A stretch of 64,000 bases of DNA from Deltaproteobacteria bacterium HGW-Deltaproteobacteria-18 (GTDB lineage Bacteria > Desulfobacterota > Desulfovibrionia > Desulfovibrionales > Desulfomicrobiaceae), in assembly GCA_002841885.1 (NCBI GenBank), contig PHBE01000006.1, positions 62,001-126,000 on the forward strand, in the 5' to 3' direction. Below the pieces are notes generated by a model. It saw nothing but the letters and a program-made list of their open reading frames with translations. It was not told the DNA's origin and made no database searches. Positions 1 through 64,000 of this stretch are shown piece after piece. Numbering within the stretch: the stretch's first letter is position 1; each line of letters begins with the position of its first letter. The position numbers were made by a program, and so were the translations under genes.

Positions 1-34
1 CGACCATGTGTATTCTTCTGATTTTCGATTTCAT
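1..34 (-). CDS. murC: MurC N-terminus (UDP-N-acetylmuramate-L-alanine ligase), cut by window edge
   Basis: Only the first 11 codons are in the window. Read on the minus strand from the ATG at 34 they give MKSKIRRIHMV and run towards a glycine at the edge, which is the characteristic start of MurC (basic residues, then IHMVGIGG in the family). It starts 2 nt after the murG stop, in the conserved murG-murC order of dcw clusters. MurC adds L-alanine to UDP-MurNAc in the cytoplasm. Identification rests on a short stretch plus strong synteny. Confidence 0.75.
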   Translation of the reverse strand, partial: MKSKIRRIHMV

Positions 35-36
35 GT

Positions 37-1128
37 TCACCGTCTGTCACGCCGCGCTTTGCTCGACGCCAAATCCTGCAATTGTGCCACCACCCGGTCT
101 CCGGCATCGGGAATACCCGCTTCGCGGGCCGCCCGGGCCATTCTGGCCAGATTTTCCGGCATTTGAAAAAGATCACCCACCACCGAGGACAAATTCAGTT
201 CATCCAGCTGACGCTGCTGAATGACCAGCGCCGCCCCGACCTTTTCCAGAGAACGAGCGTTCTTGAGCTGGTGGTCGTGGGTTGCATAGGGAAAGGGCAC
301 CAGAATGCTCGGCTTTCCCGCCACAGTGAGTTCGGCGATGGTCGTGGCCCCGGCCCGGCAGATCACCAGATCGGCGAAGCTATATGCCTCGTGCATGTCG
401 CTGATGAACGGCTCCACCCGCGCGGCTGGGTATTTTTGGTCGTAAATTTCACGGATGGCCTCGAATTCGTCCTTTCCCGTCTGATGCCAGATACCCAGTC
501 CCAAGGCCTTGAGCCTGTCCAGTTCCTGCACCACGAAGCTATTCAGGGCTGAAGCGCCCTGGCTGCCGCCAACGATCAGGATGTTGCGTCCCTGCATGCG
601 CCGCCCATCCCGCAGGGCGCGAATCTCGGCACGGACGGGATTACCGGTGACAACTGCCTTCTTGCCACCAAAGATCGGACCTTCCATGTCCGCGAAGCTG
701 ACCAGGATGCGATCCACGCGCCGCGCCAGAATGCGGTTGGTCACCCCGGGCATGCTGTTCTGCTCGTGAATGGCCGAAGGGATGCCCATCAGGCTTGCCG
801 CCAGCGGGCAGGAAAATCCCGCGTATCCGCCCAGCCCCAGCACCACGTCGGGCCTGAACTCGCGCAAAAGCTTCCAGGCCTTGAACAGGCTGCGCCCCAG
901 CCACAAGGCCGTAGCCGCGCTCTTGATGCCTCGTCCCAGAACTCCCTGAGCCGGCAGGGCCACAAAAGGCAATCCGGCCTTGCGCGCCCACTCTCCTTCA
1001 GGTCCGCGCTCCGAGCCCACGAACAGGATCTCGCAATCGGGCACAGCGGCGCGAACGGACTCCGCCACGGCCAGAGCCGGGAAAATATGGCCTCCGGTGC
1101 CGCCTGTGGTTAGAATCAAACGCTTCAT
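37..1128 (-). CDS. murG: MurG, undecaprenyldiphospho-muramoylpentapeptide N-acetylglucosaminyltransferase
   Basis: Peripheral inner-membrane GT-B glycosyltransferase that adds GlcNAc to lipid I, giving lipid II. The 363-residue length fits the family. The N-terminal glycine loop GGTGGH is at residues 9-14, a second nucleotide-binding glycine segment (VGGSQGA) lies mid-protein, and the acceptor/donor motif CRAGATTIAEL lies near residue 280. A longer reading upstream to about 1359 lies inside ftsW and is not MurG-like, so the ATG at 1128 was chosen. It overlaps the ftsW stop by 4 nt (ATGA), implying translational coupling. The next gene, murC, begins 2 nt downstream. Confidence 0.96.
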   Translation of the reverse strand: MKRLILTTGGTGGHIFPALAVAESVRAAVPDCEILFVGSERGPEGEWARKAGLPFVALPAQGVLGRGIKSAATALWLGRSLFKAWKLLREFRPDVVLGLGGYAGFSCPLAASLMGIPSAIHEQNSMPGVTNRILARRVDRILVSFADMEGPIFGGKKAVVTGNPVRAEIRALRDGRRMQGRNILIVGGSQGASALNSFVVQELDRLKALGLGIWHQTGKDEFEAIREIYDQKYPAARVEPFISDMHEAYSFADLVICRAGATTIAELTVAGKPSILVPFPYATHDHQLKNARSLEKVGAALVIQQRQLDELNLSSVVGDLFQMPENLARMARAAREAGIPDAGDRVVAQLQDLASSKARRDRR

Positions 1129-2246
1129 GCCTTGACCTTGCGTGACAGGTTGAGCAGCACCCCTGTGCAGAAAAATCCGGTAAGCAGGTGGCTGCCGCCA
1201 TAACTCAAAAACGGCATGGGCACTCCCTTGGGAGGAATGGCGCCCAGGACCACGCCCATGTTCAGGATCCCGCCAACGATCACGATCGCTCCCATGCCGA
1301 AAGCGGTGATGCGGTCGTGCATGGATGCCTGGCGGATGCTGATCGCAAGAGTCCGCCACAGGACCACCCCGAGCAGGATGATGATCAGGGAAACGCCCAC
1401 GAATCCCAGTTCTTCCCCAAGCACGGACATGATGAAGTCATTGTGTGCTTCGGGCAGGAAGAAAAGCTTCTGCTTCCCCTCGCCAAGCCCCTGTCCAAGC
1501 CAACCGCCCGACCCCAGTCCGTAAAGGGATTGCACGAGCTGGTATCCAGTATTCTGGGCATCCTGGAACGGGTCCAGAAAGGAAAAGACCCGGCGAAAGC
1601 GGTACGGGGAATTGACCACCAACAGCGTCGCCGAGACCAGGGCCAGAACGATGGCCGAGCCCAGAAAAATGATTCGCGTCCCGCCGACCAGGCACATCAG
1701 GAAAAGCAGGCCCGCCAGAAACACCGCGCCTCCGAAATCAGGTTGCAGGAGCAGCAGGAAACACAGACTCCCCGTGACCATGATCGGAGGCAGAAAACCC
1801 ACGCTGAAAGTTTTGATCAGGTCCTGCTTGTTGGCGAAAAAGTAGGACAGATAGAAAACCAGCGCGATCTTGGCGGCTTCCAGCGGCTGAACCGAAAACG
1901 GGCCAACCCGGAGCCAGCGGCTTGCTCCGCCTGCAGTGGTACCGAGAGGCGAAAACACGGTCAGCAGAAGAAGTCCCGCCGCCATGAGGATCCAGAGATA
2001 CGTGTGGCGGTAAAAAAATTCCATGTTCGTGCGGGCCGCAACGGTCAGCACGACGCCTCCGGCGACCATGAACAGCACCTGCTTCCAGAACAGGGCGTAT
2101 TTGTCGCCGTAAACCTTCTCGGCCATGATTCCGCTTGCGCTGAGGACCATGATGAGCCCAAGCGAGGCCAGGCAGATGACCGCACCCAGAAGGATGACGT
2201 CAAAACTCATGAGCTGGCGGGCCGCTTCACGCTGGGTGATCTTCAT
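1125..2246 (-). CDS. ftsW: FtsW, septal peptidoglycan polymerase (SEDS family)
   Basis: Polytopic inner-membrane SEDS glycosyltransferase that polymerises lipid II at the septum with FtsI. About ten hydrophobic segments are visible in 373 residues, with the SEDS signatures [19 protein letters not shown] in the large periplasmic loop and [10 protein letters not shown] near the C-terminus. The ATG at 2246 ([12 protein letters not shown]) overlaps the murD stop by 4 nt and was preferred to an upstream in-frame ATG. It sits between murD and murG as in most Proteobacteria, so FtsW rather than RodA is the natural assignment. Confidence 0.95.
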
Positions 2247-3535
2247 GACGCCCCCTCCACCCATTCACGCACTGCGCGCTGAAACGTCTTGCCCCGCTCC
2301 TTGTAGTTGGCAAAGAGGTCAAAACTGGCCGTGGCCGGAGACAGAAGCACGCATTCTCCGCTGCGGGCGTCGGCGGCGGCCCTGAACAGGGCTTCTTCCA
2401 GCGTTGCGTCCCAGCTGATTTCCTTGCCGCAATCACTCCAGGCCTCTTCGAAAATTTCCCGCGACTGCCCGAACAGGTACACCCCACGGACCTTGTCACG
2501 CAGCACCGGCAACACCGCTCCAAGATCACCGCCTTTGAACACGCCTCCAGCCAAAAGGCGTACTGGGCGGTCCTGGCTTTCGAGCGCCGCTATCATGGAA
2601 TCGACGGTCGTGGATTTGGAGTCGTCGATAAAAACGACGCCCTTGTGCTCCGCCACTGCCTCGATACGGTGCGGCAGGGTGGTGAAGCCATCGATTCCGC
2701 GCTGCACATCCTCCTGGGAAAGCCCGAAATAGCGGCATGCCAGATAGGCCGCCTCCATGTTTTCCCGGTTGTGCTCGCCGGGCAGGCCCGGACATTCAAA
2801 ACGGGGACTGGCCACGAAATAGACCCTGCGGCCCTGCGTGAAATTCCGTCTCTCCAGCTCGTCCTTCATGGGCAGCGGCGCCACGGCCAGATCAGACGCA
2901 GTCATGCGTGCAAACATGGAGAGCTTCGCACTCAGGTATTCTTCCATGGTCTCATGGTAGTCGAGGTGGTTGGGCGAAAAATTGAGCAACACGCCCACCC
3001 GGGGATGAAAGGATGGCGAATTCTGCAACTGAAAACTCGACACCTCGAGCACCAGGATCTCGGCCTGCGCCCCGCTCAGCAGATATTCGGACAGAGGCGT
3101 GCCGATATTCCCGCCGGTGAATACCTTTTTCCCGTTGGCTTCGAGAATTCGGCTGATGAGGGTCGTGGTCGTGGTTTTGCCGTTGGTGCCGGTCACCGCG
3201 ATGATGGGCTCGGACACAAACCAGCTTGCCAGTTCCAGCTCGGAAACCACCTGCACGCCTTCCGGCAGAAGCTTCGCGATTTTGGTGCGGGCTATGCCCG
3301 GACTGAGCACGATCAGGTCAGCGCCCGCAAAATGCCTGGGTTCGTGCGCGCCTGCGCAGACCGTGATTCCCATGTCGGCCGGAATCTTGGCTGCGCTTGC
3401 CTCGTTCTTCTCAAGCACGCGCACGGACGCACCCATTTTCACCAGAAGACGCGCCGCCGCGATGCCGGAAGCTCCCGCTCCCAGCACTACCGCGGTGTAA
3501 CCGCGAAGCTGATCTTCATGGATGAATTCGCGCAT
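2243..3535 (-). CDS. murD: MurD, UDP-N-acetylmuramoylalanine-D-glutamate ligase
   Basis: Cytoplasmic ATP-dependent Mur ligase adding D-glutamate to UDP-MurNAc-L-Ala. The 430-residue protein has an N-terminal Rossmann-like segment ([15 protein letters not shown]), the central ATP loop [11 protein letters not shown] at about residues 115-125, the Mur ligase motif NHLDYH, and the C-terminal domain starting near the IDDSKSTT motif. Six nucleotides separate it from the mraY stop and it overlaps ftsW by 4 nt. No unusual features seen. Confidence 0.96.
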
Positions 3536-3541
3536 GCCCTT

Positions 3542-4618
3542 CTACCTCAACTTGAGTGTTCCCAGAGCCATGACCGCCAGGAGAAGCGACAGAATCCAGA
3601 AACGGATGATGATTTTCGACTCGTGCAGGCCTTTCTTCTCGAAATGATGGTGCAAGGGCGCCATGCGAAAGATCCGCTTCCCGCCGCTGACCTTGAAATA
3701 ACCCACCTGCAGGATCACCGACAGGGTCTCGACCACGAAGAGGCCGCCCACGATGACCAGAAGCAGTTCCTGCTTGCACAGGATGGCGATGAATCCCAGC
3801 GTGCCCCCGATGCTCAGGCTGCCCACGTCACCCATGAAGACCTGGGCCGGAAAGGCGTTGAACCACAAAAATCCAAGGCCCGCCCCGACCATGGCCCCGC
3901 ATATCACGGTGACCTCGCCGACCCCGGCTATGTAGGAGACCTGCAGATAGTTCGAAAGGTTCACATGGCCGGCCACATAGACGAAAAGAGCGAAGCACCC
4001 GGCCGAGACCACGGCCGGGCCAATGGCCAGACCGTCCAGGCCGTCTGTCAGGTTGACCCCGTTGGAGGCCCCGATCATGACGAAAAGTCCGAACGGAACG
4101 TAAAACCAGGTCAAATCCGGGTTGAAATTCTTGAAGAACGGCACCATGAGCTTGGTCGAATATTCCGGAAACGACACCAGCAGGGAGACCGCTCCGACAC
4201 TGACGATCAGCTGCCCCAGAAGCTTGATCCTGGGGGAGAGGCCGTCGTTGTGCCTGCGCACGACCTTTATATAGTCGTCGACAAACCCGACCGCTCCGAA
4301 ACCAAGAAAGACCATCACCGTCAGCCATATGTATTTGTTACTCAGGTCGCTCCACAAAAAAACGCTGAAGAGCATGCAAAACCCGAACAGCAGGCCGCCC
4401 ATGGTCGGAGTTCCGCTCTTGGCCTGATGATCCGGGCCGCACTCTTTTATGTATTGACCAAACTTCAGCTTGCGCAACCATCTTATGAAGATTGGTCCGA
4501 TAATTATCGACAGAATAAGCGCTGTCAGCATGGCATAAATGGACCGAAACGTGATGTAACGAAACACGTTGAGCATGCTGACTTGGTCGCTAAGGGGGTA
4601 CAGCAGATGGTAAATCAT
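3542..4618 (-). CDS. mraY: MraY, phospho-N-acetylmuramoyl-pentapeptide transferase
   Basis: Integral membrane enzyme that transfers phospho-MurNAc-pentapeptide to undecaprenyl phosphate, making lipid I. The 358-residue length is typical and about ten TM segments are visible. Catalytic motifs are present: GFVDDYIKV (Asp pair), [15 protein letters not shown] (Mg-binding Asp), and the HHHFEKKG loop near the C-terminus. The ATG at 4618 overlaps the murF stop by 4 nt. Confidence 0.97.
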
Positions 4619-5973
4619 GCCCAGCTCCTCTCCAGCGCAGAATAATACTGCTCTATTTTACATCCCCGCGACCCTTTGAAGAGCATGACACCCTGCTCGC
4701 AGCGCACTGCGCTCAACGCTTGCAGAACCTCTTCAGCCCCGGACACTTTCCTGAAAACACCCGTGAATCCGCCAAGTCCGGCCTCCACGTCCTGTGCGTG
4801 ACTCCCCTGAAAAAAACAGTGCGATGCACCCGTACTTGCGATCAATTCGCCAAGTTCGCGATGAGCGCTGGAGCTGATCGGTCCCAGTTCGAGCATGTCG
4901 CCAAGTACCAGCACCAGTCGCTTACCCTCGCCAAGACGACCGGCCTCGCGGATGGAGCGGGCCATGGACACCGGATTCGCGTTGTAGGTATCGTCGATGA
5001 AGAGCCAGGATCCGACGCGGCTCTGCACGAATCGCTGGGCCACCGGGCTGTAGATCGCCAGTGCGGACTCGATGGCCGCCATGGTCATGCCAAGCTCCAT
5101 GGCCATGGCTACAACCGCAACCAGGTTTTCCCCGATATGAACGTTGGGCGACACCGTACATCGCAACTCTTCGCCCCTGACGCTCAAGGTATAGGAAATG
5201 CCGTCCCTGGTGTTCTCCTGCCGCAGGCATGAATAGTCGGCACTGGCGCCGGATCCGGAAAAGGTCACCAGCTTTTCAATGCGCTTCGCGCTCTGCTGCA
5301 ATAACTCCGGATAGTCGGCATTGACGCAGGCGAATCCGCCCTTACGGACATGGTCGATCAGGACCGACTTCTGCTCCGCCACTCCGGCCAGGCTGCCGAG
5401 CCCTTCAAGATGGCAGGATCCGATGTTGACCAGAAGCGCCGCGTCGGGAGCCAGAATATACCCCAGTTCGTCCATGTCGCCGGAGCGACTGATGCCTAGC
5501 TCCAGAACCCAGAAGTCCTCGTCTCCGTACATTTCCAGAATGGACAGGGGCAGACCGATCTGATTGTTCAAATTGCGAAAATTCTTGGTGGTCCGCCCTG
5601 CCGCCGACAGCACCTGTGCCAGCATCTCCTTGACCGTGGTCTTGCCGGCCGAACCGCTGACGCCGATGACCCTGGCGCGGGTTCGTTCCCGCCAGACCCT
5701 GGCCAACCGGCCCAGCGCCGAGGTCGTGTCACGCACCAGCAGCACCGGCACATCCACATCCAGCGGAGTGCTGGCCACGACGGCACAGGCACCGTTTGCC
5801 ACCGCCTGTCGTGCGAATTCGTGTCCATCGAGCTTCTGTCCGACGATGCAGAAAAAGAGGTCTCCCTTGCGTACGGCCCGACTGTCGATGCTGACCCGGT
5901 TCACGATTGCGTCGTGGCCCTGTTCGATGCTCGCGGCCATGGCGGAGGCGATTTGCTGCAAGGTCATATTCAT
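4615..5973 (-). CDS. murF: MurF, UDP-MurNAc-tripeptide-D-alanyl-D-alanine ligase
   Basis: Cytoplasmic Mur ligase that completes the UDP-MurNAc-pentapeptide. It shows the N-terminal MurF uridine-binding segment ([16 protein letters not shown]), the ATP loop [12 protein letters not shown] near residue 105, the [11 protein letters not shown] motif and the substrate motif [11 protein letters not shown]. The start was set at the ATG at 5973 because it overlaps the murE stop (ATGA), like the other junctions here; a GTG 9 nt upstream would add three residues. Length is 452 residues. Confidence 0.95.
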
Positions 5974-7400
5974 GACAGGCACTCCCGCACGACCTCGAAG
6001 TCCGAAAAATGACGTTTCTCCGTACCGATGATCTGATAGTCCTCATGGCCCTTGCCGGCGATGAGCAGGGCGTCGCCGGGCTGCATGCTCGCAACGGCCA
6101 GTGCGATGGCCTTGCGCCGGTCGACCTCGCGCAGGACCTGACGTGCGCTTGCCAGCCCAGGCACGATCTGATCGATGATGGAATCCGGATCTTCGGTGCG
6201 AGGATTGTCGGAGGTGACCACGGCCACGTCGGCATGCCGGGCCACAGCCTCACCCATGAGCGGCCGTTTGCCCGCATCGCGATCTCCGCCGCAACCGAAC
6301 ACCGTGACCAGGCGCTTGAAACCCATGGATTTCAGCGCTACCGAAACTTTTTCAAGCGCGTCGGGGGTGTGCGCGTAGTCGATGAAAATACTCAGGTCAC
6401 GCTCATTGGGCACCCGCTCCAGTCGTCCGGGAGCGCCCGGCGCCTTACTCAGGCAATCGCACTGCGCCGGAGCCAGCCCGAGCAGCAGCCCAGCGCCCAC
6501 GGCCGAGAGCAGGTTGTAGGCGTTGTGGCGGCCCACCAGCCCTGTGCGCAGTTCCCATTCATCCCCGCCATGGCTCAGCCCGAGAATCATGCCCTGGGGA
6601 CCGGCGGCAGCGATGCGACACCGCAATTCGGCATCATTTGAATCAAGTCCAAATCCGAGCAGATCGGGGCGCATCTCTTTCAGACGGCGTCCATACTCGT
6701 CATCGACATTGACGAGGCCTCTGGCGCAACGTGCCGGGCCATCCAGAAACAGGCGAGCCTTGGCTTCAAAATAGCGCTGCATGTCCCCGTGATAGTCAAG
6801 GTGGTCCTGGGTCAGGTTGGTGAACACGCCCACTTCCATGGGCAGTCCGGCGGTGCGCTCCTGGTCCAGGGCGTGGGAGGAAACTTCCATGACCAGATTC
6901 TCGACACCGTCGCTGACCATGCGCCCGATGATCCCGTGCAGACTCAGGCAGTCCGGCGTGGTCATGGTCGCCGGGACCTGCGCGCCGGGCCAGGAACAAT
7001 GCACCGTGCCAATGAGGCCTGTCGTCATGCCATTGTGACTCAGCAGAAAATGGATCAGGTGCGCGGTCGTCGTCTTGCCGTTGGTTCCTGTCACGCCGAT
7101 GATCCTCGGCAGGCGCGACTGTGTCCCGAACGCCGTGCGGGCCAGCACTCCGAGAGTCTGAGCGGGACTCTGTACCGCTAGACAGGCAACGCCCTCAAGA
7201 TTGCCTGCATCGACGCCGATGGCATGCACCACCACGCGTGCGCCGCGAGCCACGGCATCATCGATGAACCGTGCACCATCGACCCGAGTGCCTGAGAGTG
7301 CCACGAAAACGTCGCCAGGCGTCACCGCACCCGAATGGGTGCGCAGTCCGGCTCCGCCACGAAGCATTTCAAGCACGGTCTCAAGGTTCATCTGGTTCAT
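5970..7400 (-). CDS. murE: MurE, UDP-MurNAc-L-Ala-D-Glu:meso-diaminopimelate ligase
   Basis: Mur ligase adding the third residue of the stem peptide. It has a family-typical N-terminal domain (TPGDVFVAL), the ATP loop [10 protein letters not shown] at residues 102-111, the NLTQDHLDYHG motif and, decisively, the DNPRTEDP motif that marks meso-DAP rather than lysine specificity. The start was placed at the ATG at 7400, 2 nt after the ftsI stop; the protein is 476 residues. A second ATG three codons in is equally possible. The DNPR motif supports a Gram-negative DAP-type wall. Confidence 0.95.
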   Translation of the reverse strand: MNQMNLETVLEMLRGGAGLRTHSGAVTPGDVFVALSGTRVDGARFIDDAVARGARVVVHAIGVDAGNLEGVACLAVQSPAQTLGVLARTAFGTQSRLPRIIGVTGTNGKTTTAHLIHFLLSHNGMTTGLIGTVHCSWPGAQVPATMTTPDCLSLHGIIGRMVSDGVENLVMEVSSHALDQERTAGLPMEVGVFTNLTQDHLDYHGDMQRYFEAKARLFLDGPARCARGLVNVDDEYGRRLKEMRPDLLGFGLDSNDAELRCRIAAAGPQGMILGLSHGGDEWELRTGLVGRHNAYNLLSAVGAGLLLGLAPAQCDCLSKAPGAPGRLERVPNERDLSIFIDYAHTPDALEKVSVALKSMGFKRLVTVFGCGGDRDAGKRPLMGEAVARHADVAVVTSDNPRTEDPDSIIDQIVPGLASARQVLREVDRRKAIALAVASMQPGDALLIAGKGHEDYQIIGTEKRHFSDFEVVRECLS

Positions 7401-7402
7401 TC

Positions 7403-9337
7403 CTAACCCGGTTGCCCTGTCAGCCAGAGCTGACATTTCTTGTCCGCCGGCCATTTCTCGCCGGGGAGCGGTTTCTGCTTTTCGATAATCACGCCATGCC
7501 CCTTGACCGAAGGCACGATCCCGCGCGCCACAAGGACCTCCAGAGCCTCGCGCACTGTCGCGCCCTGCAGGTCCGGCATGAACTCCTGGTCCACGCTGAT
7601 GTTTTCCGTTCGCTTCACCGGGGCCGAAAATCGTTCCGGAGAAACCTTCGCCATCTGCATCGTCTCCACCGGCTCGGCCAGCATGCCCGAGGAATTGAGC
7701 AGCTGGACCCCGATATTGCGCACTTCGGGGGCCACCAGCACTCCGCCGTAATGCCCGGCCTGGGGTTCATCGACCATCATGCAAACCAGATATCGAGGCT
7801 TGTCAGCCGGAAAAATGGCCACGAACGATGCCACATAGTCCCCACCATAGCCACCGGTCGGACTCGCCTTCTGGGCCGTCCCGGTCTTGCCCGCGACCCG
7901 CACCCCTTCGATTCGCGCCTGGGTGCCGGTGCCGTCCTCCTGGACCACTTCTTCGAGCATGGCCATGACCATCCCGGCCACATTCGAATCGAAAACGCGT
8001 GTTCCCGTCACAGGCCTGTCAGCCTCGTGCATCAGGCGCAGTGGCAGACGGACTCCTCCGTTAGCGATGCACAGATATGCATCGGCGAGCTGCAGCATGG
8101 TCACGCCCAGCCCCTGTCCAAAAGAAATGTTGGCCAGCTCGACATCTTTCCACTGCTTGACCGGATTGAGCAGACCCGCCGATTCCCCGGGCAGGGGGAG
8201 CCCGATCCGCCGACCGAATCCGAGCGCCTGCAGATACCGGTCGAGCTTGGCCGCGCCGAGTTCAAGACCTATCTTGGCTGCGCCGATATTGCTCGAATAC
8301 CGGATGATCTTGCTCACGGTCAGGTTCTCGTACTTATGCGTGTCCTTGACGCGACGGCCCTTGACGCTCCACTTCCCGTTTTCGCAATAGTACTCCGTGG
8401 TCGGGGTACAGATCTTCTCCTGCAGTGCCGCCGCGACCATGAGGGGCTTCATGGTCGAGCCGGGCTCGAAAATATCCACGGCCATGCGGTTCTTCCACTC
8501 CCCCCGGATCTTCTTGACCGCGTTGGGATTGAAGAACGGATAGTGCCCCCAGGCCAGAATATCTCCGGTGGGCACCTCGACCACCAGCGCCATCCCGGAT
8601 TTGCCCTTGGCCCGGAGCACACTGCGCGCCAGGGCTTCCTCGGTGGCCAGCTGCACCTGGCTGTCGAGCGTCAGACGCAGATCCTGGCCGTTGAATGAAC
8701 TTCTGTCGCCGCTTTCCAGCGATGACAGTCTTTTTCCTGCCGCATCCTTCTGCACGGTATACTTGGAGGATGAGGGCATGAGCAGATCGTTGAAACTCTT
8801 CTCCAAGCCCTCGATGCCTTTCCCGTCCATGTTCACGAAACCGAGCAACTGACCGGCCATGTGCCCCTGCGGATACTGGCGGGAATTCTCGGTTTCCAGA
8901 TAAACTCCGGGGAGCATCTCGGCCTTGATCGCCTCCGCCTGAGCATCGCTGATCTTGCGGGCCACCCACACGAAGCGCTTCTTGGGCCCCATGGTGGAAG
9001 CGATGCTCTTGGGGCTCATGCCCAGAATCGAACCCAGCCGGTGAGACACGGCCCAGGCGTCCTTGATCTCATTGGGACGCACATAAACGGACGGAGTCGC
9101 GATGGATTTGGCCAGCAGAAGCCCGTTGCGATCAAAAATTTCTCCGCGCTTTCCGGAAACGGTCTCCGAGGCCCAGTACTGGCGATTCGCCATCTTCGCG
9201 TACTCAGGGCCCTTGACCACCTGCACGAAATAGGCGCGCGCCCAGAGCCCCATCAGCGCCAAAGCGAAAAGAACCCCGGCAAATATTATCTTCCCGCGGC
9301 TTCTGTCCTTTGGTGGCTTGCTTCCGGTTTTTGTCAC
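7403..9337 (-). CDS. ftsI: FtsI (PBP3), septal D,D-transpeptidase with C-terminal PASTA domain
   Basis: Class B penicillin-binding protein that crosslinks septal peptidoglycan. One N-terminal TM segment (about residues 17-38) is followed by a PBP dimer domain and a transpeptidase domain with SxxK (STMK), SxN (SSN) and KTG triads all present. About 60 residues at the C-terminus form a PASTA repeat (from MPDLQGATVREAL to the end). The GTG at 9337 was chosen: it lies 20 nt after the ftsL stop, while the longer in-frame reading to 9502 is out-of-frame sequence inside ftsL. Product 644 residues. Confidence 0.93.
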   Translation of the reverse strand: MTKTGSKPPKDRSRGKIIFAGVLFALALMGLWARAYFVQVVKGPEYAKMANRQYWASETVSGKRGEIFDRNGLLLAKSIATPSVYVRPNEIKDAWAVSHRLGSILGMSPKSIASTMGPKKRFVWVARKISDAQAEAIKAEMLPGVYLETENSRQYPQGHMAGQLLGFVNMDGKGIEGLEKSFNDLLMPSSSKYTVQKDAAGKRLSSLESGDRSSFNGQDLRLTLDSQVQLATEEALARSVLRAKGKSGMALVVEVPTGDILAWGHYPFFNPNAVKKIRGEWKNRMAVDIFEPGSTMKPLMVAAALQEKICTPTTEYYCENGKWSVKGRRVKDTHKYENLTVSKIIRYSSNIGAAKIGLELGAAKLDRYLQALGFGRRIGLPLPGESAGLLNPVKQWKDVELANISFGQGLGVTMLQLADAYLCIANGGVRLPLRLMHEADRPVTGTRVFDSNVAGMVMAMLEEVVQEDGTGTQARIEGVRVAGKTGTAQKASPTGGYGGDYVASFVAIFPADKPRYLVCMMVDEPQAGHYGGVLVAPEVRNIGVQLLNSSGMLAEPVETMQMAKVSPERFSAPVKRTENISVDQEFMPDLQGATVREALEVLVARGIVPSVKGHGVIIEKQKPLPGEKWPADKKCQLWLTGQPG

Positions 9338-9356
9338 TTTTTGAGCCCTGTCCTGC

Positions 9357-9632
9357 CTATTGCTGCATGCTGCGTATCTGGTCCCGTCTGGGCGGCTGCA
9401 GCCCCGCCTTTTCCGCCCGGTCGCGCAGGGTCGCCGGGGCGAGCAGATAATGCAGTTCCACCTGCAGTTTCGAATTCTGATCCTGCTTTTCCTGCAGTTC
9501 ACGTTCGAGCACTTTCAATTCATAAGCCAGGTCGACCCGTTCGATATTGACCCACACCAGCCCCAGGCCGAGAATAATGGTCACCAGGAACATGACCCCC
9601 ATGCCCAGATATCCCTTGCCGCCCTCGCTCAC
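9357..9632 (-). CDS. ftsL: FtsL-like cell division protein
   Basis: Small bitopic divisome protein of 91 residues: short cytoplasmic N-terminus, one TM segment (about residues 9-30), then a coiled-coil-like stretch rich in Leu, Glu and Lys (VDLAYELKVLERELQEKQ). FtsL bridges FtsB/FtsQ and FtsW/FtsI. Sequence conservation is low in this family, so the call depends on size, topology and position between rsmH and ftsI. The ATG overlaps the rsmH stop by 4 nt. Confidence 0.85.
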   Translation of the reverse strand: MSEGGKGYLGMGVMFLVTIILGLGLVWVNIERVDLAYELKVLERELQEKQDQNSKLQVELHYLLAPATLRDRAEKAGLQPPRRDQIRSMQQ

Positions 9633-10591
9633 CGCGTCTCTCCGTCAATCCGCTCCGCCACGCGCAACTTGGCACTGCGGCTGCGGCTGTTGGACCGCAT
9701 CTCTTCCTCGGAGGGAATGAGCGGCTTGCGGAAGGGGAGCCTGAGTTTCTGCGTATGCCCGCATTGACACACGGGGTACTCCCGGGGGCACAGGCAAGCG
9801 GAACTTTCCTTGCGAAAAGCCCTCTTCACGATGCGGTCTTCCAAAGAATGAAAAGAGATTACTGCGATGCGCGCGCCAGGCCGCAAATAATCAACGACGC
9901 GCTCCAGAAAAAATTCAATTTCCCGCAACTCCTGATTCACTTCCAGCCGCAGGGCCTGAAAGGTCTTGGTCGCGGGATGATTGCGCGACAATGCGCGCCG
10001 TTTGGCCGGATAGGCCGCAGACACGATGCGGGCCAACTCAAGAGTCGATTCGATCCGGGCAGTCTCCCGGACCTTGACGATGGCCCGCGCGATGCGCCCG
10101 GCCATGGGCTCTTCGCCGTAATCCCACAAAAGCTGGCGCAGCCGCTCGAAAGAAGCGCCATTGACGATGGCCGATGCGGGCTCACCGCCTGAACCAGGAT
10201 CCATGCGCATGTCAAGAGGCCCGTCCTGCAAGAATGAAAAGCCCCGCTCAGGGCTGTCCAACTGCAGGGAAGACACGCCCAGATCGGCGATCACTCCATC
10301 AAGCTTGTCCCAGCCGACTTCCCGCATGGCCCGGGGAAAATGCTGAAACGACGTATGGGCCAGCTGCACGTTTTCTCCGTACTGCGCCAGCCTCTCCCCG
10401 GCCTTGGCCAAAGCCTGCTCGTCCCGGTCCAGTCCCAGAAGCCGGGCCTGTCCTTCGGTAATCTCCATCAACCGGGCAGCATGTCCGGCAAGTCCAAGGG
10501 TCGCGTCCATGTAGAACCCGCCGGCCTTCGGCGCGATCCAATGCATGACCTCTTCGAGCATGACCGGAATGTGATCGGAATATGCGTCCAT
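9629..10591 (-). CDS. rsmH: RsmH (MraW), 16S rRNA m4C1402 methyltransferase
   Basis: SAM-dependent methyltransferase that N4-methylates C1402 in the ribosomal P site. The 320-residue protein shows the RsmH start HIPVMLEEV, the SAM-binding motif DATLGLAGHAARL, the catalytic-region motif DLGVSSLQLD, and the C-terminal HSLEDRIVKRAF motif. Cysteines follow near the C-terminus (CLCPREYPVCQCG). It is second in the dcw operon, 11 nt after mraZ, and coupled to ftsL by ATGA overlap. Confidence 0.97.
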   Translation of the reverse strand: MDAYSDHIPVMLEEVMHWIAPKAGGFYMDATLGLAGHAARLMEITEGQARLLGLDRDEQALAKAGERLAQYGENVQLAHTSFQHFPRAMREVGWDKLDGVIADLGVSSLQLDSPERGFSFLQDGPLDMRMDPGSGGEPASAIVNGASFERLRQLLWDYGEEPMAGRIARAIVKVRETARIESTLELARIVSAAYPAKRRALSRNHPATKTFQALRLEVNQELREIEFFLERVVDYLRPGARIAVISFHSLEDRIVKRAFRKESSACLCPREYPVCQCGHTQKLRLPFRKPLIPSEEEMRSNSRSRSAKLRVAERIDGETR

Positions 10592-10602
10592 GGCTCCTCC
10601 GA

Positions 10603-11058
10603 TCAGAACCGCAGTTCAAATCCTTTTTCGGCCAGATCATCCATAACCTGGTCGACATTCTCCTGCAGGGCGTTGCGACCTGCCTCAAAACGCTCCTGAT
10701 CCCAAATTTCGAATTTGCGTCCGACTCCGGCCAGAATTATGTCCTTCTGCAATCCCGCGTAACTGCGCAGATGCGGCGGAACAAGAATCCGCCCTTGTTT
10801 GTCGAGGGTCACCTCGGCTGCACCGGAGATGAAAAAGCGGTGAAAATCCCGAACCTTGCGGTCAGCCATATTCAATTTGGAAAAACTCTGTTCAATGATT
10901 TCCCATTCTGGCAGTGGGTAGGCGGCGACACAGTCGTCGAAATTGGTCAGCACCAACTTGCCGTCCGGGGAATTGGCGAACACCTCGTCACGAAATTCCG
11001 GGGGCAGCATGAGCCGTCCCTTGGGATCTTGCGTACGTTGTGAATGCCCTCTGAACAT
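10603..11058 (-). CDS. mraZ: MraZ transcriptional regulator (AbrB-like)
   Basis: DNA-binding dcw regulator with two MraZ/AbrB-like repeats in 151 residues: the first at MFRGHSQRTQDPKGRLMLPP, the second around TLDKQGRILVPPHLR. MraZ forms ring-shaped oligomers and binds direct repeats in its own promoter. It is the first gene of the operon. The upstream strip 11078-11150 holds repeats of the type bound by MraZ, so autoregulation is likely. The start codon at 11058 is preceded by an AGGAGACAAC-type ribosome binding site on the minus strand. Confidence 0.96.
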   Translation of the reverse strand: MFRGHSQRTQDPKGRLMLPPEFRDEVFANSPDGKLVLTNFDDCVAAYPLPEWEIIEQSFSKLNMADRKVRDFHRFFISGAAEVTLDKQGRILVPPHLRSYAGLQKDIILAGVGRKFEIWDQERFEAGRNALQENVDQVMDDLAEKGFELRF

Positions 11059-11077
11059 GTTGTCTCCTCAGACCTTT

Positions 11078-11150
11078 CCACTTTTTACCACTTTTTACCA
11101 CCCTTACCCATGCATCTCTTGGGGAGTCAAGCCATTCCTCCACTTTTTAC
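11078..11150 (-). promoter_or_regulatory. MraZ-box array in the dcw operon leader
   Basis: On the minus strand GTAAAAAGTGG occurs at 11088-11078 and 11098-11088, a degenerate copy GTAAGGGTGG at 11107-11098, and another exact copy at 11150-11140. The first three are spaced exactly 10 nt, and the outlying copy is 42 nt (four helical turns) further. Known MraZ sites are direct GTGG-containing repeats at about one-turn spacing near mraZ. The array lies 20 to 92 nt upstream of the mraZ start. Confidence 0.8.
11102..11130 (-). promoter_or_regulatory. Candidate mraZ promoter
   Basis: A TTGACT hexamer on the minus strand (11130-11125) could serve as -35. The region 17-18 nt downstream (TAAGGG, 11106-11101) is a poor -10 but lies within the MraZ repeats, which would fit autorepression. 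Weak evidence apart from position. Confidence 0.3.
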
Positions 11151-11600
11151 GGATTTACCCCCTAAAAAAAACTTTGCGCGCACGTCATTTCCGCAACTCC
11201 GAAAACCATCTTTTTGCCCCGAACAACGCTGCCCAGGGGGTGTTTTTGCCCTCTGCCGCGACATCCAAAAGACAACTCCCTGAAACAACATGTTTTTGCC
11301 CTCACCCATATATCCCGCGCCTGAAAAAAGGCCTTTTGCGAACAAAGACAGCCACGCGCCCACAAACTTCATTTTCGCGTCCCCATTTCCTTGACTCTCT
11401 ATTTTGAGAGGCATATCCCCGGGAGTGGATACGATAACATACAGGCTCCCAAATTAATTCCATGTAATTTTCAATGTTACTTTGGAAATCATATCTATCC
11501 AAAAATCAAAAAATATCGCATCGTGCAGTTATTTCCGCATGAAGCGGCAAGCATGATCTTTCTCAACGCATCATTAAAATAATATGAACATAGAGAATCA

Positions 11601-11620
11601 AAAGTGATTTTTCTCACTTT
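11601..11620 (+). promoter_or_regulatory. CRP/FNR-family-like palindrome before the Ehr operon
   Basis: AAAGTGA-N6-TCACTTT is a perfect inverted repeat with the GTGA-N6-TCAC core and spacing of CRP-family operators. It ends 9 nt before the start codon. A TAAAAT hexamer at 11575-11580 could be a -10; the palindrome would then lie over or just after the transcription start, suggesting repression. It could instead act as an RNA hairpin at the translation start. Confidence 0.4.
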
Positions 11621-11629
11621 CCCAAAAAA

Positions 11630-13564
11630 ATGGAACTAGATTTCTTACTAGCATGCGCATTGGGAGCAACAATTATTGGCTTGAGCACGAGCCATGTATC
11701 TCCCCGCTGGTGGATCACGTCTACCCTATTGGCTTCGGCATGCGCACTGTGGGCTGCAACCATGGCGCTGTCAGGCGGACCTGTCTGGGAATGGCACAGC
11801 GTCTGGACGCTTGGCGGCGAACACATTTTCATGCGCCTGGACGGAATCAGCGCCTTTTTTCTGCTCCTTTTAGCCATTGTTGGAGCCTCTGGAGCTCTGT
11901 ACAGCCAGACGTACTGGGCACAAAAGGCCCACCCCCGCTCAGCTGCGCAAAGCCGTCTGTGGTGGAGCGCCATGCTGGCCGCCATGGGCCTGGTGCTGAC
12001 CCAATCCAACGGGCTGCACTTTCTTTTTGCCTGGGAAGCCTTTGCCCTTGGCGCCTATTTCCTGGTCACTCTCGACCGCAAAAACATCCAGGCCCGAACC
12101 GCAGGCCGGCTCTATCTGGTTGCCTCACACGCCGGGACACTGGCCCTTTTCGGATTTTTCGCGACCCTGGCCGCAAAAACGGGCAGTTGGGAACTTGGCC
12201 CCATGACCTCGCAAACCTCTCTGGCCCCGCTCTTCTGGGTCGCCCTGCTGGGATTCGGCATCAAGGCGGGCGTCTTTCCGCTACACATCTGGCTGCCCTC
12301 GGCGCACGCCAATGCTCCGAGCCACGTTTCGGCCATCATGTCCGGCGTGGCCATTAAAATGGGAATATACGGGCTGGTCCGATTCAGTTCCTGGCTGCCC
12401 CTGCCCGAAGGCGCGGGCTGGGTCGTGGCGGGACTTGGCTCGGCCAGCGCGGTGCTTGGAGTCGCCTTCGCCCTCGGCCAGCATGATCTGAAGCGGCTAC
12501 TGGCCTATCACAGCGTGGAGAACATCGGCATCATCCTCATCGGACTGGGTTTCGCCATGATCGCCCTGGACCATGGCCGCCCGGACTGGGGCGTGCTGGC
12601 TTTGACCGGCGGGATGCTCCACGTCTGGAATCACGGAATCTTCAAGGCGCTGCTCTTCCTTGGCGCTGGGGCCGTGCTGCACGCAACGGGCACCCGGGAA
12701 ATGAGCCGCCTTGGAGGACTCTGGAAGACCATGCCCTGGACGGCCTCGCTCTTCACCCTCGGAGCCATGGCCATCAGCGGCCTGCCTCCGCTGAACGGAT
12801 TCGTCAGCGAATGGCTGGTCTACCGGGGGCTGTTCGACGCCAGCCGGCTCAAGACAGTAGCGGCCCTCGGCGCCCTGCCCGCGGCCATACTCCTGGGCGT
12901 GACCGGCGCCCTGGCCCTGGCCTGCTTCGTCAAGGTCTGCGGCGTGGTCTTCCTGGGCGCGCCGCGCTCGGAAGATGCGGCAAGGGCTCACGAATGCAGC
13001 ATGAGCATGCGCATGGCCATGGCGGCTCTGGCCGTTTGCTGCCTCGCCATCGGCCTTGCCCCTGCGCTTTTCTGGCCGACGCTGCTGCGGGTTGCGGGCG
13101 TCTGGGCTCAAACGGGGCCGGACCTGATCGCGCCCAATCATCTCGCCCCGCTGGGAACAGCGCACCTGCTCCTGGCGCTGGCGGTCCTGGTCGTGGCCGC
13201 CATCGCCGTCCTGCTGTCGCGCGGTCGCCAAAAACGCGCGCTTACCTGGGATTGCGGCTACCTCGCGCCTGATCCGCGCATGCAGTACACCGCCGGGTCC
13301 TTTGCCGGTATCATCACCGCCTGGTTCGGCTGGATCCTAAGGCCATCCGTGCATTCCAGCCTCCCGGCCGACATCTTTTCGGCCAAGGCCAGCCTGAAAA
13401 GCCGCACTCCCGAGACGGTCCTTGAGCATGTGGCGACACCGGCCGCCAATTTTATCCTGCGCCTTGCGGACTTCGTGCGCACGTTCCAGCACGGACGCGT
13501 CCAGTCCTATCTGATGTATCTGTGCGCGGCCATCCTCCTGCTATCCATCACCGTGAGCCTTTGA
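11630..13564 (+). CDS. HyfB/NuoL-like proton-conducting subunit of an Ehr complex (copy 1)
   Basis: Antiporter-like membrane subunit of complex I/group 4 hydrogenase type, 644 residues, about 14-16 TM segments. Conserved features include the buried Glu in FLFAWEAFALGAYF, the Lys in FGIKAGVFPLHIWLPSAHA, and KRLLAYHSVENIGIILIGLG. The C-terminus carries the hydrophilic segment typical of HyfB/HycC (LTWDCGYLAPDPRMQYT). It opens the operon and has no visible Shine-Dalgarno sequence. A paralogue, 14311-16251, is two genes downstream. Such subunits carry out proton or sodium translocation; which ion is not visible. Confidence 0.88.
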   Translation: MELDFLLACALGATIIGLSTSHVSPRWWITSTLLASACALWAATMALSGGPVWEWHSVWTLGGEHIFMRLDGISAFFLLLLAIVGASGALYSQTYWAQKAHPRSAAQSRLWWSAMLAAMGLVLTQSNGLHFLFAWEAFALGAYFLVTLDRKNIQARTAGRLYLVASHAGTLALFGFFATLAAKTGSWELGPMTSQTSLAPLFWVALLGFGIKAGVFPLHIWLPSAHANAPSHVSAIMSGVAIKMGIYGLVRFSSWLPLPEGAGWVVAGLGSASAVLGVAFALGQHDLKRLLAYHSVENIGIILIGLGFAMIALDHGRPDWGVLALTGGMLHVWNHGIFKALLFLGAGAVLHATGTREMSRLGGLWKTMPWTASLFTLGAMAISGLPPLNGFVSEWLVYRGLFDASRLKTVAALGALPAAILLGVTGALALACFVKVCGVVFLGAPRSEDAARAHECSMSMRMAMAALAVCCLAIGLAPALFWPTLLRVAGVWAQTGPDLIAPNHLAPLGTAHLLLALAVLVVAAIAVLLSRGRQKRALTWDCGYLAPDPRMQYTAGSFAGIITAWFGWILRPSVHSSLPADIFSAKASLKSRTPETVLEHVATPAANFILRLADFVRTFQHGRVQSYLMYLCAAILLLSITVSL

Positions 13565-13579
13565 GCCGGATCAACAGCC

Positions 13580-14314
13580 ATGTCCTTAAAAATACAAAAA
13601 TCATCCCCCCCCATGTACATGAATCTCATCCAAATAGCCGAATCCTTCGGGGTTTCCGAGCACGTCATCACGGAATGGGTGCGCAAGGAAGGCATGCCTC
13701 ACGTCCATGACCGCGACCGCATCCTTTTTGAGCGCTCCCAGGTCATGGACTGGGCGGCGAGTCACGGACTCGGCGTTCAAGGGGGATTTCTCTCGGAACC
13801 CGCGCCTTCGCTGGCCACTTCCCGGGAACTGGTCACCTTGCTGCGTCGGGGAGGAATCTGGCGCGATGTGAATACGGCCGACCTCGACCATGTGTTCGAA
13901 CGCATCGTGCGCAGCCTGCCCGGCCTGTCCCCGGCCATATCGAACCTGCTCGCGCAGCGCCTCCAGGCGCCCGGCGGCATAACCGTGGCCCCCGTGGGGG
14001 ACGGCTTCGCCCTTCCCCATCCGGCCATGCGTGTTGCGCTGGGCGAGGCCTGCGCACTGGTGGCGCTGATCCAGCTGAACACGCCATGGGATGCGGTCCA
14101 CCCTCCTGACGGCAAGCCGGTCACCAGGCTGCTCTTTTTCATTTCGCCGACGCCCCGCCTGCATGTGAACATGCTGGGCCTTTTGGCGCGCGGCATCGCT
14201 TCCGGCATGCTGAGCCAGGCGCTGGACAATGGCGCGGACGACGAGACGCTGCTGCGGATCCTGGCCGAATGTGCTGACAAAAACACCCCCCAACCCTCCG
14301 GAGCGAGCCGATGA
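13580..14314 (+). CDS. HTH (excisionase-type) - PTS EIIA (PtsN-like) fusion protein
   Basis: Cytoplasmic 244-residue protein. Residues about 12-60 resemble an excisionase/MerR-type helix-turn-helix (LIQIAESFGVSEHVITEWV). Residues about 85-240 match a type-2 EIIA domain, with phospho-acceptor His147 in the FALPHP motif and the following loop LIQLNTPWDAVHPPDGKPV. EIIA-Ntr proteins accept phosphate from NPr and regulate partners. The location between two antiporter-subunit genes, overlapping the second by ATGA, suggests it controls or senses this complex. The start is uncertain: an internal ATG at residue 12 is possible. No other PTS gene is in the window. Confidence 0.8.
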   Translation: MSLKIQKSSPPMYMNLIQIAESFGVSEHVITEWVRKEGMPHVHDRDRILFERSQVMDWAASHGLGVQGGFLSEPAPSLATSRELVTLLRRGGIWRDVNTADLDHVFERIVRSLPGLSPAISNLLAQRLQAPGGITVAPVGDGFALPHPAMRVALGEACALVALIQLNTPWDAVHPPDGKPVTRLLFFISPTPRLHVNMLGLLARGIASGMLSQALDNGADDETLLRILAECADKNTPQPSGASR

Positions 14315-16251
14315 TCGCCACGCTTCTTGGCGTCTGCGGCCTGTCCCTGCTCCTGGCCATGTGCCTGGGCCGCACGCATCCGCGCATCTGGCTGGGACTG
14401 AACGCCATCGCCTCCCTCGGCGGACTGCATGCGGCCCTGCTCACGCTTCTGACGGAAAAAACCTGGCTCTGGCGAGGCGGCTTCACCTTGGGCGGAGAAA
14501 CCCCTTTCCTGCGTCTTGACGGGATCAGCGCCCTTTTTCTGGTCCTGGTCTGCCTGGTCGGCGGCCTGGGCGCGCTGTATGCCCATGAGTACTGGTCCCA
14601 GCACCATCATCCGCGCTCCGCGCCCAAGGGACGCTGCTGGTGGAGCGCCCTGACCCTGAGCATGGGACTGGTCCTGACCTGCGCCAACGGCCTGCACTTT
14701 CTTTTTGCCTGGGAAGCCTTTGCCCTTGGCGCCTATTTCCTCATCACCCTGGATCATGACCGCAAGGAAGTGCGCAAGGCGGGTTGGCTCTATCTGGCGG
14801 CTTCCCACGCCGGAACCACCGCCCTCTTCACCTTCTTCTCGGCCTTGGCCGCACGCACCGGGACCTGGGAACTCGGGCCCATGCATGCCCAGACCGGCCT
14901 GGCGCCGCTGTTCTGGCTGGCCCTGTTCGGATTCGGGGTCAAGGCTGGCATGTTCCCCCTGCACATATGGTTGCCATCGGCCCACGCGGGAGCCCCCAGC
15001 CACGTCTCGGCCATCATGTCCGCCGTGGCCATCAAGATGGGCGTCTACGGCATCGTACGCTTCAGCGGCTGGCTGCCCATGCCAGCCAGCGCAGGCTGGG
15101 TCCTGCTCGGCATTGGCTGCCTGAGCGCACTGCTGGGCATCGCCTTCGCCCTGGCCCAGAACGACATCAAGCGCCTGCTGGCGTACTGTTCGGTGGAAAA
15201 CGTCGGCATCATCCTCATCGGCCTCGGCCTCTCCGTGCTGGCAATTCAGCACGGTCAGCCCGTATGGGGCAAGGCTGCCCTGGCCGGAACCTTCCTGCAT
15301 GTCATCAACCACGGCCTCTTCAAATCCCTGCTCTTTTTCGGCGCAGGATCCGTGCTTCATGCCACGGGCACCCGCGACATGACCCGCCTTGGAGGACTCT
15401 GGAAAGTCATGCCCTGGACCGCGACCCTTTTCGCACTGGGAGCCATGGCCGTGTCCGGACTGCCGCCCCTGAACGGATTTGTCGGAGAATGGGCGATCTA
15501 CCAGGGCCTCCTGCGTGCCGTGGCCCAGAAGGGGGCCGCCGCCGGAGTCCTGCCTGCGGTCATCGTGCTTGCCGGAGCCGGGGCCCTGGCGCTGGCCGCC
15601 TTCGCCAAGGCGGTGGGCATCGTCTTTCTCGGAGCCGCGCGCAACAAGCCCGCCGCAAGCGCCGTCGAATGCGGCTGGATCATGCGCGCGCCCATGCTCC
15701 TGCTGGCCACGATCATGATTGTCATCGGCCTGCTACCGGGTCTTTTCTTCCGCCCGACCATGGGAGTTGTCGCCGTCTGGGCCCCACACTGGGTCCTGGC
15801 GGATCCGCTCCTTGGAATCCGGGCCCTGGGGGGCACGCACACCATCCTGCTCTGCGCGCTGCTTGCGGGTGGCTTTCTGATGCTGCGCAAGATCCGGGGC
15901 GGCGAGGCAAGACAGGGGCTGACCTGGGACTGCGGCTACGCGGCCCCGACCGCGCACATGCAGTACACCAGCGGCTCCTTTGCCGGCATCGCAAGAGGCT
16001 GGTTCTTCTGGCTGCTCAGACCCGAAATCATGATTCGCCGGGTGCGCGGCCATTTTCCCGGCAAGGCCATGGTCCTTTTGCGGGTACCGGAAACGGTTCT
16101 CGAAAAATTCGTCATGCCGGGCGCTGCGGCCGTGTCGTTCGCGGCCGACGGTGCCAGAAAGATGCAACATGGCCGTCTGCACCTGTACATTCTGTATGTT
16201 TTTCTCGGAGTCACGGCTCTTGGAGTCGTGGTTCTCCTGGGAGGGAAGTGA
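14311..16251 (+). CDS. HyfB/NuoL-like proton-conducting subunit of an Ehr complex (copy 2)
   Basis: Second antiporter-like subunit, 646 residues, clearly paralogous over its whole length to the gene at 11630 (same WEAFALGAYF, VKAGMFPLHIWLPSAHAGA, KRLLAYCSVENVGIILIGLG blocks and the same C-terminal LTWDCGYAAPTAHMQYTSG segment). A 50-bp tract (14692-14741) is identical to 12014-12063 although flanking sequence has diverged. Starts by ATGA overlap with the HTH-EIIA gene and ends overlapping the HyfC-like start. Two such subunits would give the complex an extra ion pathway compared with a minimal group 4 hydrogenase. Confidence 0.88.
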   Translation: MIATLLGVCGLSLLLAMCLGRTHPRIWLGLNAIASLGGLHAALLTLLTEKTWLWRGGFTLGGETPFLRLDGISALFLVLVCLVGGLGALYAHEYWSQHHHPRSAPKGRCWWSALTLSMGLVLTCANGLHFLFAWEAFALGAYFLITLDHDRKEVRKAGWLYLAASHAGTTALFTFFSALAARTGTWELGPMHAQTGLAPLFWLALFGFGVKAGMFPLHIWLPSAHAGAPSHVSAIMSAVAIKMGVYGIVRFSGWLPMPASAGWVLLGIGCLSALLGIAFALAQNDIKRLLAYCSVENVGIILIGLGLSVLAIQHGQPVWGKAALAGTFLHVINHGLFKSLLFFGAGSVLHATGTRDMTRLGGLWKVMPWTATLFALGAMAVSGLPPLNGFVGEWAIYQGLLRAVAQKGAAAGVLPAVIVLAGAGALALAAFAKAVGIVFLGAARNKPAASAVECGWIMRAPMLLLATIMIVIGLLPGLFFRPTMGVVAVWAPHWVLADPLLGIRALGGTHTILLCALLAGGFLMLRKIRGGEARQGLTWDCGYAAPTAHMQYTSGSFAGIARGWFFWLLRPEIMIRRVRGHFPGKAMVLLRVPETVLEKFVMPGAAAVSFAADGARKMQHGRLHLYILYVFLGVTALGVVVLLGGK

Positions 16252-17156
16252 TGCCCCTGTATGTCGATATTCCCCTGCGACTCCTGGTCTGGCTGCTTCT
16301 GGCTCCACTGCTTCCGGGCGTCATCAACAAGGTCAAGGCCTGGGTGGCCGGACGGCAGGGCCCGCCCGTGCTGCAACTCTATTACGATCTGGCCAGGCTC
16401 TGGCGTAAAAGCGTGGTGCTCAGCACCCTGGCCTCGCCCGGCTTCATCATCGCCCCGGCCGTGGCCTGGACCGCCGTGGTCACGGCGGCCCTGCTGCTGC
16501 CCCTGGCCGGTGCGGGCACGGCCTTCTCCTTTGACGGAGACGTTCTGCTGCTGGTCTACCTGCTGGCCCTGGCCCGCTTCTGCACGGCCTGGGGGGCCAT
16601 GGAGACGGGTTCCGCCTTCGAAGGCATGGGCGCAGCCCGCGAGGTCAGCTTCGCCGTCCTGTCCGAGATCGGCATCATCACCGCGATCCTGACCCTGGTC
16701 GTACAATCGGGCAGCCTCGCCCTCTCGTCCATGTTCGAACCGCTCTTTGGGCCGGGCGCGGCGCTCCTGGCCGTAGGGCTTTTCATCATCCTGCTGGCCG
16801 AAAACTGCCGGGTCCCCTTTGACGACCCCAATACCCACCTCGAACTTACCATGATCCACGAGGTCATGGTCCTGGACCACAGCGGCCCGCCGCTGGCCAT
16901 GATCCTGCACGGCGCCTCGGTCAAACTGCTGCTTTTTGCCGTCTTTCTGGCGCAGGCCGTGCTGCCGCTCTCGGAACTGCCTCTTCTGGCCTCCGTCGGA
17001 GTTCTGGCCGCAAGCGTGCTGCTGATCACCGTGGCCGTAGGGCTGATCGAGTCTTTAACCGCGCGCCTGGCCTTCCGCCGGGTCCCGCTGCTGCTGACCA
17101 TCGGCTTTCTGTTCTGCCTTTTCCCCCTGCTTCTGACCTGGATGGGTGATTTATGA
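16251..17156 (+). CDS. HyfC/HycD/NuoH-like membrane subunit of the Ehr complex
   Basis: 301-residue NuoH-family subunit with about eight TM segments. Family motifs include GVINKVKAWVAGRQGPPVLQ (the conserved RxGP region near the N-terminus), FEGMGAAREVSFA, and AENCRVPFDDPNTHLELTMI, the acidic loop that contacts the quinone/electron-transfer module in complex I. The ATG overlaps the stop of the upstream gene by one nucleotide. It anchors the soluble arm to the antiporter subunits. Confidence 0.9.
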   Translation: MPLYVDIPLRLLVWLLLAPLLPGVINKVKAWVAGRQGPPVLQLYYDLARLWRKSVVLSTLASPGFIIAPAVAWTAVVTAALLLPLAGAGTAFSFDGDVLLLVYLLALARFCTAWGAMETGSAFEGMGAAREVSFAVLSEIGIITAILTLVVQSGSLALSSMFEPLFGPGAALLAVGLFIILLAENCRVPFDDPNTHLELTMIHEVMVLDHSGPPLAMILHGASVKLLLFAVFLAQAVLPLSELPLLASVGVLAASVLLITVAVGLIESLTARLAFRRVPLLLTIGFLFCLFPLLLTWMGDL

Positions 17157-17797
17157 ACGACACGCTGAACCTTCTGATCGGCCTGGCCATGGGCTTCAAC
17201 CTCCTGGCGCTGGGCACCAGCCGCCTGCCTGTCCTGATCCGGGCGGTGGCCATACAGGGCGTACTCCTGGGTCTTTTGCCCCTGGTGCTCGAAGCGCACG
17301 CCCTGGACTGGCGGCTTGTCCTCATCACTCTGGCCACCGTGGCCGGCAAGGGCGTGCTCATCCCCTTCATGCTCATCCGCGCCATGCGTACCGCCAACAT
17401 CGCCCGGGAGCTCGAACCATTCATCGGCTATATCCCGTCCCTGCTCCTCGGCGCGGCCGGGACCATCGCCGCAGTGGCCCTGACCCGCTATCTGCCGCTG
17501 CTGCCCGAACACGCCGGAAACCTGCATGTCCCGGGGGCCATGGCCCTCATCCTGACCGGCTTCATCCTGCTCATCGGGCGCACCAAGGCCATCTCCCAGG
17601 TCTGCGGCTACCTGATCCTTGAAAACGGCATCTATCTGGCGGGCCTGCTGCTGGTCAGATCCACCCCGATTCTGGTGGAATTCGGCATCCTGCTCGACGT
17701 CACCGTCGGCATCTTCGTCATCGGCATCATCGTTGACCGCATCCAAAGGGCCTTCGATTCTCTCGACACCCGCAAACTCACGGCGCTCCACGAATGA
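17153..17797 (+). CDS. HyfE/NuoK-like membrane subunit of the Ehr complex
   Basis: 214 residues, six or seven hydrophobic segments, matching HyfE, the NuoK-like subunit of hydrogenase-4-type complexes (LLIGLAMGFNLLALGTSRL at the start; GRTKAISQVCGYLILENGIYLAGL with the conserved membrane Glu). It overlaps the preceding gene by ATGA and the next gene by 4 nt. HyfE-type subunits are found in Hyf and Ehr complexes but not in Ech or Mbh, which supports the subgroup assignment. Confidence 0.87.
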   Translation: MNDTLNLLIGLAMGFNLLALGTSRLPVLIRAVAIQGVLLGLLPLVLEAHALDWRLVLITLATVAGKGVLIPFMLIRAMRTANIARELEPFIGYIPSLLLGAAGTIAAVALTRYLPLLPEHAGNLHVPGAMALILTGFILLIGRTKAISQVCGYLILENGIYLAGLLLVRSTPILVEFGILLDVTVGIFVIGIIVDRIQRAFDSLDTRKLTALHE

Positions 17798-19230
17798 ACG
17801 CATACCTGCTCATCATCATCCCGCTGATCGGGGCAGTGCTGGCCGCGCTCTGGCCAAGCAGAAAGAGCCGCCCCCTGTTCCTGCCTGCGGTCGGACTGGT
17901 CCACACGACCCTGTGTTTTCTGTTCCTGGCAAAACCTGCGGCAGTGGATCCTACGGCCTGGCTGGCCTTTGATCCTCTGGCGCGCGCCATCCTGCCCGGC
18001 GTGTCCCTGCTCTTTCTGATCTGCGCCTGCTATACGGTGGGCTATCTGCGGCTCAAGGAACAGGACAATCGCGTCTTTGTGCCGGCCCTCCTGCTGGTCC
18101 TGGGGCTCCTGAGCGCCGGGCATCAGGCCAGGCACCTGGGCATCCTGTGGATCGCGACCGAGGGCGTGACCCTGGCCTGCGTGCCGCTGATCCACTTCAA
18201 CGGCACCCCGAAATCCTTCGAGGCAACCTGGAAATACCTGCTTGTCGGCGGCACGGGCATCGCGCTGTCGCTTTTGGGCTCCATCTGCCTCGGATACGCA
18301 TCACTGCACGGCGGCGGAAGCGGGGACATCACCTTCACGACGCTGCTGGCACAGGGACCAAGCCTCTCCCGCGTATGGGTCCTGACCGCCTGGGTACTGC
18401 TGCTGGTCGGCTACGGCACCAAGATGGGCCTGGCGCCCATGCACACCTGGAAGCCCGACGCCTACGGGGAAAGCCCGGGCATCGTCGGCGCGCTGCTGGC
18501 CGGCGGGGTCACGTCCGTGGCCTTCATGGCCCTTTTGCGCATCAAGTCCGTGGTCGATGCCGCCGGAGAAGGTGCTGTCGCCAGTCGCACCCTGCTTGCC
18601 ATCGGCCTCTTCTCGACACTGGTGGCGGCGCTGTTCCTGCTTCGGACCCGTGACTTCAAGCGCATGCTCGCCTATTCGAGCATCGAGCACATGGGCATTC
18701 TGTGCATCGCCACCTCCTTCGGCGGAGCCGGTGTCTGGGCGGCACTCTTCCACGTCTGGAGCAACGGTCTGACCAAGGGCGCGCTTTTCCTGAGCGCCGG
18801 CAACCTGCAACGGGTCGCGAACTCGTCCTCCATAGACGAGGTGCGTGGCATGTCCAAGATTCTGCCGCACACTTCCGTTCTTTTCGTCGTCGGCATGTTC
18901 GCCATCACCGCTTGCCCGCCCTTCGGCCCGTTCTTCAGCGAACTGCTCATCATCCGCACCGGCCTTGGCGCCGGACAGGCCTGGCCCATCGGACTCTTCC
19001 TGGTCTGCCTGCTGCTGGCCTTTTTCGGAATCTCGCGCATCGTTTTCGCCGTTGTAGACGGCCGCCCGAGGCTCAAAAAACCAGATCCCGCGCACCTCAA
19101 GGAATCCTTAGGGCTCATCCTGCCCCCGCTCTTCCTGCTGGCGGCTTCCCTCTGGCTTGGCCTTTTCACCCCGGGCATCCTCAAGGATGCCTGGTCCGCC
19201 GCAGTCCTTCAACTCTTCCTAACGCCATGA
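17794..19230 (+). CDS. HyfF/NuoN-like proton-conducting subunit of the Ehr complex
   Basis: 478-residue antiporter-like subunit with about 13-14 TM segments. The ion-path signature is present (GYGTKMGLAPMHTWKPDAYG and KRMLAYSSIEHMGIL), and the buried Glu lies in WIATEGVTLACVPLI. This is the third antiporter-type protein of the operon; its length and order after HyfE match HyfF rather than HyfB or HyfD. Coupled by 4-nt overlaps at both ends. Confidence 0.88.
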   Translation: MNAYLLIIIPLIGAVLAALWPSRKSRPLFLPAVGLVHTTLCFLFLAKPAAVDPTAWLAFDPLARAILPGVSLLFLICACYTVGYLRLKEQDNRVFVPALLLVLGLLSAGHQARHLGILWIATEGVTLACVPLIHFNGTPKSFEATWKYLLVGGTGIALSLLGSICLGYASLHGGGSGDITFTTLLAQGPSLSRVWVLTAWVLLLVGYGTKMGLAPMHTWKPDAYGESPGIVGALLAGGVTSVAFMALLRIKSVVDAAGEGAVASRTLLAIGLFSTLVAALFLLRTRDFKRMLAYSSIEHMGILCIATSFGGAGVWAALFHVWSNGLTKGALFLSAGNLQRVANSSSIDEVRGMSKILPHTSVLFVVGMFAITACPPFGPFFSELLIIRTGLGAGQAWPIGLFLVCLLLAFFGISRIVFAVVDGRPRLKKPDPAHLKESLGLILPPLFLLAASLWLGLFTPGILKDAWSAAVLQLFLTP

Positions 19231-20708
19231 ACACACTCGCCCCATTTTTTCAGTTCACCAACGCGTCCAGAATCTCGTGGGCCTCGGTTCCGATCTTCTC
19301 GGTGACCAAGCTCGTCCGACTGACCGGCGAAATGCTTGAATCGGGAGCGCGTCTTTGCTCGTGGTTCGGCGTCCCGGACCATGAAGGCACGATCCTCGTC
19401 GCCGTGCTGGCCATGGATGCCGAAAGCACCCTGGCCGTGGCCCGCAGCGAACCCGTAGGTGGCTCATACCCGTCACTCACCCCAAGACATCCCCAGGCCC
19501 ATCTCTTCGAACGCGAGGTCTGGGAACAGCACGGACTGGTTCCCATCGGGCACCCGTGGCTCAAACCCGTACGACACTCCTACGGCAACGCCCCGGCCAA
19601 TGCCCCCTTCTTCCGGGTTGATGGCGGGGAGGTGCACGAGGTGGCCGTGGGCCCGGTGCACGCGGGAGTCATCGAGCCGGGACATTTTCGCTTTCAATGC
19701 GCGGGGGAGGAGGTCCTGCATCTGGAGATCGCGCTGGGCTACCAGCATCGAGGCGTGGAGGAAGCCCTGGCAAACGGCCCGCACAGGGCGACCTTGAGCC
19801 AGATGGAAGCCATCTCCGGGGACACGACCATCGCCCATGCCACGGCCCATGCGTCGGTCCTGGAGGCGCTCGGCGGAGTGGAGGCCCCCCTGCGCGCGCA
19901 GTGGCTGCGGGCCATCGCGCTGGAGCTTGAGCGCCTGGCCACCCACACCGGCGACCTGGGCGCACTGGCTCAGGACGTGGCCTTTCTGCCGACCTCGGCC
20001 GCGTGCGGAAAAATCCGGGGAGATTTTCTGAACCTGACGGCGCTGATGTGCGGCAACCGATTCGGCCGAGGGCTGATCAGGCCCGGCGGATGTCGTCATG
20101 ATCTTGAAGAGGACCGATTGCAGACCCTGGTGCAAAGGCTCAAAGTTCACATGGACGATGTCGAGCAGGCCATGGCCTGGTTCTGGGACGCGGCCTCGGT
20201 ACGGGTACGTTTCCGCAATGTCGGCGTCGTACATCAGTCCCAGGCTGCGGACATCGGCCTGGTCGGTCCGGCGGCGCGGGCCTGCGGACTTGTCCGCGAC
20301 GTGCGCTTCGACCATCCGGCGGGCTGGCACCGTTTTTCGCACTCGCCCGTGGCGGTCTGGCCCAGTGGAGACATTTTCGCCCGCGCCCGGGTACGCTCCC
20401 TGGAAGTGCAGCGCTCCGGGCACTACCTCTTCGAACAGCTGGCCGCACCAGTGGACGGGGATATCAAAGCCACCCTGCCCGCCCCACAGCCGGAGTCCAT
20501 GGCCGTGGCCCTGGTCGAAGGCTGGCGCGGCGAAGTTTGCCACGTGGCCCTGACCGACCATTTCGGCCGGTTCCGCCGCTACAAGATCACCGACCCGTCC
20601 TTCCACAACTGGGCCGGCCTGGCCCTGTCCCTGCGCGGCACGGCGATCTCGGACTTTCCCATCTGCAACAAGAGCTTCAACCTGTCCTACTGCGGCTTTG
20701 ACCTCTAA
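19227..20708 (+). CDS. HyfG/NuoCD-like large subunit of the Ehr complex, lacking Ni-binding cysteines
   Basis: 493-residue fusion of a NuoC-like N-terminal part (HLFEREVWEQHGLVPIGHPW, residues about 90-115) with a NuoD/hydrogenase-large-subunit part. In NiFe hydrogenases the large subunit binds nickel through two CxxC pairs. Here the first site reads ISGDTTIAHA (residues 196-205) and the last reads DPSFHNW (residues 456-462), so all four cysteines are absent. This is the hallmark of Ehr complexes rather than true group 4 hydrogenases. Since no Ni site is visible, H2 production is unlikely; the electron acceptor is unknown. Confidence 0.88.
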   Translation: MNTLAPFFQFTNASRISWASVPIFSVTKLVRLTGEMLESGARLCSWFGVPDHEGTILVAVLAMDAESTLAVARSEPVGGSYPSLTPRHPQAHLFEREVWEQHGLVPIGHPWLKPVRHSYGNAPANAPFFRVDGGEVHEVAVGPVHAGVIEPGHFRFQCAGEEVLHLEIALGYQHRGVEEALANGPHRATLSQMEAISGDTTIAHATAHASVLEALGGVEAPLRAQWLRAIALELERLATHTGDLGALAQDVAFLPTSAACGKIRGDFLNLTALMCGNRFGRGLIRPGGCRHDLEEDRLQTLVQRLKVHMDDVEQAMAWFWDAASVRVRFRNVGVVHQSQAADIGLVGPAARACGLVRDVRFDHPAGWHRFSHSPVAVWPSGDIFARARVRSLEVQRSGHYLFEQLAAPVDGDIKATLPAPQPESMAVALVEGWRGEVCHVALTDHFGRFRRYKITDPSFHNWAGLALSLRGTAISDFPICNKSFNLSYCGFDL

Positions 20709-20719
20709 GGGGAACGCGC

Positions 20720-21511
20720 ATGTACATATTCGACACCATCATGAACCGGATGCGGCGCGGTTGCCAGACCATGCCCTACCCCAAGGGGCCGGCCCCTGCC
20801 CTGCCGGACCGCCACGGCGGCGCCCTGCGCCTTGACGCCTCGGCCTGTCCGGCTGGCTGCGCGGAATGCATTCCGGTTTGCCCCACCGAGGCCATCACCC
20901 GCGAACCGGACCAGGCTGCACGCCTCGATCTTGGCCGCTGCCTGTTCTGCGGAGACTGTCTGGAGGCCTGCCCCAGCGGGGCCATCACCAGGACGGACGA
21001 CCATCGCCTGGCCGTGCGCCACCGCGAGGATCTGATCCTGGGCGAACGCGGCAAGGAGGAACTGCGGCTGGCGGCGGCCCTGGACAGGAAGATGAAAAGC
21101 CTGCTGGGCCGCTCCCTGCGCCTGCGGCAGGTCAGTGCGGGCGGATGTAGCGCCTGCGAGGCGGACATCAACGTGCTCGGCACCATCGGCTGGGATCTGG
21201 GACGTTTTGGCATCCAGTACGTGGCCTCGCCCCGCCATGCCGACGGTGTTCTCATAACCGGGCCCGTGACCAAAGGCATGGAACTGGCACTGCAAAAAAC
21301 CTGGGAGGCTGTGCCCGAGCCGCGCATCGCCATCGCCCTGGGCGCCTGCGCCATCAGCGGCGGCCCTTTCGTCGGCCATCCCCAGCACAACGGCGGAGCG
21401 GACCCCGTCATCCCCATCGACCTCTACATCCCCGGCTGCCCACCGCACCCGCTGACCATCCTGGACGGCTTCCTGCGACTGCTGGACCGGCTGCCCAGGC
21501 ACAACCGTTGA
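20720..21511 (+). CDS. Ferredoxin - HyfI/NuoB-like small subunit fusion of the Ehr complex
   Basis: 263 residues. Residues about 35-100 form an 8Fe ferredoxin domain with two four-Cys sets (CPAGCAECIPVCP and CLFCGDCLEACP). Residues about 130-260 are NuoB/HycG-like, with the proximal [4Fe-4S] ligands Cys143, Cys146 (GGCSACE), Cys210 (GACAISGG) and Cys240 (PGCPPHP). HycF/HyfH- and HycG/HyfI-type functions, usually separate proteins, are thus in one chain. It likely receives electrons from soluble ferredoxin. Good ribosome binding site AAGGGG 7 nt before the ATG. Last gene of the operon. Confidence 0.9.
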   Translation: MYIFDTIMNRMRRGCQTMPYPKGPAPALPDRHGGALRLDASACPAGCAECIPVCPTEAITREPDQAARLDLGRCLFCGDCLEACPSGAITRTDDHRLAVRHREDLILGERGKEELRLAAALDRKMKSLLGRSLRLRQVSAGGCSACEADINVLGTIGWDLGRFGIQYVASPRHADGVLITGPVTKGMELALQKTWEAVPEPRIAIALGACAISGGPFVGHPQHNGGADPVIPIDLYIPGCPPHPLTILDGFLRLLDRLPRHNR

Positions 21512-21545
21512 GCAAGGCCGCAGAAAAACCTCCGCCACAAGACGC

Positions 21546-21580
21546 AAAAAAGGGCCGGAATCGCTTCCGGCCCTTTTATT
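21546..21580. terminator. Bidirectional rho-independent terminator (Ehr operon / groEL)
   Basis: Perfect 13-bp stem AAAAGGGCCGGAA (21548-21560), loop TCGC, TTCCGGCCCTTTT (21565-21577). A T-run follows on the plus strand and the A-run at 21546-21551 gives a T-run on the minus strand, so it serves both convergent operons. Confidence 0.92.
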
Positions 21581-21599
21581 ATTCTGGGGTATGAACGGC

Positions 21600-23258
<1,659 letters not shown>

Positions 23259-23265
23259 TTAAAAA

Positions 23266-23556
23266 TTAGGCTTCAATAACAGCGAGGATGTCGTCTTCAC
23301 GCATGATGAGCAGTTCCTCACCATCGATCTTGATCTCGGTGCCGGCGTACTTGTTGAAAATCACCTTGTCGCCAGTCTTGACGCCCATGGGGATCTGCTT
23401 TCCGTCATCAGCAACCTTGCCCGGACCAGCGGCAACCACTTCACCCTTGATGGGCTTTTCCTTTGCGGAATCGGGGATGATGATGCCGCCTTTGGTTACC
23501 TGCTCCTCTTCGAGACGCTTGACCAGAATACGGTCGTGCAGTGGTCTGAGTTTCAT
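23266..23556 (-). CDS. groS: GroES co-chaperonin (Hsp10)
   Basis: 96-residue co-chaperonin, normal length. It begins [19 protein letters not shown], has the mobile loop with the family motif [15 protein letters not shown], and ends [10 protein letters not shown]. The heptameric lid for GroEL. First gene of groES-groEL, with the ribosome binding site TTGGAGGAAAAAC on the minus strand and a CIRCE element about 50 nt upstream. Confidence 0.99.
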
Positions 23557-23846
23557 GTTTTTCCTCCAAGATGTTTAAGAATTTCTTCCGTGTAGATATA
23601 TTTTTTGGCACTCGGCAAGCCAGAGCGCCAAAACGCGAAACTGTAAACGCAAGGCAAGTTCCGCGCGAGACAGAGGCCCAAATAATCCCTGCCGCAGTGA
23701 AGTCAAGGGACGAAGTCAAAAAAAAATCAATCCCCGCCAAACCGGGCGGCTTGTGATTCGGACCAAGGCAGGCTATGCATTTCGCCTCACAACCGCCACC
23801 ACCGCCCGTTTAAGGGCTGACCGCAAGACCGCCACAAGGACATCCC
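23557..23846. other. Intergenic region between divergent groES and serS
   Basis: 290 nt holding the groES leader, the CIRCE element and a candidate -10 near 23595-23600. On the serS side nothing beyond an AAGGA ribosome binding site before the ATG at 23847 was recognised; no T-box-like structure was seen. Confidence 0.5.
23605..23631. promoter_or_regulatory. CIRCE operator (HrcA site) upstream of groES
   Basis: TTGGCACTC-N9-GAGCGCCAA is a nine-base inverted repeat close to the consensus TTAGCACTC-N9-GAGTGCTAA, with the exact 9-nt spacer. A -10-like TATATC lies immediately downstream in the groES direction (23600-23595). HrcA repression of groESL is therefore likely; hrcA itself is not in the window. 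Confidence 0.85.
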
Positions 23847-25130
<1,284 letters not shown>

Positions 25131-25139
25131 CTTTCCGGC

Positions 25140-25166
25140 TTGACAAGCTGGGTACCCCCCTATAGA
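25140..25166 (+). promoter_or_regulatory. Promoter of the tRNA array
   Basis: TTGACA (25140-25145) and TATAGA (25161-25166) are a consensus -35 and a near-consensus -10, separated by 15 nt, ending 17 nt before the mature 5' end of tRNA-Lys. The spacer is shorter than the usual 17 nt. Confidence 0.7.
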
Positions 25167-25182
25167 AGCGTCTTCTCTTTAC

Positions 25183-25258
25183 GGGCCGTTAACTCAGACG
25201 GTAGAGTATCTGCCTTTTAAGCAGAGAGTCGAAGGTTCGATCCCTTCACGGCCCACCA
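25183..25258 (+). tRNA. tRNA-Lys (TTT)
   Basis: Cloverleaf with acceptor GGGCCGT/ACGGCCC, T-loop GTTCGATC, anticodon loop CTTTTAA (anticodon TTT) and an encoded CCA. First of five tRNAs. Confidence 0.97.
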
Positions 25259-25264
25259 AAATGC

Positions 25265-25340
25265 GTCCCCATCGTCTAGTGGCCTAGGACGGCGGCCTCT
25301 CACGCCGCTAACAGGGGTTCAAACCCCCTTGGGGACGCCA
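25265..25340 (+). tRNA. tRNA-Glu (CTC)
   Basis: Acceptor GTCCCCA/TGGGGAC, anticodon stem GCGGC/GCCGC fully paired around loop CTCTCAC (anticodon CTC), T-arm GGGGTTCAAACCCC, CCA encoded. Confidence 0.96.
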
Positions 25341-25366
25341 CTTTTTTTCTTCGACGCAAAACTTGC

Positions 25367-25444
25367 GTCCCCATCGTCTAGCTCGGTCCAGGACACCGGC
25401 CTTTCACGCCGATAACAGGGGTTCAAATCCCCTTGGGGACGCCA
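25367..25444 (+). tRNA. tRNA-Glu (TTC), copy 1
   Basis: Same acceptor as the CTC isoacceptor but with a D-loop two bases longer. The anticodon loop CTTTCAC gives TTC; CCA is encoded. The anticodon stem CCGGC/GCCGA has a C-A mismatch at its outer pair (27-43), present in both TTC copies. Confidence 0.95.
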
Positions 25445-25478
25445 CTTTTTTTTAGTTTCAGTTTTTTTGTTTTTTTGC

Positions 25479-25552
25479 TGGGTGATCGTTCAACGGTAGG
25501 ACAGCGGACTCTGACTCCGTCAATCTTAGTTCGAATCTAAGTCACCCAGCCA
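25479..25552 (+). tRNA. tRNA-Gln (CTG)
   Basis: Acceptor TGGGTGA/TCACCCA, anticodon loop CTCTGAC (anticodon CTG), T-loop GTTCGAAT, CCA encoded. No TTG isoacceptor is present in the window. Confidence 0.95.
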
Positions 25553-25555
25553 CCT

Positions 25556-25633
25556 GTCCCCATCGTCTAGCTCGGTCCAGGACACCGGCCTTTCACGCCG
25601 ATAACAGGGGTTCAAATCCCCTTGGGGACGCCA
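25556..25633 (+). tRNA. tRNA-Glu (TTC), copy 2
   Basis: Identical over its mature length to the copy at 25367-25444, including the unusual 27-43 C-A pair. It begins 3 nt after tRNA-Gln and is followed by a strong terminator. Confidence 0.95.
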
Positions 25634-25642
25634 AAGGAAGCA

Positions 25643-25680
25643 AGGCCTTACATCGCAAGATGTAAGGCCTTTTTCTTTTT
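25643..25680 (+). terminator. Rho-independent terminator of the tRNA array
   Basis: 12-bp perfect stem AGGCCTTACATC / GATGTAAGGCCT with a GCAA tetraloop, followed by TTTTCTTTTTC. Confidence 0.95.
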
Positions 25681-25760
25681 CTACAAGCCAAGCACATTCT
25701 TGGATTCTTCGACGCTTGATTCGGGAAACTGCCCCGAACCGGCTTGCACATCCCGCGCCC

Positions 25761-28700
25761 CTAACGCCGCTTCCCTGCCAGCGCTTCGGATATTTTCTGC
25801 AGGAGTTCCTCAATCTTGACGGGCTTGGCTACATATCCGTCCATGCCGGCAGCCAGGAATTTTTCCTTGTCTCCGTCCATGGCGTAGGCGGTCAGGGCGA
25901 TGATGGGGATGGCCGTTTTGGGGCCGAGGGTGTCTGAGCCTCGGATGATGCGCGTCGCCTCGATGCCGTCCATGACGGCCATCTGGATGTCCATGAGGAC
26001 GCAGTCGAAGTCTTTTGCAGAGAGCAGCTCAATAGCCTGCCTGCCATTTTCGGCCAGGGCGACCTCGTGCCCGACCTTTTCCAGCAACTTCTGGGTGGGA
26101 ATGCGGTTGGACGGATCGTCCTCGACCAGGAGCACTCGCAATCTGTCGCCTGTTCCGGGGAAAGACGTTTCGACAGTGCTCGAGGGCGTGTTTCCGGGAA
26201 TCTTGAAGGGCAGGGCTACATGCACGCTCGTGCCTTCGCCGGGTGCGCTTTCTATGGTGATGGTCCCGCCCATGAGGTCGACCAGTCGTTGCACTATGGA
26301 CAGGCCCAAGCCTGCTCCCTGGTAATTGCGGGCGAAAGAGTTTTCGACCTGACGGAAGGGTTCAAAGATATCACCAATCCTGTCTTCTGCGATGCCGATG
26401 CCCGTATCCTTGACGCAAAAATGCACGCCATAAACGCCGTCATCCTTTGCGGATATGGCCTCGATGTCCACAACGACCCTGCCGCGCTCCGTGAATTTGA
26501 GGGCGTTGCCCACCAGATTGAAAAGCACCTGGCGCACCCGCGTTTCATCTCCGACCAGGACTTCGGGCATGCCCGGGGCAAGGTTGCATTCCAGGGCCAC
26601 ACCCTTGTTTCTAGCCGTGACGGCGAAAAGTCCGGACACGGAATCGAGGATCTCCCGAACCTGAAAGGGTGCTTGGCGAATCTCCATCTTGCCCGCCTCC
26701 ACCCTGGAGAGATCAAGGATGTCCGAGAGCAGCCTGGTCAGCCTGTTGGCGGCTTCCGTGGCCATCCGGATGTAGATGGATTGCTCGGAATCAAGCGGAG
26801 TGGTTTCGAGGAGTTGCAGCATGCCCATGACCCCGTTGATGGGGGTACGAATCTCATGGCTCATGTTGGCAAGAAATTCACTTTTCGCCTGACTGGCGGA
26901 CTCTGCCTGCTCCTTTGCCTGGAGCAGAGCTTTTTCAGCCCGTTTTTGTTCAGTGATGTCCCGAAACTCCGTAACCCGTACATTCGTCTGTTTATACGGG
27001 ATGTTCCGCGCTTCGAGACGAACGGGATATTCTTCCCCGTTTTTGCGAATGCCTTTCACCTCATAGGGGCTTTCGAATCCTGACAGGATATTGCTCATAA
27101 CCAGATCACGGAATTTTTCGGATATGAGCATAAGGCCGTTCATCCCGGTCAGTTCATCAGTGGAGTAGCCGGTTATGTCGGAGAGCCCCTGATTGCAGTC
27201 CAGAATGACACCCTTGTCGTGAATGGCGATGCCGCCGAAAGAGGCATTGTGAAGGACTCTGAAACGTTCCTCGCTTTGCTGCAGCTCCCGTGTCCTCGTT
27301 TTCACCTGCCTACGCAGTGTCCAAGTCCAAAGGAAAAACCCGAACAGAAGAAGAAGGAGCGGCACCAGAATCATGGCGATTTTACGCAGGATGGAAACAA
27401 GTGCCTGGCTTGGCTGTTCGTACACACCCATCCATTTTTCGTAGAGACGGCGGTATTCGCCGGAATCCTTGACAACCCGCAAACCCTCGCTGAACTGCGC
27501 CAGAAGCGCTGCGTGACCATTCGGCACTGCGTAGCTGTAATCCATTGAAAAGAAAGAATTCTGACCCAACTGCAAATTTGTCCATCCGCGTGCCTTGATG
27601 ATGTTCAGGGCAATGATGCGGGAGGTCAGCGCGCAGTCGTATTTCCCCTCGGCCAACTCCCTAAGCATGTCCTCCTGGGTCTCCACCGTGAAAATCTGAG
27701 ACTCCAGGCCTCGCTGCAACAGATAGTCGTGGACCACGTCTCCTTTCTGGACGACGATGCTCCTGCCTTTAAGATCGCTGAGTGAAAGCGGATCAAAGTT
27801 TTCTCCGCGTCGCACCACCGCTACGTAATTGTTGACCGAGTGGGCTTGGGTGAAGTCAAATTTACGGTCTCTTTCCACAGAATAAAACATTCCTTGTACT
27901 GCATCAATTTTGCCTCGTTCCAGATCGAGCAGGACCTCAGTCCAAGGCCCAAGCCGGATGTCAACGTCAAACCCCATTTCCCTGGCAATCATCCGGGTCA
28001 GTTCGACATTGAAACCGGCCGGGTTTCCCTTTTCGTCCAGATACTCGAACGGAGGATAGCGATGATCCCCTCCCACAACGATGCGACGATCTTTCGGCAA
28101 CTCAAGGGCGGCGAACCAGCGTGAGTGAAGGCGACGATAGGTCCCGTCGGCAATGACGATGGCGAGCCCTTCGTTCAGCAAGGCCAGCATGCGGCTATCG
28201 CCTTTTTTGACGGCAAAGCAGAAATCCTGACGAAAATCCTCAACGGGCTTGTCGACAACCTGTAGATTTGCAAGTCCGGTTTGTGGGATGAGGCGCAAGG
28301 CCACAAGGCGTTGCACGACAACGGCGTCATAATGTCCCTGTGAAAGTTCGTGCAGGGCTTGTTCGAAGGTGGGTGCGGTTTGGAGGTGTATGCCACGCTC
28401 TTCTCGCCGTAAAAATTCCTCGGCATTGTCGCCGCGCATGACGCCCACACGCCGTCCTCTGAGATCGGCCAAGTCCCGGATATCTTCCGTCCCGAAGCGC
28501 ACCACGATGGCCCCATGCAGGGTCATGTAGGGCACTGTGAAATCAAAGAGTTCTTCGCGCTCGGGCGTGCGGCCAACCAGCGGCAGGACCTGCACGTCCC
28601 CTTTTTCCAGCCAGCCTTTGACTTCGTTCCAGGGCCCCGTGCGAAAGGTGACGTCACGGCCCATGGCGGCAAGGGCGGCTCGCAGAAGTTCCACGGAAAA

Positions 28701-28928
28701 ACCACCTGCACTGCCTCCTTCGTCAACAATGGAAAAAGGCGGATAGTCGATTTCGGCGGCCGAGATGACGGGTGGCGATGGCTTGGATGCCTCGGCAATT
28801 CGCGGTACTTGCAGGATGAAGACAAGCAGCAGGAACGCGAGCAGTGCAGCGATGTGCCGATCCGGTCTGGTTGCATGAGTGCCCGAATGGTTCGAGTCGC
28901 TGTCCACAAAGAAAATTTGCTCTCTCAT
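25761..28928 (-). CDS. BvgS/EvgS-like hybrid sensor histidine kinase with two periplasmic solute-binding domains
   Basis: About 1055 residues. Order: N-terminal TM; two tandem SBP_bac_3 (Venus-flytrap) domains (about residues 55-275 and 285-510; the second starts [20 protein letters not shown]); TM near 525-547; PAS; HisKA with His691 in MSHEIRTP; HATPase_c ([20 protein letters not shown]); C-terminal receiver with Asp980 (VLMDIQM). It likely senses a periplasmic small molecule; with no output domain, phosphate must pass to a separate partner. Start chosen at 28928 ([14 protein letters not shown] upstream); 22 more N-terminal residues are possible. The kinase and receiver half is nearly identical to that of the divergent neighbour. 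Confidence 0.9.
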
Positions 28929-29310
28929 TATTTTTTCCGGAATACCTTGGGATAATGGGCATGGTCGTCTGACACCCTTGTGGACTACATCCATGGAAAT
29001 CTCAAGGCATGCGAATAAACTGGTTCGAATTTGCCTGTATCAATACAGAAATCCGCGGCTGATCCTGAATTTTTCAATCTTGCGCGGCTGAAAATGCATT
29101 CTCATATCCACCGGCAAACAGTCCTTGATGGATCACTTTCAAATTTCCCCTTTCGCGAGCGGCAAAGGTAGGTTACACAATAATGCATCCAGCAAAGTCG
29201 CCAGGACCGGCCCGGATCCGGACAAAGCCTTTGATTCTGGAGGCGCTCATTTTCACGCGCAGCACGTCAATAAACCGCGACACACTTCGCCGTGCGTATT
29301 CGGAGGCTCC
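28929..29310. other. Intergenic region between two divergent hybrid kinases
   Basis: 382 nt, less GC-rich than the flanking genes. It probably holds both promoters, but no pair of hexamers was convincing. A good ribosome binding site (CGGAGG) lies before the plus-strand kinase at 29311. Confidence 0.45.
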
Positions 29311-32300
29311 ATGTTCGCTCGCCTGTTGCATGGCTCGATCAAAAAAAAGCTCGCCATCCTTTTTCTCGTGGCGGCACTCCCCGCAATCATCATCATCGTT
29401 TATGCCGGGCTGGAAAACCATCGCCGGGAAGTGTCCAGCGCCGAGCAACAGTTGCAGGCTTTTTCCGGTCATCTTGCAGAAACACAGGCCCAGGCCACGC
29501 TCGCCACCAAAGCGCTCCTTGAGGGTCTGGCCATGCTGCCTGAAGTGCGCCGGGGCGACGCCGAGGCGTGCAACCGCCTCCTTGCCAACCTGCTCAAAGT
29601 AAACCCGGCTTACGCGGCCCTCCATCTGGTTGATTCAAATGGAGATCTTGTCGCCTCCGACAGCGCGCGCAAACCCACGAACTTCGCCCACACGAGGCAC
29701 TTCAGGGAAGCCCTGGCCACAAAGAGCTTCGCCACGGGCGAATATCTCCTCGGCGTAACCCTGCACGTTCCCGTCTTCACCTTCGGTTATCCGGTTCTCG
29801 GCGATCAGGGAAACGTCACAGGCGTCCTGCTGACCAGTATCCGTCTCGACAGGTATGGGGAACTGTTCAGGCAAATCCATTTTCCGGCCAACTCTTTCAT
29901 CGGCGTCTGTGACAGAAACGGGCGGCGCCTCTTTCGTTACCCCGAAAACCCTGCCGCGATTATCGGAGAGTCGATCAAACAGACAGTCTTCGAACATGCC
30001 GTGGCCGGACCCTCCGAGGGCCTGCTCCTGGAAGAAAGCGCGGACGGGGTCGAGCGCATCACCGCCTTCCAGAAGCTGAGCCTGACCCCGGACAGCCCCC
30101 CGTACATGTACTTCTTTGTCGGGGCGCCCAGCGCCACGTTCTACGCCGACGCAAAGAGCGGTATGCTGCGCGATTTCAGCGTTCTCTTCCTGACCATCGG
30201 GCTGACCATGCTGAGCGGCTGGTTCCTGGGCGGCAGGACGGTTGGCATGCGGCTTGAAGAATTGGCAGGCGCAGCAAAGCGGATCGGCGAGGGCAATCTT
30301 TCCATCAGGGTGGCCCCCGCGCCCGAAATCACAGAAATCGACGTCCTGGCCAAGGCGTTCAACAGCATGGCCGAATCCCTTGAACAGGACACGATCAATA
30401 GGGCCAAGGCGGAAGAGGCGCGACGCAAGAGCGAGCACCGCTACGAAATCATCTTCCAGAATTCTCCACTGGGCATAATCTTGTTTGACCATGAGGGCTA
30501 CATCATCGACTGCAACGAACCGTTCATCCAGACCATGGGCTCATCCCGGGACAAACTGATCGGATTCAACACGGCTCGCCAGAGTTCCCCCAAAATGCGC
30601 GAAACGATCAAAAAAGCCCTGGCCGGAGAAGTGGCGGTCTTTGAGGACGAGTACACCTCCATCACCGGCGGAGTCACGAAAAGCCTGCGGGTCGTGTTCA
30701 ACCCCATTACGCCGGAACGGACGCCAACGAGCGTCATCGCCACTCTTGAAGACATTTCCGACCGCAAACGGACAGAGATGGCACTGCTGGAAAGCGAGGC
30801 CCGTTTCCGCAAACTCTTTGAACAGGTTCCCTCCATCGCTGTTCAAGGTTATGACTTGGAGGGTCGGACGCGCTACTGGAACCAGGCCTCGCAAAATCTA
30901 TACGGATACAGTCTGGACGAAGCGATCGGCGCCAAACTGACCGACCTGATCATCCCTCCGGAAATGCGCGAGGACGTCGAAGCCGCCATGCGCTCCATGG
31001 CGGAGACAAAAATTCCCATCCCCGCCAGCGAACTGACCCTCATGCGCAAGGACGGCTCCCGCGTGCTGGTCTTTTCAAGCCACGCCATCGTCATGAATGC
31101 CGCAGGAGAGGCCGAACTCTTTTGTGTGGACATCGATCTGACCAGCAGAAAAGAGGCTGAAGAGACCCTGCGGGGGCTCAAAGAGGCCGCAGAGGCCGCC
31201 AACCAGGCCAAAAGCGAATTTCTGGCCAACATGAGTCATGAAATCCGCACCCCGATAAACGGGGTCATGGGCATGCTGCAGCTCCTGGAAACCACCCCGC
31301 TTGATGCCGAGCAATCCAGCTACATCCGGATGGCCACGGAGGCCGCCAACAGGCTGACCAGGCTGCTTTCGGACATCCTTGATCTCTCCAGGGTGGAGGC
31401 TGGCAAGATGGAGATTCGAAAAGCTCCTTTCCATATCCGGGACATTGCCGACTCCGTGTCCGGCCTTTTCACGGTCACGGCCAGAAACAAGGGCGTAGCA
31501 CTGGAATGCAGTCTTGACCCGGCCATGCCCGCCACCCTGATCGGGGATGAAACGCGGGTGCGCCAGGTGCTCTTCAATCTGGTGGGCAACGCCCTCAAGT
31601 TCACCGATAACGGCAAGGTCCGCATGGAAGTCACGGCCCTGCCGCCAGACATGGATGGCGACATCCGTGTTCATTTCCTCGTCACGGATACAGGCATCGG
31701 CATTCCCGAGGACAGACTCCCCCTCATTTTCGAACCGTTCCGGCAGGTCGAAAACTCCTTCACCCGCAATTACCAGGGAGCAGGCCTGGGTCTGTCCATC
31801 GTGCACAGGCTGGTCGGACTCATGGGCGGAGAGATCTCCATCGAGAGCACGCCCGGCAGAGGCACGGCCGTGCATGTCATTCTGCCCTTCAAGACGGATT
31901 CAGGCACATCAATAACCGTCGAGGACGCAGTTCCGAAAAAAGGCGATACGGTCCGCGTGCTCCTGGTCGAGGACGACCCCTCCAACCGGATTCCCACCCA
32001 GAAGCTGCTGGAAAAAGCCGGACACGAAGTCACCTTGGCCGAAAACGGCAGACAGGCCCTTGAAGTGCTGGCCAAAAACGACTTCGACTGCGTTCTCATG
32101 GACATCCAGATGCCCGTCATGAACGGCATCGAGGCGACGCGCATCATCCGAGAATCAGACACCCTCGGCCCCAAAAAGGCCATCCCCATCATTGCCCTGA
32201 CCGCCTACGCCATGGACAAGGACAGGGACACTTTTCTGGCCGCCGGCATGAACGGATATGTCGCCAAGCCGGCAACCCTCGAAGAAATCACACGGGCCAT

Positions 32301-32379
32301 GCGGGAAGCCATGGGACTGGATAAATCCGGTGACGCCGCTGCGGCAAGGCATCAAGACTCCACTTTTGATTTGCCCTGA
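29311..32379 (+). CDS. Hybrid sensor histidine kinase: dCACHE-HAMP-PAS-PAS-HisKA-HATPase-REC
   Basis: 1022 residues. TM1 (about 12-35) and TM2 (about 285-307) bracket a periplasmic double-CACHE domain. Then come HAMP (MRLEELAGAAKRIGEGNL), two PAS domains, HisKA with His643 (MSHEIRTP), HATPase_c (GNALKFTD, DTGIGI) and a receiver with Asp931 (LMDIQMPVMNG). The start at 29311 follows CGGAGG at a proper distance; upstream in-frame sequence is not protein-like. The last ~360 residues closely match the divergent kinase at 25761, so the catalytic half was copied onto a different sensor. It is followed after 15 nt by a GGDEF-EAL gene, probably co-transcribed. Confidence 0.92.
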   Translation: MFARLLHGSIKKKLAILFLVAALPAIIIIVYAGLENHRREVSSAEQQLQAFSGHLAETQAQATLATKALLEGLAMLPEVRRGDAEACNRLLANLLKVNPAYAALHLVDSNGDLVASDSARKPTNFAHTRHFREALATKSFATGEYLLGVTLHVPVFTFGYPVLGDQGNVTGVLLTSIRLDRYGELFRQIHFPANSFIGVCDRNGRRLFRYPENPAAIIGESIKQTVFEHAVAGPSEGLLLEESADGVERITAFQKLSLTPDSPPYMYFFVGAPSATFYADAKSGMLRDFSVLFLTIGLTMLSGWFLGGRTVGMRLEELAGAAKRIGEGNLSIRVAPAPEITEIDVLAKAFNSMAESLEQDTINRAKAEEARRKSEHRYEIIFQNSPLGIILFDHEGYIIDCNEPFIQTMGSSRDKLIGFNTARQSSPKMRETIKKALAGEVAVFEDEYTSITGGVTKSLRVVFNPITPERTPTSVIATLEDISDRKRTEMALLESEARFRKLFEQVPSIAVQGYDLEGRTRYWNQASQNLYGYSLDEAIGAKLTDLIIPPEMREDVEAAMRSMAETKIPIPASELTLMRKDGSRVLVFSSHAIVMNAAGEAELFCVDIDLTSRKEAEETLRGLKEAAEAANQAKSEFLANMSHEIRTPINGVMGMLQLLETTPLDAEQSSYIRMATEAANRLTRLLSDILDLSRVEAGKMEIRKAPFHIRDIADSVSGLFTVTARNKGVALECSLDPAMPATLIGDETRVRQVLFNLVGNALKFTDNGKVRMEVTALPPDMDGDIRVHFLVTDTGIGIPEDRLPLIFEPFRQVENSFTRNYQGAGLGLSIVHRLVGLMGGEISIESTPGRGTAVHVILPFKTDSGTSITVEDAVPKKGDTVRVLLVEDDPSNRIPTQKLLEKAGHEVTLAENGRQALEVLAKNDFDCVLMDIQMPVMNGIEATRIIRESDTLGPKKAIPIIALTAYAMDKDRDTFLAAGMNGYVAKPATLEEITRAMREAMGLDKSGDAAAARHQDSTFDLP

Positions 32380-32394
32380 CCGGGCATCCAACTT

Positions 32395-35300
32395 ATGAAG
32401 CGGACCATGCCAAAAAAACTCCTCACCACCCTGCGCTCACGGGCGATTGTCGCGCTCACCGCGATCTTCCTGGTCATGGGAATTGGTTGCGTGCTCATGG
32501 TGGGAATTATCATCACAGAACGCCTGGACACCTTCGAGCGCGACCTGGCCGCGGCCAATGTCCGCCGCGCACGAAACGCCCTGCAGCAGGACATGCAACG
32601 CATCGACAACCTGCTCAAGGACTGGGCGTGGTGGGATGACACCTACGACTTCATGCTCACGACCTCGGGTGACTATGCACAAAGCAACATCACCCCGGAC
32701 GTGTTCCTCAACCAAGGCCTGAGCGCCATAATTTTCGTGACCGACAAGGGAGAAATCCTCAATGCCTCGCGGATTTCCCGCGATGACGGGACGCTCGGCG
32801 TCCCAAGCGAAGAGCTGCTCAACTATGTCAGAAGAACCGGCCTGACCTATCCCCCTGAAGACCTCTTCAGTGGCAGTCCGAAGCTGGTTAACGTCGGGGG
32901 GTCATTGTGGATCGCGGCAAGCCGCGCTGTGCTGACCTCCCAGCAGACCGGACCGGCGCGAGGACGGCTGTGGATGATCCAGGAGATCGATAACGCCTAC
33001 GTCGAAAAACTCACCCTGCGCACGGAACTGGCGCTGCAAATCAACGTCGCCGAAAAGGAAAAACTGCCGCAGGCCATGCTTGCACTGCACACCGCCCCCC
33101 CTGCGCCCGGGGAAACCCTCGTAGTCTCCGAAAACGGCCTCGTCTGGAGCGCCCTGCTCCTTTCCGACGCGGCAGGCGGCCCGCCCATAGCCATCATCGC
33201 CAATGCTCCGCGAGAGCTCACGATTCTGGCCCGCGCGACAATGAGAACCAGCCTCGCAGTGGTCATCGTGTTCGGAATTGTCGGCTTCTTCAGCGGCTTC
33301 GCCTTTCTCGAGAAGAGCATCCTGTCCAGGCTGTCGCTGCTGAGTTTGCGCGTCAGAAGGGATGCGCCGGATGCACAGCTGTGCAGGCTGGATCAAAACT
33401 GCGACGAAATCGACCAACTCTCGAACCTGGTGGACACGGCCTTCGAGTCCATCCATGAAAACGAGCGTTTTCTCAAACAAATCCTGGGCGCGATCAAGGT
33501 CGGCGTCATGCTCATCCGCAAGAAAGACCGGGTCATCGTCAGCGCGAATCCATATGCGATCGCCCTGGCCGGACGGCCTGAAAAGGACATTGTCGGCAGG
33601 GTCTGCCACCAGTTCTCCTGCGGCGCTGAATTCGGAAAATGCCCGGTCTGCGATCTCGGGCAAACCCTCGACAATCACAAATGCGAGTTTCTCGGCAATG
33701 ACGGCAAACGGATTGACATCCTTAAATCGGTGACCATAATCACCCGAAATGACGAGGAATATCTGCTTGAAACATTCTGGGACATCCGCGAGATCGAACG
33801 CACGCGGCGCCTCCTGGAGGAATCCGAGGAGAGGTACCGAGCGATTTTCCTGAACACTGGCACACCGGGAGTCCTCATCAACGAGGATACGTCCATCGCC
33901 GTCGCCAACACGGAATTCCTCCATCTGGCCGGAATCACACAGGACGACGTACTCCATAATCCGCCCTGGACACGCTTTTTCCATCCGGATGATGTGCAGA
34001 GAATGCTCCGCTACCACACTCTGAGACGTCAGAACGAAACCGTTGCGCCAAGAACCTATGAAGCGCGACTGGTTGACTCTTCGGGAGAGCATCATCACGT
34101 CAAGCTCACCGTGGCCATGATCCCGCGGTCACAGCAGTCCATCGCCTTCCTGCTCGACATCTCCGACATCAAGAGAGCCGAAGGGAAGCTGCATGAACTC
34201 GCCTACGCGGACGCTCTGACCGGGTTGCCCAATCGCCTCTGCGCCCTGGAGAGACTGGACCGGAGCCTGACGCGCCTCGACCCTGAGAGATCAAGCCTGG
34301 CCGTCCTCCTGCTCGATCTCGATGATTTCAAGATCATAAACGACTCCTGGGGCCACGCTGCCGGAGACATCGTGCTGATGGAGGTGGGACAGCGCCTGCT
34401 CTCTGCCCTTGATTCATCTGCAATGCTGGCCCGCCTCGGTGGCGACGAATTCATCGTCGTGTCCGGCGCCAGCGACAATGAAAACGAATATCCCAATCTG
34501 GCGCAAAAACTTATCGACACGTTCAGCAGACCCTTTAAGCTCGAAGGTTCCGAGACCTTTCTCGGGGTCAGCGTGGGTGTCGCCGTCTTCCCCAAAGACG
34601 GCAACACGGCGGGACAGTTGGTGCGATGCGCGGATCTGGCCATGTATCAGGCGAAATCCTTCGGCAAGAACATGTTCCATTTTCACTCCCCGGAATTGAC
34701 CCTGAAAGCTCAGCGCCGCGTGGAGATTGAGCGGGAGCTGCGCCTGGCCCTCGACGCAGGAGAAATTGTTGCTTTCTTCCAGCCGGTCATAGACCTTGAA
34801 ACCAAAAAAATCGTTGGGGCCGAAGCCCTGGCCCGTTGGCGCAAACAGGACGGAACCCTTGTCTCTCCGGCGGATTTCATACCCGTGGCGGAACAGACAA
34901 ACCTCATCACTGACATCGACTTCAGCATCCTCTCGCAGGCCTGCCACCAGGCCCGAAGTTGGGACAAGAACGGATGGGGACAATTGCGCATCTCCTGCAA
35001 CATCTCCGCGCGGCATTTTCAACGCGGCAACCTGCCAAGAGAAGTGCAACAGGTCCTTGAAGCCAGCCAATTGCCCCCGGGGCAGCTGACCCTTGAGGTC
35101 ACCGAGACGGTGTACATGGAAAACATCGACCAGGTTCGCGGCATCCTCGAATCCATTAACGAAATGGGCGTCCGGAGCGCCCTCGACGACTTCGGGACCG
35201 GCTATTCATCCCTGTCGTACGTACGTTCCCTTTCCTTCGACGTCCTCAAGATAGACAAGTCCTTCGTAAAGAACCTGCCCGAAGCGTCCGCGCTCGCCCT

Positions 35301-35487
35301 CATTCGCGCCATGCTCGGCATCGCCATCAGCCTGGAGATAACCCCGCTGGCCGAAGGCATAGAGACCGGGGAGCAACTCCAGCAGCTCAAATCACTGGGG
35401 TGCAAACTTGGGCAGGGATATCTGTTTTCGCCCCCGGTTCCCGCCGCACAGTTTGAAGAATTGCTCAAAAAACAGGACACCGCGTGA
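32395..35487 (+). CDS. CHASE4-PAS-GGDEF-EAL c-di-GMP turnover protein
   Basis: 1030 residues. A TM segment (about 16-38), a CHASE4-like periplasmic domain (WAWWDDTYDF motif), a second TM near residue 285, then one PAS with a Cys-rich insert (CHQFSCGAEFGKCPVC), a second PAS, a GGDEF domain with intact active site GGDEF at 682-686, and an EAL domain with EAL at 810-812 and DDFGTGYSSL. Both catalytic motifs look complete, so it could make and degrade c-di-GMP. Likely co-transcribed with the kinase upstream, which has a receiver but no output. Confidence 0.93.
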   Translation: MKRTMPKKLLTTLRSRAIVALTAIFLVMGIGCVLMVGIIITERLDTFERDLAAANVRRARNALQQDMQRIDNLLKDWAWWDDTYDFMLTTSGDYAQSNITPDVFLNQGLSAIIFVTDKGEILNASRISRDDGTLGVPSEELLNYVRRTGLTYPPEDLFSGSPKLVNVGGSLWIAASRAVLTSQQTGPARGRLWMIQEIDNAYVEKLTLRTELALQINVAEKEKLPQAMLALHTAPPAPGETLVVSENGLVWSALLLSDAAGGPPIAIIANAPRELTILARATMRTSLAVVIVFGIVGFFSGFAFLEKSILSRLSLLSLRVRRDAPDAQLCRLDQNCDEIDQLSNLVDTAFESIHENERFLKQILGAIKVGVMLIRKKDRVIVSANPYAIALAGRPEKDIVGRVCHQFSCGAEFGKCPVCDLGQTLDNHKCEFLGNDGKRIDILKSVTIITRNDEEYLLETFWDIREIERTRRLLEESEERYRAIFLNTGTPGVLINEDTSIAVANTEFLHLAGITQDDVLHNPPWTRFFHPDDVQRMLRYHTLRRQNETVAPRTYEARLVDSSGEHHHVKLTVAMIPRSQQSIAFLLDISDIKRAEGKLHELAYADALTGLPNRLCALERLDRSLTRLDPERSSLAVLLLDLDDFKIINDSWGHAAGDIVLMEVGQRLLSALDSSAMLARLGGDEFIVVSGASDNENEYPNLAQKLIDTFSRPFKLEGSETFLGVSVGVAVFPKDGNTAGQLVRCADLAMYQAKSFGKNMFHFHSPELTLKAQRRVEIERELRLALDAGEIVAFFQPVIDLETKKIVGAEALARWRKQDGTLVSPADFIPVAEQTNLITDIDFSILSQACHQARSWDKNGWGQLRISCNISARHFQRGNLPREVQQVLEASQLPPGQLTLEVTETVYMENIDQVRGILESINEMGVRSALDDFGTGYSSLSYVRSLSFDVLKIDKSFVKNLPEASALALIRAMLGIAISLEITPLAEGIETGEQLQQLKSLGCKLGQGYLFSPPVPAAQFEELLKKQDTA

Positions 35488-35546
35488 TCGCGGCAACGCA
35501 GAAACTCGGATTTTCAAGCACAGACCCGAAATAATGCGAGCAACTT

Positions 35547-35575
35547 TTGACGCCTATGACTAAATTGGATAGATG
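35547..35575 (+). promoter_or_regulatory. Candidate promoter of the CydA-like/octaheme operon
   Basis: TTGACG (35547-35552), a 17-nt spacer, and TAGATG (35570-35575), 58 nt before the start codon. Fair -35, weak -10. Confidence 0.45.
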
Positions 35576-35633
35576 AAACCTTCGCGGAAAAGTTTTTTCT
35601 GGCAAGCAGCACACCAACAACACGGAGAAGTTC

Positions 35634-36701
35634 ATGGATCCCACCAATCTCATCCCCCAGGCCCTGCCCATTCCGGTGGAATGGGGCTGGTTCTACCTCT
35701 TTCAGGTTTCCACGTTCATCCTGCACATCCTGGTCATGAACGTCATGCTCGGCGCGTCCATCATCGCACTGGTCCATCATCTGCGAGGCAAGACTGAAAC
35801 CGAGTCTCTGACCAAATCCATTTCCGTCAAGCTGCCCTTCACCATCGCTTTTGCCGTCAATTTCGGAGTGGCGCCCCTGCTCTTCATACAGGTGCTCTAC
35901 GGGCAGTTCATCTACACCAGCAGCGTGCTCATGGCTGTTTACTGGCTGTCGGTCGTGGGGCTGATCATCATCGCCTACGCCAGCGCCTACATCTATGATT
36001 TCAGCTACGTCTCGCTTGGCGGCCTGCGCACTGTCTTCATCGGCCTGGCCACAGTATGCCTGCTGGCCACGGCCTTGATATTCACCCTCAACATGACCCT
36101 CATGCTCAACCCCGCCAGCTGGGACGCATATTTTGACAATCCATGGGGCACGCTGCTCAACACATCCGATCCGACCGTACTGCCGCGCTACCTGCACTTC
36201 GTCGCGTCATCGGTGGCGGTGGCGGGTCTGGCGCTGGCTCTCTTCTACAGATTCAAGGTCAAAAACGATCCCGGGGCCCAGCGCTGGGTCCGACACGGCA
36301 TGAACTGGTACGCCTACACGACCATGGTGCAGATGGCGCTGGGCCTGTGGTTTCTCACTGCCCTGCCCGACCGCGTCACGGCTCTCCTGCTGGGCGGCTC
36401 CCTGCCGCACACCCTTGTTTTTGTCACGGGCGCGACCATCGGAATTTTCAGCATCAGCAACGCCCTTCGCTACAACGCGGGCGCGACGGCGACCCTGTCC
36501 CTCGCCACCATAATCCTCATGCTCTTTCTGCGGGACCTGGTCCGGGACGCCTACCTGACCCCATATTTTGAGGTGAGCGACCGCGTCGTCACCGGCGAAT
36601 ATCTCCCGCTTGTCCTTTTCATCCTGACCCTGGCGGCCGGGCTGTGCATCATTGCCTGGATGCTCCGTACCGCCGCCACGGACTCGGAGGTGCGCTCATG
36701 A
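35634..36701 (+). CDS. CydA-like (CydA'-type) polytopic membrane protein without evident heme ligands
   Basis: 355 residues, about nine TM segments. The first 120 residues align by pattern with the CydA-like domain of the next gene (PVEWGWFYLFQVSTFILHI against WELHWAGGG; then a GVAPLLFIQVLYG segment where the neighbour has GVGIWFII). The acidic heme/proton-site residues of CydA are replaced by Tyr and Trp. It overlaps the next gene by 4 nt, so the two very likely form one complex, similar in principle to CydAA'-type members of the bd superfamily. Ribosome binding site CGGAG before the ATG. Function is inferred, not recognised directly. Confidence 0.65.
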   Translation: MDPTNLIPQALPIPVEWGWFYLFQVSTFILHILVMNVMLGASIIALVHHLRGKTETESLTKSISVKLPFTIAFAVNFGVAPLLFIQVLYGQFIYTSSVLMAVYWLSVVGLIIIAYASAYIYDFSYVSLGGLRTVFIGLATVCLLATALIFTLNMTLMLNPASWDAYFDNPWGTLLNTSDPTVLPRYLHFVASSVAVAGLALALFYRFKVKNDPGAQRWVRHGMNWYAYTTMVQMALGLWFLTALPDRVTALLLGGSLPHTLVFVTGATIGIFSISNALRYNAGATATLSLATIILMLFLRDLVRDAYLTPYFEVSDRVVTGEYLPLVLFILTLAAGLCIIAWMLRTAATDSEVRS

Positions 36702-39343
36702 ACTTTCCAATCTGGGAACTCCACTGGGCCGGCGGCGGGCTGATGATCGCGCTGATTGCCGTCTTTCATGTCTATATCGCCCACTTTGCCGTGGGCGGAG
36801 GGCTCTTTCTCGTTCTGACCGAACAACTCGGCTACCGCCGGGACTCCCAGCCCATCATCGACTACACGAAACGGCATACCAAATTCTTTTTGCTGGTGAC
36901 CATGGTCCTGGGCGGAATCACCGGAGTGGGCATCTGGTTCATCATCTCACTGGTCGCGCCCGCGGCCACGACCCAGCTCATCCACACCTTCGTCTTTGCC
37001 TGGGCCATCGAATGGGTCTTTTTCCTGTGCGAAATCGTGTCTTTGTTCATCTATTTCTACACCTTTGGAAAAATGGGGAGACGCAACCATCTCACCATCG
37101 GCTGGCTCTATTTCTTCTTCGGGTGGATGTCGCTCTTCATGATCAACGGGATCATCGGTTTCATGCTGACTCCCGGGGACTGGCTGGAGACAAGAGACTT
37201 CTGGGACGGACTCTTCAACCCCTCCTTCTGGCCGGCACTGGCCTTCAGAACCTTTATTGCCATCATCCTGGCCGGACTTTACGGCTTCGTGACCGCCACT
37301 TGGGAAAAGGATCCCCAGACCCGTGAAACCCTGGTCCGCTACTGCGCGACCTGGCTGCTGGCCCCCTTCGCCTTTCTGCTTCTGTCGGGGTGGTGGTACG
37401 TGAGCGTGCTGCCCGAAGGCCCGCAGGCCATGGTCCTCGGTGCGAACCCGGAAATCGGCCCGTACATGCAGGGATTCCTGTGGATATCGGCGATCCTTTT
37501 TGCCGCAGGCCTGGCCATGGCCGTACGCATGCCGGCCGCAATCAAGCGCCCCATGGCCCTGGTCCTGCTCGTCATAGGCCTGCTGTACATGGGCTGCTTT
37601 GAAACCATGCGTGAAGCCGGACGCAGACCCTACCTGATCCATGGCTACATGTACTCCAACGCCATCCTGGCCGGCACCGAAGACGCCATCTCCGCCGAGG
37701 GCTTTCTGCAAACCTCGAGCTGGCACCAAAACCGGGAGATCACCCCTGAAAACGCCAGGGCCGCGGGTCGCGAGATTTTTCGAGGCCAGTGCGCAGCCTG
37801 CCACTCCATCGGCGGCCCCCTGCACAACATCAAACGCCTGGCCGCGCAATTCGGAACCGTGGGCCTCGAAGCCCAGATCGCGGGCATGGGCAAGATATAT
37901 TCCTACATGCCGCGTTTTGCGGGCACGCCGCAGGAGCGCAAGGCCCTGGCCTCCTACATCGTGCATGACCTGATCGGCGCCCCCGAGGTCACGAAACAAA
38001 CCCGACCCCGCCCCGAACTCGAACTTGAAATCCCGGCCTTCGATGCCCAGGACGACGAGTACGTACTTTTGGCCTGGTGCACCCTGGGCGAAAAATGCAT
38101 CTCCGACAGTGACAGCCGCTTCTCCCTGTTGCCTCCGGGCAGCACCCTGATGGCGCAGCTCATCCGACGCGGCCCGGTGCCCGAGCTCGTGACCGAGGGC
38201 GTGGAAATTACCTTCACGGCCCCGGCGGGCTTCGAAAATCCGAGCAACCATGTGGAATTCTGGAATTACGCACCTTCGCTGGTGGGCAAGGAGCTGGCAC
38301 CGAACGTCAGCGCCAAGGGCCTGGGCATGTCGGGCGTGATGAAGCCAAACGACCAGAGCCTGACCTTTCTGGCCGACGGCATCCCCGTCCTGCCCTACAC
38401 GGACGACGGCACCATCAACCCCTATCCCGTCTTCAATCTTGAAGCCAGGGATGCCAAGACCGGCAAGGTCCTGGCCGGCACCAAGGTCGTGGCCCCGGTC
38501 TCTACCGAGATCGGCTGCAAGAACTGTCACGGCGGAACGTGGCGACACGACGGTGCCATGGGCATCTCCGTGCTGACGGCCTCGGATGTCCTGGCCAGAC
38601 ATGACCGGCGTCACAAGACCGGTCTGCTGCCCCAGGCGGAAGCAGGCAAGCCGGTGCTTTGCCAGAGCTGCCATCCCGATCCGCTGCTCAAGGCAGAAGG
38701 CAAACCGGAGCTCTTGAACCTCCCGGCCGCCATCCACGGATTCCACGCCAACTACCTGTCCGAAGCTCCCGGCGCCGAACCCTGCCATTCCTGCCATCCC
38801 ACCGGCCCGGACAGCTACACCTATTGCGCCCGTGGCGCGCATGCGAGCAAGGGAGTGACCTGTGTCAGCTGCCACGGCACCCTGGAAGACCACGCCCTGA
38901 CCCTGCTCAAGGCCGAAAAAGAGGCAGGCAAGCCCAAGGCCGACCTGCTCATGCGTCATATCAAGCCCAGACTGGTCGCCTCCGTTGAAGAAATCGAGCC
39001 TCGCACGCCATGGAACGACCAACCGGACTGCCTGAGCTGTCACGTGGACTTTGAACCGCCGCAAGATGCGCAGCCTTCAGCCTTCAACCAATGGGTACGC
39101 GGACCGCAAGGGCTTTATCGCATGCGCACCGACGACGCGGGGCTCATGTGCGAATCCTGCCACGGCTCGACCCACGCCGAATATCCGGCCGCCAACGCGT
39201 TTCACCCGGATCTCGATGCGATCCAGCCGTTGCAGTACCAGGGCCACCCAGGCCCCATCGGGAGCAAGGGCAACTGCGCGGCTTGCCACACCGAGGACAT
39301 GTTCGACGAATTCCATCATCCCAACATTCTCAGACAGCTCTGA
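36698..39343 (+). CDS. Membrane CydA-like domain fused to an octaheme cytochrome c
   Basis: 881 residues. Residues 1-330: about eight TM segments with CydA landmarks, namely VFHVYIAHF (heme-ligand His region), the acidic pair in AIEWVFFLCE, and GRRPYLIHGYMYSNAI matching the conserved CydA segment after the Q loop. Then eight CxxCH motifs at residues 365, 607, 655, 696, 722, 778, 818 and 860. The first lies in a monoheme class-I-like domain (with MPRF as Met ligand); the other seven form a multiheme tail. It may move electrons between the menaquinone pool and periplasmic cytochromes. The start at 36698 follows CGGAGG; a longer upstream reading lies inside the previous gene. Confidence 0.85.
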   Translation: MNFPIWELHWAGGGLMIALIAVFHVYIAHFAVGGGLFLVLTEQLGYRRDSQPIIDYTKRHTKFFLLVTMVLGGITGVGIWFIISLVAPAATTQLIHTFVFAWAIEWVFFLCEIVSLFIYFYTFGKMGRRNHLTIGWLYFFFGWMSLFMINGIIGFMLTPGDWLETRDFWDGLFNPSFWPALAFRTFIAIILAGLYGFVTATWEKDPQTRETLVRYCATWLLAPFAFLLLSGWWYVSVLPEGPQAMVLGANPEIGPYMQGFLWISAILFAAGLAMAVRMPAAIKRPMALVLLVIGLLYMGCFETMREAGRRPYLIHGYMYSNAILAGTEDAISAEGFLQTSSWHQNREITPENARAAGREIFRGQCAACHSIGGPLHNIKRLAAQFGTVGLEAQIAGMGKIYSYMPRFAGTPQERKALASYIVHDLIGAPEVTKQTRPRPELELEIPAFDAQDDEYVLLAWCTLGEKCISDSDSRFSLLPPGSTLMAQLIRRGPVPELVTEGVEITFTAPAGFENPSNHVEFWNYAPSLVGKELAPNVSAKGLGMSGVMKPNDQSLTFLADGIPVLPYTDDGTINPYPVFNLEARDAKTGKVLAGTKVVAPVSTEIGCKNCHGGTWRHDGAMGISVLTASDVLARHDRRHKTGLLPQAEAGKPVLCQSCHPDPLLKAEGKPELLNLPAAIHGFHANYLSEAPGAEPCHSCHPTGPDSYTYCARGAHASKGVTCVSCHGTLEDHALTLLKAEKEAGKPKADLLMRHIKPRLVASVEEIEPRTPWNDQPDCLSCHVDFEPPQDAQPSAFNQWVRGPQGLYRMRTDDAGLMCESCHGSTHAEYPAANAFHPDLDAIQPLQYQGHPGPIGSKGNCAACHTEDMFDEFHHPNILRQL

Positions 39344-39355
39344 TTCCAGTCACCC

Positions 39356-39381
39356 GGACCGGGGCCAAAATGCCCCGGTCC
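39356..39381 (+). terminator. Terminator of the octaheme operon
   Basis: 10-bp perfect stem GGACCGGGGC / GCCCCGGTCC with a CAAAAT loop, then TTCCATTT, 12 nt after the stop codon. The T-run is imperfect. Confidence 0.75.
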
Positions 39382-39599
39382 TTCCATTTCGCAGCCACCT
39401 GCGTCAGTTTCCCGGCCACACAACCTGCCGGCACGATCATCCCGAAGCCCCGCGCAAACGTTTTGTGCAACCAAATCATGACGGATGCTCCCAATTCCCA
39501 GAATTCACTTTACCATCACATGCCCTTGAGCTAGCCTCCACTTAGGGCTTGCATGGCAGGCCCATGTTCCGACACAGCCCCCAACACACGGAGAATCGC

Positions 39600-39851
39600 A
39601 TGTCGTATCTGCCCTGTGTTGGATGTGGGTGGTGCTGTCTGCATGACCAGTGCACCGATTCCTCGCGCCGCCACGGCTATCTGCCTCGCTGTCCCGAACT
39701 TTTCTGGAGCCATGAAGCAGGGCGCTACCTGTGCCTGACCATGCTCGAAGGCGAGTCCGGGGACGGAATCCGCCACAATCAACACGCCGGCGGAGGATGC
39801 TGCGCACCCCTCAACTCCTGGCGACAGGACATTCGAAACCGGGACAAATGA
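39600..39851 (+). CDS. Small Cys-rich (YkgJ-type) putative metal-binding protein
   Basis: 83 residues with a dense N-terminal cysteine motif CVGCGWCC followed by further Cys residues (HDQC, PRCPEL, RYLC, GGCC). It resembles the zinc/iron-chelating YkgJ/UPF0153 family, which begins with CxxCxxCC, but is shorter than most members. The start at 39600 has GGAG 7 nt upstream. It lies 21 nt before a sensor kinase on the same strand, possibly one transcript. No function assigned. Confidence 0.6.
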   Translation: MSYLPCVGCGWCCLHDQCTDSSRRHGYLPRCPELFWSHEAGRYLCLTMLEGESGDGIRHNQHAGGGCCAPLNSWRQDIRNRDK

Positions 39852-39872
39852 CCCGCATCTTTCGGACGGACC

Positions 39873-41573
39873 ATGATCCAATCCTCTCCAGTCAAAGACA
39901 ACTCAGCCCGGACAAACAAAAGCATCACGTCTCCCCGTCTCATGAGCGGTCAATTGACCGTCCTGTCCATTCTGGTTGCCGTAGTGCCGCTCCTGTGCAT
40001 CGCGACCCTGGGCTATGTTTTTTACGATGCTGCATACCGGGAAAAAACCCAGGTGCTCCTGGCTGAAAAGGCAATGAATTCGGTCCAGAACCTGGACGGT
40101 TTTCTCGAAGAAAAGATCGCCAATCTCCGCCAGGAAACCGACTCGGCGTCCATAGCGGAGCTGTCGGACCCCGGCCATCTGCGCGCCCGTCTACACTCCC
40201 TGCAAAACGCCTATCAGGGCGTCTTCCTGGGCCTTGATCTTGTCGACGCAAGCGGCACGATCATCGCCGGCACCGGGAACGAAAGTTCGCAGCCGGTCCC
40301 GGCCAAAGAGTCGTGGTTCGCGCAGGCCATAAGCCGCCCCCAGTTTGTCAGCAATCTGGCGCTATGCGAGACATACTGCTTCCTTGCCGTGCGCATCACC
40401 TCCGAGCAGACGGCCTGGCTGCTGCGGGCCCACCTCGATCCGGACCTGATCCAGGCAAAGATCCGCCTCTTCCATCCCGGAGGAACCGGAGGCGCATTTT
40501 TCCTGGACCGCCAGGGCGCATACAGCGCTGCCAGCGGCGCCGAACCGGACAGCCGGGAAACAACGCTATTGCTTGCCCAGCAAATTTTCCCCGAAGGCAG
40601 GCCCGTGGTCCTGGAAGCCAAGGACGCCAGCGGCCAGACCAATCTCTACGGCTGCGCGCCGCTGCGAACCACTGGCAACATCCTGGCCATCCGCCAGCCC
40701 AAGGATCAGCTGCTGCAACCGCTGCACAAAGCCCGCCTGCTGGCCCTGGCCATCATCATCGCCGGGTGCATCGGCGTCATCATTACCGCGCTGGCCTTGG
40801 CCAAGCGAACGGAGCAGCGCCTGCTAAAAGCCGAACGGGAACTGCAGCAGATGCAAAAGCAGGTCATGGATGCGGGCAAACTGGCCGCCATCGGGGAGCT
40901 TGCGGCCGGTGTCGCGCACGAGATCAACAATCCCCTGGCCATCATGATGGAGAACGCGGGCTGGATCCAGGACCTGCTCAAATCGGACGACCCGCACAGC
41001 CAGGAGAACACCGAGGAAATCTTTTCGTCCCTGCTGACCATCACCACCCAGGGACATCGCTGCCGGGAGATCACGCACAAGCTGCTCAGCTTCGCGCGCA
41101 AGGCCGACACCACGACAAAGGTGGTGCATATCAACTCGCTGCTGGAGGACATTGCCGGATTCGCGCGGCAAAAGGCCAAATACCGGGACGTGGAAATCAG
41201 GCTGGCCCTTGATCCCAAGGTGGGGGAAGTCGAGAGTTCACCCACCGAAATTCAGCAGATCATACTGAACCTCGTCAACAATGCCATCGACGCCATCGAG
41301 AAGGACAACGGGCTGGTGCAATTGCGTTCCTCCCACGAAGACAGCTTCGTGCGCATCGATGTCGAGGACAATGGACAGGGCATCCCCGAAGATATCCTGC
41401 CGAACATTTTCGAACCGTTTTTCACCACCAAGGCTGCCGGCAAGGGCACCGGCCTTGGACTGTCCATTTGCCGGGACCTGCTCTCGAAAATGGGCGGCTC
41501 CATCAGCGTGGAGTCCACTTCGGGCCAGGGTTGCGTTTTTCATGTCCGCCTGCCTGCGAGTTCCCCAAAATGA
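39873..41573 (+). CDS. Membrane sensor histidine kinase (CACHE sensor, NtrB/DctB-like core)
   Basis: 566 residues: TM1 (about 28-52), periplasmic CACHE-like sensor domain to about residue 285, TM2 (about 290-312), a short coiled coil, HisKA with His349 in GVAHEINNPLAIM, and HATPase_c (NLVNNAIDAI, DNGQGI, KGTGLGLSI). The HEINNP form is typical of kinases that partner sigma-54 response regulators. No response regulator is adjacent; the nearest such regulator in the window (56678) lies beside another kinase. Stimulus unknown. Confidence 0.88.
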   Translation: MIQSSPVKDNSARTNKSITSPRLMSGQLTVLSILVAVVPLLCIATLGYVFYDAAYREKTQVLLAEKAMNSVQNLDGFLEEKIANLRQETDSASIAELSDPGHLRARLHSLQNAYQGVFLGLDLVDASGTIIAGTGNESSQPVPAKESWFAQAISRPQFVSNLALCETYCFLAVRITSEQTAWLLRAHLDPDLIQAKIRLFHPGGTGGAFFLDRQGAYSAASGAEPDSRETTLLLAQQIFPEGRPVVLEAKDASGQTNLYGCAPLRTTGNILAIRQPKDQLLQPLHKARLLALAIIIAGCIGVIITALALAKRTEQRLLKAERELQQMQKQVMDAGKLAAIGELAAGVAHEINNPLAIMMENAGWIQDLLKSDDPHSQENTEEIFSSLLTITTQGHRCREITHKLLSFARKADTTTKVVHINSLLEDIAGFARQKAKYRDVEIRLALDPKVGEVESSPTEIQQIILNLVNNAIDAIEKDNGLVQLRSSHEDSFVRIDVEDNGQGIPEDILPNIFEPFFTTKAAGKGTGLGLSICRDLLSKMGGSISVESTSGQGCVFHVRLPASSPK

Positions 41574-41609
41574 ATTCCACGTCTGACAAAAGAGAGTTGC
41601 CTGCTCAAT

Positions 41610-41638
41610 TTGACTCCATAATTTTCTCTCTGTAAGAC
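41610..41638 (+). promoter_or_regulatory. Candidate promoter of the MshEN-ATPase/HDOD operon
   Basis: TTGACT (41610-41615), a 17-nt spacer and TAAGAC (41633-41638), 38 nt before the start codon. Confidence 0.45.
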
Positions 41639-41675
41639 CTTGTCGCTACTGATCAACTCTCACCGTGGAGCCCCG

Positions 41676-43556
41676 ATGCCGAAGGATAATCCCAAGACCA
41701 GCGAACCAACTACCCACGGCGAACTCATTGGCATACTCATCAAGGAAGGACTCCTCACGGACGCGCAGGCGCTCCACGCCTCACGGCTGCGCAAAAAACT
41801 CGTCCGTCCCAAGCCCCTGCTCGAAATCGTCAAGGAACTCGGGTATGTAACCGGGGACCAGGTTACCGCAGCCATCCGCAAGAACAAGCTGTCCATGCGC
41901 ATCGGCAGCCTGCTCCTTGAGCTCGGGCTGATCAGCGAGGCGGATCTTGAAGCCGCCTTTCAGATACAGCGTACCAGCAAGACCCCGCAGAAGCTGGGCG
42001 AAGTCCTGGTCAACAATAATTTCATCAAGGAATTCAAGCTCCTTGAAGCACTTTCCTTGCAGCTTGGCTACCCATTCGTGGATCCCAGATTCACAAACCT
42101 CGACATCTCCCTTCTGCACCAGATTCCGGTCACGTACCGGAACAAGGCGAGCTATGTGCCCATTGAAAGGCAGGAGCACCAGGTCGTCGTGGCTTTTGCC
42201 AATGTCCTGGACCTGGACGACCAGGAAGAGGCGCGCACCATCTTTCCAGAAGGCATCCTGCCGGCCATCGCCACGCGCGAATCCATCGTCGAGACCTACC
42301 AGCGCTTCGAGCGCGGCTCTCAGAACAAGGAATCCGTTGATGACGATTCGGCCTCGGGCATCGTGGAGCGCATCATCCTTGACGCCATCGACCTCGATGT
42401 CAGCGACATCCACATGGAGCCCCTCCCGGACCGTCTGCGCATCCGCTTCCGGCGCGACGGGGTGCTCGAACCCTACAAGGACTTCCCGCGCGAGATAATC
42501 CCCAACATCTCGAGCCGCATCAAGATCATGTGCAAGGCGGACATCGCCGAAAAGCGCCGGCACCAGGGCGGGCGCATCCTGTTCGAATACCCCGGCGGCG
42601 AACTGGACATGCGGGCCTCCTTCTATGTGACCATCCACGGCGAGGCCATCGTGCTGCGGCTTTTGAACCGCCAGGGCAACCTCATCGACATCACTGGCAT
42701 CGGGATGTACCCGAAGATACTCAAGCGCTTTCTCGACGGGGCGCTGTCCCGGCCGAGCGGCGTAGTGATCATCACCGGCCCCACGGGCTCGGGCAAGACG
42801 ACCACGGTCTACAGCTGCATTCACCACCTGAATACCCCGCTCCTGTCCATCATCACCGCCGAAGAGCCGGTGGAATACGTCATCCCGGGCATCTCCCAGT
42901 GCTCCATCGACCCCAAGATCAACCTGACCTTCGAGGAGACCCTGCGCCACATCGTGCGCCAGGACCCGGATGTCATCCTCATCGGCGAGATCCGCGACAA
43001 CTATTCGGCCGAGGTGGCCGTGCAGGCAGCCCTGACCGGGCACAAGGTCCTGACCACCTTCCACACCGAAGACTCCATCGGCGGCCTGATCCGGCTCATG
43101 AACATGGACATCGAGGCTTTCCTCATCTCCTCCACCGTGGTCAGCGTGGTCGCCCAGCGACTCCTGCGGCGCATCTGTCCGGAGTGCTCCCAGCCGTACA
43201 AGCCGAGCCCGGGCGAGCTGCAGCTTTTCGGCTACACGCAGACCTCGATCCAGGGCTCCAATTTTCGCAAGGGCGCGGGCTGTTCCCACTGCCGTTACAC
43301 GGGCTACCGGGGCCGCATCGCGGTGTTCGAACTGCTCATTCTCGATGAAATGGTCCGCGCCGCCATCCTTGAACGGCGGACCAGCTTCGACATCCGCAAG
43401 ATCGCCCTGGAGAGCGCGGGGCTTGTGACACTTTTCGAAGAAGGTCTGGTCAAGGCCGCCGAAGGCCTCACCACCCTGGAAGAGGTCATGCGCTGCCTGC
43501 CTCTTGTTCTCAAACCACGCCCTCTGGAAGAAACCCGCCGCCTGCTCGGAGTTTAG
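41676..43556 (+). CDS. GspE/PilB/MshE-family secretion ATPase with MshEN-like N-terminal domains
   Basis: 626 residues. The first ~210 residues contain MshEN/T2SSE_N-type repeats (LIGILIKEGLLTDAQ; MRIGSLLLELGLISEADLEAA; KLGEVLVNNNFI), a fold that binds c-di-GMP in MshE. The ATPase core has Walker A GPTGSGKTTT near residue 367, the Asp-box and Walker B region (QDPDVILIGEIRD), and a zinc-binding Cys4 (CPEC and CSHC, residues about 500-535). Normally it powers type II secretion or type IV pili, but no pilin, PilC/GspF or secretin gene is nearby. Start at 41676 with GGAG upstream. Confidence 0.9.
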   Translation: MPKDNPKTSEPTTHGELIGILIKEGLLTDAQALHASRLRKKLVRPKPLLEIVKELGYVTGDQVTAAIRKNKLSMRIGSLLLELGLISEADLEAAFQIQRTSKTPQKLGEVLVNNNFIKEFKLLEALSLQLGYPFVDPRFTNLDISLLHQIPVTYRNKASYVPIERQEHQVVVAFANVLDLDDQEEARTIFPEGILPAIATRESIVETYQRFERGSQNKESVDDDSASGIVERIILDAIDLDVSDIHMEPLPDRLRIRFRRDGVLEPYKDFPREIIPNISSRIKIMCKADIAEKRRHQGGRILFEYPGGELDMRASFYVTIHGEAIVLRLLNRQGNLIDITGIGMYPKILKRFLDGALSRPSGVVIITGPTGSGKTTTVYSCIHHLNTPLLSIITAEEPVEYVIPGISQCSIDPKINLTFEETLRHIVRQDPDVILIGEIRDNYSAEVAVQAALTGHKVLTTFHTEDSIGGLIRLMNMDIEAFLISSTVVSVVAQRLLRRICPECSQPYKPSPGELQLFGYTQTSIQGSNFRKGAGCSHCRYTGYRGRIAVFELLILDEMVRAAILERRTSFDIRKIALESAGLVTLFEEGLVKAAEGLTTLEEVMRCLPLVLKPRPLEETRRLLGV

Positions 43557-43558
43557 CA

Positions 43559-44410
43559 ATGAACGAGGCCAAGTCTTTTATCGAAATCCTCATGGAGCAT
43601 GTGAACTCGGACAAGGCGCAGCTCCCGCCGTTCAATCGCACAGGCCTTGCCATCCAGCAGGAGATGGCAAAGCCGGATCCGGACATGCAGATCATCGAAA
43701 AACAGATCCTGCGCGATCCGGCCATAGCCGGTCAGCTCCTCAAGGTGGCGAACTCGTCCTTTTACCGGGGCATGATCGAAGTGACCACGGTCAGAAACGC
43801 CATGGTCCGCCTCGGCCTGGCGGAGGTCTCCAACCTGGTCACCCTGCTGACCCAGAAACAGTCCTTCAGCACCCAGGATTCCTTTATCCGCGAATACATG
43901 GATCAACTCTGGATCCACTCCGTGGCCTGCGCCCTTGGCGCAAAATGGATCGCCAAGGAATGCCGGCTGCCGAGCAAGATGAACGAGGCTTTTTTCGCAG
44001 GTCTCCTGCACGACATCGGCAAGGCCTTCCTGCTCATGGCCATCGCCGACCTGAAAAAAAGCGGGCAGCTGGGCGAGACAGTTCCGCAGTCCTTCATCCA
44101 GGAAGTCCTCGAAACCCAGCACCAAAGCATCGGCGCGCAACTGCTCAAGACCTGGAATCTGCCTGAAATCTACTGCGCCGTGGCCGAAAACCATCATGAC
44201 GAGAACATGGACGGCCGGGACATCGTGTTGCTCATAGTCAGCCTGGCCAACAAGGTCCTGGCCAAGGCCGGAATCGGGCTCATGCACACCCCGGACATCG
44301 ACCTGGCGACCAGCCCCGAAGCGATCCAGTTGGACCTTTCCGAGATCAAGGTCGCCGAACTGGAACTTACCATGGAAGATTACGTGGAGTTTGTAGGGGA
44401 AGTGGCCTGA
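43559..44410 (+). CDS. HDOD-domain signalling protein
   Basis: 283 residues spanned by an HDOD domain (residues about 20-215), with LLKVANSSFYRG and the HD-like motif FFAGLLHDIGKAFLL. HDOD proteins are usually non-enzymatic scaffolds in signalling and motility, although the HD motif is retained here. It begins 2 nt after the ATPase stop, so the two are translationally linked and probably act together. Confidence 0.88.
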   Translation: MNEAKSFIEILMEHVNSDKAQLPPFNRTGLAIQQEMAKPDPDMQIIEKQILRDPAIAGQLLKVANSSFYRGMIEVTTVRNAMVRLGLAEVSNLVTLLTQKQSFSTQDSFIREYMDQLWIHSVACALGAKWIAKECRLPSKMNEAFFAGLLHDIGKAFLLMAIADLKKSGQLGETVPQSFIQEVLETQHQSIGAQLLKTWNLPEIYCAVAENHHDENMDGRDIVLLIVSLANKVLAKAGIGLMHTPDIDLATSPEAIQLDLSEIKVAELELTMEDYVEFVGEVA

Positions 44411-44450
44411 ACCATCCGGCGATGTTGCGCTGTCCGAACGCCTGAAACGT

Positions 44451-44490
44451 ACGAGGGCCGGTTCGCCTGAACCGGCCCTCGTGCGTTTCT
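44451..44490 (+). terminator. Strong hairpin terminator between convergent genes
   Basis: 14-bp perfect stem ACGAGGGCCGGTTC / GAACCGGCCCTCGT with a GCCT loop, followed by GCGTTTCT. Lies between the HDOD gene and the convergent DUF2207 gene and could serve either. Confidence 0.8.
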
Positions 44491-44502
44491 CATGTCATGA
44501 AA

Positions 44503-46383
44503 TCACCATCCGCCCCCGCCGCCTCCACCGCCGCCTCCGCCGGACGAGCCGCCTCCGCCCATGCCCGAGGAACTGCCCGGCGCTGACGAGGCCGAGGATA
44601 TGGCGGACTCCATGCCCCGCCCAAGGCCCGAAGCGAACAGGCCCGGATGCATGCTGTTCCAGCGTCGGCCTTCATACCAGCCCGGATCGTATCCGGCCCG
44701 CTCCAGCAGACCCGCAAAACGCTCTCCCCACTGATTTTCAACCCCAAGCGCCATGGCGTAGGGCAGGAACTTCTCAAACAGCTCGGGAGTCTCATCGGGA
44801 GGATGAATGAAGTTCAATCGGTCCTCTTCGGCCACGGAGAGGTAAAGCCTGAAGCCCTCAATCTCGTCCAGGGTCAGACGGCCGATACGAGTCGGCGCTT
44901 TCAGAAGCTCATAGAAAAGCGCATTCATGAAAATCATGCCCCCAAACCCCAGCACCGCCGCAACCCCCAACTGGCTGGACAGAAGCCACAATCCAACCGC
45001 CTCACCGCCCAGAAAAGGCAATGTAAAGACGGACAGAAACAGGGCCGAGGCCTTGCCCCGGACACCTCCTCCCTGCCACGCGACAACTACCTGGCGCACC
45101 AGCATGAAGCAGCCGAAAGTCCAGAACGTCAGCCACACGCAGATGAAGAGTGCTCCTGGCGGAACGGAGGCGCTCAAGACCATGCCCGCCACCGAGGCCA
45201 GGGTGATGCCTACCCCCGGCGCAAGCCAGCCCGTGTTGGTCAGGAAATAATTGGAGGACAGTTCCTTGCCGAGCTTGTTCTTCATGGCCCGCCGGGCCCC
45301 GCTGACCACCTTGTGGTTCACGTTTTCAAGCTCGATGACTGTTCCGGCCCTGCGCAATTCGTCCCAGGCCGCCCGCTCCCCCTCAGAGAGGCCTGCCGGA
45401 GGATGGTCGGCCAGCGTCAGGCGCATCTTCGAATTGTCCCCGATCCTCAGCGCCCCCTTGACCGCCATGTTGACCACGCCTGCGCTGAAAGCCGTGTTGT
45501 CGAACTTCATGCGCGTCAGCATGCGCACCATGGCCGGGGAAAAACCGCGCGGCGGAGCAAAGCGTGGAATGATCACGCCCTTGGCCGGGTCGCGCCCGAC
45601 CTTCATCCAGGCCAGCACGTAATAGATGCCGAGCAAAAAGGTCCCGAGGCCCGCAAAAAGCAATCCCCCGCTCTCGTTCAGAACCTGCGTCGCCTGCTCC
45701 GTGGCAGAGGGAGGAGTCACAATACCCTTGGGCCAGGATACGGCTATGGTCAGCCCCTCACCGGGAGCGAATGGCCGCGAGGACGCGAAGGTAACCACCT
45801 GCCGGCCGCTGACCGGAAACGTCCAGCTGTCCGTGCTGCCCATGGGCCCTTCGTAGGCCACGGCCTCAAGGGCCCGGGCCTCGCCCGGCAGGCGCACCTC
45901 GCAACTGACCCGGTCCAGGGGCAGCCGCCAGCCGTTGCCGTTGACGTTCCAGTAGAGCTCGTCATGCTCCTCGAAAAAACCCAATTGCCGGGTGGTGCGG
46001 TAGATGAGGGTATAGGAATATCGCCCCGGCTGCAGAAAGACATCCTTGCTGCCTACATAAATGGCCACCCCGTTGGACTTGTTCTCGGTGTGGTAGGGCT
46101 CTGTCACGCCGTCACGCTTCACGTCCAGAAGCGTGAATCCGACACGCACCGTGTTTCCATCCCGCCCGGTATAACGCGTGGGAAACTCGCGCACGATCCC
46201 GCGTTTGATCTGCTCCCCGGCAGCCTGGACGGTAATGGTCTCCGTAACCACCATGGAGCCGTCCGGATCGATGAGCACCAATGATGAAAAATCAAGAATC
46301 CGCTCGGTCTGGGCGGACAGGGGCGCGCATGAAAGCAGCGTGAGCAGCGCGGCCAGGAGTACCCGTGTTCGCAGGCCCGCCAC
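44503..46383 (-). CDS. DUF2207 membrane protein with glycine-rich C-terminal tail
   Basis: 626 residues. Signal peptide (LRTRVLLAALLTLLSCAPLSA), an extracytoplasmic DUF2207 domain (about residues 25-230), one TM near 255, a cytoplasmic or soluble region, a hydrophobic block around 415-500, and a tail of nearly pure Gly/Ser ending in Trp. LemA plus DUF2207 is a widespread gene pair of unknown role. The start was placed at the GTG at 46383, one nucleotide after the lemA stop, with a GGTGGAG ribosome binding site inside lemA. A longer in-frame reading overlaps lemA and was rejected. Confidence 0.85.
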   Translation of the reverse strand: MAGLRTRVLLAALLTLLSCAPLSAQTERILDFSSLVLIDPDGSMVVTETITVQAAGEQIKRGIVREFPTRYTGRDGNTVRVGFTLLDVKRDGVTEPYHTENKSNGVAIYVGSKDVFLQPGRYSYTLIYRTTRQLGFFEEHDELYWNVNGNGWRLPLDRVSCEVRLPGEARALEAVAYEGPMGSTDSWTFPVSGRQVVTFASSRPFAPGEGLTIAVSWPKGIVTPPSATEQATQVLNESGGLLFAGLGTFLLGIYYVLAWMKVGRDPAKGVIIPRFAPPRGFSPAMVRMLTRMKFDNTAFSAGVVNMAVKGALRIGDNSKMRLTLADHPPAGLSEGERAAWDELRRAGTVIELENVNHKVVSGARRAMKNKLGKELSSNYFLTNTGWLAPGVGITLASVAGMVLSASVPPGALFICVWLTFWTFGCFMLVRQVVVAWQGGGVRGKASALFLSVFTLPFLGGEAVGLWLLSSQLGVAAVLGFGGMIFMNALFYELLKAPTRIGRLTLDEIEGFRLYLSVAEEDRLNFIHPPDETPELFEKFLPYAMALGVENQWGERFAGLLERAGYDPGWYEGRRWNSMHPGLFASGLGRGMESAISSASSAPGSSSGMGGGGSSGGGGGGGGGGGW

Positions 46384-46384
46384 C

Positions 46385-46939
46385 CTAAAACTCCACCTTG
46401 GGCACGGCCCGTTCCGAGGGGCTTTCCAGCTCGAAGAATTCGGCCTTTTCAAAACCAAAACGCCCGGCGATCAGATTGGAGGGAAAGGACTCCACTGCGA
46501 TGTTCAGATTCCGCACTGCGCCGTTGTAATAGCGTCGGGCGAGCTGCACCTGCTCTTCTATCTCGCTGAGGGAAGCCTGCAACTGGGCGAAATTGGCGTT
46601 GGCCTTGAGGTCGGGATAGTTCTCGGCCAGGGCGAAAAGCTTGCCCAGCGCAGCCCCCAGAAGCCCCTGTGCCTGGGCCGTCTCGCCCACGCCCTGCGCG
46701 TTCTGAGCCACCCCGCGCAATCGGATGACCTCTTCCAGAGTGCCTTTCTCGTGCTCGGCGTACCCCTTTACCGTGGACACGAGGTTGGGAATCAGATCCG
46801 TGCGCCGCTTGAGCTGCACGTCGATCCCGCTCCAGGCTTCCTGCACCATGTTGCGCATGCGCACCAGGCTGTTGTAGAGGAGGATGACCCACAGTAGAAT
46901 GGCGACAGCCAAGGCGAGCAGGACAAGAAAAACGATCAT
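46385..46939 (-). CDS. lemA: LemA family membrane protein
   Basis: 184 residues: a short N-terminus, one TM (about residues 2-24), then the helical LemA domain with VRMRNMVQEAWSGIDVQLK and RRTDLIPNLVSTVKGYAEHE, followed by ENYPDLKANANFAQLQ and RRYYNGAVRNLNIAVESFP. The LemA fold is a long helical bundle outside the membrane; its biochemical role is unknown. It lies directly upstream of the DUF2207 gene, the usual partner. Confidence 0.93.
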   Translation of the reverse strand: MIVFLVLLALAVAILLWVILLYNSLVRMRNMVQEAWSGIDVQLKRRTDLIPNLVSTVKGYAEHEKGTLEEVIRLRGVAQNAQGVGETAQAQGLLGAALGKLFALAENYPDLKANANFAQLQASLSEIEEQVQLARRYYNGAVRNLNIAVESFPSNLIAGRFGFEKAEFFELESPSERAVPKVEF

Positions 46940-47075
46940 GATTCCTCCATGGTAGTATGTGTATGCACGTCATTTAGAGCAAAGTACGTCTGTTGAAAAG
47001 CGATGCCTTGCTTTTTGATCCGATCCTTGCCTATGCAGGGAATCCAACATTCATCTTCACGCGCGCGAGGTTCTC

Positions 47076-50000
47076 ATGTCCACTCCCAAAAACTGGATCA
47101 TTGCCCTGCTCCTTCTGGTCATTGCAGGCCAGGCCTGGCTGCTCTGGAACAGGGAATCTGGCGATGGGCCCAAGCCCCTTTCCGTGGTCGGCGTCAGCCT
47201 CGACAGCGCCATGCGCACCACCCTGGCCGTGGAATTCGATCAGCCCGTCCCGGACACCATTCGCGCGCAGGCCGCGCCCGCAGGCATAGAACCCAGTGCC
47301 GAGGGGCAATGGGTGTGGACCAATCCCTACACCCTGAAGTTTTTAGCCCAGACGCCCCTGCCGCTGGACATGCAGTACTCGCTGACCTTGAGCCCCGCTG
47401 TCTTTCCGGACGAACTCCTGCGCGCGGAACGCACGCGACTCATCCGCACCGGAAGCTTTGCCGTGCAGGAGATGACCGTCAACGAACTGGCCTCGGAGGC
47501 CGGGCCGGAAATGGTCGAACTGGAGGGCCGGGTCGTCTTCAACGCACCCGTGGACCCGGCCAGCCTGCTGGCCGCCATGAGCCTGAGCGAAGCAGGCGGC
47601 GACCCAGTCGAACTTTCACTCCTGACCCAGTGGCGCACCACCAGCTTCGGCTTCCGCAGCGCGCCCGTGCGCAAGGATACGGCCGGGCGCATCCTGACCC
47701 TGCGCCTGGCTCCGGAACTGACCGTGGCCGAAAAGAGCCTGTCCCTGGGGCAGGAATTCAGGCGGGACATCGAACTGCGTCTGGATCCGGTGCTGCGCAT
47801 CGTCGACGTCAGCCCCCAGGCCGACAAGGACCAGTCACGCATCGACCTTGAATTTTCAGCACCCGTCAGCGCCGCCGCCATCCGCGAACTGCTGCGCATC
47901 GAACCCGAGACCCGGACCTCGATCTCCGCACACGGCAAGACCGCCTCCCTCGGCGGCAAGTTCGAGCCCGGTAGCACCTGCACGATCCGTATCGCCAAGG
48001 GCCTCAAAGCCGAGGATGGAGCCTTGCTGGAGGCACCCTTCGAGCAGACCCTGCGCATGCCGGACCTGCCGCCGAGCGTGGATTTTTCGTCCGCCGGCAT
48101 GTTCCTGCCGCGTCAGGGACAGGGGCTTCTTGAGGTCGAATACGTCAACGCCGACTCGGTGGAACTGACCGTGAGCCGGATCTTCCCCAACAACCTGAGC
48201 ACCCTCTTTCAGGACTACGGCTATTCCATCTTCGACAGCACCTCCGCGCGGGACTCCGTGCCGTATCACCTGGGCAGCGAAGTCCACCGCGAAACCTTCA
48301 GCGTAACCTCCGCGCCGAACAAGGTGCAGGAGCGGACCCTGTCCATGTCGGAACTCATCCCCGACCAGCGTCCGGGCCTTTACAAGCTTGGCCTGAGCCT
48401 GCCCGCGGATTATCGCGGCGCCACGCGCTGGGTTCTGCGCACGGACATCGGCCTGGTGGCCAAGGAGGACGGCGCGGGCTTTCTGATCTGGGCCAATTCC
48501 GTCCAGGATCTTCGCGCCCTGGGCGGCGTGGAACTGACGCTTTTGAGCTTCAGGAACCAGATCCTCGGCACCACCCGCACCAACGCCGAAGGCCTGGCCC
48601 GCATCCCCTACGCCGGACATGACGACGAGCTCGGCTCGCCGGCCATGATCCTGGCACGGCATGGCGAGGACTTCAGCTTCATCTTTCTGGACCGCTTCCG
48701 CATCGACACCACGGGACTCGACGTCAGCGGTACATCCCTCAGTCAGGCCGGATTGCAGGCCTACATCTACGGCAAGCGCGACATTTATCGTCCCGGCGAA
48801 ACCCTGGACGCAGCGCTGCTGGTCCGGGACGGGCGCATCGGCACTCCGCCCGACCTGCCCGTGACCCTGGAACAGCGCGATCCCGAAGGACGCCTGCTGC
48901 GCACGCTCAACCTGGTCCTGGACCGGGGCATGGCCGGGCTGAGCCTTGACATCCCGGACTGGGCCCTGACCGGGCACTATCTTCTGCAGGCCCTGAGCGG
49001 CGGGCAGGTCATCGGTTCCTATGCCTATCAGGTGGAAGAATTCATCCCCGACCGTCTGAGCGTCGAAATCGCCTCTGCGGATTCCACGGGCAAACCCGGG
49101 GTCAGCCTGCCCTTTGAGGTCGTGTCGCGCTATCTTTTCGGCCCGCCGGCCTCAAACCTCGCCGTGACGGTCAAGGCGCGGCTGCTGGCCGCCGATTTCT
49201 CGCCCAAAGGTTTTGAGGACTACAGCTTCGGCGACCCTGGCAGGAGCTTCGAACCCCTGCCGCTGCTGGCCACCGATGGCCGCCTGGATGCCGACGGGCG
49301 GGCCTCCTTTGACGTGAGCATCCCGCAGGATCTGACCCCGCCGCTCGCGCTCTGGGCCGAATTCACGGGCCGTGTGCGCGAACAGGGCGGACGCGGCGTG
49401 ACCGCCAGAAAGCGCATACCCGTGCACGCCTACGCCCTCTATCCCGGCATCAAACGGCCAGGGTCCATGGAGCTTGCCCCGCGCAAACAGGCCGTGTTCG
49501 AATTCGTGACGGTGAGCCCCGAAGGCGAGAGGACTGCACACCCGGAGCTGGTTGCGACCCTGTTCCAGGACCAGTGGCAGACGGTCATGCGCCGGACGCA
49601 GTCCGGTTTCAGCTACGAATCCGTCCGCAATCCCGTTGAGATCTCGACCCAGCGAGTGACGCCGGGCGACGGCGCAGGCTCCTTCTCCGTCACGCCTCCG
49701 GACTACGGGTCTTACCGCGTGCGCCTGAGCGACCCTGCAAGCGGGGCGGCCTCGGAGCTGGAATTCTACTGCGGCGGCTGGGGCTACTCGCCTTGGGCGG
49801 TCAAGAATCCGGCCCGGCTGGAGCTGATCCCGGACAAGGACGGGTATGTGGCCGGGGAGACGGCCTCCATCCAGATCCGCTCGCCGTTTGCGGGCAAGGT
49901 GCTGGTCACTGTCGAAGGCCGGGACGTGGAATATCTTGAAATCGTGGAATTGAACGGAAACACGGGCCAGCTGCGCATCCCCGTACGCGAGGAATGGCAG

Positions 50001-52433
50001 CCCAACGTGCATCTCACGGCCACCCTGGTCCGCCGGGCCACGGACATCGCTCCCGGAAGCGCTGGTCGGGCCTTCGGGGCCATACCCATTTTCGTGGACA
50101 GCCTCTCCAATCGCATGGGCCTGCGCGTCGACGTCCCGGACGAGGTCCGGCCACTGACGGATCTTGAAATCCGGGTCCAGGCCAAGCCCCGCTCGCGGGT
50201 AACCGTGGCCGTGGTCGACGAAGGCATCATGCAGCTGGCCGGGGGCAGAAACCCGGATCCCTTCGCCCATTTCTACGCCCAGCGCGCCCTGGACGTGATC
50301 AGCTACGACAACTTCGCCTTCATGTTCCCGCATGTGGGCGCATCGCGCCCCTTGGCTGGCGGCGGCGACGATCTGGGCGGGGCCTCCTCGTTCATGCGCA
50401 CCGAAGGCATCCGCCGGGTCAAGCCCGTGACCTTCTGGTCCGGAGTGCTCGACGCCGGCCACACCGGAATCGTCAGGCACCGCGTCCGCCTGCCTGATTT
50501 CCAGGGCGCGCTGCGCATCGTCGCCGTCGCCAACCAGGGCAAGAGCTTCGGCACGGGCACCGCCATGACCCGCGTGCGCACGCCGTTGGTCCTGACCCCG
50601 ACCCTGCCCCGCTTCCTGTCCCTTGGGGACGAGATCGAGATCCCCCTGACCCTGCGCAACGACACGCCCTCCGGCGGTTCCTTCCAGATCAGCGCGAACC
50701 TGACCGGACCGGCCTCTCTTGGAGACCTGCCCGCCCCCCTGACCCTTGAACCCGGGCAGGAAGACACCGTCTATCTGCCCCTGCGCTGCGGCACGGAGGA
50801 AGGTAAGGTCACCCTGACCTTTACTGCCACGGGAGGCGGCGAGACCGCCACGGCCGGAGAAGAGCTCGATCAGCGCTCCCCGTTGCCCGTAACCCGGACC
50901 ATGGAGACCACGGCCCTTGAGACGGCTACGGGAGAAATCAGTGCGCCGGTGCCGGAGAACTTCCTGCCGGGTTCGGCCAGGCGCACGGTGCTCCTCTCCA
51001 CCCGTCCGCTCATGCGCTATTCCGGACATCTGGAGAACCTGCTCGGCTATCCGTACGGCTGCGCCGAGCAGACCGTGTCCAAGGCCTTCCCGCTGCTGCA
51101 CTTCGGGGCCCTGGCCCGGGAACTGGCGCCGGGACGCTTCAACGCCAACGGTCCAACAGGGCTGGTGCAGGTGGCCATCCGCCGCCTGCAGACCATGCAG
51201 ACCCCGTCCGGCGGCTACGCATTCTGGCCGGGAGACAGCGATCCCGACCCGTGGGTTTCGGCCTATGTGTGCCATTTCCTGCTGGAAGCCCGCCTGGCCG
51301 GGCACACGATCCCCGAACGCATGCTCGAAGACGCGTTCTATTACCTTGAATCACTGGCAAATCCCGAAACCGGGAGCACGCAGCAAAAGACCGAGCAGGC
51401 CGCCTACGCGCTCTATGTCCTGGCTCTGGGCAAGAAGCCCAACCTCGGCAGCCAGGACTATCTGCGCGCGACCTTTGGAAAATCCCTGAGCGGCATGGCC
51501 AGGACCCTTCTGGCCGGGGCCTATCTGCAGACGAACAACCACGACGCGGGCTTTGCGCTCCTGCACGCGGCTCCGGCCGTCGACGACGCGCGCCGGGAGA
51601 GCGGGGGCAACCTTGGCTCGGGCCTGCGGGACAGGGCTCTCATCGCGCTCATCCTCCTTGAAAGCGTGCCCGACGATCCCCGTCTGCCGGAGCTCGCGAC
51701 CCGCCTCGCAGGGGAACTTGGAAGCAACCAATGGCATTCGACCCAGGAGACGAGCCTGGCTTTCATGGCCATGGGCAAATACCTGACCACCCTGGATGAC
51801 GGCCGTCCCTTTGCGGGCACCCTGACCTGGCCCGACGGAGCGCATGCATTCGAGGACACGAAGCTCTTCATGCGCGAGGGCATCGAGACCGCAGGCGCGC
51901 TGACCCTGGACAAGACGCCTGCCGACCGGACCGTCTTCGCCACCGTGCTGACTTCGGCCACGCCCAGGGCCGAGTCCCATGCCCCCTTCAGCCGGGGAAT
52001 TGAAGTGGAACAGACGCTGCTGCGCGAAGACGGGCAGGCCCTCATGGACGACAGCGTAAGCCAGGGCGACCTGATCGTCATGCGCACCCGGGTGCGCAGT
52101 ACCTCCGGACTCATCGACAACGTGGTCGTGCAGAGCCTGCTGCCTGCGGGTCTGGAAGTGGAGAATCCCCGCCTGGCAACCACGGAACGCCTGGACTGGA
52201 TGGTGGATGAGCCCCTCATGGAAGGCCATCAGGATCTGCGTGACGACCGCATTCTCGTCTTCACCAGCCTGGACGGAAAGGGCTGGAAAACGCGCTACAG
52301 CGTGCTCAGGGCGATCACCCCGGGACGGTTCGCGCTGCCTCCGGTACAGGCCGAGGCCATGTATCATCCCGGCCTGCGCGCCGCAGGAACGCTTCAGGCC
52401 ATCACCGTCCAGAGGGAAGCGCCCACCCCATGA
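47076..52433 (+). CDS. Bacterial alpha-2-macroglobulin (YfhM-like) with intact thioester
   Basis: 1785 residues, inner-membrane anchored periplasmic protein. N-terminal TM/signal anchor (about residues 5-23) without an obvious lipobox; a series of MG domains; the bait-region area; and a thioester domain with the CAEQ motif (Cys1329-Gln1332) followed by TVSKAFPLLHF; then a C-terminal receptor-like domain. In other bacteria this protein traps proteases in the periplasm and partners the peptidoglycan glycosyltransferase PbpC, whose gene overlaps the end of this one by 4 nt. Ribosome binding site GAGG before the ATG. Confidence 0.94.
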   Translation: MSTPKNWIIALLLLVIAGQAWLLWNRESGDGPKPLSVVGVSLDSAMRTTLAVEFDQPVPDTIRAQAAPAGIEPSAEGQWVWTNPYTLKFLAQTPLPLDMQYSLTLSPAVFPDELLRAERTRLIRTGSFAVQEMTVNELASEAGPEMVELEGRVVFNAPVDPASLLAAMSLSEAGGDPVELSLLTQWRTTSFGFRSAPVRKDTAGRILTLRLAPELTVAEKSLSLGQEFRRDIELRLDPVLRIVDVSPQADKDQSRIDLEFSAPVSAAAIRELLRIEPETRTSISAHGKTASLGGKFEPGSTCTIRIAKGLKAEDGALLEAPFEQTLRMPDLPPSVDFSSAGMFLPRQGQGLLEVEYVNADSVELTVSRIFPNNLSTLFQDYGYSIFDSTSARDSVPYHLGSEVHRETFSVTSAPNKVQERTLSMSELIPDQRPGLYKLGLSLPADYRGATRWVLRTDIGLVAKEDGAGFLIWANSVQDLRALGGVELTLLSFRNQILGTTRTNAEGLARIPYAGHDDELGSPAMILARHGEDFSFIFLDRFRIDTTGLDVSGTSLSQAGLQAYIYGKRDIYRPGETLDAALLVRDGRIGTPPDLPVTLEQRDPEGRLLRTLNLVLDRGMAGLSLDIPDWALTGHYLLQALSGGQVIGSYAYQVEEFIPDRLSVEIASADSTGKPGVSLPFEVVSRYLFGPPASNLAVTVKARLLAADFSPKGFEDYSFGDPGRSFEPLPLLATDGRLDADGRASFDVSIPQDLTPPLALWAEFTGRVREQGGRGVTARKRIPVHAYALYPGIKRPGSMELAPRKQAVFEFVTVSPEGERTAHPELVATLFQDQWQTVMRRTQSGFSYESVRNPVEISTQRVTPGDGAGSFSVTPPDYGSYRVRLSDPASGAASELEFYCGGWGYSPWAVKNPARLELIPDKDGYVAGETASIQIRSPFAGKVLVTVEGRDVEYLEIVELNGNTGQLRIPVREEWQPNVHLTATLVRRATDIAPGSAGRAFGAIPIFVDSLSNRMGLRVDVPDEVRPLTDLEIRVQAKPRSRVTVAVVDEGIMQLAGGRNPDPFAHFYAQRALDVISYDNFAFMFPHVGASRPLAGGGDDLGGASSFMRTEGIRRVKPVTFWSGVLDAGHTGIVRHRVRLPDFQGALRIVAVANQGKSFGTGTAMTRVRTPLVLTPTLPRFLSLGDEIEIPLTLRNDTPSGGSFQISANLTGPASLGDLPAPLTLEPGQEDTVYLPLRCGTEEGKVTLTFTATGGGETATAGEELDQRSPLPVTRTMETTALETATGEISAPVPENFLPGSARRTVLLSTRPLMRYSGHLENLLGYPYGCAEQTVSKAFPLLHFGALARELAPGRFNANGPTGLVQVAIRRLQTMQTPSGGYAFWPGDSDPDPWVSAYVCHFLLEARLAGHTIPERMLEDAFYYLESLANPETGSTQQKTEQAAYALYVLALGKKPNLGSQDYLRATFGKSLSGMARTLLAGAYLQTNNHDAGFALLHAAPAVDDARRESGGNLGSGLRDRALIALILLESVPDDPRLPELATRLAGELGSNQWHSTQETSLAFMAMGKYLTTLDDGRPFAGTLTWPDGAHAFEDTKLFMREGIETAGALTLDKTPADRTVFATVLTSATPRAESHAPFSRGIEVEQTLLREDGQALMDDSVSQGDLIVMRTRVRSTSGLIDNVVVQSLLPAGLEVENPRLATTERLDWMVDEPLMEGHQDLRDDRILVFTSLDGKGWKTRYSVLRAITPGRFALPPVQAEAMYHPGLRAAGTLQAITVQREAPTP

Positions 52434-54811
52434 GCAGATTCCTGCGGATCGCGGCGGCTCCATGGCGCAGGGCCACCGCGATCCTCATTTTGGCGCTGGG
52501 GCTCGCGGCATGCCTGGGGCTGCTCCTGGACCGCCTCTTCCCCTTTCCCATGGAACGCCTGAACGCACCCGCCGCCACCCGCGTCCTGGACCGGGACGGC
52601 AAGCCGCTGCGCTTCTTTCTGGCCGACGACGGGATGTGGCGGTTCCCCTTGAGCCTGAGCGAAGTCTCCCCGGAGCTGACCGCGGCCCTCATTGATTCCG
52701 AGGACCGCCATTTCTACCTGCATCCGGGCATCAATCCGCTGTCCGTAATGCGCGCACTGTGGATCAATGTCCGGCACGGACGGATCATCAGCGGAGCCTC
52801 GACCATCCCCATGCAGGTCGCCCGTCTGGCCGACCCGCGTCCGCGCACGCTGGGGGCCAAGATCGTGGAGGCGCTGCGCGCCCTGCAGCTGTGCTGGCAT
52901 CATCCCAAGGAAAAAATCCTGCTGTGGTACGTCAATCTGGCACCCTTCGGCTCCAATGTGGTCGGAGTCGGAGCAGCGGCCTGGCATTATTTCGGCAAGG
53001 CCCCGGACACCCTCTCCCTGGGGGAGATCGCCCTGCTCTCCGTCCTGCCGCGCTCACCGACCCGCTACAACCCGATCAGGAATCCCGGACTCGCGCGCGA
53101 GGTTCGCGACCGGGTCCTGGACCGTTTCGCGGCGCATGGCGTCTTCGATCCGGCCCGCATCGCCGAGAGCAAGACCCGCCCGCTGCCGGGCCGCCGCGCC
53201 TCCGTGCCGCAGGACGCGCCGCACTTCAGCCGCTGGGTGCGCACGCGCCTGCCCGAAACGGCGGTGATCCGCAGCAGTCTGGACAGACGCGCCCAGGACA
53301 TCACCGAGGCTCTGGTCAGGGGACGCATGGAAGGCCTGCGCCGTCAGGCCATCGGCAACGCGGCAGCGGTGGTGCTCGACATCAGAAGCCGCGAAATCCT
53401 GGCTTACGCCGGATCGGCTGACTTCTGGGATGACACCCGGCAAGGACAGGTCGACAATGCGCTGTCCAGGCGCTCCCCCGGATCGACCTTGAAACCCTTT
53501 CTCTACGCCCTGGCCTTTGACCAGGGGCATCTGGTGCCGGACTCCATGCTTCTTGACGTGCCCACGGATTTTGCGGGTTATGTCCCGGAAAACTACGGCC
53601 AGAACTTTCAGGGGCTGGTCAGCGCGCGCACGGCCCTGGCCACCTCCCTCAATGTCCCGGCGGCACGCCTGCTGAACCGCTGCGGGCTGGTTCCCTTTCA
53701 CGGACTGCTTGCCCAGGGAGGTCTCTCCACCCTGGACAAACCGGCGAGCCATTACGGACTGTCAATGGCCCTGGGCGGCTGCGAGGTGCGGCTGCTGGAG
53801 CTGACCAACCTTTACGCCACCCTGGCCTCCGCCGGAGTGCACAGACCCGTTTCGCCCCTTGCCGGAGGAACGGACAACCTCGAAAAGGGCGCCCGGCTTT
53901 TCTCCGCCGAAGCCTCGGCCATGATCCTCGGCATCCTGGCCGGGACCAGAAGACCCGACCTGCCCGACGCCTGGGAATTTACCCTCATGGCCCCCAAGGT
54001 GGCCTGGAAGACCGGGACATCGTTCGGACACCGCGACGCCTGGGCCGTGGGCGTAAGCCGCGATCTGGCCATCGGGGTCTGGGTCGGCAATCCCGACGGT
54101 TCGCAATGCATGAACATCTCCGGAGCGCGCCACGCCGGCCCCCTGCTCTTCGACCTCTTCCGGTCCCTCTCCCCCGGGACGACGGGCCTGCCAGCGTTCC
54201 CCACGCCCGCGCTGCAACGTGTCCAGGTCTGCGCCGTCAGCAGGGAACGCCCCGGCCCCGGCTGCCCTGTCACCACGGCCAGCGTCATAGCCGGAGTGAC
54301 CATGCTGCCGGTCTGCGGCATGCACAGACAAATTTTCGTGAGCCCCGAGACGGGCCTGCGCCTGCACGGAGACTGCCTGCTCCTGAAGGAATCACGACCA
54401 CAGACCGCGCTGATCTGGCCGCCCGAGCTGGTGGCTTTTCGCCACGCGCAGGGTTTGAGCCTGCCGGGGCTGCCGGGCATAGATCCCGACTGTCCGGACG
54501 TGCCGGAGGAAGGCGGCCCGATCATCCAGTCCCCGTCCGCCGTCACGCCCTACCAGATCCGCCCCGACGCGCCCCCGGAGTTTCAGCGGCTGTCCCTGTC
54601 CGCGGCCGGAGCAACGGGCGCGGCCGTGCATTACTGGTATGTGGATGGCCGTCATGTGGGCCGGACCGACCTCGATACACCCTGCTTCATTCCCCTGCAG
54701 AGCGGCACGCACGAGGTCGTGGTCACCGACGATCACGGACGCAGCGCCCGCTCGACCTTCACGGTACGCCCGGCAACCAAGGCCGACCTTGGCAGCCGGG
54801 AACAGCCCTGA
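52430..54811 (+). CDS. pbpC: PbpC, bifunctional penicillin-binding protein 1C
   Basis: 793 residues. TM at about 15-35; a GT51 transglycosylase domain with the catalytic Glu region LIDSEDRHFYLHPGINPLS and SGASTIPMQVARL; a transpeptidase domain with SxxK (SPGSTLKPF), an SxN-type motif (SLN) and KTGTS; and the C-terminal BiPBP_C domain characteristic of PbpC (from about residue 700). It is coupled by ATGA overlap to the alpha-2-macroglobulin gene, as in E. coli yfhM-pbpC. It probably repairs peptidoglycan at damaged sites. Confidence 0.95.
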   Translation: MSRFLRIAAAPWRRATAILILALGLAACLGLLLDRLFPFPMERLNAPAATRVLDRDGKPLRFFLADDGMWRFPLSLSEVSPELTAALIDSEDRHFYLHPGINPLSVMRALWINVRHGRIISGASTIPMQVARLADPRPRTLGAKIVEALRALQLCWHHPKEKILLWYVNLAPFGSNVVGVGAAAWHYFGKAPDTLSLGEIALLSVLPRSPTRYNPIRNPGLAREVRDRVLDRFAAHGVFDPARIAESKTRPLPGRRASVPQDAPHFSRWVRTRLPETAVIRSSLDRRAQDITEALVRGRMEGLRRQAIGNAAAVVLDIRSREILAYAGSADFWDDTRQGQVDNALSRRSPGSTLKPFLYALAFDQGHLVPDSMLLDVPTDFAGYVPENYGQNFQGLVSARTALATSLNVPAARLLNRCGLVPFHGLLAQGGLSTLDKPASHYGLSMALGGCEVRLLELTNLYATLASAGVHRPVSPLAGGTDNLEKGARLFSAEASAMILGILAGTRRPDLPDAWEFTLMAPKVAWKTGTSFGHRDAWAVGVSRDLAIGVWVGNPDGSQCMNISGARHAGPLLFDLFRSLSPGTTGLPAFPTPALQRVQVCAVSRERPGPGCPVTTASVIAGVTMLPVCGMHRQIFVSPETGLRLHGDCLLLKESRPQTALIWPPELVAFRHAQGLSLPGLPGIDPDCPDVPEEGGPIIQSPSAVTPYQIRPDAPPEFQRLSLSAAGATGAAVHYWYVDGRHVGRTDLDTPCFIPLQSGTHEVVVTDDHGRSARSTFTVRPATKADLGSREQP

Positions 54812-54837
54812 TAGGCACCTGTCATTCCGGAGGGTCC

Positions 54838-56436
54838 ATGGCCATCAAGCTGCATCTCGTCTTTCAGGATCGCGTCGGCATCGTCGCCGACCTGTCCCGC
54901 CGCATCGCCGACCGCAAGTTCAACATCGTGGCCATGGAAGTGGACCGCGTGGACGACTTGGCCCATGTCTATGTGGAAGCGGAAGACCGGCAGCCCGAGG
55001 CCCTGCCCACGGACTTGCCCGACGCCATCGGCGACATCCCGGGCCTGCTCACCTCGCGCACCATCGACACCCTGCCACAGGAAGAACAGGCCAGACGGTT
55101 GCGTGTGGTTCTGGACAACATCGCCGACGGCGTCGTGGCCGTCGATGCGTCCGGACGGGTCACGACCATCAACGCCTCTGCCTGCCAGATCCTGAATCTG
55201 GATCAGGACAGTGTGCCCGGAATGGACGTGCGCGAACTCGAACTCGGGGACACGGCCATTCTGGACAGCCTCGCCGGAAAGGAAAGCGGGGATGTGAAAC
55301 GCACCTTGGTCACGCCTTCGGGACGCTTTCAGTATTTCGCCACCTGCCGCCCCATCCGCGACGCCGAAGGACATATCATCGGAGCCGTCGAGATCGCCAA
55401 GGACATGCAGGAGATCCGCATGCTGGCCCGCAGCATCTCCGAGCCCGCACAGATCAGCTTTTCGGACATCGTCGGCCAGAACCAGAATATCAACAACCTC
55501 ATCGGATACGCGCAGCTCATCGCGGCCACGGATTCCATCGTCTGCATCCGCGGCGCGTCCGGCACGGGCAAGGAACTCTTTGCCCGGGCCATGCACACGG
55601 CAAGCGGGCGCTCCGGCCCGTTCGTGCCTATCAACTGCGCGGCGCTGCCCGAGCAGCTTCTGGAAAGTGAACTCTTCGGTTATGTGGGAGGAGCCTTCAC
55701 GGGTGGTCTGAGGGACGGCAAGCCCGGCCTGTTCGAGGTTGCAGGGGAAGGCACGGTCTTTCTGGACGAAATAGGCGACATGCCGCAGCCCTCGCAGGCC
55801 AAAATCCTGCGGGTCATGCAGGATCACTGCGTACGGCGCATCGGGGGCTCGCGAGAAATACCCATTCGGGCACGGATCATCACCGCCACCAACGGCAATC
55901 TGGAGAAAATGGTCGAGGAGGGAACCTTCCGGCAAGACCTGTACTACCGCATCAACGTACTGCCCATCCATATCCCGCCATTGCAGGAGCGCCTGGACGA
56001 CATAGGCCTGCTGGCCGAGCATTTCCTCTTCACTCTGGCCTCCCGCATGGGACGACCGGTCAAGACCCTCAATGCGGAAGGCCTGGCCAAGCTGTGCGCC
56101 CACCACTGGCCCGGCAACGTGCGCGAACTCAAGAACGTGGTCGACCGCGCCGCCATCCTCTGTCCGGGGGAAAGCATAGACGAACGCTTTCTGGTCCTGG
56201 CCCACGAGCTTGGTGACCGCATTCCCGGGCAAACTCGGCACGCGCAGGCCGCCGAACCTGGAAAACCCATCAAGGAACAGCTGGACCGCCTGGAAAAAGA
56301 CATCCTCGAAAACGCCCTGACCCGCGCCAAAAGCGTCCGCCAGGCCGCCCGAACCCTGGGCCTGTCCCACACCGCCATCCTGAACAAAATCAAAAAACAC
56401 GGCCTGCGCGTGTCCAGAAACGTCCGCGTCGAATAG
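54838..56436 (+). CDS. TyrR-like regulator: ACT-PAS-AAA+ (sigma-54 interaction)-HTH
   Basis: 532 residues. N-terminal ACT-like domain (residues about 1-75, KLHLVFQDRVGIVADLSRRI), PAS (about 85-195), AAA+ domain with Walker A GASGTGKELFAR, and a C-terminal TyrR/Fis-like helix-turn-helix (SVRQAARTLGLSHTAILNKI). The sigma-54 loop reads GAFTGG rather than GAFTGA, so contact with sigma-54 may be altered. ACT domains bind amino acids, so a ligand-responsive role is likely. GGAGG-type ribosome binding site before the ATG at 54838. No target gene is obvious; it is 26 nt after pbpC. Confidence 0.85.
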   Translation: MAIKLHLVFQDRVGIVADLSRRIADRKFNIVAMEVDRVDDLAHVYVEAEDRQPEALPTDLPDAIGDIPGLLTSRTIDTLPQEEQARRLRVVLDNIADGVVAVDASGRVTTINASACQILNLDQDSVPGMDVRELELGDTAILDSLAGKESGDVKRTLVTPSGRFQYFATCRPIRDAEGHIIGAVEIAKDMQEIRMLARSISEPAQISFSDIVGQNQNINNLIGYAQLIAATDSIVCIRGASGTGKELFARAMHTASGRSGPFVPINCAALPEQLLESELFGYVGGAFTGGLRDGKPGLFEVAGEGTVFLDEIGDMPQPSQAKILRVMQDHCVRRIGGSREIPIRARIITATNGNLEKMVEEGTFRQDLYYRINVLPIHIPPLQERLDDIGLLAEHFLFTLASRMGRPVKTLNAEGLAKLCAHHWPGNVRELKNVVDRAAILCPGESIDERFLVLAHELGDRIPGQTRHAQAAEPGKPIKEQLDRLEKDILENALTRAKSVRQAARTLGLSHTAILNKIKKHGLRVSRNVRVE

Positions 56437-56465
56437 ATTCAAAAGGAATTTTAGGCACGCCTCAA

Positions 56466-56639
56466 GGCCCGTTGTCGCCATGGATTTGAGACGCGTCGGC
56501 TATCTGACCGAACCAGGCATCGTTTGCCGAATCGTTGCCCACGCGCGGCAGAAATTTTTCGCCCTGCACGCAACGATTCAACTCTACGAGGCCGGAGAGG
56601 GAGTTCCGGCGGGTCTCAAACCCATGGCGACAACGGGCC
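56466..56639. repeat. Nested inverted repeat, candidate miniature mobile element
   Basis: The 34-bp arms at 56466-56499 and 56606-56639 are inverted copies (GGCCCGTTGTCGCCATGG shared) with three mismatches. Inside, GAATCGTTGC (56529-56538) pairs with GCAACGATTC (56570-56579), and both repeats share nearly the same centre, so the 174 nt could fold into a long imperfect hairpin. It lies between two convergent regulator genes and has no coding capacity. No target-site duplication was recognised. Confidence 0.6.
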
Positions 56640-56677
56640 GCGTACCACAAATTGTAAGGAAAGGATTCGAATCGATT

Positions 56678-58120
56678 TCAATCCCGAAATCGCGCAGCGC
56701 TTTCGCCCATACGCGAGAGAATTTTCTGCAGGGCCACGCGGGAGATGCCCGAGACGCGGGCGGCTTCGGACACGTTGCCCCTTGTCTGGGCCAGAAGTTC
56801 GTGAATGTAGGCCTGGGTGAAGGTCTTGACGGCTTCGGCTTTGGCGTTTTTGTAAGCGGCCAGGGGAGCTCGGGGTGCGGCGGAACAGGATGCGTCCGCT
56901 CCCCCCTTCCCCGCGCCCTGACAAACCAGGCGGACAAGATTCATATCCACCCGCTCCATGGCTGCGAAAACGGTCAAGCGCCGCACGAAATTCTGCAGCT
57001 CACGGACGTTCCCTGGCCATGGCTGGGTGGCCAGCCAATGCATGACCTCCGGATCGACCTCCTTTTCGGCCAGCCCCATTTCCCGGCAGGCCACCCGGAA
57101 AAAATGCCCGGCCAGCAGGGGAATGTCCTCCGTTCTTTCGCGCAGGGTCGGCATGGTGATGGAAAGGACGTTGAGACGGTAGTAGAGATCCTCGCGGAAC
57201 GTCTTGGCGCGGATAGCCGCCTCGAGATCCTGGTTGGTGGAGGCGATAAGGCGCACGTCGACCTGAAAGGACTTGCTGGAACCCACGGGGCGAACCTCCC
57301 CGTCCTGCAGCACGCGCAGCAGCTTGGTCTGGACTGCGGACGAGATGTCGCCGATCTCGTCGAGGTGCATGGACCCCTTGTTGGCGGCGACGAAGAGCCC
57401 CTTGTGGTCGCGGTCGGCGCCAGTGAACGAGCCCTTCATGTAGCCGAAAAGCTCGCTTTCCAGGAGGTTTTCGGGAATGGACGGGCAGTTGACCGACAAA
57501 AAAGGCTTGGCTGCCCGGCTTCCGAGACGGTGAATCAGGCGAGCCACCAGTTCCTTGCCCGTGCCCGACTCGCCGCGGACGAGTACGGTGTACGCCGACT
57601 GGGCCACGGCCGCCACGGTCCGCTTGAGCTGCCGCATGGCCGAACTCTCGCCGACAAGCTCACCGCCAGCCTCCTGTCTGGCCAGGGTTTCGCGCAGCTG
57701 GCTGTTCTCCTCCAGCAGGCGGCTGCGCTCGAGCCCTTTGCCCACCACCCGAAAAAGCTGCTCGGGCTCGATGGGCTTTGTCAGAAAATCATAGGCTCCG
57801 ATCCGCAAGGCTTCCACCGCGTTCTCGATGGTTCCGTAGGCGGTCAGGACGACCATGCTCAGACCGGGCTGCACACCAAGGGCTTTCTTGAGTAGCTGCA
57901 TGCCAGTCATTTCGGGCATGCGCAGATCTGTTATCATGAGGTGCACGGCCTTTTCGGACAGGACCCGCAATGCTTCCTTGCCGGTCTGGACGGGAATGAC
58001 GTCCAGACCGGGAAAGTGCCTGTCGATGAGACGCGCCAGTCCTCTGGCAAAATCCCCTTCGTCGTCAACGACTACGACCCGATTTTCCGTCATCCGGATC
58101 GAAGATTTCACATCATTCAT
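56678..58120 (-). CDS. NtrC-family sigma-54-dependent response regulator
   Basis: 480 residues: receiver domain (residues about 14-130; acidic pair VVDDEGD and phospho-acceptor Asp in MITDLRMPEM), AAA+ domain with Walker A GESGTGKELVARL and the sigma-54 contact loop GSFTGA, and a C-terminal Fis-type helix-turn-helix (GNVSEAARVSGISRVALQKIL). Ribosome binding site AGGA before the ATG at 58120. It sits 25 nt after the stop of the heme-sensor kinase, forming a two-component pair. The nearby YeiH-like operons are candidate targets. Confidence 0.95.
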   Translation of the reverse strand: MNDVKSSIRMTENRVVVVDDEGDFARGLARLIDRHFPGLDVIPVQTGKEALRVLSEKAVHLMITDLRMPEMTGMQLLKKALGVQPGLSMVVLTAYGTIENAVEALRIGAYDFLTKPIEPEQLFRVVGKGLERSRLLEENSQLRETLARQEAGGELVGESSAMRQLKRTVAAVAQSAYTVLVRGESGTGKELVARLIHRLGSRAAKPFLSVNCPSIPENLLESELFGYMKGSFTGADRDHKGLFVAANKGSMHLDEIGDISSAVQTKLLRVLQDGEVRPVGSSKSFQVDVRLIASTNQDLEAAIRAKTFREDLYYRLNVLSITMPTLRERTEDIPLLAGHFFRVACREMGLAEKEVDPEVMHWLATQPWPGNVRELQNFVRRLTVFAAMERVDMNLVRLVCQGAGKGGADASCSAAPRAPLAAYKNAKAEAVKTFTQAYIHELLAQTRGNVSEAARVSGISRVALQKILSRMGESAARFRD

Positions 58121-58145
58121 ACGTTCCTGACCTTAGAGGTTCAAG

Positions 58146-60563
58146 TTACGACAGGGACTCCGGGGGCGCGGCCGGCAGAGTCACGACAAACTTCGCGCCG
58201 CCCACGGCCGATCGCTCCACCTCGACCTCCCCGCCAACGTCCCGCACCATGCCGTAGACCACAGCCAGCCCCAGTCCCGTGCCCGAGCCGATAGCCTTGG
58301 TCGAATAAAAGGGATCAAAGATATGCGGCGCGTCCTGGGCCGACACCCCCGGACCGTTGTCCTCAACGACGATCTTCACGTTGCCGTCTCCGGGTGTGAC
58401 GCGGACCACGATCTCGCCCTCCTCCTCGCTCACCGCATCCAGGGCGTTGATGACGAGATTGCTGACGACTTGCTCCAGTTCCCCGATACCCAGACGAACG
58501 CATAACGGTCCGGAGGGGCTTTCAAGCCCAAGCCGCACGTGCTTCTTGGCCGCCTGGACCGAAAAGACGTCACACACGGACGCGGCCACGGCGCAGGCAT
58601 CCGAGGTCCCCGATCCGGCGGTCTTGGGCCGCGCGAAGTTGAGAAGTTCCTGCAGGACCCGCTGGGCCTGACGCGTGTGCCGCTCGATGATGTCCAGGTC
58701 CGCCGCCTGCTGCTGGTCGGTGAGAGACTGGCGCAGGAGGCCCGCGTAGCAGAGGATCACGCCCAGGGGGTTGTTGATCTCGTGGGCCAGCCCGGCCGTG
58801 AGCTTGCCCACCGTGGCCATCTTCTCGGAATGCCAGACTTGGGTGCGCATGCGCTTTTCCATGGTGGTCTCGCGCACGTAGACCACGACGCGGTCGGTCC
58901 GGGGCTCCTGGCTGCGGACCGGATACATGGACAGGGAGAAGGACCTGCCGCAGGGAAGCTCCACTTCGCGCTGATCCGGCCCCCCCCGGCGGATGGCCTC
59001 GAGCATCGGGCAATTGCCGTCGACCGGGTCGAAAAAGATGGCCAACATGTTCCCGTCGGTGCGCGTCCCGCCCGTCAGTTCCGAGGTCAACTGGCGGGCG
59101 GCCTGATTTACGGTCAGCACGGCGCAGCTCGCATCCATGAGCGCAAGCGGATCGGTGATGCCCTCCACAATGGTTTCGAGCACATTCATCTGCCTGAGCA
59201 GGCTGTCGATGGCCGTAAGGTTCTCCGCGGCCGTGCCGAGTTGCCGTCCCAAGGCCAGAAGCACGCCCCGATCGTGGATGGAGGCTTCGGCCTCTGTGTC
59301 CCAGTACAGGCACAAAATGCCCTCGGCGTTACCGGAACTCGACTCGACAGGCACGAAAATCCGGGATCCAAGCTGGATGCAGGCGCTTCCGGTCAGCACA
59401 TCCACGTAATCGTCCGGGAGTTCTGGAGCCCCCTGGGACTCTGGCCAGACGTAAAAATTCTGGGAGGCCATGGTGCAAACGTAGGCGATCCCGCGCGCCT
59501 TGAAACGCTTGCAGATTTGCGGCAGGGCGAAACTCCACAGTTCCGCGCGGGAGGCGCTCTGCCTCATGTCCTCGAGCAGCTTCACGAAGAGATGCACATC
59601 GGCCTGCCGGGCCTCGACCTCGCGCGACAGGGCATCGGTGCGCTCATCAACCATGACGCGGAGATTCTCCGCGTAATCCTGCAGCTGTCTGCGAGCCTCG
59701 AAGAGATGTTCACTCATCTGTTCCATGCCGCCGACCAGCTCTTCGATCTCGTCGTTCTTCTCGAACTTGTGCAGCAGCGCAGTTCCTTCGAAATCGGCCA
59801 TGTTCACCCGAAAGATATTGCTCAACCTCTTGAGATTGTTAACGACAAGTATGCGAAACAGCACGTTCGTCGCGGAAAAAAACAGCAGGGCCCCCAAGGC
59901 GAAGAAAGCAAAATACGTCAAAATGGTCTGCTGCACCCGCCCCACGCTGCTGTGCACGGAGATGCCCACAAAATCGACGCCTGCAATGGCCCCGAGCTGC
60001 TTGCCGAAGCCCCGATGACCATACAGGTCGATAAGCTCCCGGGGTGCGTTCTCGGGTTCGCCGTGGCAGTACATGCACTCTCCGTCGAAGCGTACGGGCC
60101 GGGCCTTGACGTAGAACTTCTCGCCTTTGATGAGCTTGTACCCCTGCCACATGACCTGCTCGGAATTGATCCTGAAATAGCGGATCAGATCGCGCTCGTG
60201 CTCGTTGGCCTCGTAGGCGGGGTTGCGGGCGTCAATAGCCACGCGGCGGTAGATGGTGCCGTCCCGGTTGTCGTTGACCGGGGCCATGATGGTCCTGGAA
60301 ATGAAAGACGAGGACATGGCCTCGATGACAAACGAGGAGGGAAGGCGTTCGTACATGGTCGGTCGTAGCACGTCGCGCACGTAGTGCTGGATGGAGTCCA
60401 CGTGGGTGAAGATCAGCAGCGCCTTGTCCCGCACCTCCTCCTCGAGCACGTTCTTCATGTGCAGGTAGAAACCCGTCGAGAAGGCAATACCCAGGATGAT
60501 GGACGCCAGGAGCAGGCCGGAGATAAATTTTGTCTGGATCTTCGAAGGCTTGGGGATATGCAT
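58146..60563 (-). CDS. Heme-c sensor histidine kinase (Tll0287/DUF3365-type periplasmic domain)
   Basis: 805 residues. TM1 (about 12-33), a periplasmic DUF3365/Tll0287-like domain (about 35-205) carrying a c-type heme motif CMYCH at residues 163-167 with the adjacent family motif GEPENAP, TM2 (about 210-235), HAMP-like linker, coiled coil, GAF-like region, PAS-like region (about 460-570), HisKA with His594 in GLAHEINNPLGV, and HATPase_c (NLVINALDAV, DNGPGV, GTGLGLAVV). It likely senses a redox state or a gas via the heme, then phosphorylates the NtrC-type regulator encoded immediately downstream. Confidence 0.92.
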   Translation of the reverse strand: MHIPKPSKIQTKFISGLLLASIILGIAFSTGFYLHMKNVLEEEVRDKALLIFTHVDSIQHYVRDVLRPTMYERLPSSFVIEAMSSSFISRTIMAPVNDNRDGTIYRRVAIDARNPAYEANEHERDLIRYFRINSEQVMWQGYKLIKGEKFYVKARPVRFDGECMYCHGEPENAPRELIDLYGHRGFGKQLGAIAGVDFVGISVHSSVGRVQQTILTYFAFFALGALLFFSATNVLFRILVVNNLKRLSNIFRVNMADFEGTALLHKFEKNDEIEELVGGMEQMSEHLFEARRQLQDYAENLRVMVDERTDALSREVEARQADVHLFVKLLEDMRQSASRAELWSFALPQICKRFKARGIAYVCTMASQNFYVWPESQGAPELPDDYVDVLTGSACIQLGSRIFVPVESSSGNAEGILCLYWDTEAEASIHDRGVLLALGRQLGTAAENLTAIDSLLRQMNVLETIVEGITDPLALMDASCAVLTVNQAARQLTSELTGGTRTDGNMLAIFFDPVDGNCPMLEAIRRGGPDQREVELPCGRSFSLSMYPVRSQEPRTDRVVVYVRETTMEKRMRTQVWHSEKMATVGKLTAGLAHEINNPLGVILCYAGLLRQSLTDQQQAADLDIIERHTRQAQRVLQELLNFARPKTAGSGTSDACAVAASVCDVFSVQAAKKHVRLGLESPSGPLCVRLGIGELEQVVSNLVINALDAVSEEEGEIVVRVTPGDGNVKIVVEDNGPGVSAQDAPHIFDPFYSTKAIGSGTGLGLAVVYGMVRDVGGEVEVERSAVGGAKFVVTLPAAPPESLS

Positions 60564-60749
60564 GCTCTGTCCTGGGGTGAAGCGGCCTCCGGGCCTGACG
60601 GAAGGTCCTCGTGGACGCGGAAGGTCGGCCCGGCCGCCGGACGTCCCGGCCTTGGGATGCGTCCGTCCCTCCTTTAGGATGGAAGAGCCCGCTCTATCAA
60701 GCTCCCTCTGGCCGCCGCCCTGTCCCGAACCGTCGCCCCGCCGTCCTGC

Positions 60750-60983
60750 CTATTCCTTCTCGAGGGCGAAACGCAGGTATTCCTCGCTTTCCTTCACCTG
60801 TTCGACATCGGTGTAATAGTACCGCGTGGGGTCGATGCCGTTGTTTTCCAGATACACGGACATGCGGTGCAAAATTCCACAGGAACTGGTCAGCAGAGGC
60901 AGGAACAAATAGACGAAGGCCAGGGCCGTACCAAGAGCCAAGGCGAAATTCCTCAGTCTTTCAGGCAGGCTTTTCTCGTTCAT
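60750..60983 (-). CDS. One-TM small protein paired with a YeiH-like transporter (copy A)
   Basis: 77 residues: a basic, amphipathic start (SLPERLRNFA), one TM segment (about 14-33, ending LPLLTSSC), then an extracytoplasmic acidic tail (MSVYLENNGIDPTRYYYTDV). It follows the transporter gene by 51 nt, an interval holding a strong hairpin. AAGGA ribosome binding site. An almost identical copy at 63201 follows the second transporter copy, so the pair was duplicated as a unit. No known family recognised; a transporter subunit is inferred. Confidence 0.75.
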   Translation of the reverse strand: MNEKSLPERLRNFALALGTALAFVYLFLPLLTSSCGILHRMSVYLENNGIDPTRYYYTDVEQVKESEEYLRFALEKE

Positions 60984-60997
60984 TGAGAATCCTTGAA

Positions 60998-61023
60998 CAG
61001 GCCGGGGGAGCCCCCCCGGCCTG
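60998..61023 (-). promoter_or_regulatory. Intercistronic hairpin, copy A
   Basis: Perfect 11-bp stem CAGGCCGGGGG / CCCCCGGCCTG with a 4-nt loop between the transporter stop and the small-gene start. No T-run follows, so it is more likely an mRNA-stabilising or processing element than a terminator. The same stem recurs at 63449-63474 with a different loop. Confidence 0.7.
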
Positions 61024-61034
61024 GTTGACGTTAT

Positions 61035-62777
61035 CTAGATCTTGGCCGTGATTTCGGGGAAGACCACATAGAACATGACGTAGGCCATGGCCAGGGTCAA
61101 GGCCAGATTGAAGCTCTGCCCGCAAACGTACAGGATGAGCGGCTTGCCGCCCTTAAAATACTTGGACAGCTCGCGGAAGTTCGTGGACAGGCCGATGGCC
61201 GCAAAAGACAAGGCGAAGAACCAGTCGCGCAGGACCTTGGTGCCACCACGCACAATGCCGTTCTCCATGACCGCGTTGGCCAGATCCTTGTCCATGCCCT
61301 GATCCAGGATCGAAAAGAGGATGGACGCGCCGATGAAGCCGAGCACGAACTTGGGGAAACGGTGCCAGATTTCTCCAGCGCCGACGCTGTGGCCGGCTTC
61401 GGAGGACTCGACCTTGGTCACCCAGTACACGGCCACGCAGAAGGCCGTGACGCCGATCATGACGTTCTGGATCATCTTGATGGTCGCGGCCACGTACATG
61501 GCCTTCTGGCCCAGGAACGCGCCGGCAGCGGCCACGGCGCCCGTGGAATCGATGGTGCCGCCCATCCAGGCGCCGCCCAGAATCTCCGGAATGCCCACGG
61601 CCTTGATGAAGGCCGGCATGGCGATCATCATGATGGCGGTGAAGACCAGAGACAGGCCGATGGACAGGGTCAGCTCTTCCTTCTTCGCACGACAGGCGGC
61701 GGCAGTGGCGATGGCGGCGGAGGTGCCGCACACCGACATGTCAGCGGAGATGACGATGTTGAGAGTCTTGGAGGGCATCTTCAGCACGGTCTGGCCGAAG
61801 ATGTAGGTGCAGACGATGACGACGGGGGTCACGACCCAGGCCACGAAGATGCCGGGAATGCCGATGGCCACGATCTTGTTGAAAAGCACCTCGGCGCCCA
61901 GCAGAACGAGGCCGGTCTTGATGAAGAACTCCACCTCGCAGGCCGGGAGCACCCACTTGGGCGTGCCTAGGGTGTTGGCTATGAGCATGCCCAAGACCAC
62001 GCCCCAGGCCTCGGCGCCGAATCCATACTGCTTGGAAATGGCCTGGCCGCCCAGCATGTAGGCGAGCGTGGCTACCAAAAAGACGACTGCGAAGCCCTGC
62101 ATGAAGGAAGGCATGCTCTTGCCCATGAGGGCGATGCCCAGGCCAAAGATGGCGGCCATGAATATGCCCAGGCCAATGAGCGTCGGAATGATGTTGAAAG
62201 GCTTGTTCTCGGTCTTCTTCTTGGCATCTCCGGCGGCCTTGTGGGCATCGCGCCACTCGCCGATCTTGGCTTTGGCGGCATCGTTGAGCGCGCCATCCTG
62301 GAAGGAGGCTGCGGCCGCGGCGTCCTCGGCGGCCACGGCGGCGACCAGGGCGGCCTCGGAAGCGGCTTTGGCCGCTTCGTACTTAGGCAGGGCCTTGTCG
62401 TTCAAGGCCGTGGCCTGCTCCTCGGTCATGATGAAGGCGTCAAGGGGATTGCTCTTCCAGGATCCTGGATGCTTGCTCCAATGGGTGACGAACTTGCCAA
62501 AGGGGGTGCCGGTGCCTTTGAGCTTGCCCTTGTCGTCCTGGGTTTTGTGCCAGGCGATGGTCTTGAACGGGGCCTTGGCCAGCTCCGCGTCCTGAACCTG
62601 GTTCGCCGCAGCGATCTTTTCGGCGAATTCGGCCTTGGGGCCGAAGGTCGTGTAGGCCAGTATGCTCACGACGATGATGATGAACCCCAGCCAGATGGCC
62701 AGGTAATCCTCTTTTTTCCACAGATCCGACAACTGGCTCTTGCCGTGGTCAATTACGACGTTGCTGTCTTGGGCCAT
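61035..62777 (-). CDS. YeiH-type putative sulfate exporter with extra N-terminal domain (copy A)
   Basis: 580 residues. The C-terminal ~380 residues are a YeiH/UPF0324 permease (about 10 TM) with conserved segments [36 protein letters not shown] and [13 protein letters not shown]. Unusually, an anchored TM (about 28-48) is followed by ~150 hydrophilic, Ala/Lys-rich residues before the permease core; plain YeiH proteins are about 350 residues. Start at 62777 (MAQDSNVV) with GGAG 8 nt upstream; an ATG at 62840 would add 21 residues. Substrate is unproven; sulfate or sulfite export is only the family label. Confidence 0.8.
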
Positions 62778-63200
62778 TGATGCTTCTCCATCTTTTGTTG
62801 GTGTTGCTTCACAAACCCCGCTCAGGGGCTCCTTGTTCATTTTGAAGCGCTCTTAACAAAAGACATGCCAGAAGCTCTGCCATTTTATATCTCAAAATTA
62901 CAATACGTTGAAAAAAAAGGGACTCTCGATCCTGCAAACATCCATTTACAGATGCATACTTGAGAGGGCAGCAAATCGCATTTTCAGGATGCCGCCAGGC
63001 GACCGGATTCTTGAGACTCGCCTCCCGGCATCGTGACGCTCGCGAACCAGGTCGGGCCGCGCAGATTCTCCGCCGGTCATTGCCTTCCCGCCAAGGCGGC
63101 CGACCCAAAGCTAAAAGACGCAAGCCCGGGAGATGCAACGCGTCGGGGACTGCACCGCAGCCAGACAGAGCGTCGCGCAAGGTTTTGCAAGAGGCTGCGC
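62778..63200. other. Region between the two YeiH modules
   Basis: 423 nt. The part near 62850-62945 is AT-rich and holds the leader and candidate sigma-54 site of copy A. The rest (62960-63200) is GC-rich without a supported gene or clear terminator for the upstream module. It does not resemble the sequence downstream of the other module (60564-60749), so the duplication ends near the small-gene stop codons. Confidence 0.5.
62851..62871 (-). promoter_or_regulatory. Candidate sigma-54 (-24/-12) promoter of the copy A YeiH operon
   Basis: On the minus strand CTGGCATG-TCTT-TTGT resembles YTGGCACG-N4-TTGC with correct GG-to-G(C) spacing but T for C at two positions, including the -12 element. 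The predicted start lies near 62845, about 68 nt before the ATG at 62777. Consistent with control by the adjacent NtrC-type regulator. Confidence 0.4.
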
Positions 63201-63434
63201 CTAGTTCTTCCCGAGGGCCATTCGCAGGTATTCCTCCCCTTCCTTCACCTGCTCGACATCGGTGTAATAGTACCGCGTGGGGTCGATGCCGTTGTTGTCC
63301 AGATACACGGACATGCGGTGCAGAGTTCCACAGGAACTGGTCAGCAGAGGCAGGAACAAATAGACGAAGGCCAGGGCCGTACCAAGAGCCAGGGCGAAAT
63401 TCCTCAGTCTTTCAGGCAGGCTTTTCTCGCTCAT
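63201..63434 (-). CDS. One-TM small protein paired with a YeiH-like transporter (copy B)
   Basis: 77 residues, differing from copy A at only seven or eight positions, mostly conservative (for example Glu to Asp in VYLDNNGIDP). Same topology: basic N-terminus, one TM, acidic outer tail. It lies 51 nt after the copy B transporter. Retention of both copies with conservative differences suggests purifying selection on the protein. Confidence 0.75.
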   Translation of the reverse strand: MSEKSLPERLRNFALALGTALAFVYLFLPLLTSSCGTLHRMSVYLDNNGIDPTRYYYTDVEQVKEGEEYLRMALGKN

Positions 63435-63448
63435 TGAAAATCCTTGAA

Positions 63449-63474
63449 CAGGCCGGGGGAGAACCCCCGGCCTG
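63449..63474 (-). promoter_or_regulatory. Intercistronic hairpin, copy B
   Basis: Same 11-bp stem as at 60998-61023 with loop TTCT instead of GGCT (minus strand). Stem conservation with loop change suggests a selected RNA structure. Confidence 0.7.
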
Positions 63475-63485
63475 GTTGACGTTGT

Positions 63486-64000
63486 CTAGATCTTGGCCGT
63501 GATTTCGGGGAAGACCACGTAGAACATGAGGTAGGCCATGGCCAGAGTCAGTACAAGATTGAGGCTTTGACCGCAGACATACAAGATGAGCGGCTTGCCG
63601 CCCTTGAAGTACTTGGCCAGCTCGCGGAAGTTGGTGGACAGGCCGATGGCCGCAAAAGACAGCGCGAAGAACCAGCCGCGCAGCAGTCTGGTGCCGCCGC
63701 GAACAATGCCCTGATCGACGACTGCGCCGCCAAGGTCCTTGCCCATGCTCTGATCCAGGATGGAGAAGATGATGGATGCGGCGATAAAACCGAGCACGAA
63801 CTTGGGAAAACGGTGCCAGATTTCGCCAGCACCAACAGTCTTCCCGGCCACGCAGTCAACCTTTGTGCACCAGTAGACGGCTATGCAGAACGCGGTCACG
63901 CCGATCATGACGTTCTGGATCATCTTGATGGTCGCGGCCACGTACATGGCCTTCTGGCCCAGGAACGCGCCGGCAGCGGCCACGGCGCCGGTGGAGTCGA
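63486..64000 (-). CDS. YeiH-type putative sulfate exporter, copy B (C-terminal part; start outside window)
   Basis: The last ~171 codons of a second transporter, open at the window edge. It is about 85% identical to the end of copy A and ends in the same FPEITAKI. The most divergent stretch is a short loop ([11 protein letters not shown] here, [12 protein letters not shown] in copy A), where copy B gains cysteines. It likely has the same length and N-terminal domain as copy A, but that is not visible here. Confidence 0.85.

Follow-up and report, generated by a model that had tools for sequence, protein, structure and literature searches.

It has long been asked how strict anaerobes dispose of O2 and which electron pool they use to do so. 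The locus described here bears on it. The window, a stretch of 64,000 nucleotides from what is probably a sulfate-reducing bacterium, holds two adjacent genes whose products, P1 and P2, are related to the CydA subunit of cytochrome bd, and P2 also carries eight c-type heme motifs. Do these proteins pass electrons from quinol outwards, as a sequence-only reading of the locus had proposed, or do they pass electrons from periplasmic cytochromes inwards to O2? On balance we lean towards the second answer, in which P1 and P2 are the two subunits of a bd-type oxygen reductase that works without quinol and is fed by periplasmic cytochromes via c hemes. The pair thus predicts a testable answer to the wider question, namely that a bd-type site oxidises periplasmic cytochrome c with O2, quinone playing no part.

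Gene layout and alignments

The features of the locus are the following.

P1: 35634..36701, + strand, 355 aa, CydA paralogue with nine long helices and without c heme
P2: 36698..39343, + strand, 881 aa with an ATG start at 36698, the whole octaheme CydA-like protein
P2 membrane domain, aa 1-323: 36698..37666, + strand, CydA fold with eight long helices
P2 class I cytochrome c domain, aa 349-426: 37742..37975, + strand, CAACH at 365-369 and M404
P2 C-terminal heptaheme module, aa 440-881: 38015..39340, + strand, seven CxxCH

The stop of P1 and the start of P2 share an ATGA overlap, and the GTG at 36644 in the list of open reading frames is internal to P1. The pair is as the sequence-only reading had described it, adjacent and with both members predicted to have the CydA fold.

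A full-length P2 is found at 70 of the 80 named loci, and 67 of these entered the P2 alignment (A3, 68 rows), with L112, L115 and L125 left out for their doubtful starts. The P1 alignment (A4) draws a P1 sequence from 67 of the 80 loci, and a mixed alignment of P1, P2 and CydA samples one row in three from A3 and from A4, which gives 23 of 68 in either case. In four of the 73 paired loci the mechanically called P2 frame begins far upstream, within P1. The CydA ligands carry their E. coli residue numbers and were located by motif in the CydA of the window's genome.

Fold comparison

The predicted models of P1 (pLDDT 93) and P2 (pLDDT 91) both have the CydA fold. Absence of this fold, or loss of all plausible b- and d-heme ligands, would have told against the sequence-only reading, which survives on both points. 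Several of the ligands are kept, and P1 and P2 superpose on 7ose_A with Z 26.9 (325 residues aligned, 3.5 A) and Z 31.2 (315 residues aligned, rmsd 3.1 A), the next fold for P2 being ActC at 18.1. Across the comparisons, Z lies at 24.1-31.2 for CydA; among the NrfD/ActC-type quinone subunits (ACIII, PsrC) it is 16.8-18.1 for ActC/ActF-type chains and 14.9 and 16.5 for PsrC. The best Foldseek matches of P1 and P2 are 5doq_A and 9r2g_A.

For P1 the choice between CydA and CydB is less simple. Its Foldseek TM-score is 0.67 to the CydB chain 9r2g_D and 0.66 to the CydA chain 5doq_A, so the fold alone cannot tell the two apart, while in the VIA listing the CydA chain is the best match to P1 in each of ten bd entries. 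We rejected P1 as a CydB on an hhalign value of just 0.6%, notwithstanding the equal TM-scores.

P2 keeps the O2-site residues and adds eight c-heme motifs

The membrane domain of P2 matches the Pfam family Cyt_bd_oxida_I at 18-197 (E 4.8e-11), and its profile-profile match to CydA is modest (25%, E 7.5e-4). In CydA, H19, E99, E107, E445 and R448 bear or serve the O2 site. Their equivalents in P2 are H24, E105, E112, E306 and R309, which are kept in all 68 P2 rows and in all 15 short P2 sequences; the five CydA residues themselves are present in 31 of 31 canonical CydA. The two motifs that had been singled out by eye were well chosen, AIEWVFFLCE holding the E99 and E107 equivalents and GRRPYLIHGYMYSN those of E445 and R448. 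At the H186 position P2 has F183, beside an invariant R184, and a histidine occurs there in none of the 38 P2-type rows.

Downstream of the membrane domain, Pfam reports a CBB3-type cytochrome c at 355-422, at 26.1 bits slightly below the cut-off of 27, and Cytochrome_C7 at 777-866. The CxxCH motifs start at 365, 607, 655, 696, 722, 778, 818 and 860, and the cysteines and histidine of all eight are invariant across the 68 rows. The division into a CydA-like domain, a monoheme domain and seven further hemes had thus been read correctly. M404 is also invariant in this alignment and is likely to be the axial ligand of the class I heme, which would make it of the His/Met type. The heptaheme module holds seven further invariant histidines (635, 680, 683, 715, 826, 873 and 874), which are candidate distal heme ligands. 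An ordinary CydA with a chance run of heme motifs is ruled out by the invariant motifs together with these further histidines.

A fold search with the whole P2 model gave no clear match to the heptaheme module. Proteins homologous to residues 440-881 also occur on their own, with 7-11 CxxCH. All six examples compared of these stand-alone heptaheme-type cytochromes of anaerobes match the region, at 233-299 bits; they are 452-577 aa long, begin with what by eye resembles a leader, and have no membrane domain. The eight long helices of the P2 membrane domain place both its ends on one side, and the c hemes would be periplasmic if the N-terminus lies outside as in CydA.

P1 is a paralogue with complementary ligands

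P1 and P2 are paralogues, P1 aligning with the membrane domain of P2 over 270 columns with an hhalign probability of 97% (E 1.3e-10). The match of P1 to CydA itself is weak (profile-profile 0.9%, E 0.06). No Pfam or NCBIfam family matches P1 up to E = 1, no consistent Pfam family runs through the 68 P1 members, and a sequence search found no credible solved relative (best E 1.3).

P1 keeps the equivalents of H19, H186 and R448 as H31, H188 and R304. The H186 equivalent is present in 37 of 37 P1-type rows of the mixed alignment and in 67 of 68 rows of the P1 alignment, and glutamate at the E99 or E107 position is found in 0 of the 37, which bears out the earlier description of a CydA-like paralogue without acidic ligands. 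That said, the partition of ligands is not perfectly clean, since P1 has the R448 equivalent and sometimes a glutamate in the E445 column (3 of 23 P1 and 8 of 14 short P1, or 11 of 37 P1-type rows; Asp in the window's P1). These residues leave room for more than a single heme in P1.

Loss of the Q-loop

The Q-loop is 28-40 residues long in the 75 P1/P2-type rows, as against 87-98 in 31 CydA. By group it measures 35 residues in 23 of 23 P2 and 30-31 in 23 P1. A lysine equivalent to K252 is seen in 2 of the 75 rows, a glutamate equivalent to E257 in none, and the two never occur together. The canonical b558 pair, H186 and M393 in one chain, is absent from both proteins, the M393 column holding methionine in just 1 of 75 rows (Thr in the window's P1, Ile in P2).

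Comparison with known systems

Canonical cytochrome bd, CydAB (qOR; PDB 5doq, 6rko, 7ose), has the CydA-like fold in common with P1 and P2, and shares H19, E99, E107, E445 and R448 with P2 and H19, H186 and R448 with P1. The differences are that the Q-loop is replaced by a short one in P1 and P2, that neither of them carries H186 and M393 in one chain, that the second subunit is the CydA paralogue P1 rather than CydB, and that P2 has eight long membrane helices and eight c hemes.

Two other families of the bd superfamily, OR-C and OR-N, were reportedly defined by Murali, Gennis and Hemp in 2021. OR-C is associated with a c-type heme. P1 and P2 are like OR-C in having a c-type heme and no recognisable quinol site, a likeness by description and not by OR-C sequences. 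The family is named in PMC13189123, PMC10839748 and PMC11707229. The CydAA' of Nitrospirota and Nitrospinota likewise consists of two CydA-like paralogues (PMC10839748, PMC12342949), and cytochrome c has been proposed as the donor of OR-N / CydAA' (PMC10839748). Seven sequences that we presume to be OR-N, assigned by phylum and context, also have a short loop (33 residues) and keep H186, but have Y, L or I for E99, S for E445 and no fused CxxCH. Nine sequences from seven Nitrospirota-phylum loci were added for the OR-N tree, with L217 and L218 left out. In this quick tree, built without bootstrap and with long branches flagged, one branch (SH-aLRT 97) sets all 38 P2-type rows apart and another (100) all 37 P1-type rows, and the seven presumed OR-N lie outside both.

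The proposal of a new respiratory system in the bd superfamily stands as to the superfamily; 'new' is too strong, because the superfamily already includes a recognised class that lacks a quinol site, with cytochrome c regarded as the likely donor for some of its members (PMC10839748, PMC13189123). No paper on an octaheme CydA fusion is among those listed in the literature search, most subscription papers lying outside its reach. The fusion, with its split ligands, looks like a widespread, uncharacterised variant of the known c-linked bd relatives.

Pairing, spread and neighbours

The pairing is nearly constant. At 73 of the 80 named loci P1 lies upstream of P2 and shares its strand; of the other seven, two are on cut contigs (L073, L114) and five of five have P1 elsewhere in the genome, once as two fragments. 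The arrangement is no accident of one genome: one-piece homologues occur at 46-91% identity in related genomes, and among the matches listed, 551 of 586 pattern-matching stretches of genome contigs encode a relative. The pair is found in many sulfate reducers, in Bacteroidota, Calditrichota and Thermodesulfovibrio, a wide spread over chiefly anaerobic lineages. A canonical-type CydA is also present in 11 of 12 genomes tested (one as a fragment), so that in these mostly anaerobic hosts a second O2 reductase is not obviously needed.

Signalling genes flank the pair in the window and, by eye, are not seen beside it again at the loci listed. No third gene recurs beside P1 and P2 by eye among the greedily called neighbouring frames of these loci, and a larger operon was dropped on the same grounds. 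Rubrerythrin-like genes lie near 3 and Rrf2-like regulators near 7 of the 80 loci; these are few loci and raw counts without background control, and we do not treat an oxidative-stress neighbourhood as strong support.

Proposed function and its alternatives

The computation itself shows the folds, the heme motifs, how the ligands are partitioned, the loss of the Q-loop, the nearly constant pairing and the spread. For the oxygen reductase towards which we lean, we infer a complex of P1 and P2, its heme types, donor and direction of flow, and O2 as its substrate, as follows. A periplasmic cytochrome pool, probably low-potential such as c3 and fed by H2 or formate, would deliver electrons to the seven-heme module of P2, from which they would pass to the His/Met-type c heme and on to the CydA core, the last hop possibly running through a b heme held by H188 of P1. 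A b595/d-type diheme site in P2 would reduce O2 to water, with protons taken up along an E99/E107-type path. Such an enzyme would clear O2 at the inner membrane and leave the quinone pool untouched. M393 is kept in neither protein, which makes the heme path through P1 uncertain.

The c-heme port could also be an electron exit. In the sequence-only reading, quinol is oxidised in the CydA-like membrane pair, and the eight c hemes carry the electrons out to acceptors in the periplasm or outside the cell instead of to O2. CydA ancestry, the H186-type ligand of P1 and the kinship of the C-terminal module with stand-alone multiheme cytochromes all speak for this. Nevertheless, the known quinol loop is shortened, K252 is lost along with E257, whose Glu is gone in 75 of 75 P1/P2-type rows, and the O2-site residues are kept in 38 of 38 P2-type rows of the mixed alignment and in 68 of 68 of the P2 alignment. 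This combination favours flow from c hemes to O2 over flow from quinol to the wire, which we now regard as unlikely, although a quinone site may lie elsewhere in the pair. Similar difficulties meet a role like that of Qrc, in which c3 electrons would travel through the c hemes to menaquinone at the membrane pair: it suits a pair common in sulfate reducers, but P1 and P2 have no recognisable quinone site, their invariant O2-site residues would go unexplained, and Qrc already does the cytochrome c:menaquinone job in many hosts. Precedents for such a role, which we think improbable, are QrcABCD, acting between periplasm and quinone in sulfate reducers (PMC6303296), and a bd-like oxidase cluster of N. 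moscoviensis, suggested for reverse electron flow (PMC6606698).

If O2-site chemistry is accepted, the substrate might still be NO or H2O2, reduced for detoxification with electrons from cytochrome c. Canonical bd has catalase activity and interacts with NO, to go by titles cited in PMC10839748, the diheme site residues are kept, and there are the few Rrf2-like regulators (7 of 80 loci, raw count without control). No residue or neighbour, however, sets this apart from O2 reduction, and we give it little credence. Least probable is a non-catalytic electron-storage or sensor protein. Charge could sit on eight c hemes, and signalling genes do lie beside the pair in the window, but these flanking genes are not recurrent by eye, and the O2-site equivalents, E99 and E107 included, are strictly conserved.

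The oxygen reductase reading, if true, would be a case of a multiheme chain supplying a bd enzyme and of cofactor ligands divided between duplicated subunits. It would also suggest what is done by a gene pair of many anaerobic lineages, one member of which, P1, has no consistent Pfam family. As a tentative evolutionary scenario, an ancestral CydA may have been duplicated and split. P2 would have retained the diheme site for O2 and P1 the histidine that once served b558, while the eight-heme wire took the place of quinol, so that many anaerobes could send periplasmic or even extracellular electrons to O2 independently of quinone.

Heme sets among relatives

Varied c-heme sets on a constant P1/P2 core are expected if the c hemes are the electron port, and such variation is what we see. 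Some relatives have a single heme only. Another set combines a diheme protein with a one-heme P2 and a P1 with two hemes, and a further one has a three-heme P2 with P1, once accompanied by a separate eight-heme gene.

Genes, domains and predicted folds

The two genes of the pair lie on the plus strand and overlap as ATGA:

35634-36701, +, P1, CydA-like paralogue without a c heme, 355 aa
36698-39343, +, P2, CydA-like membrane domain with eight c hemes, 881 aa

P2 matches Pfam CydA (aa 18-197) and, slightly below cut-off, a CBB3-type cytochrome c (aa 355-422), with multiheme domain matches inside aa 695-874. One of its eight CxxCH motifs belongs to the cytochrome c domain and seven to the C-terminal module. 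P1 matched no family in Pfam or NCBIfam. A canonical CydA and CydB are also encoded on the contig, away from the pair.

AlphaFold2 models built from 68-row alignments (pLDDT 92.8 for P1, 91.2 for P2) have nine long helices in P1 and eight in P2, the latter ahead of the c hemes. Against solved CydA, predicted P1 aa 14-348 gives Z 26.9 (325 aligned, 3.5 Å) and predicted P2 aa 7-323 gives Z 31.2 (315 aligned, 3.1 Å); ActC/ActF-type subunits and PsrC come next, scoring 15-18. With Foldseek the P1 model reaches a TM-score of 0.67 to 9r2g_D, taken as CydB from its rank and length, versus 0.66 to 5doq_A, which has the best E-value, and so for this model Foldseek by itself does not separate a CydA-type from a CydB-type assignment. 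If the P2 N-terminus lies outside as in CydA, the c-heme part would be periplasmic.

The class I cytochrome c domain of P2 has an invariant M404. In the heptaheme module, the invariant histidines besides those of CxxCH number exactly seven (635, 680, 683, 715, 826, 873 and 874, 68/68; H732 is present in 65/68). Such a ligand set would fit one heme of His/Met type and seven of bis-His type. The module looks like a recruited part, since it shares homology with cytochromes that stand alone and bear 7-11 CxxCH (6/6 fetched, 233-299 bits).

Paralogy and distribution

P1 and the P2 membrane domain align over 270 columns (hhalign 97%, E 1.3e-10), and at E<1e-3 the P1 HMM matches 58/81 P2 ORFs and the P2 HMM 33/71 P1 ORFs. 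The direct profile match of P2 to CydA is weaker (25%, E 7.5e-4, 211 columns); that of P1 to CydA is 0.9% (E 0.06, 81 columns surrounding H186), and to CydB 0.6%. In a 109-row tree a single branch sets off each group: P1-type 37/37 (SH-aLRT 100), P2-type 38/38 (98) and CydA 31/31 (99). As the tree keeps the three apart, the P1/P2 split seems older than the variants.

P2-like matches at E<=1e-3, which take in short forms, heptaheme proteins on their own and weak matches to CydA, occur in 45/61 relatives, 166/247 genomes of the class and 106/395 of the phylum, the last search giving 12/395 one-piece matches spanning the query. P1 matches occur in 42/61 relatives, all within the 45; in the other three the P2 match is partial (G021), weak (G038) or 26 residues long (G053). 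At least 551 of the 586 stretches listed from genome_contigs encode relatives. The best 80, retained as named loci, carry phylum labels which for MAGs are as deposited: Thermodesulfobacteriota 43, Bacteroidota 8, labelled Pseudomonadota 7, labelled Myxococcota 4, Calditrichota 2, Nitrospirota 2, five phyla with 1 each and 9 unassigned. In 73 of these 80 a same-strand P1 precedes P2 (6 of the 73 being truncated at a contig edge). Among the remaining seven, P2 itself loses its start to a contig end in two, and five have P1 elsewhere in the genome (5/5; in G641 as two fragments). One such case is the Desulfonema magnum chromosome, with P1 at 5.77 Mb and P2 at 0.76 Mb. P2 is split over several fragments or reading frames in a genome of the same genus (G011:C1:1232356-1235895), Thermodesulfovibrio sp. 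N1 (L120) and Salidesulfovibrio brasiliensis (L131), through either decay or sequencing error.

Ligand partition

CydA ligand positions (E. coli numbering) were mapped onto both proteins through the window genome's own CydA. H19 is present in every group: CydA, P1-type and P2-type. E99 and E107 are present in CydA (31/31), P2 (23/23) and short P2 (15/15), and in 0/37 P1-type rows; H186 is present in CydA (31/31), P1 (23/23) and short P1 (14/14), and in 0/38 P2-type rows. E445 and R448 occur in every CydA and P2-type row. P1-type rows often retain R448 (P1 23/23; short P1 10/14) and sometimes have Glu at E445 (P1 3/23; short P1 8/14), where the window's P1 has Asp. The ligands are thus divided cleanly at E99, E107 and H186, and not at E445 and R448. 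In the larger alignments, H24, E105, E112, R184, E302, R305, E306 and R309 of P2 are invariant (68/68), as are H31, M296 and R300 of P1 (68/68; H188 67/68). The largely complementary ligand loss is the most telling feature of the pair.

Three residues stand out besides the mapped ligands. H29 of P2 (36782-36784), a second histidine five residues past the heme histidine (64/68 P2, 15/15 short forms; Pro in 30/31 CydA), might be a new ligand or a proton residue. R184 of P2 (37247-37249) adjoins the lost H186 position. M296 of P1 (36519-36521), in the eighth long helix, is Gly in 31 CydA and Phe in 23 P2, and is a possible axial ligand to a heme in P1.

Direction of electron flow

The sequence-only reading had quinol oxidation feeding electrons outward through the c hemes instead of to O2. 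We consider this direction improbable, as it finds no positive support at its quinol end. K252, E257 and M393 are conserved in CydA only (K in 2/75, E in 0/75 and M in 1/75 P1/P2-type rows), and the Q-loop region spans 87-98 residues in 31 CydA versus 35 in P2 and 30-31 in P1. By the residues retained and lost, P2 has kept the O2 site, P1 the b558 histidine and neither the known quinol site. From this pattern we infer both direction and substrate in our best model: electrons would pass from cytochrome c through the P2 octaheme to the P2 diheme site and O2, with P1, perhaps carrying one or more b hemes, in CydB's place.

Relatives of bd beyond the quinol-site type are already known. PMC10839748 and PMC13189123, citing Murali 2021, describe three families, with the quinol site in qOR, and in OR-N, which forms CydAA', cytochrome c as probable donor; PMC6606698 concerns a Nitrospira bd-like protein proposed as the terminal oxidase. 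Seven CydA-like proteins from the phylum Nitrospirota, which we assume to be OR-N, have other residues at the ligand positions and group with neither P1 nor P2. With qOR and OR-N set aside, OR-C is the family to which P2 may belong.

Variants and neighbourhood

The P1/P2 core occurs with differing c-heme sets.

Heme sets among named loci
L195-L199, L201-L203: one-heme P2 then P1 (L202 heme count as called)
L194, L200, L038-L042: diheme protein, one-heme P2 and two-heme P1
L205, L206: three-heme P2 with P1 (L205 also with a separate eight-heme gene)
L204: P1 with one-heme P2

Common to all is one c heme past the last P2 helix, which we infer to be the electron port beside the diheme site. At L205:4510-8935 the separate gene after the three-heme P2 and P1 encodes 501 aa with eight CxxCH; it may represent the multiheme partner in unfused form. 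L221:584-3172, from a genome of the Thermodesulfovibrio phylum, encodes adjoining CydA-like proteins of 408 and 440 aa, an uneven pair on long branches with H19 and H186 in both and E99 and E107 in the second only. In L188-L193 long CydA-like proteins adjoin two-heme proteins; the ORFs recovered in L188-L190 (617-731 aa) have Tyr at E99 and Ser at E445 and retain H186.

Signalling genes flank the pair: upstream (29248-35487) lie a dCache/PAS hybrid histidine kinase and a CHASE4-PAS-GGDEF-EAL protein, and downstream (39873-44407) a dCache kinase, a T2SSE/MshEN ATPase and an HDOD protein. A five-tRNA cluster at 25183-25633 (Lys, Glu-ctc, Glu-ttc, Gln, Glu-ttc) carries Glu-ttc twice.
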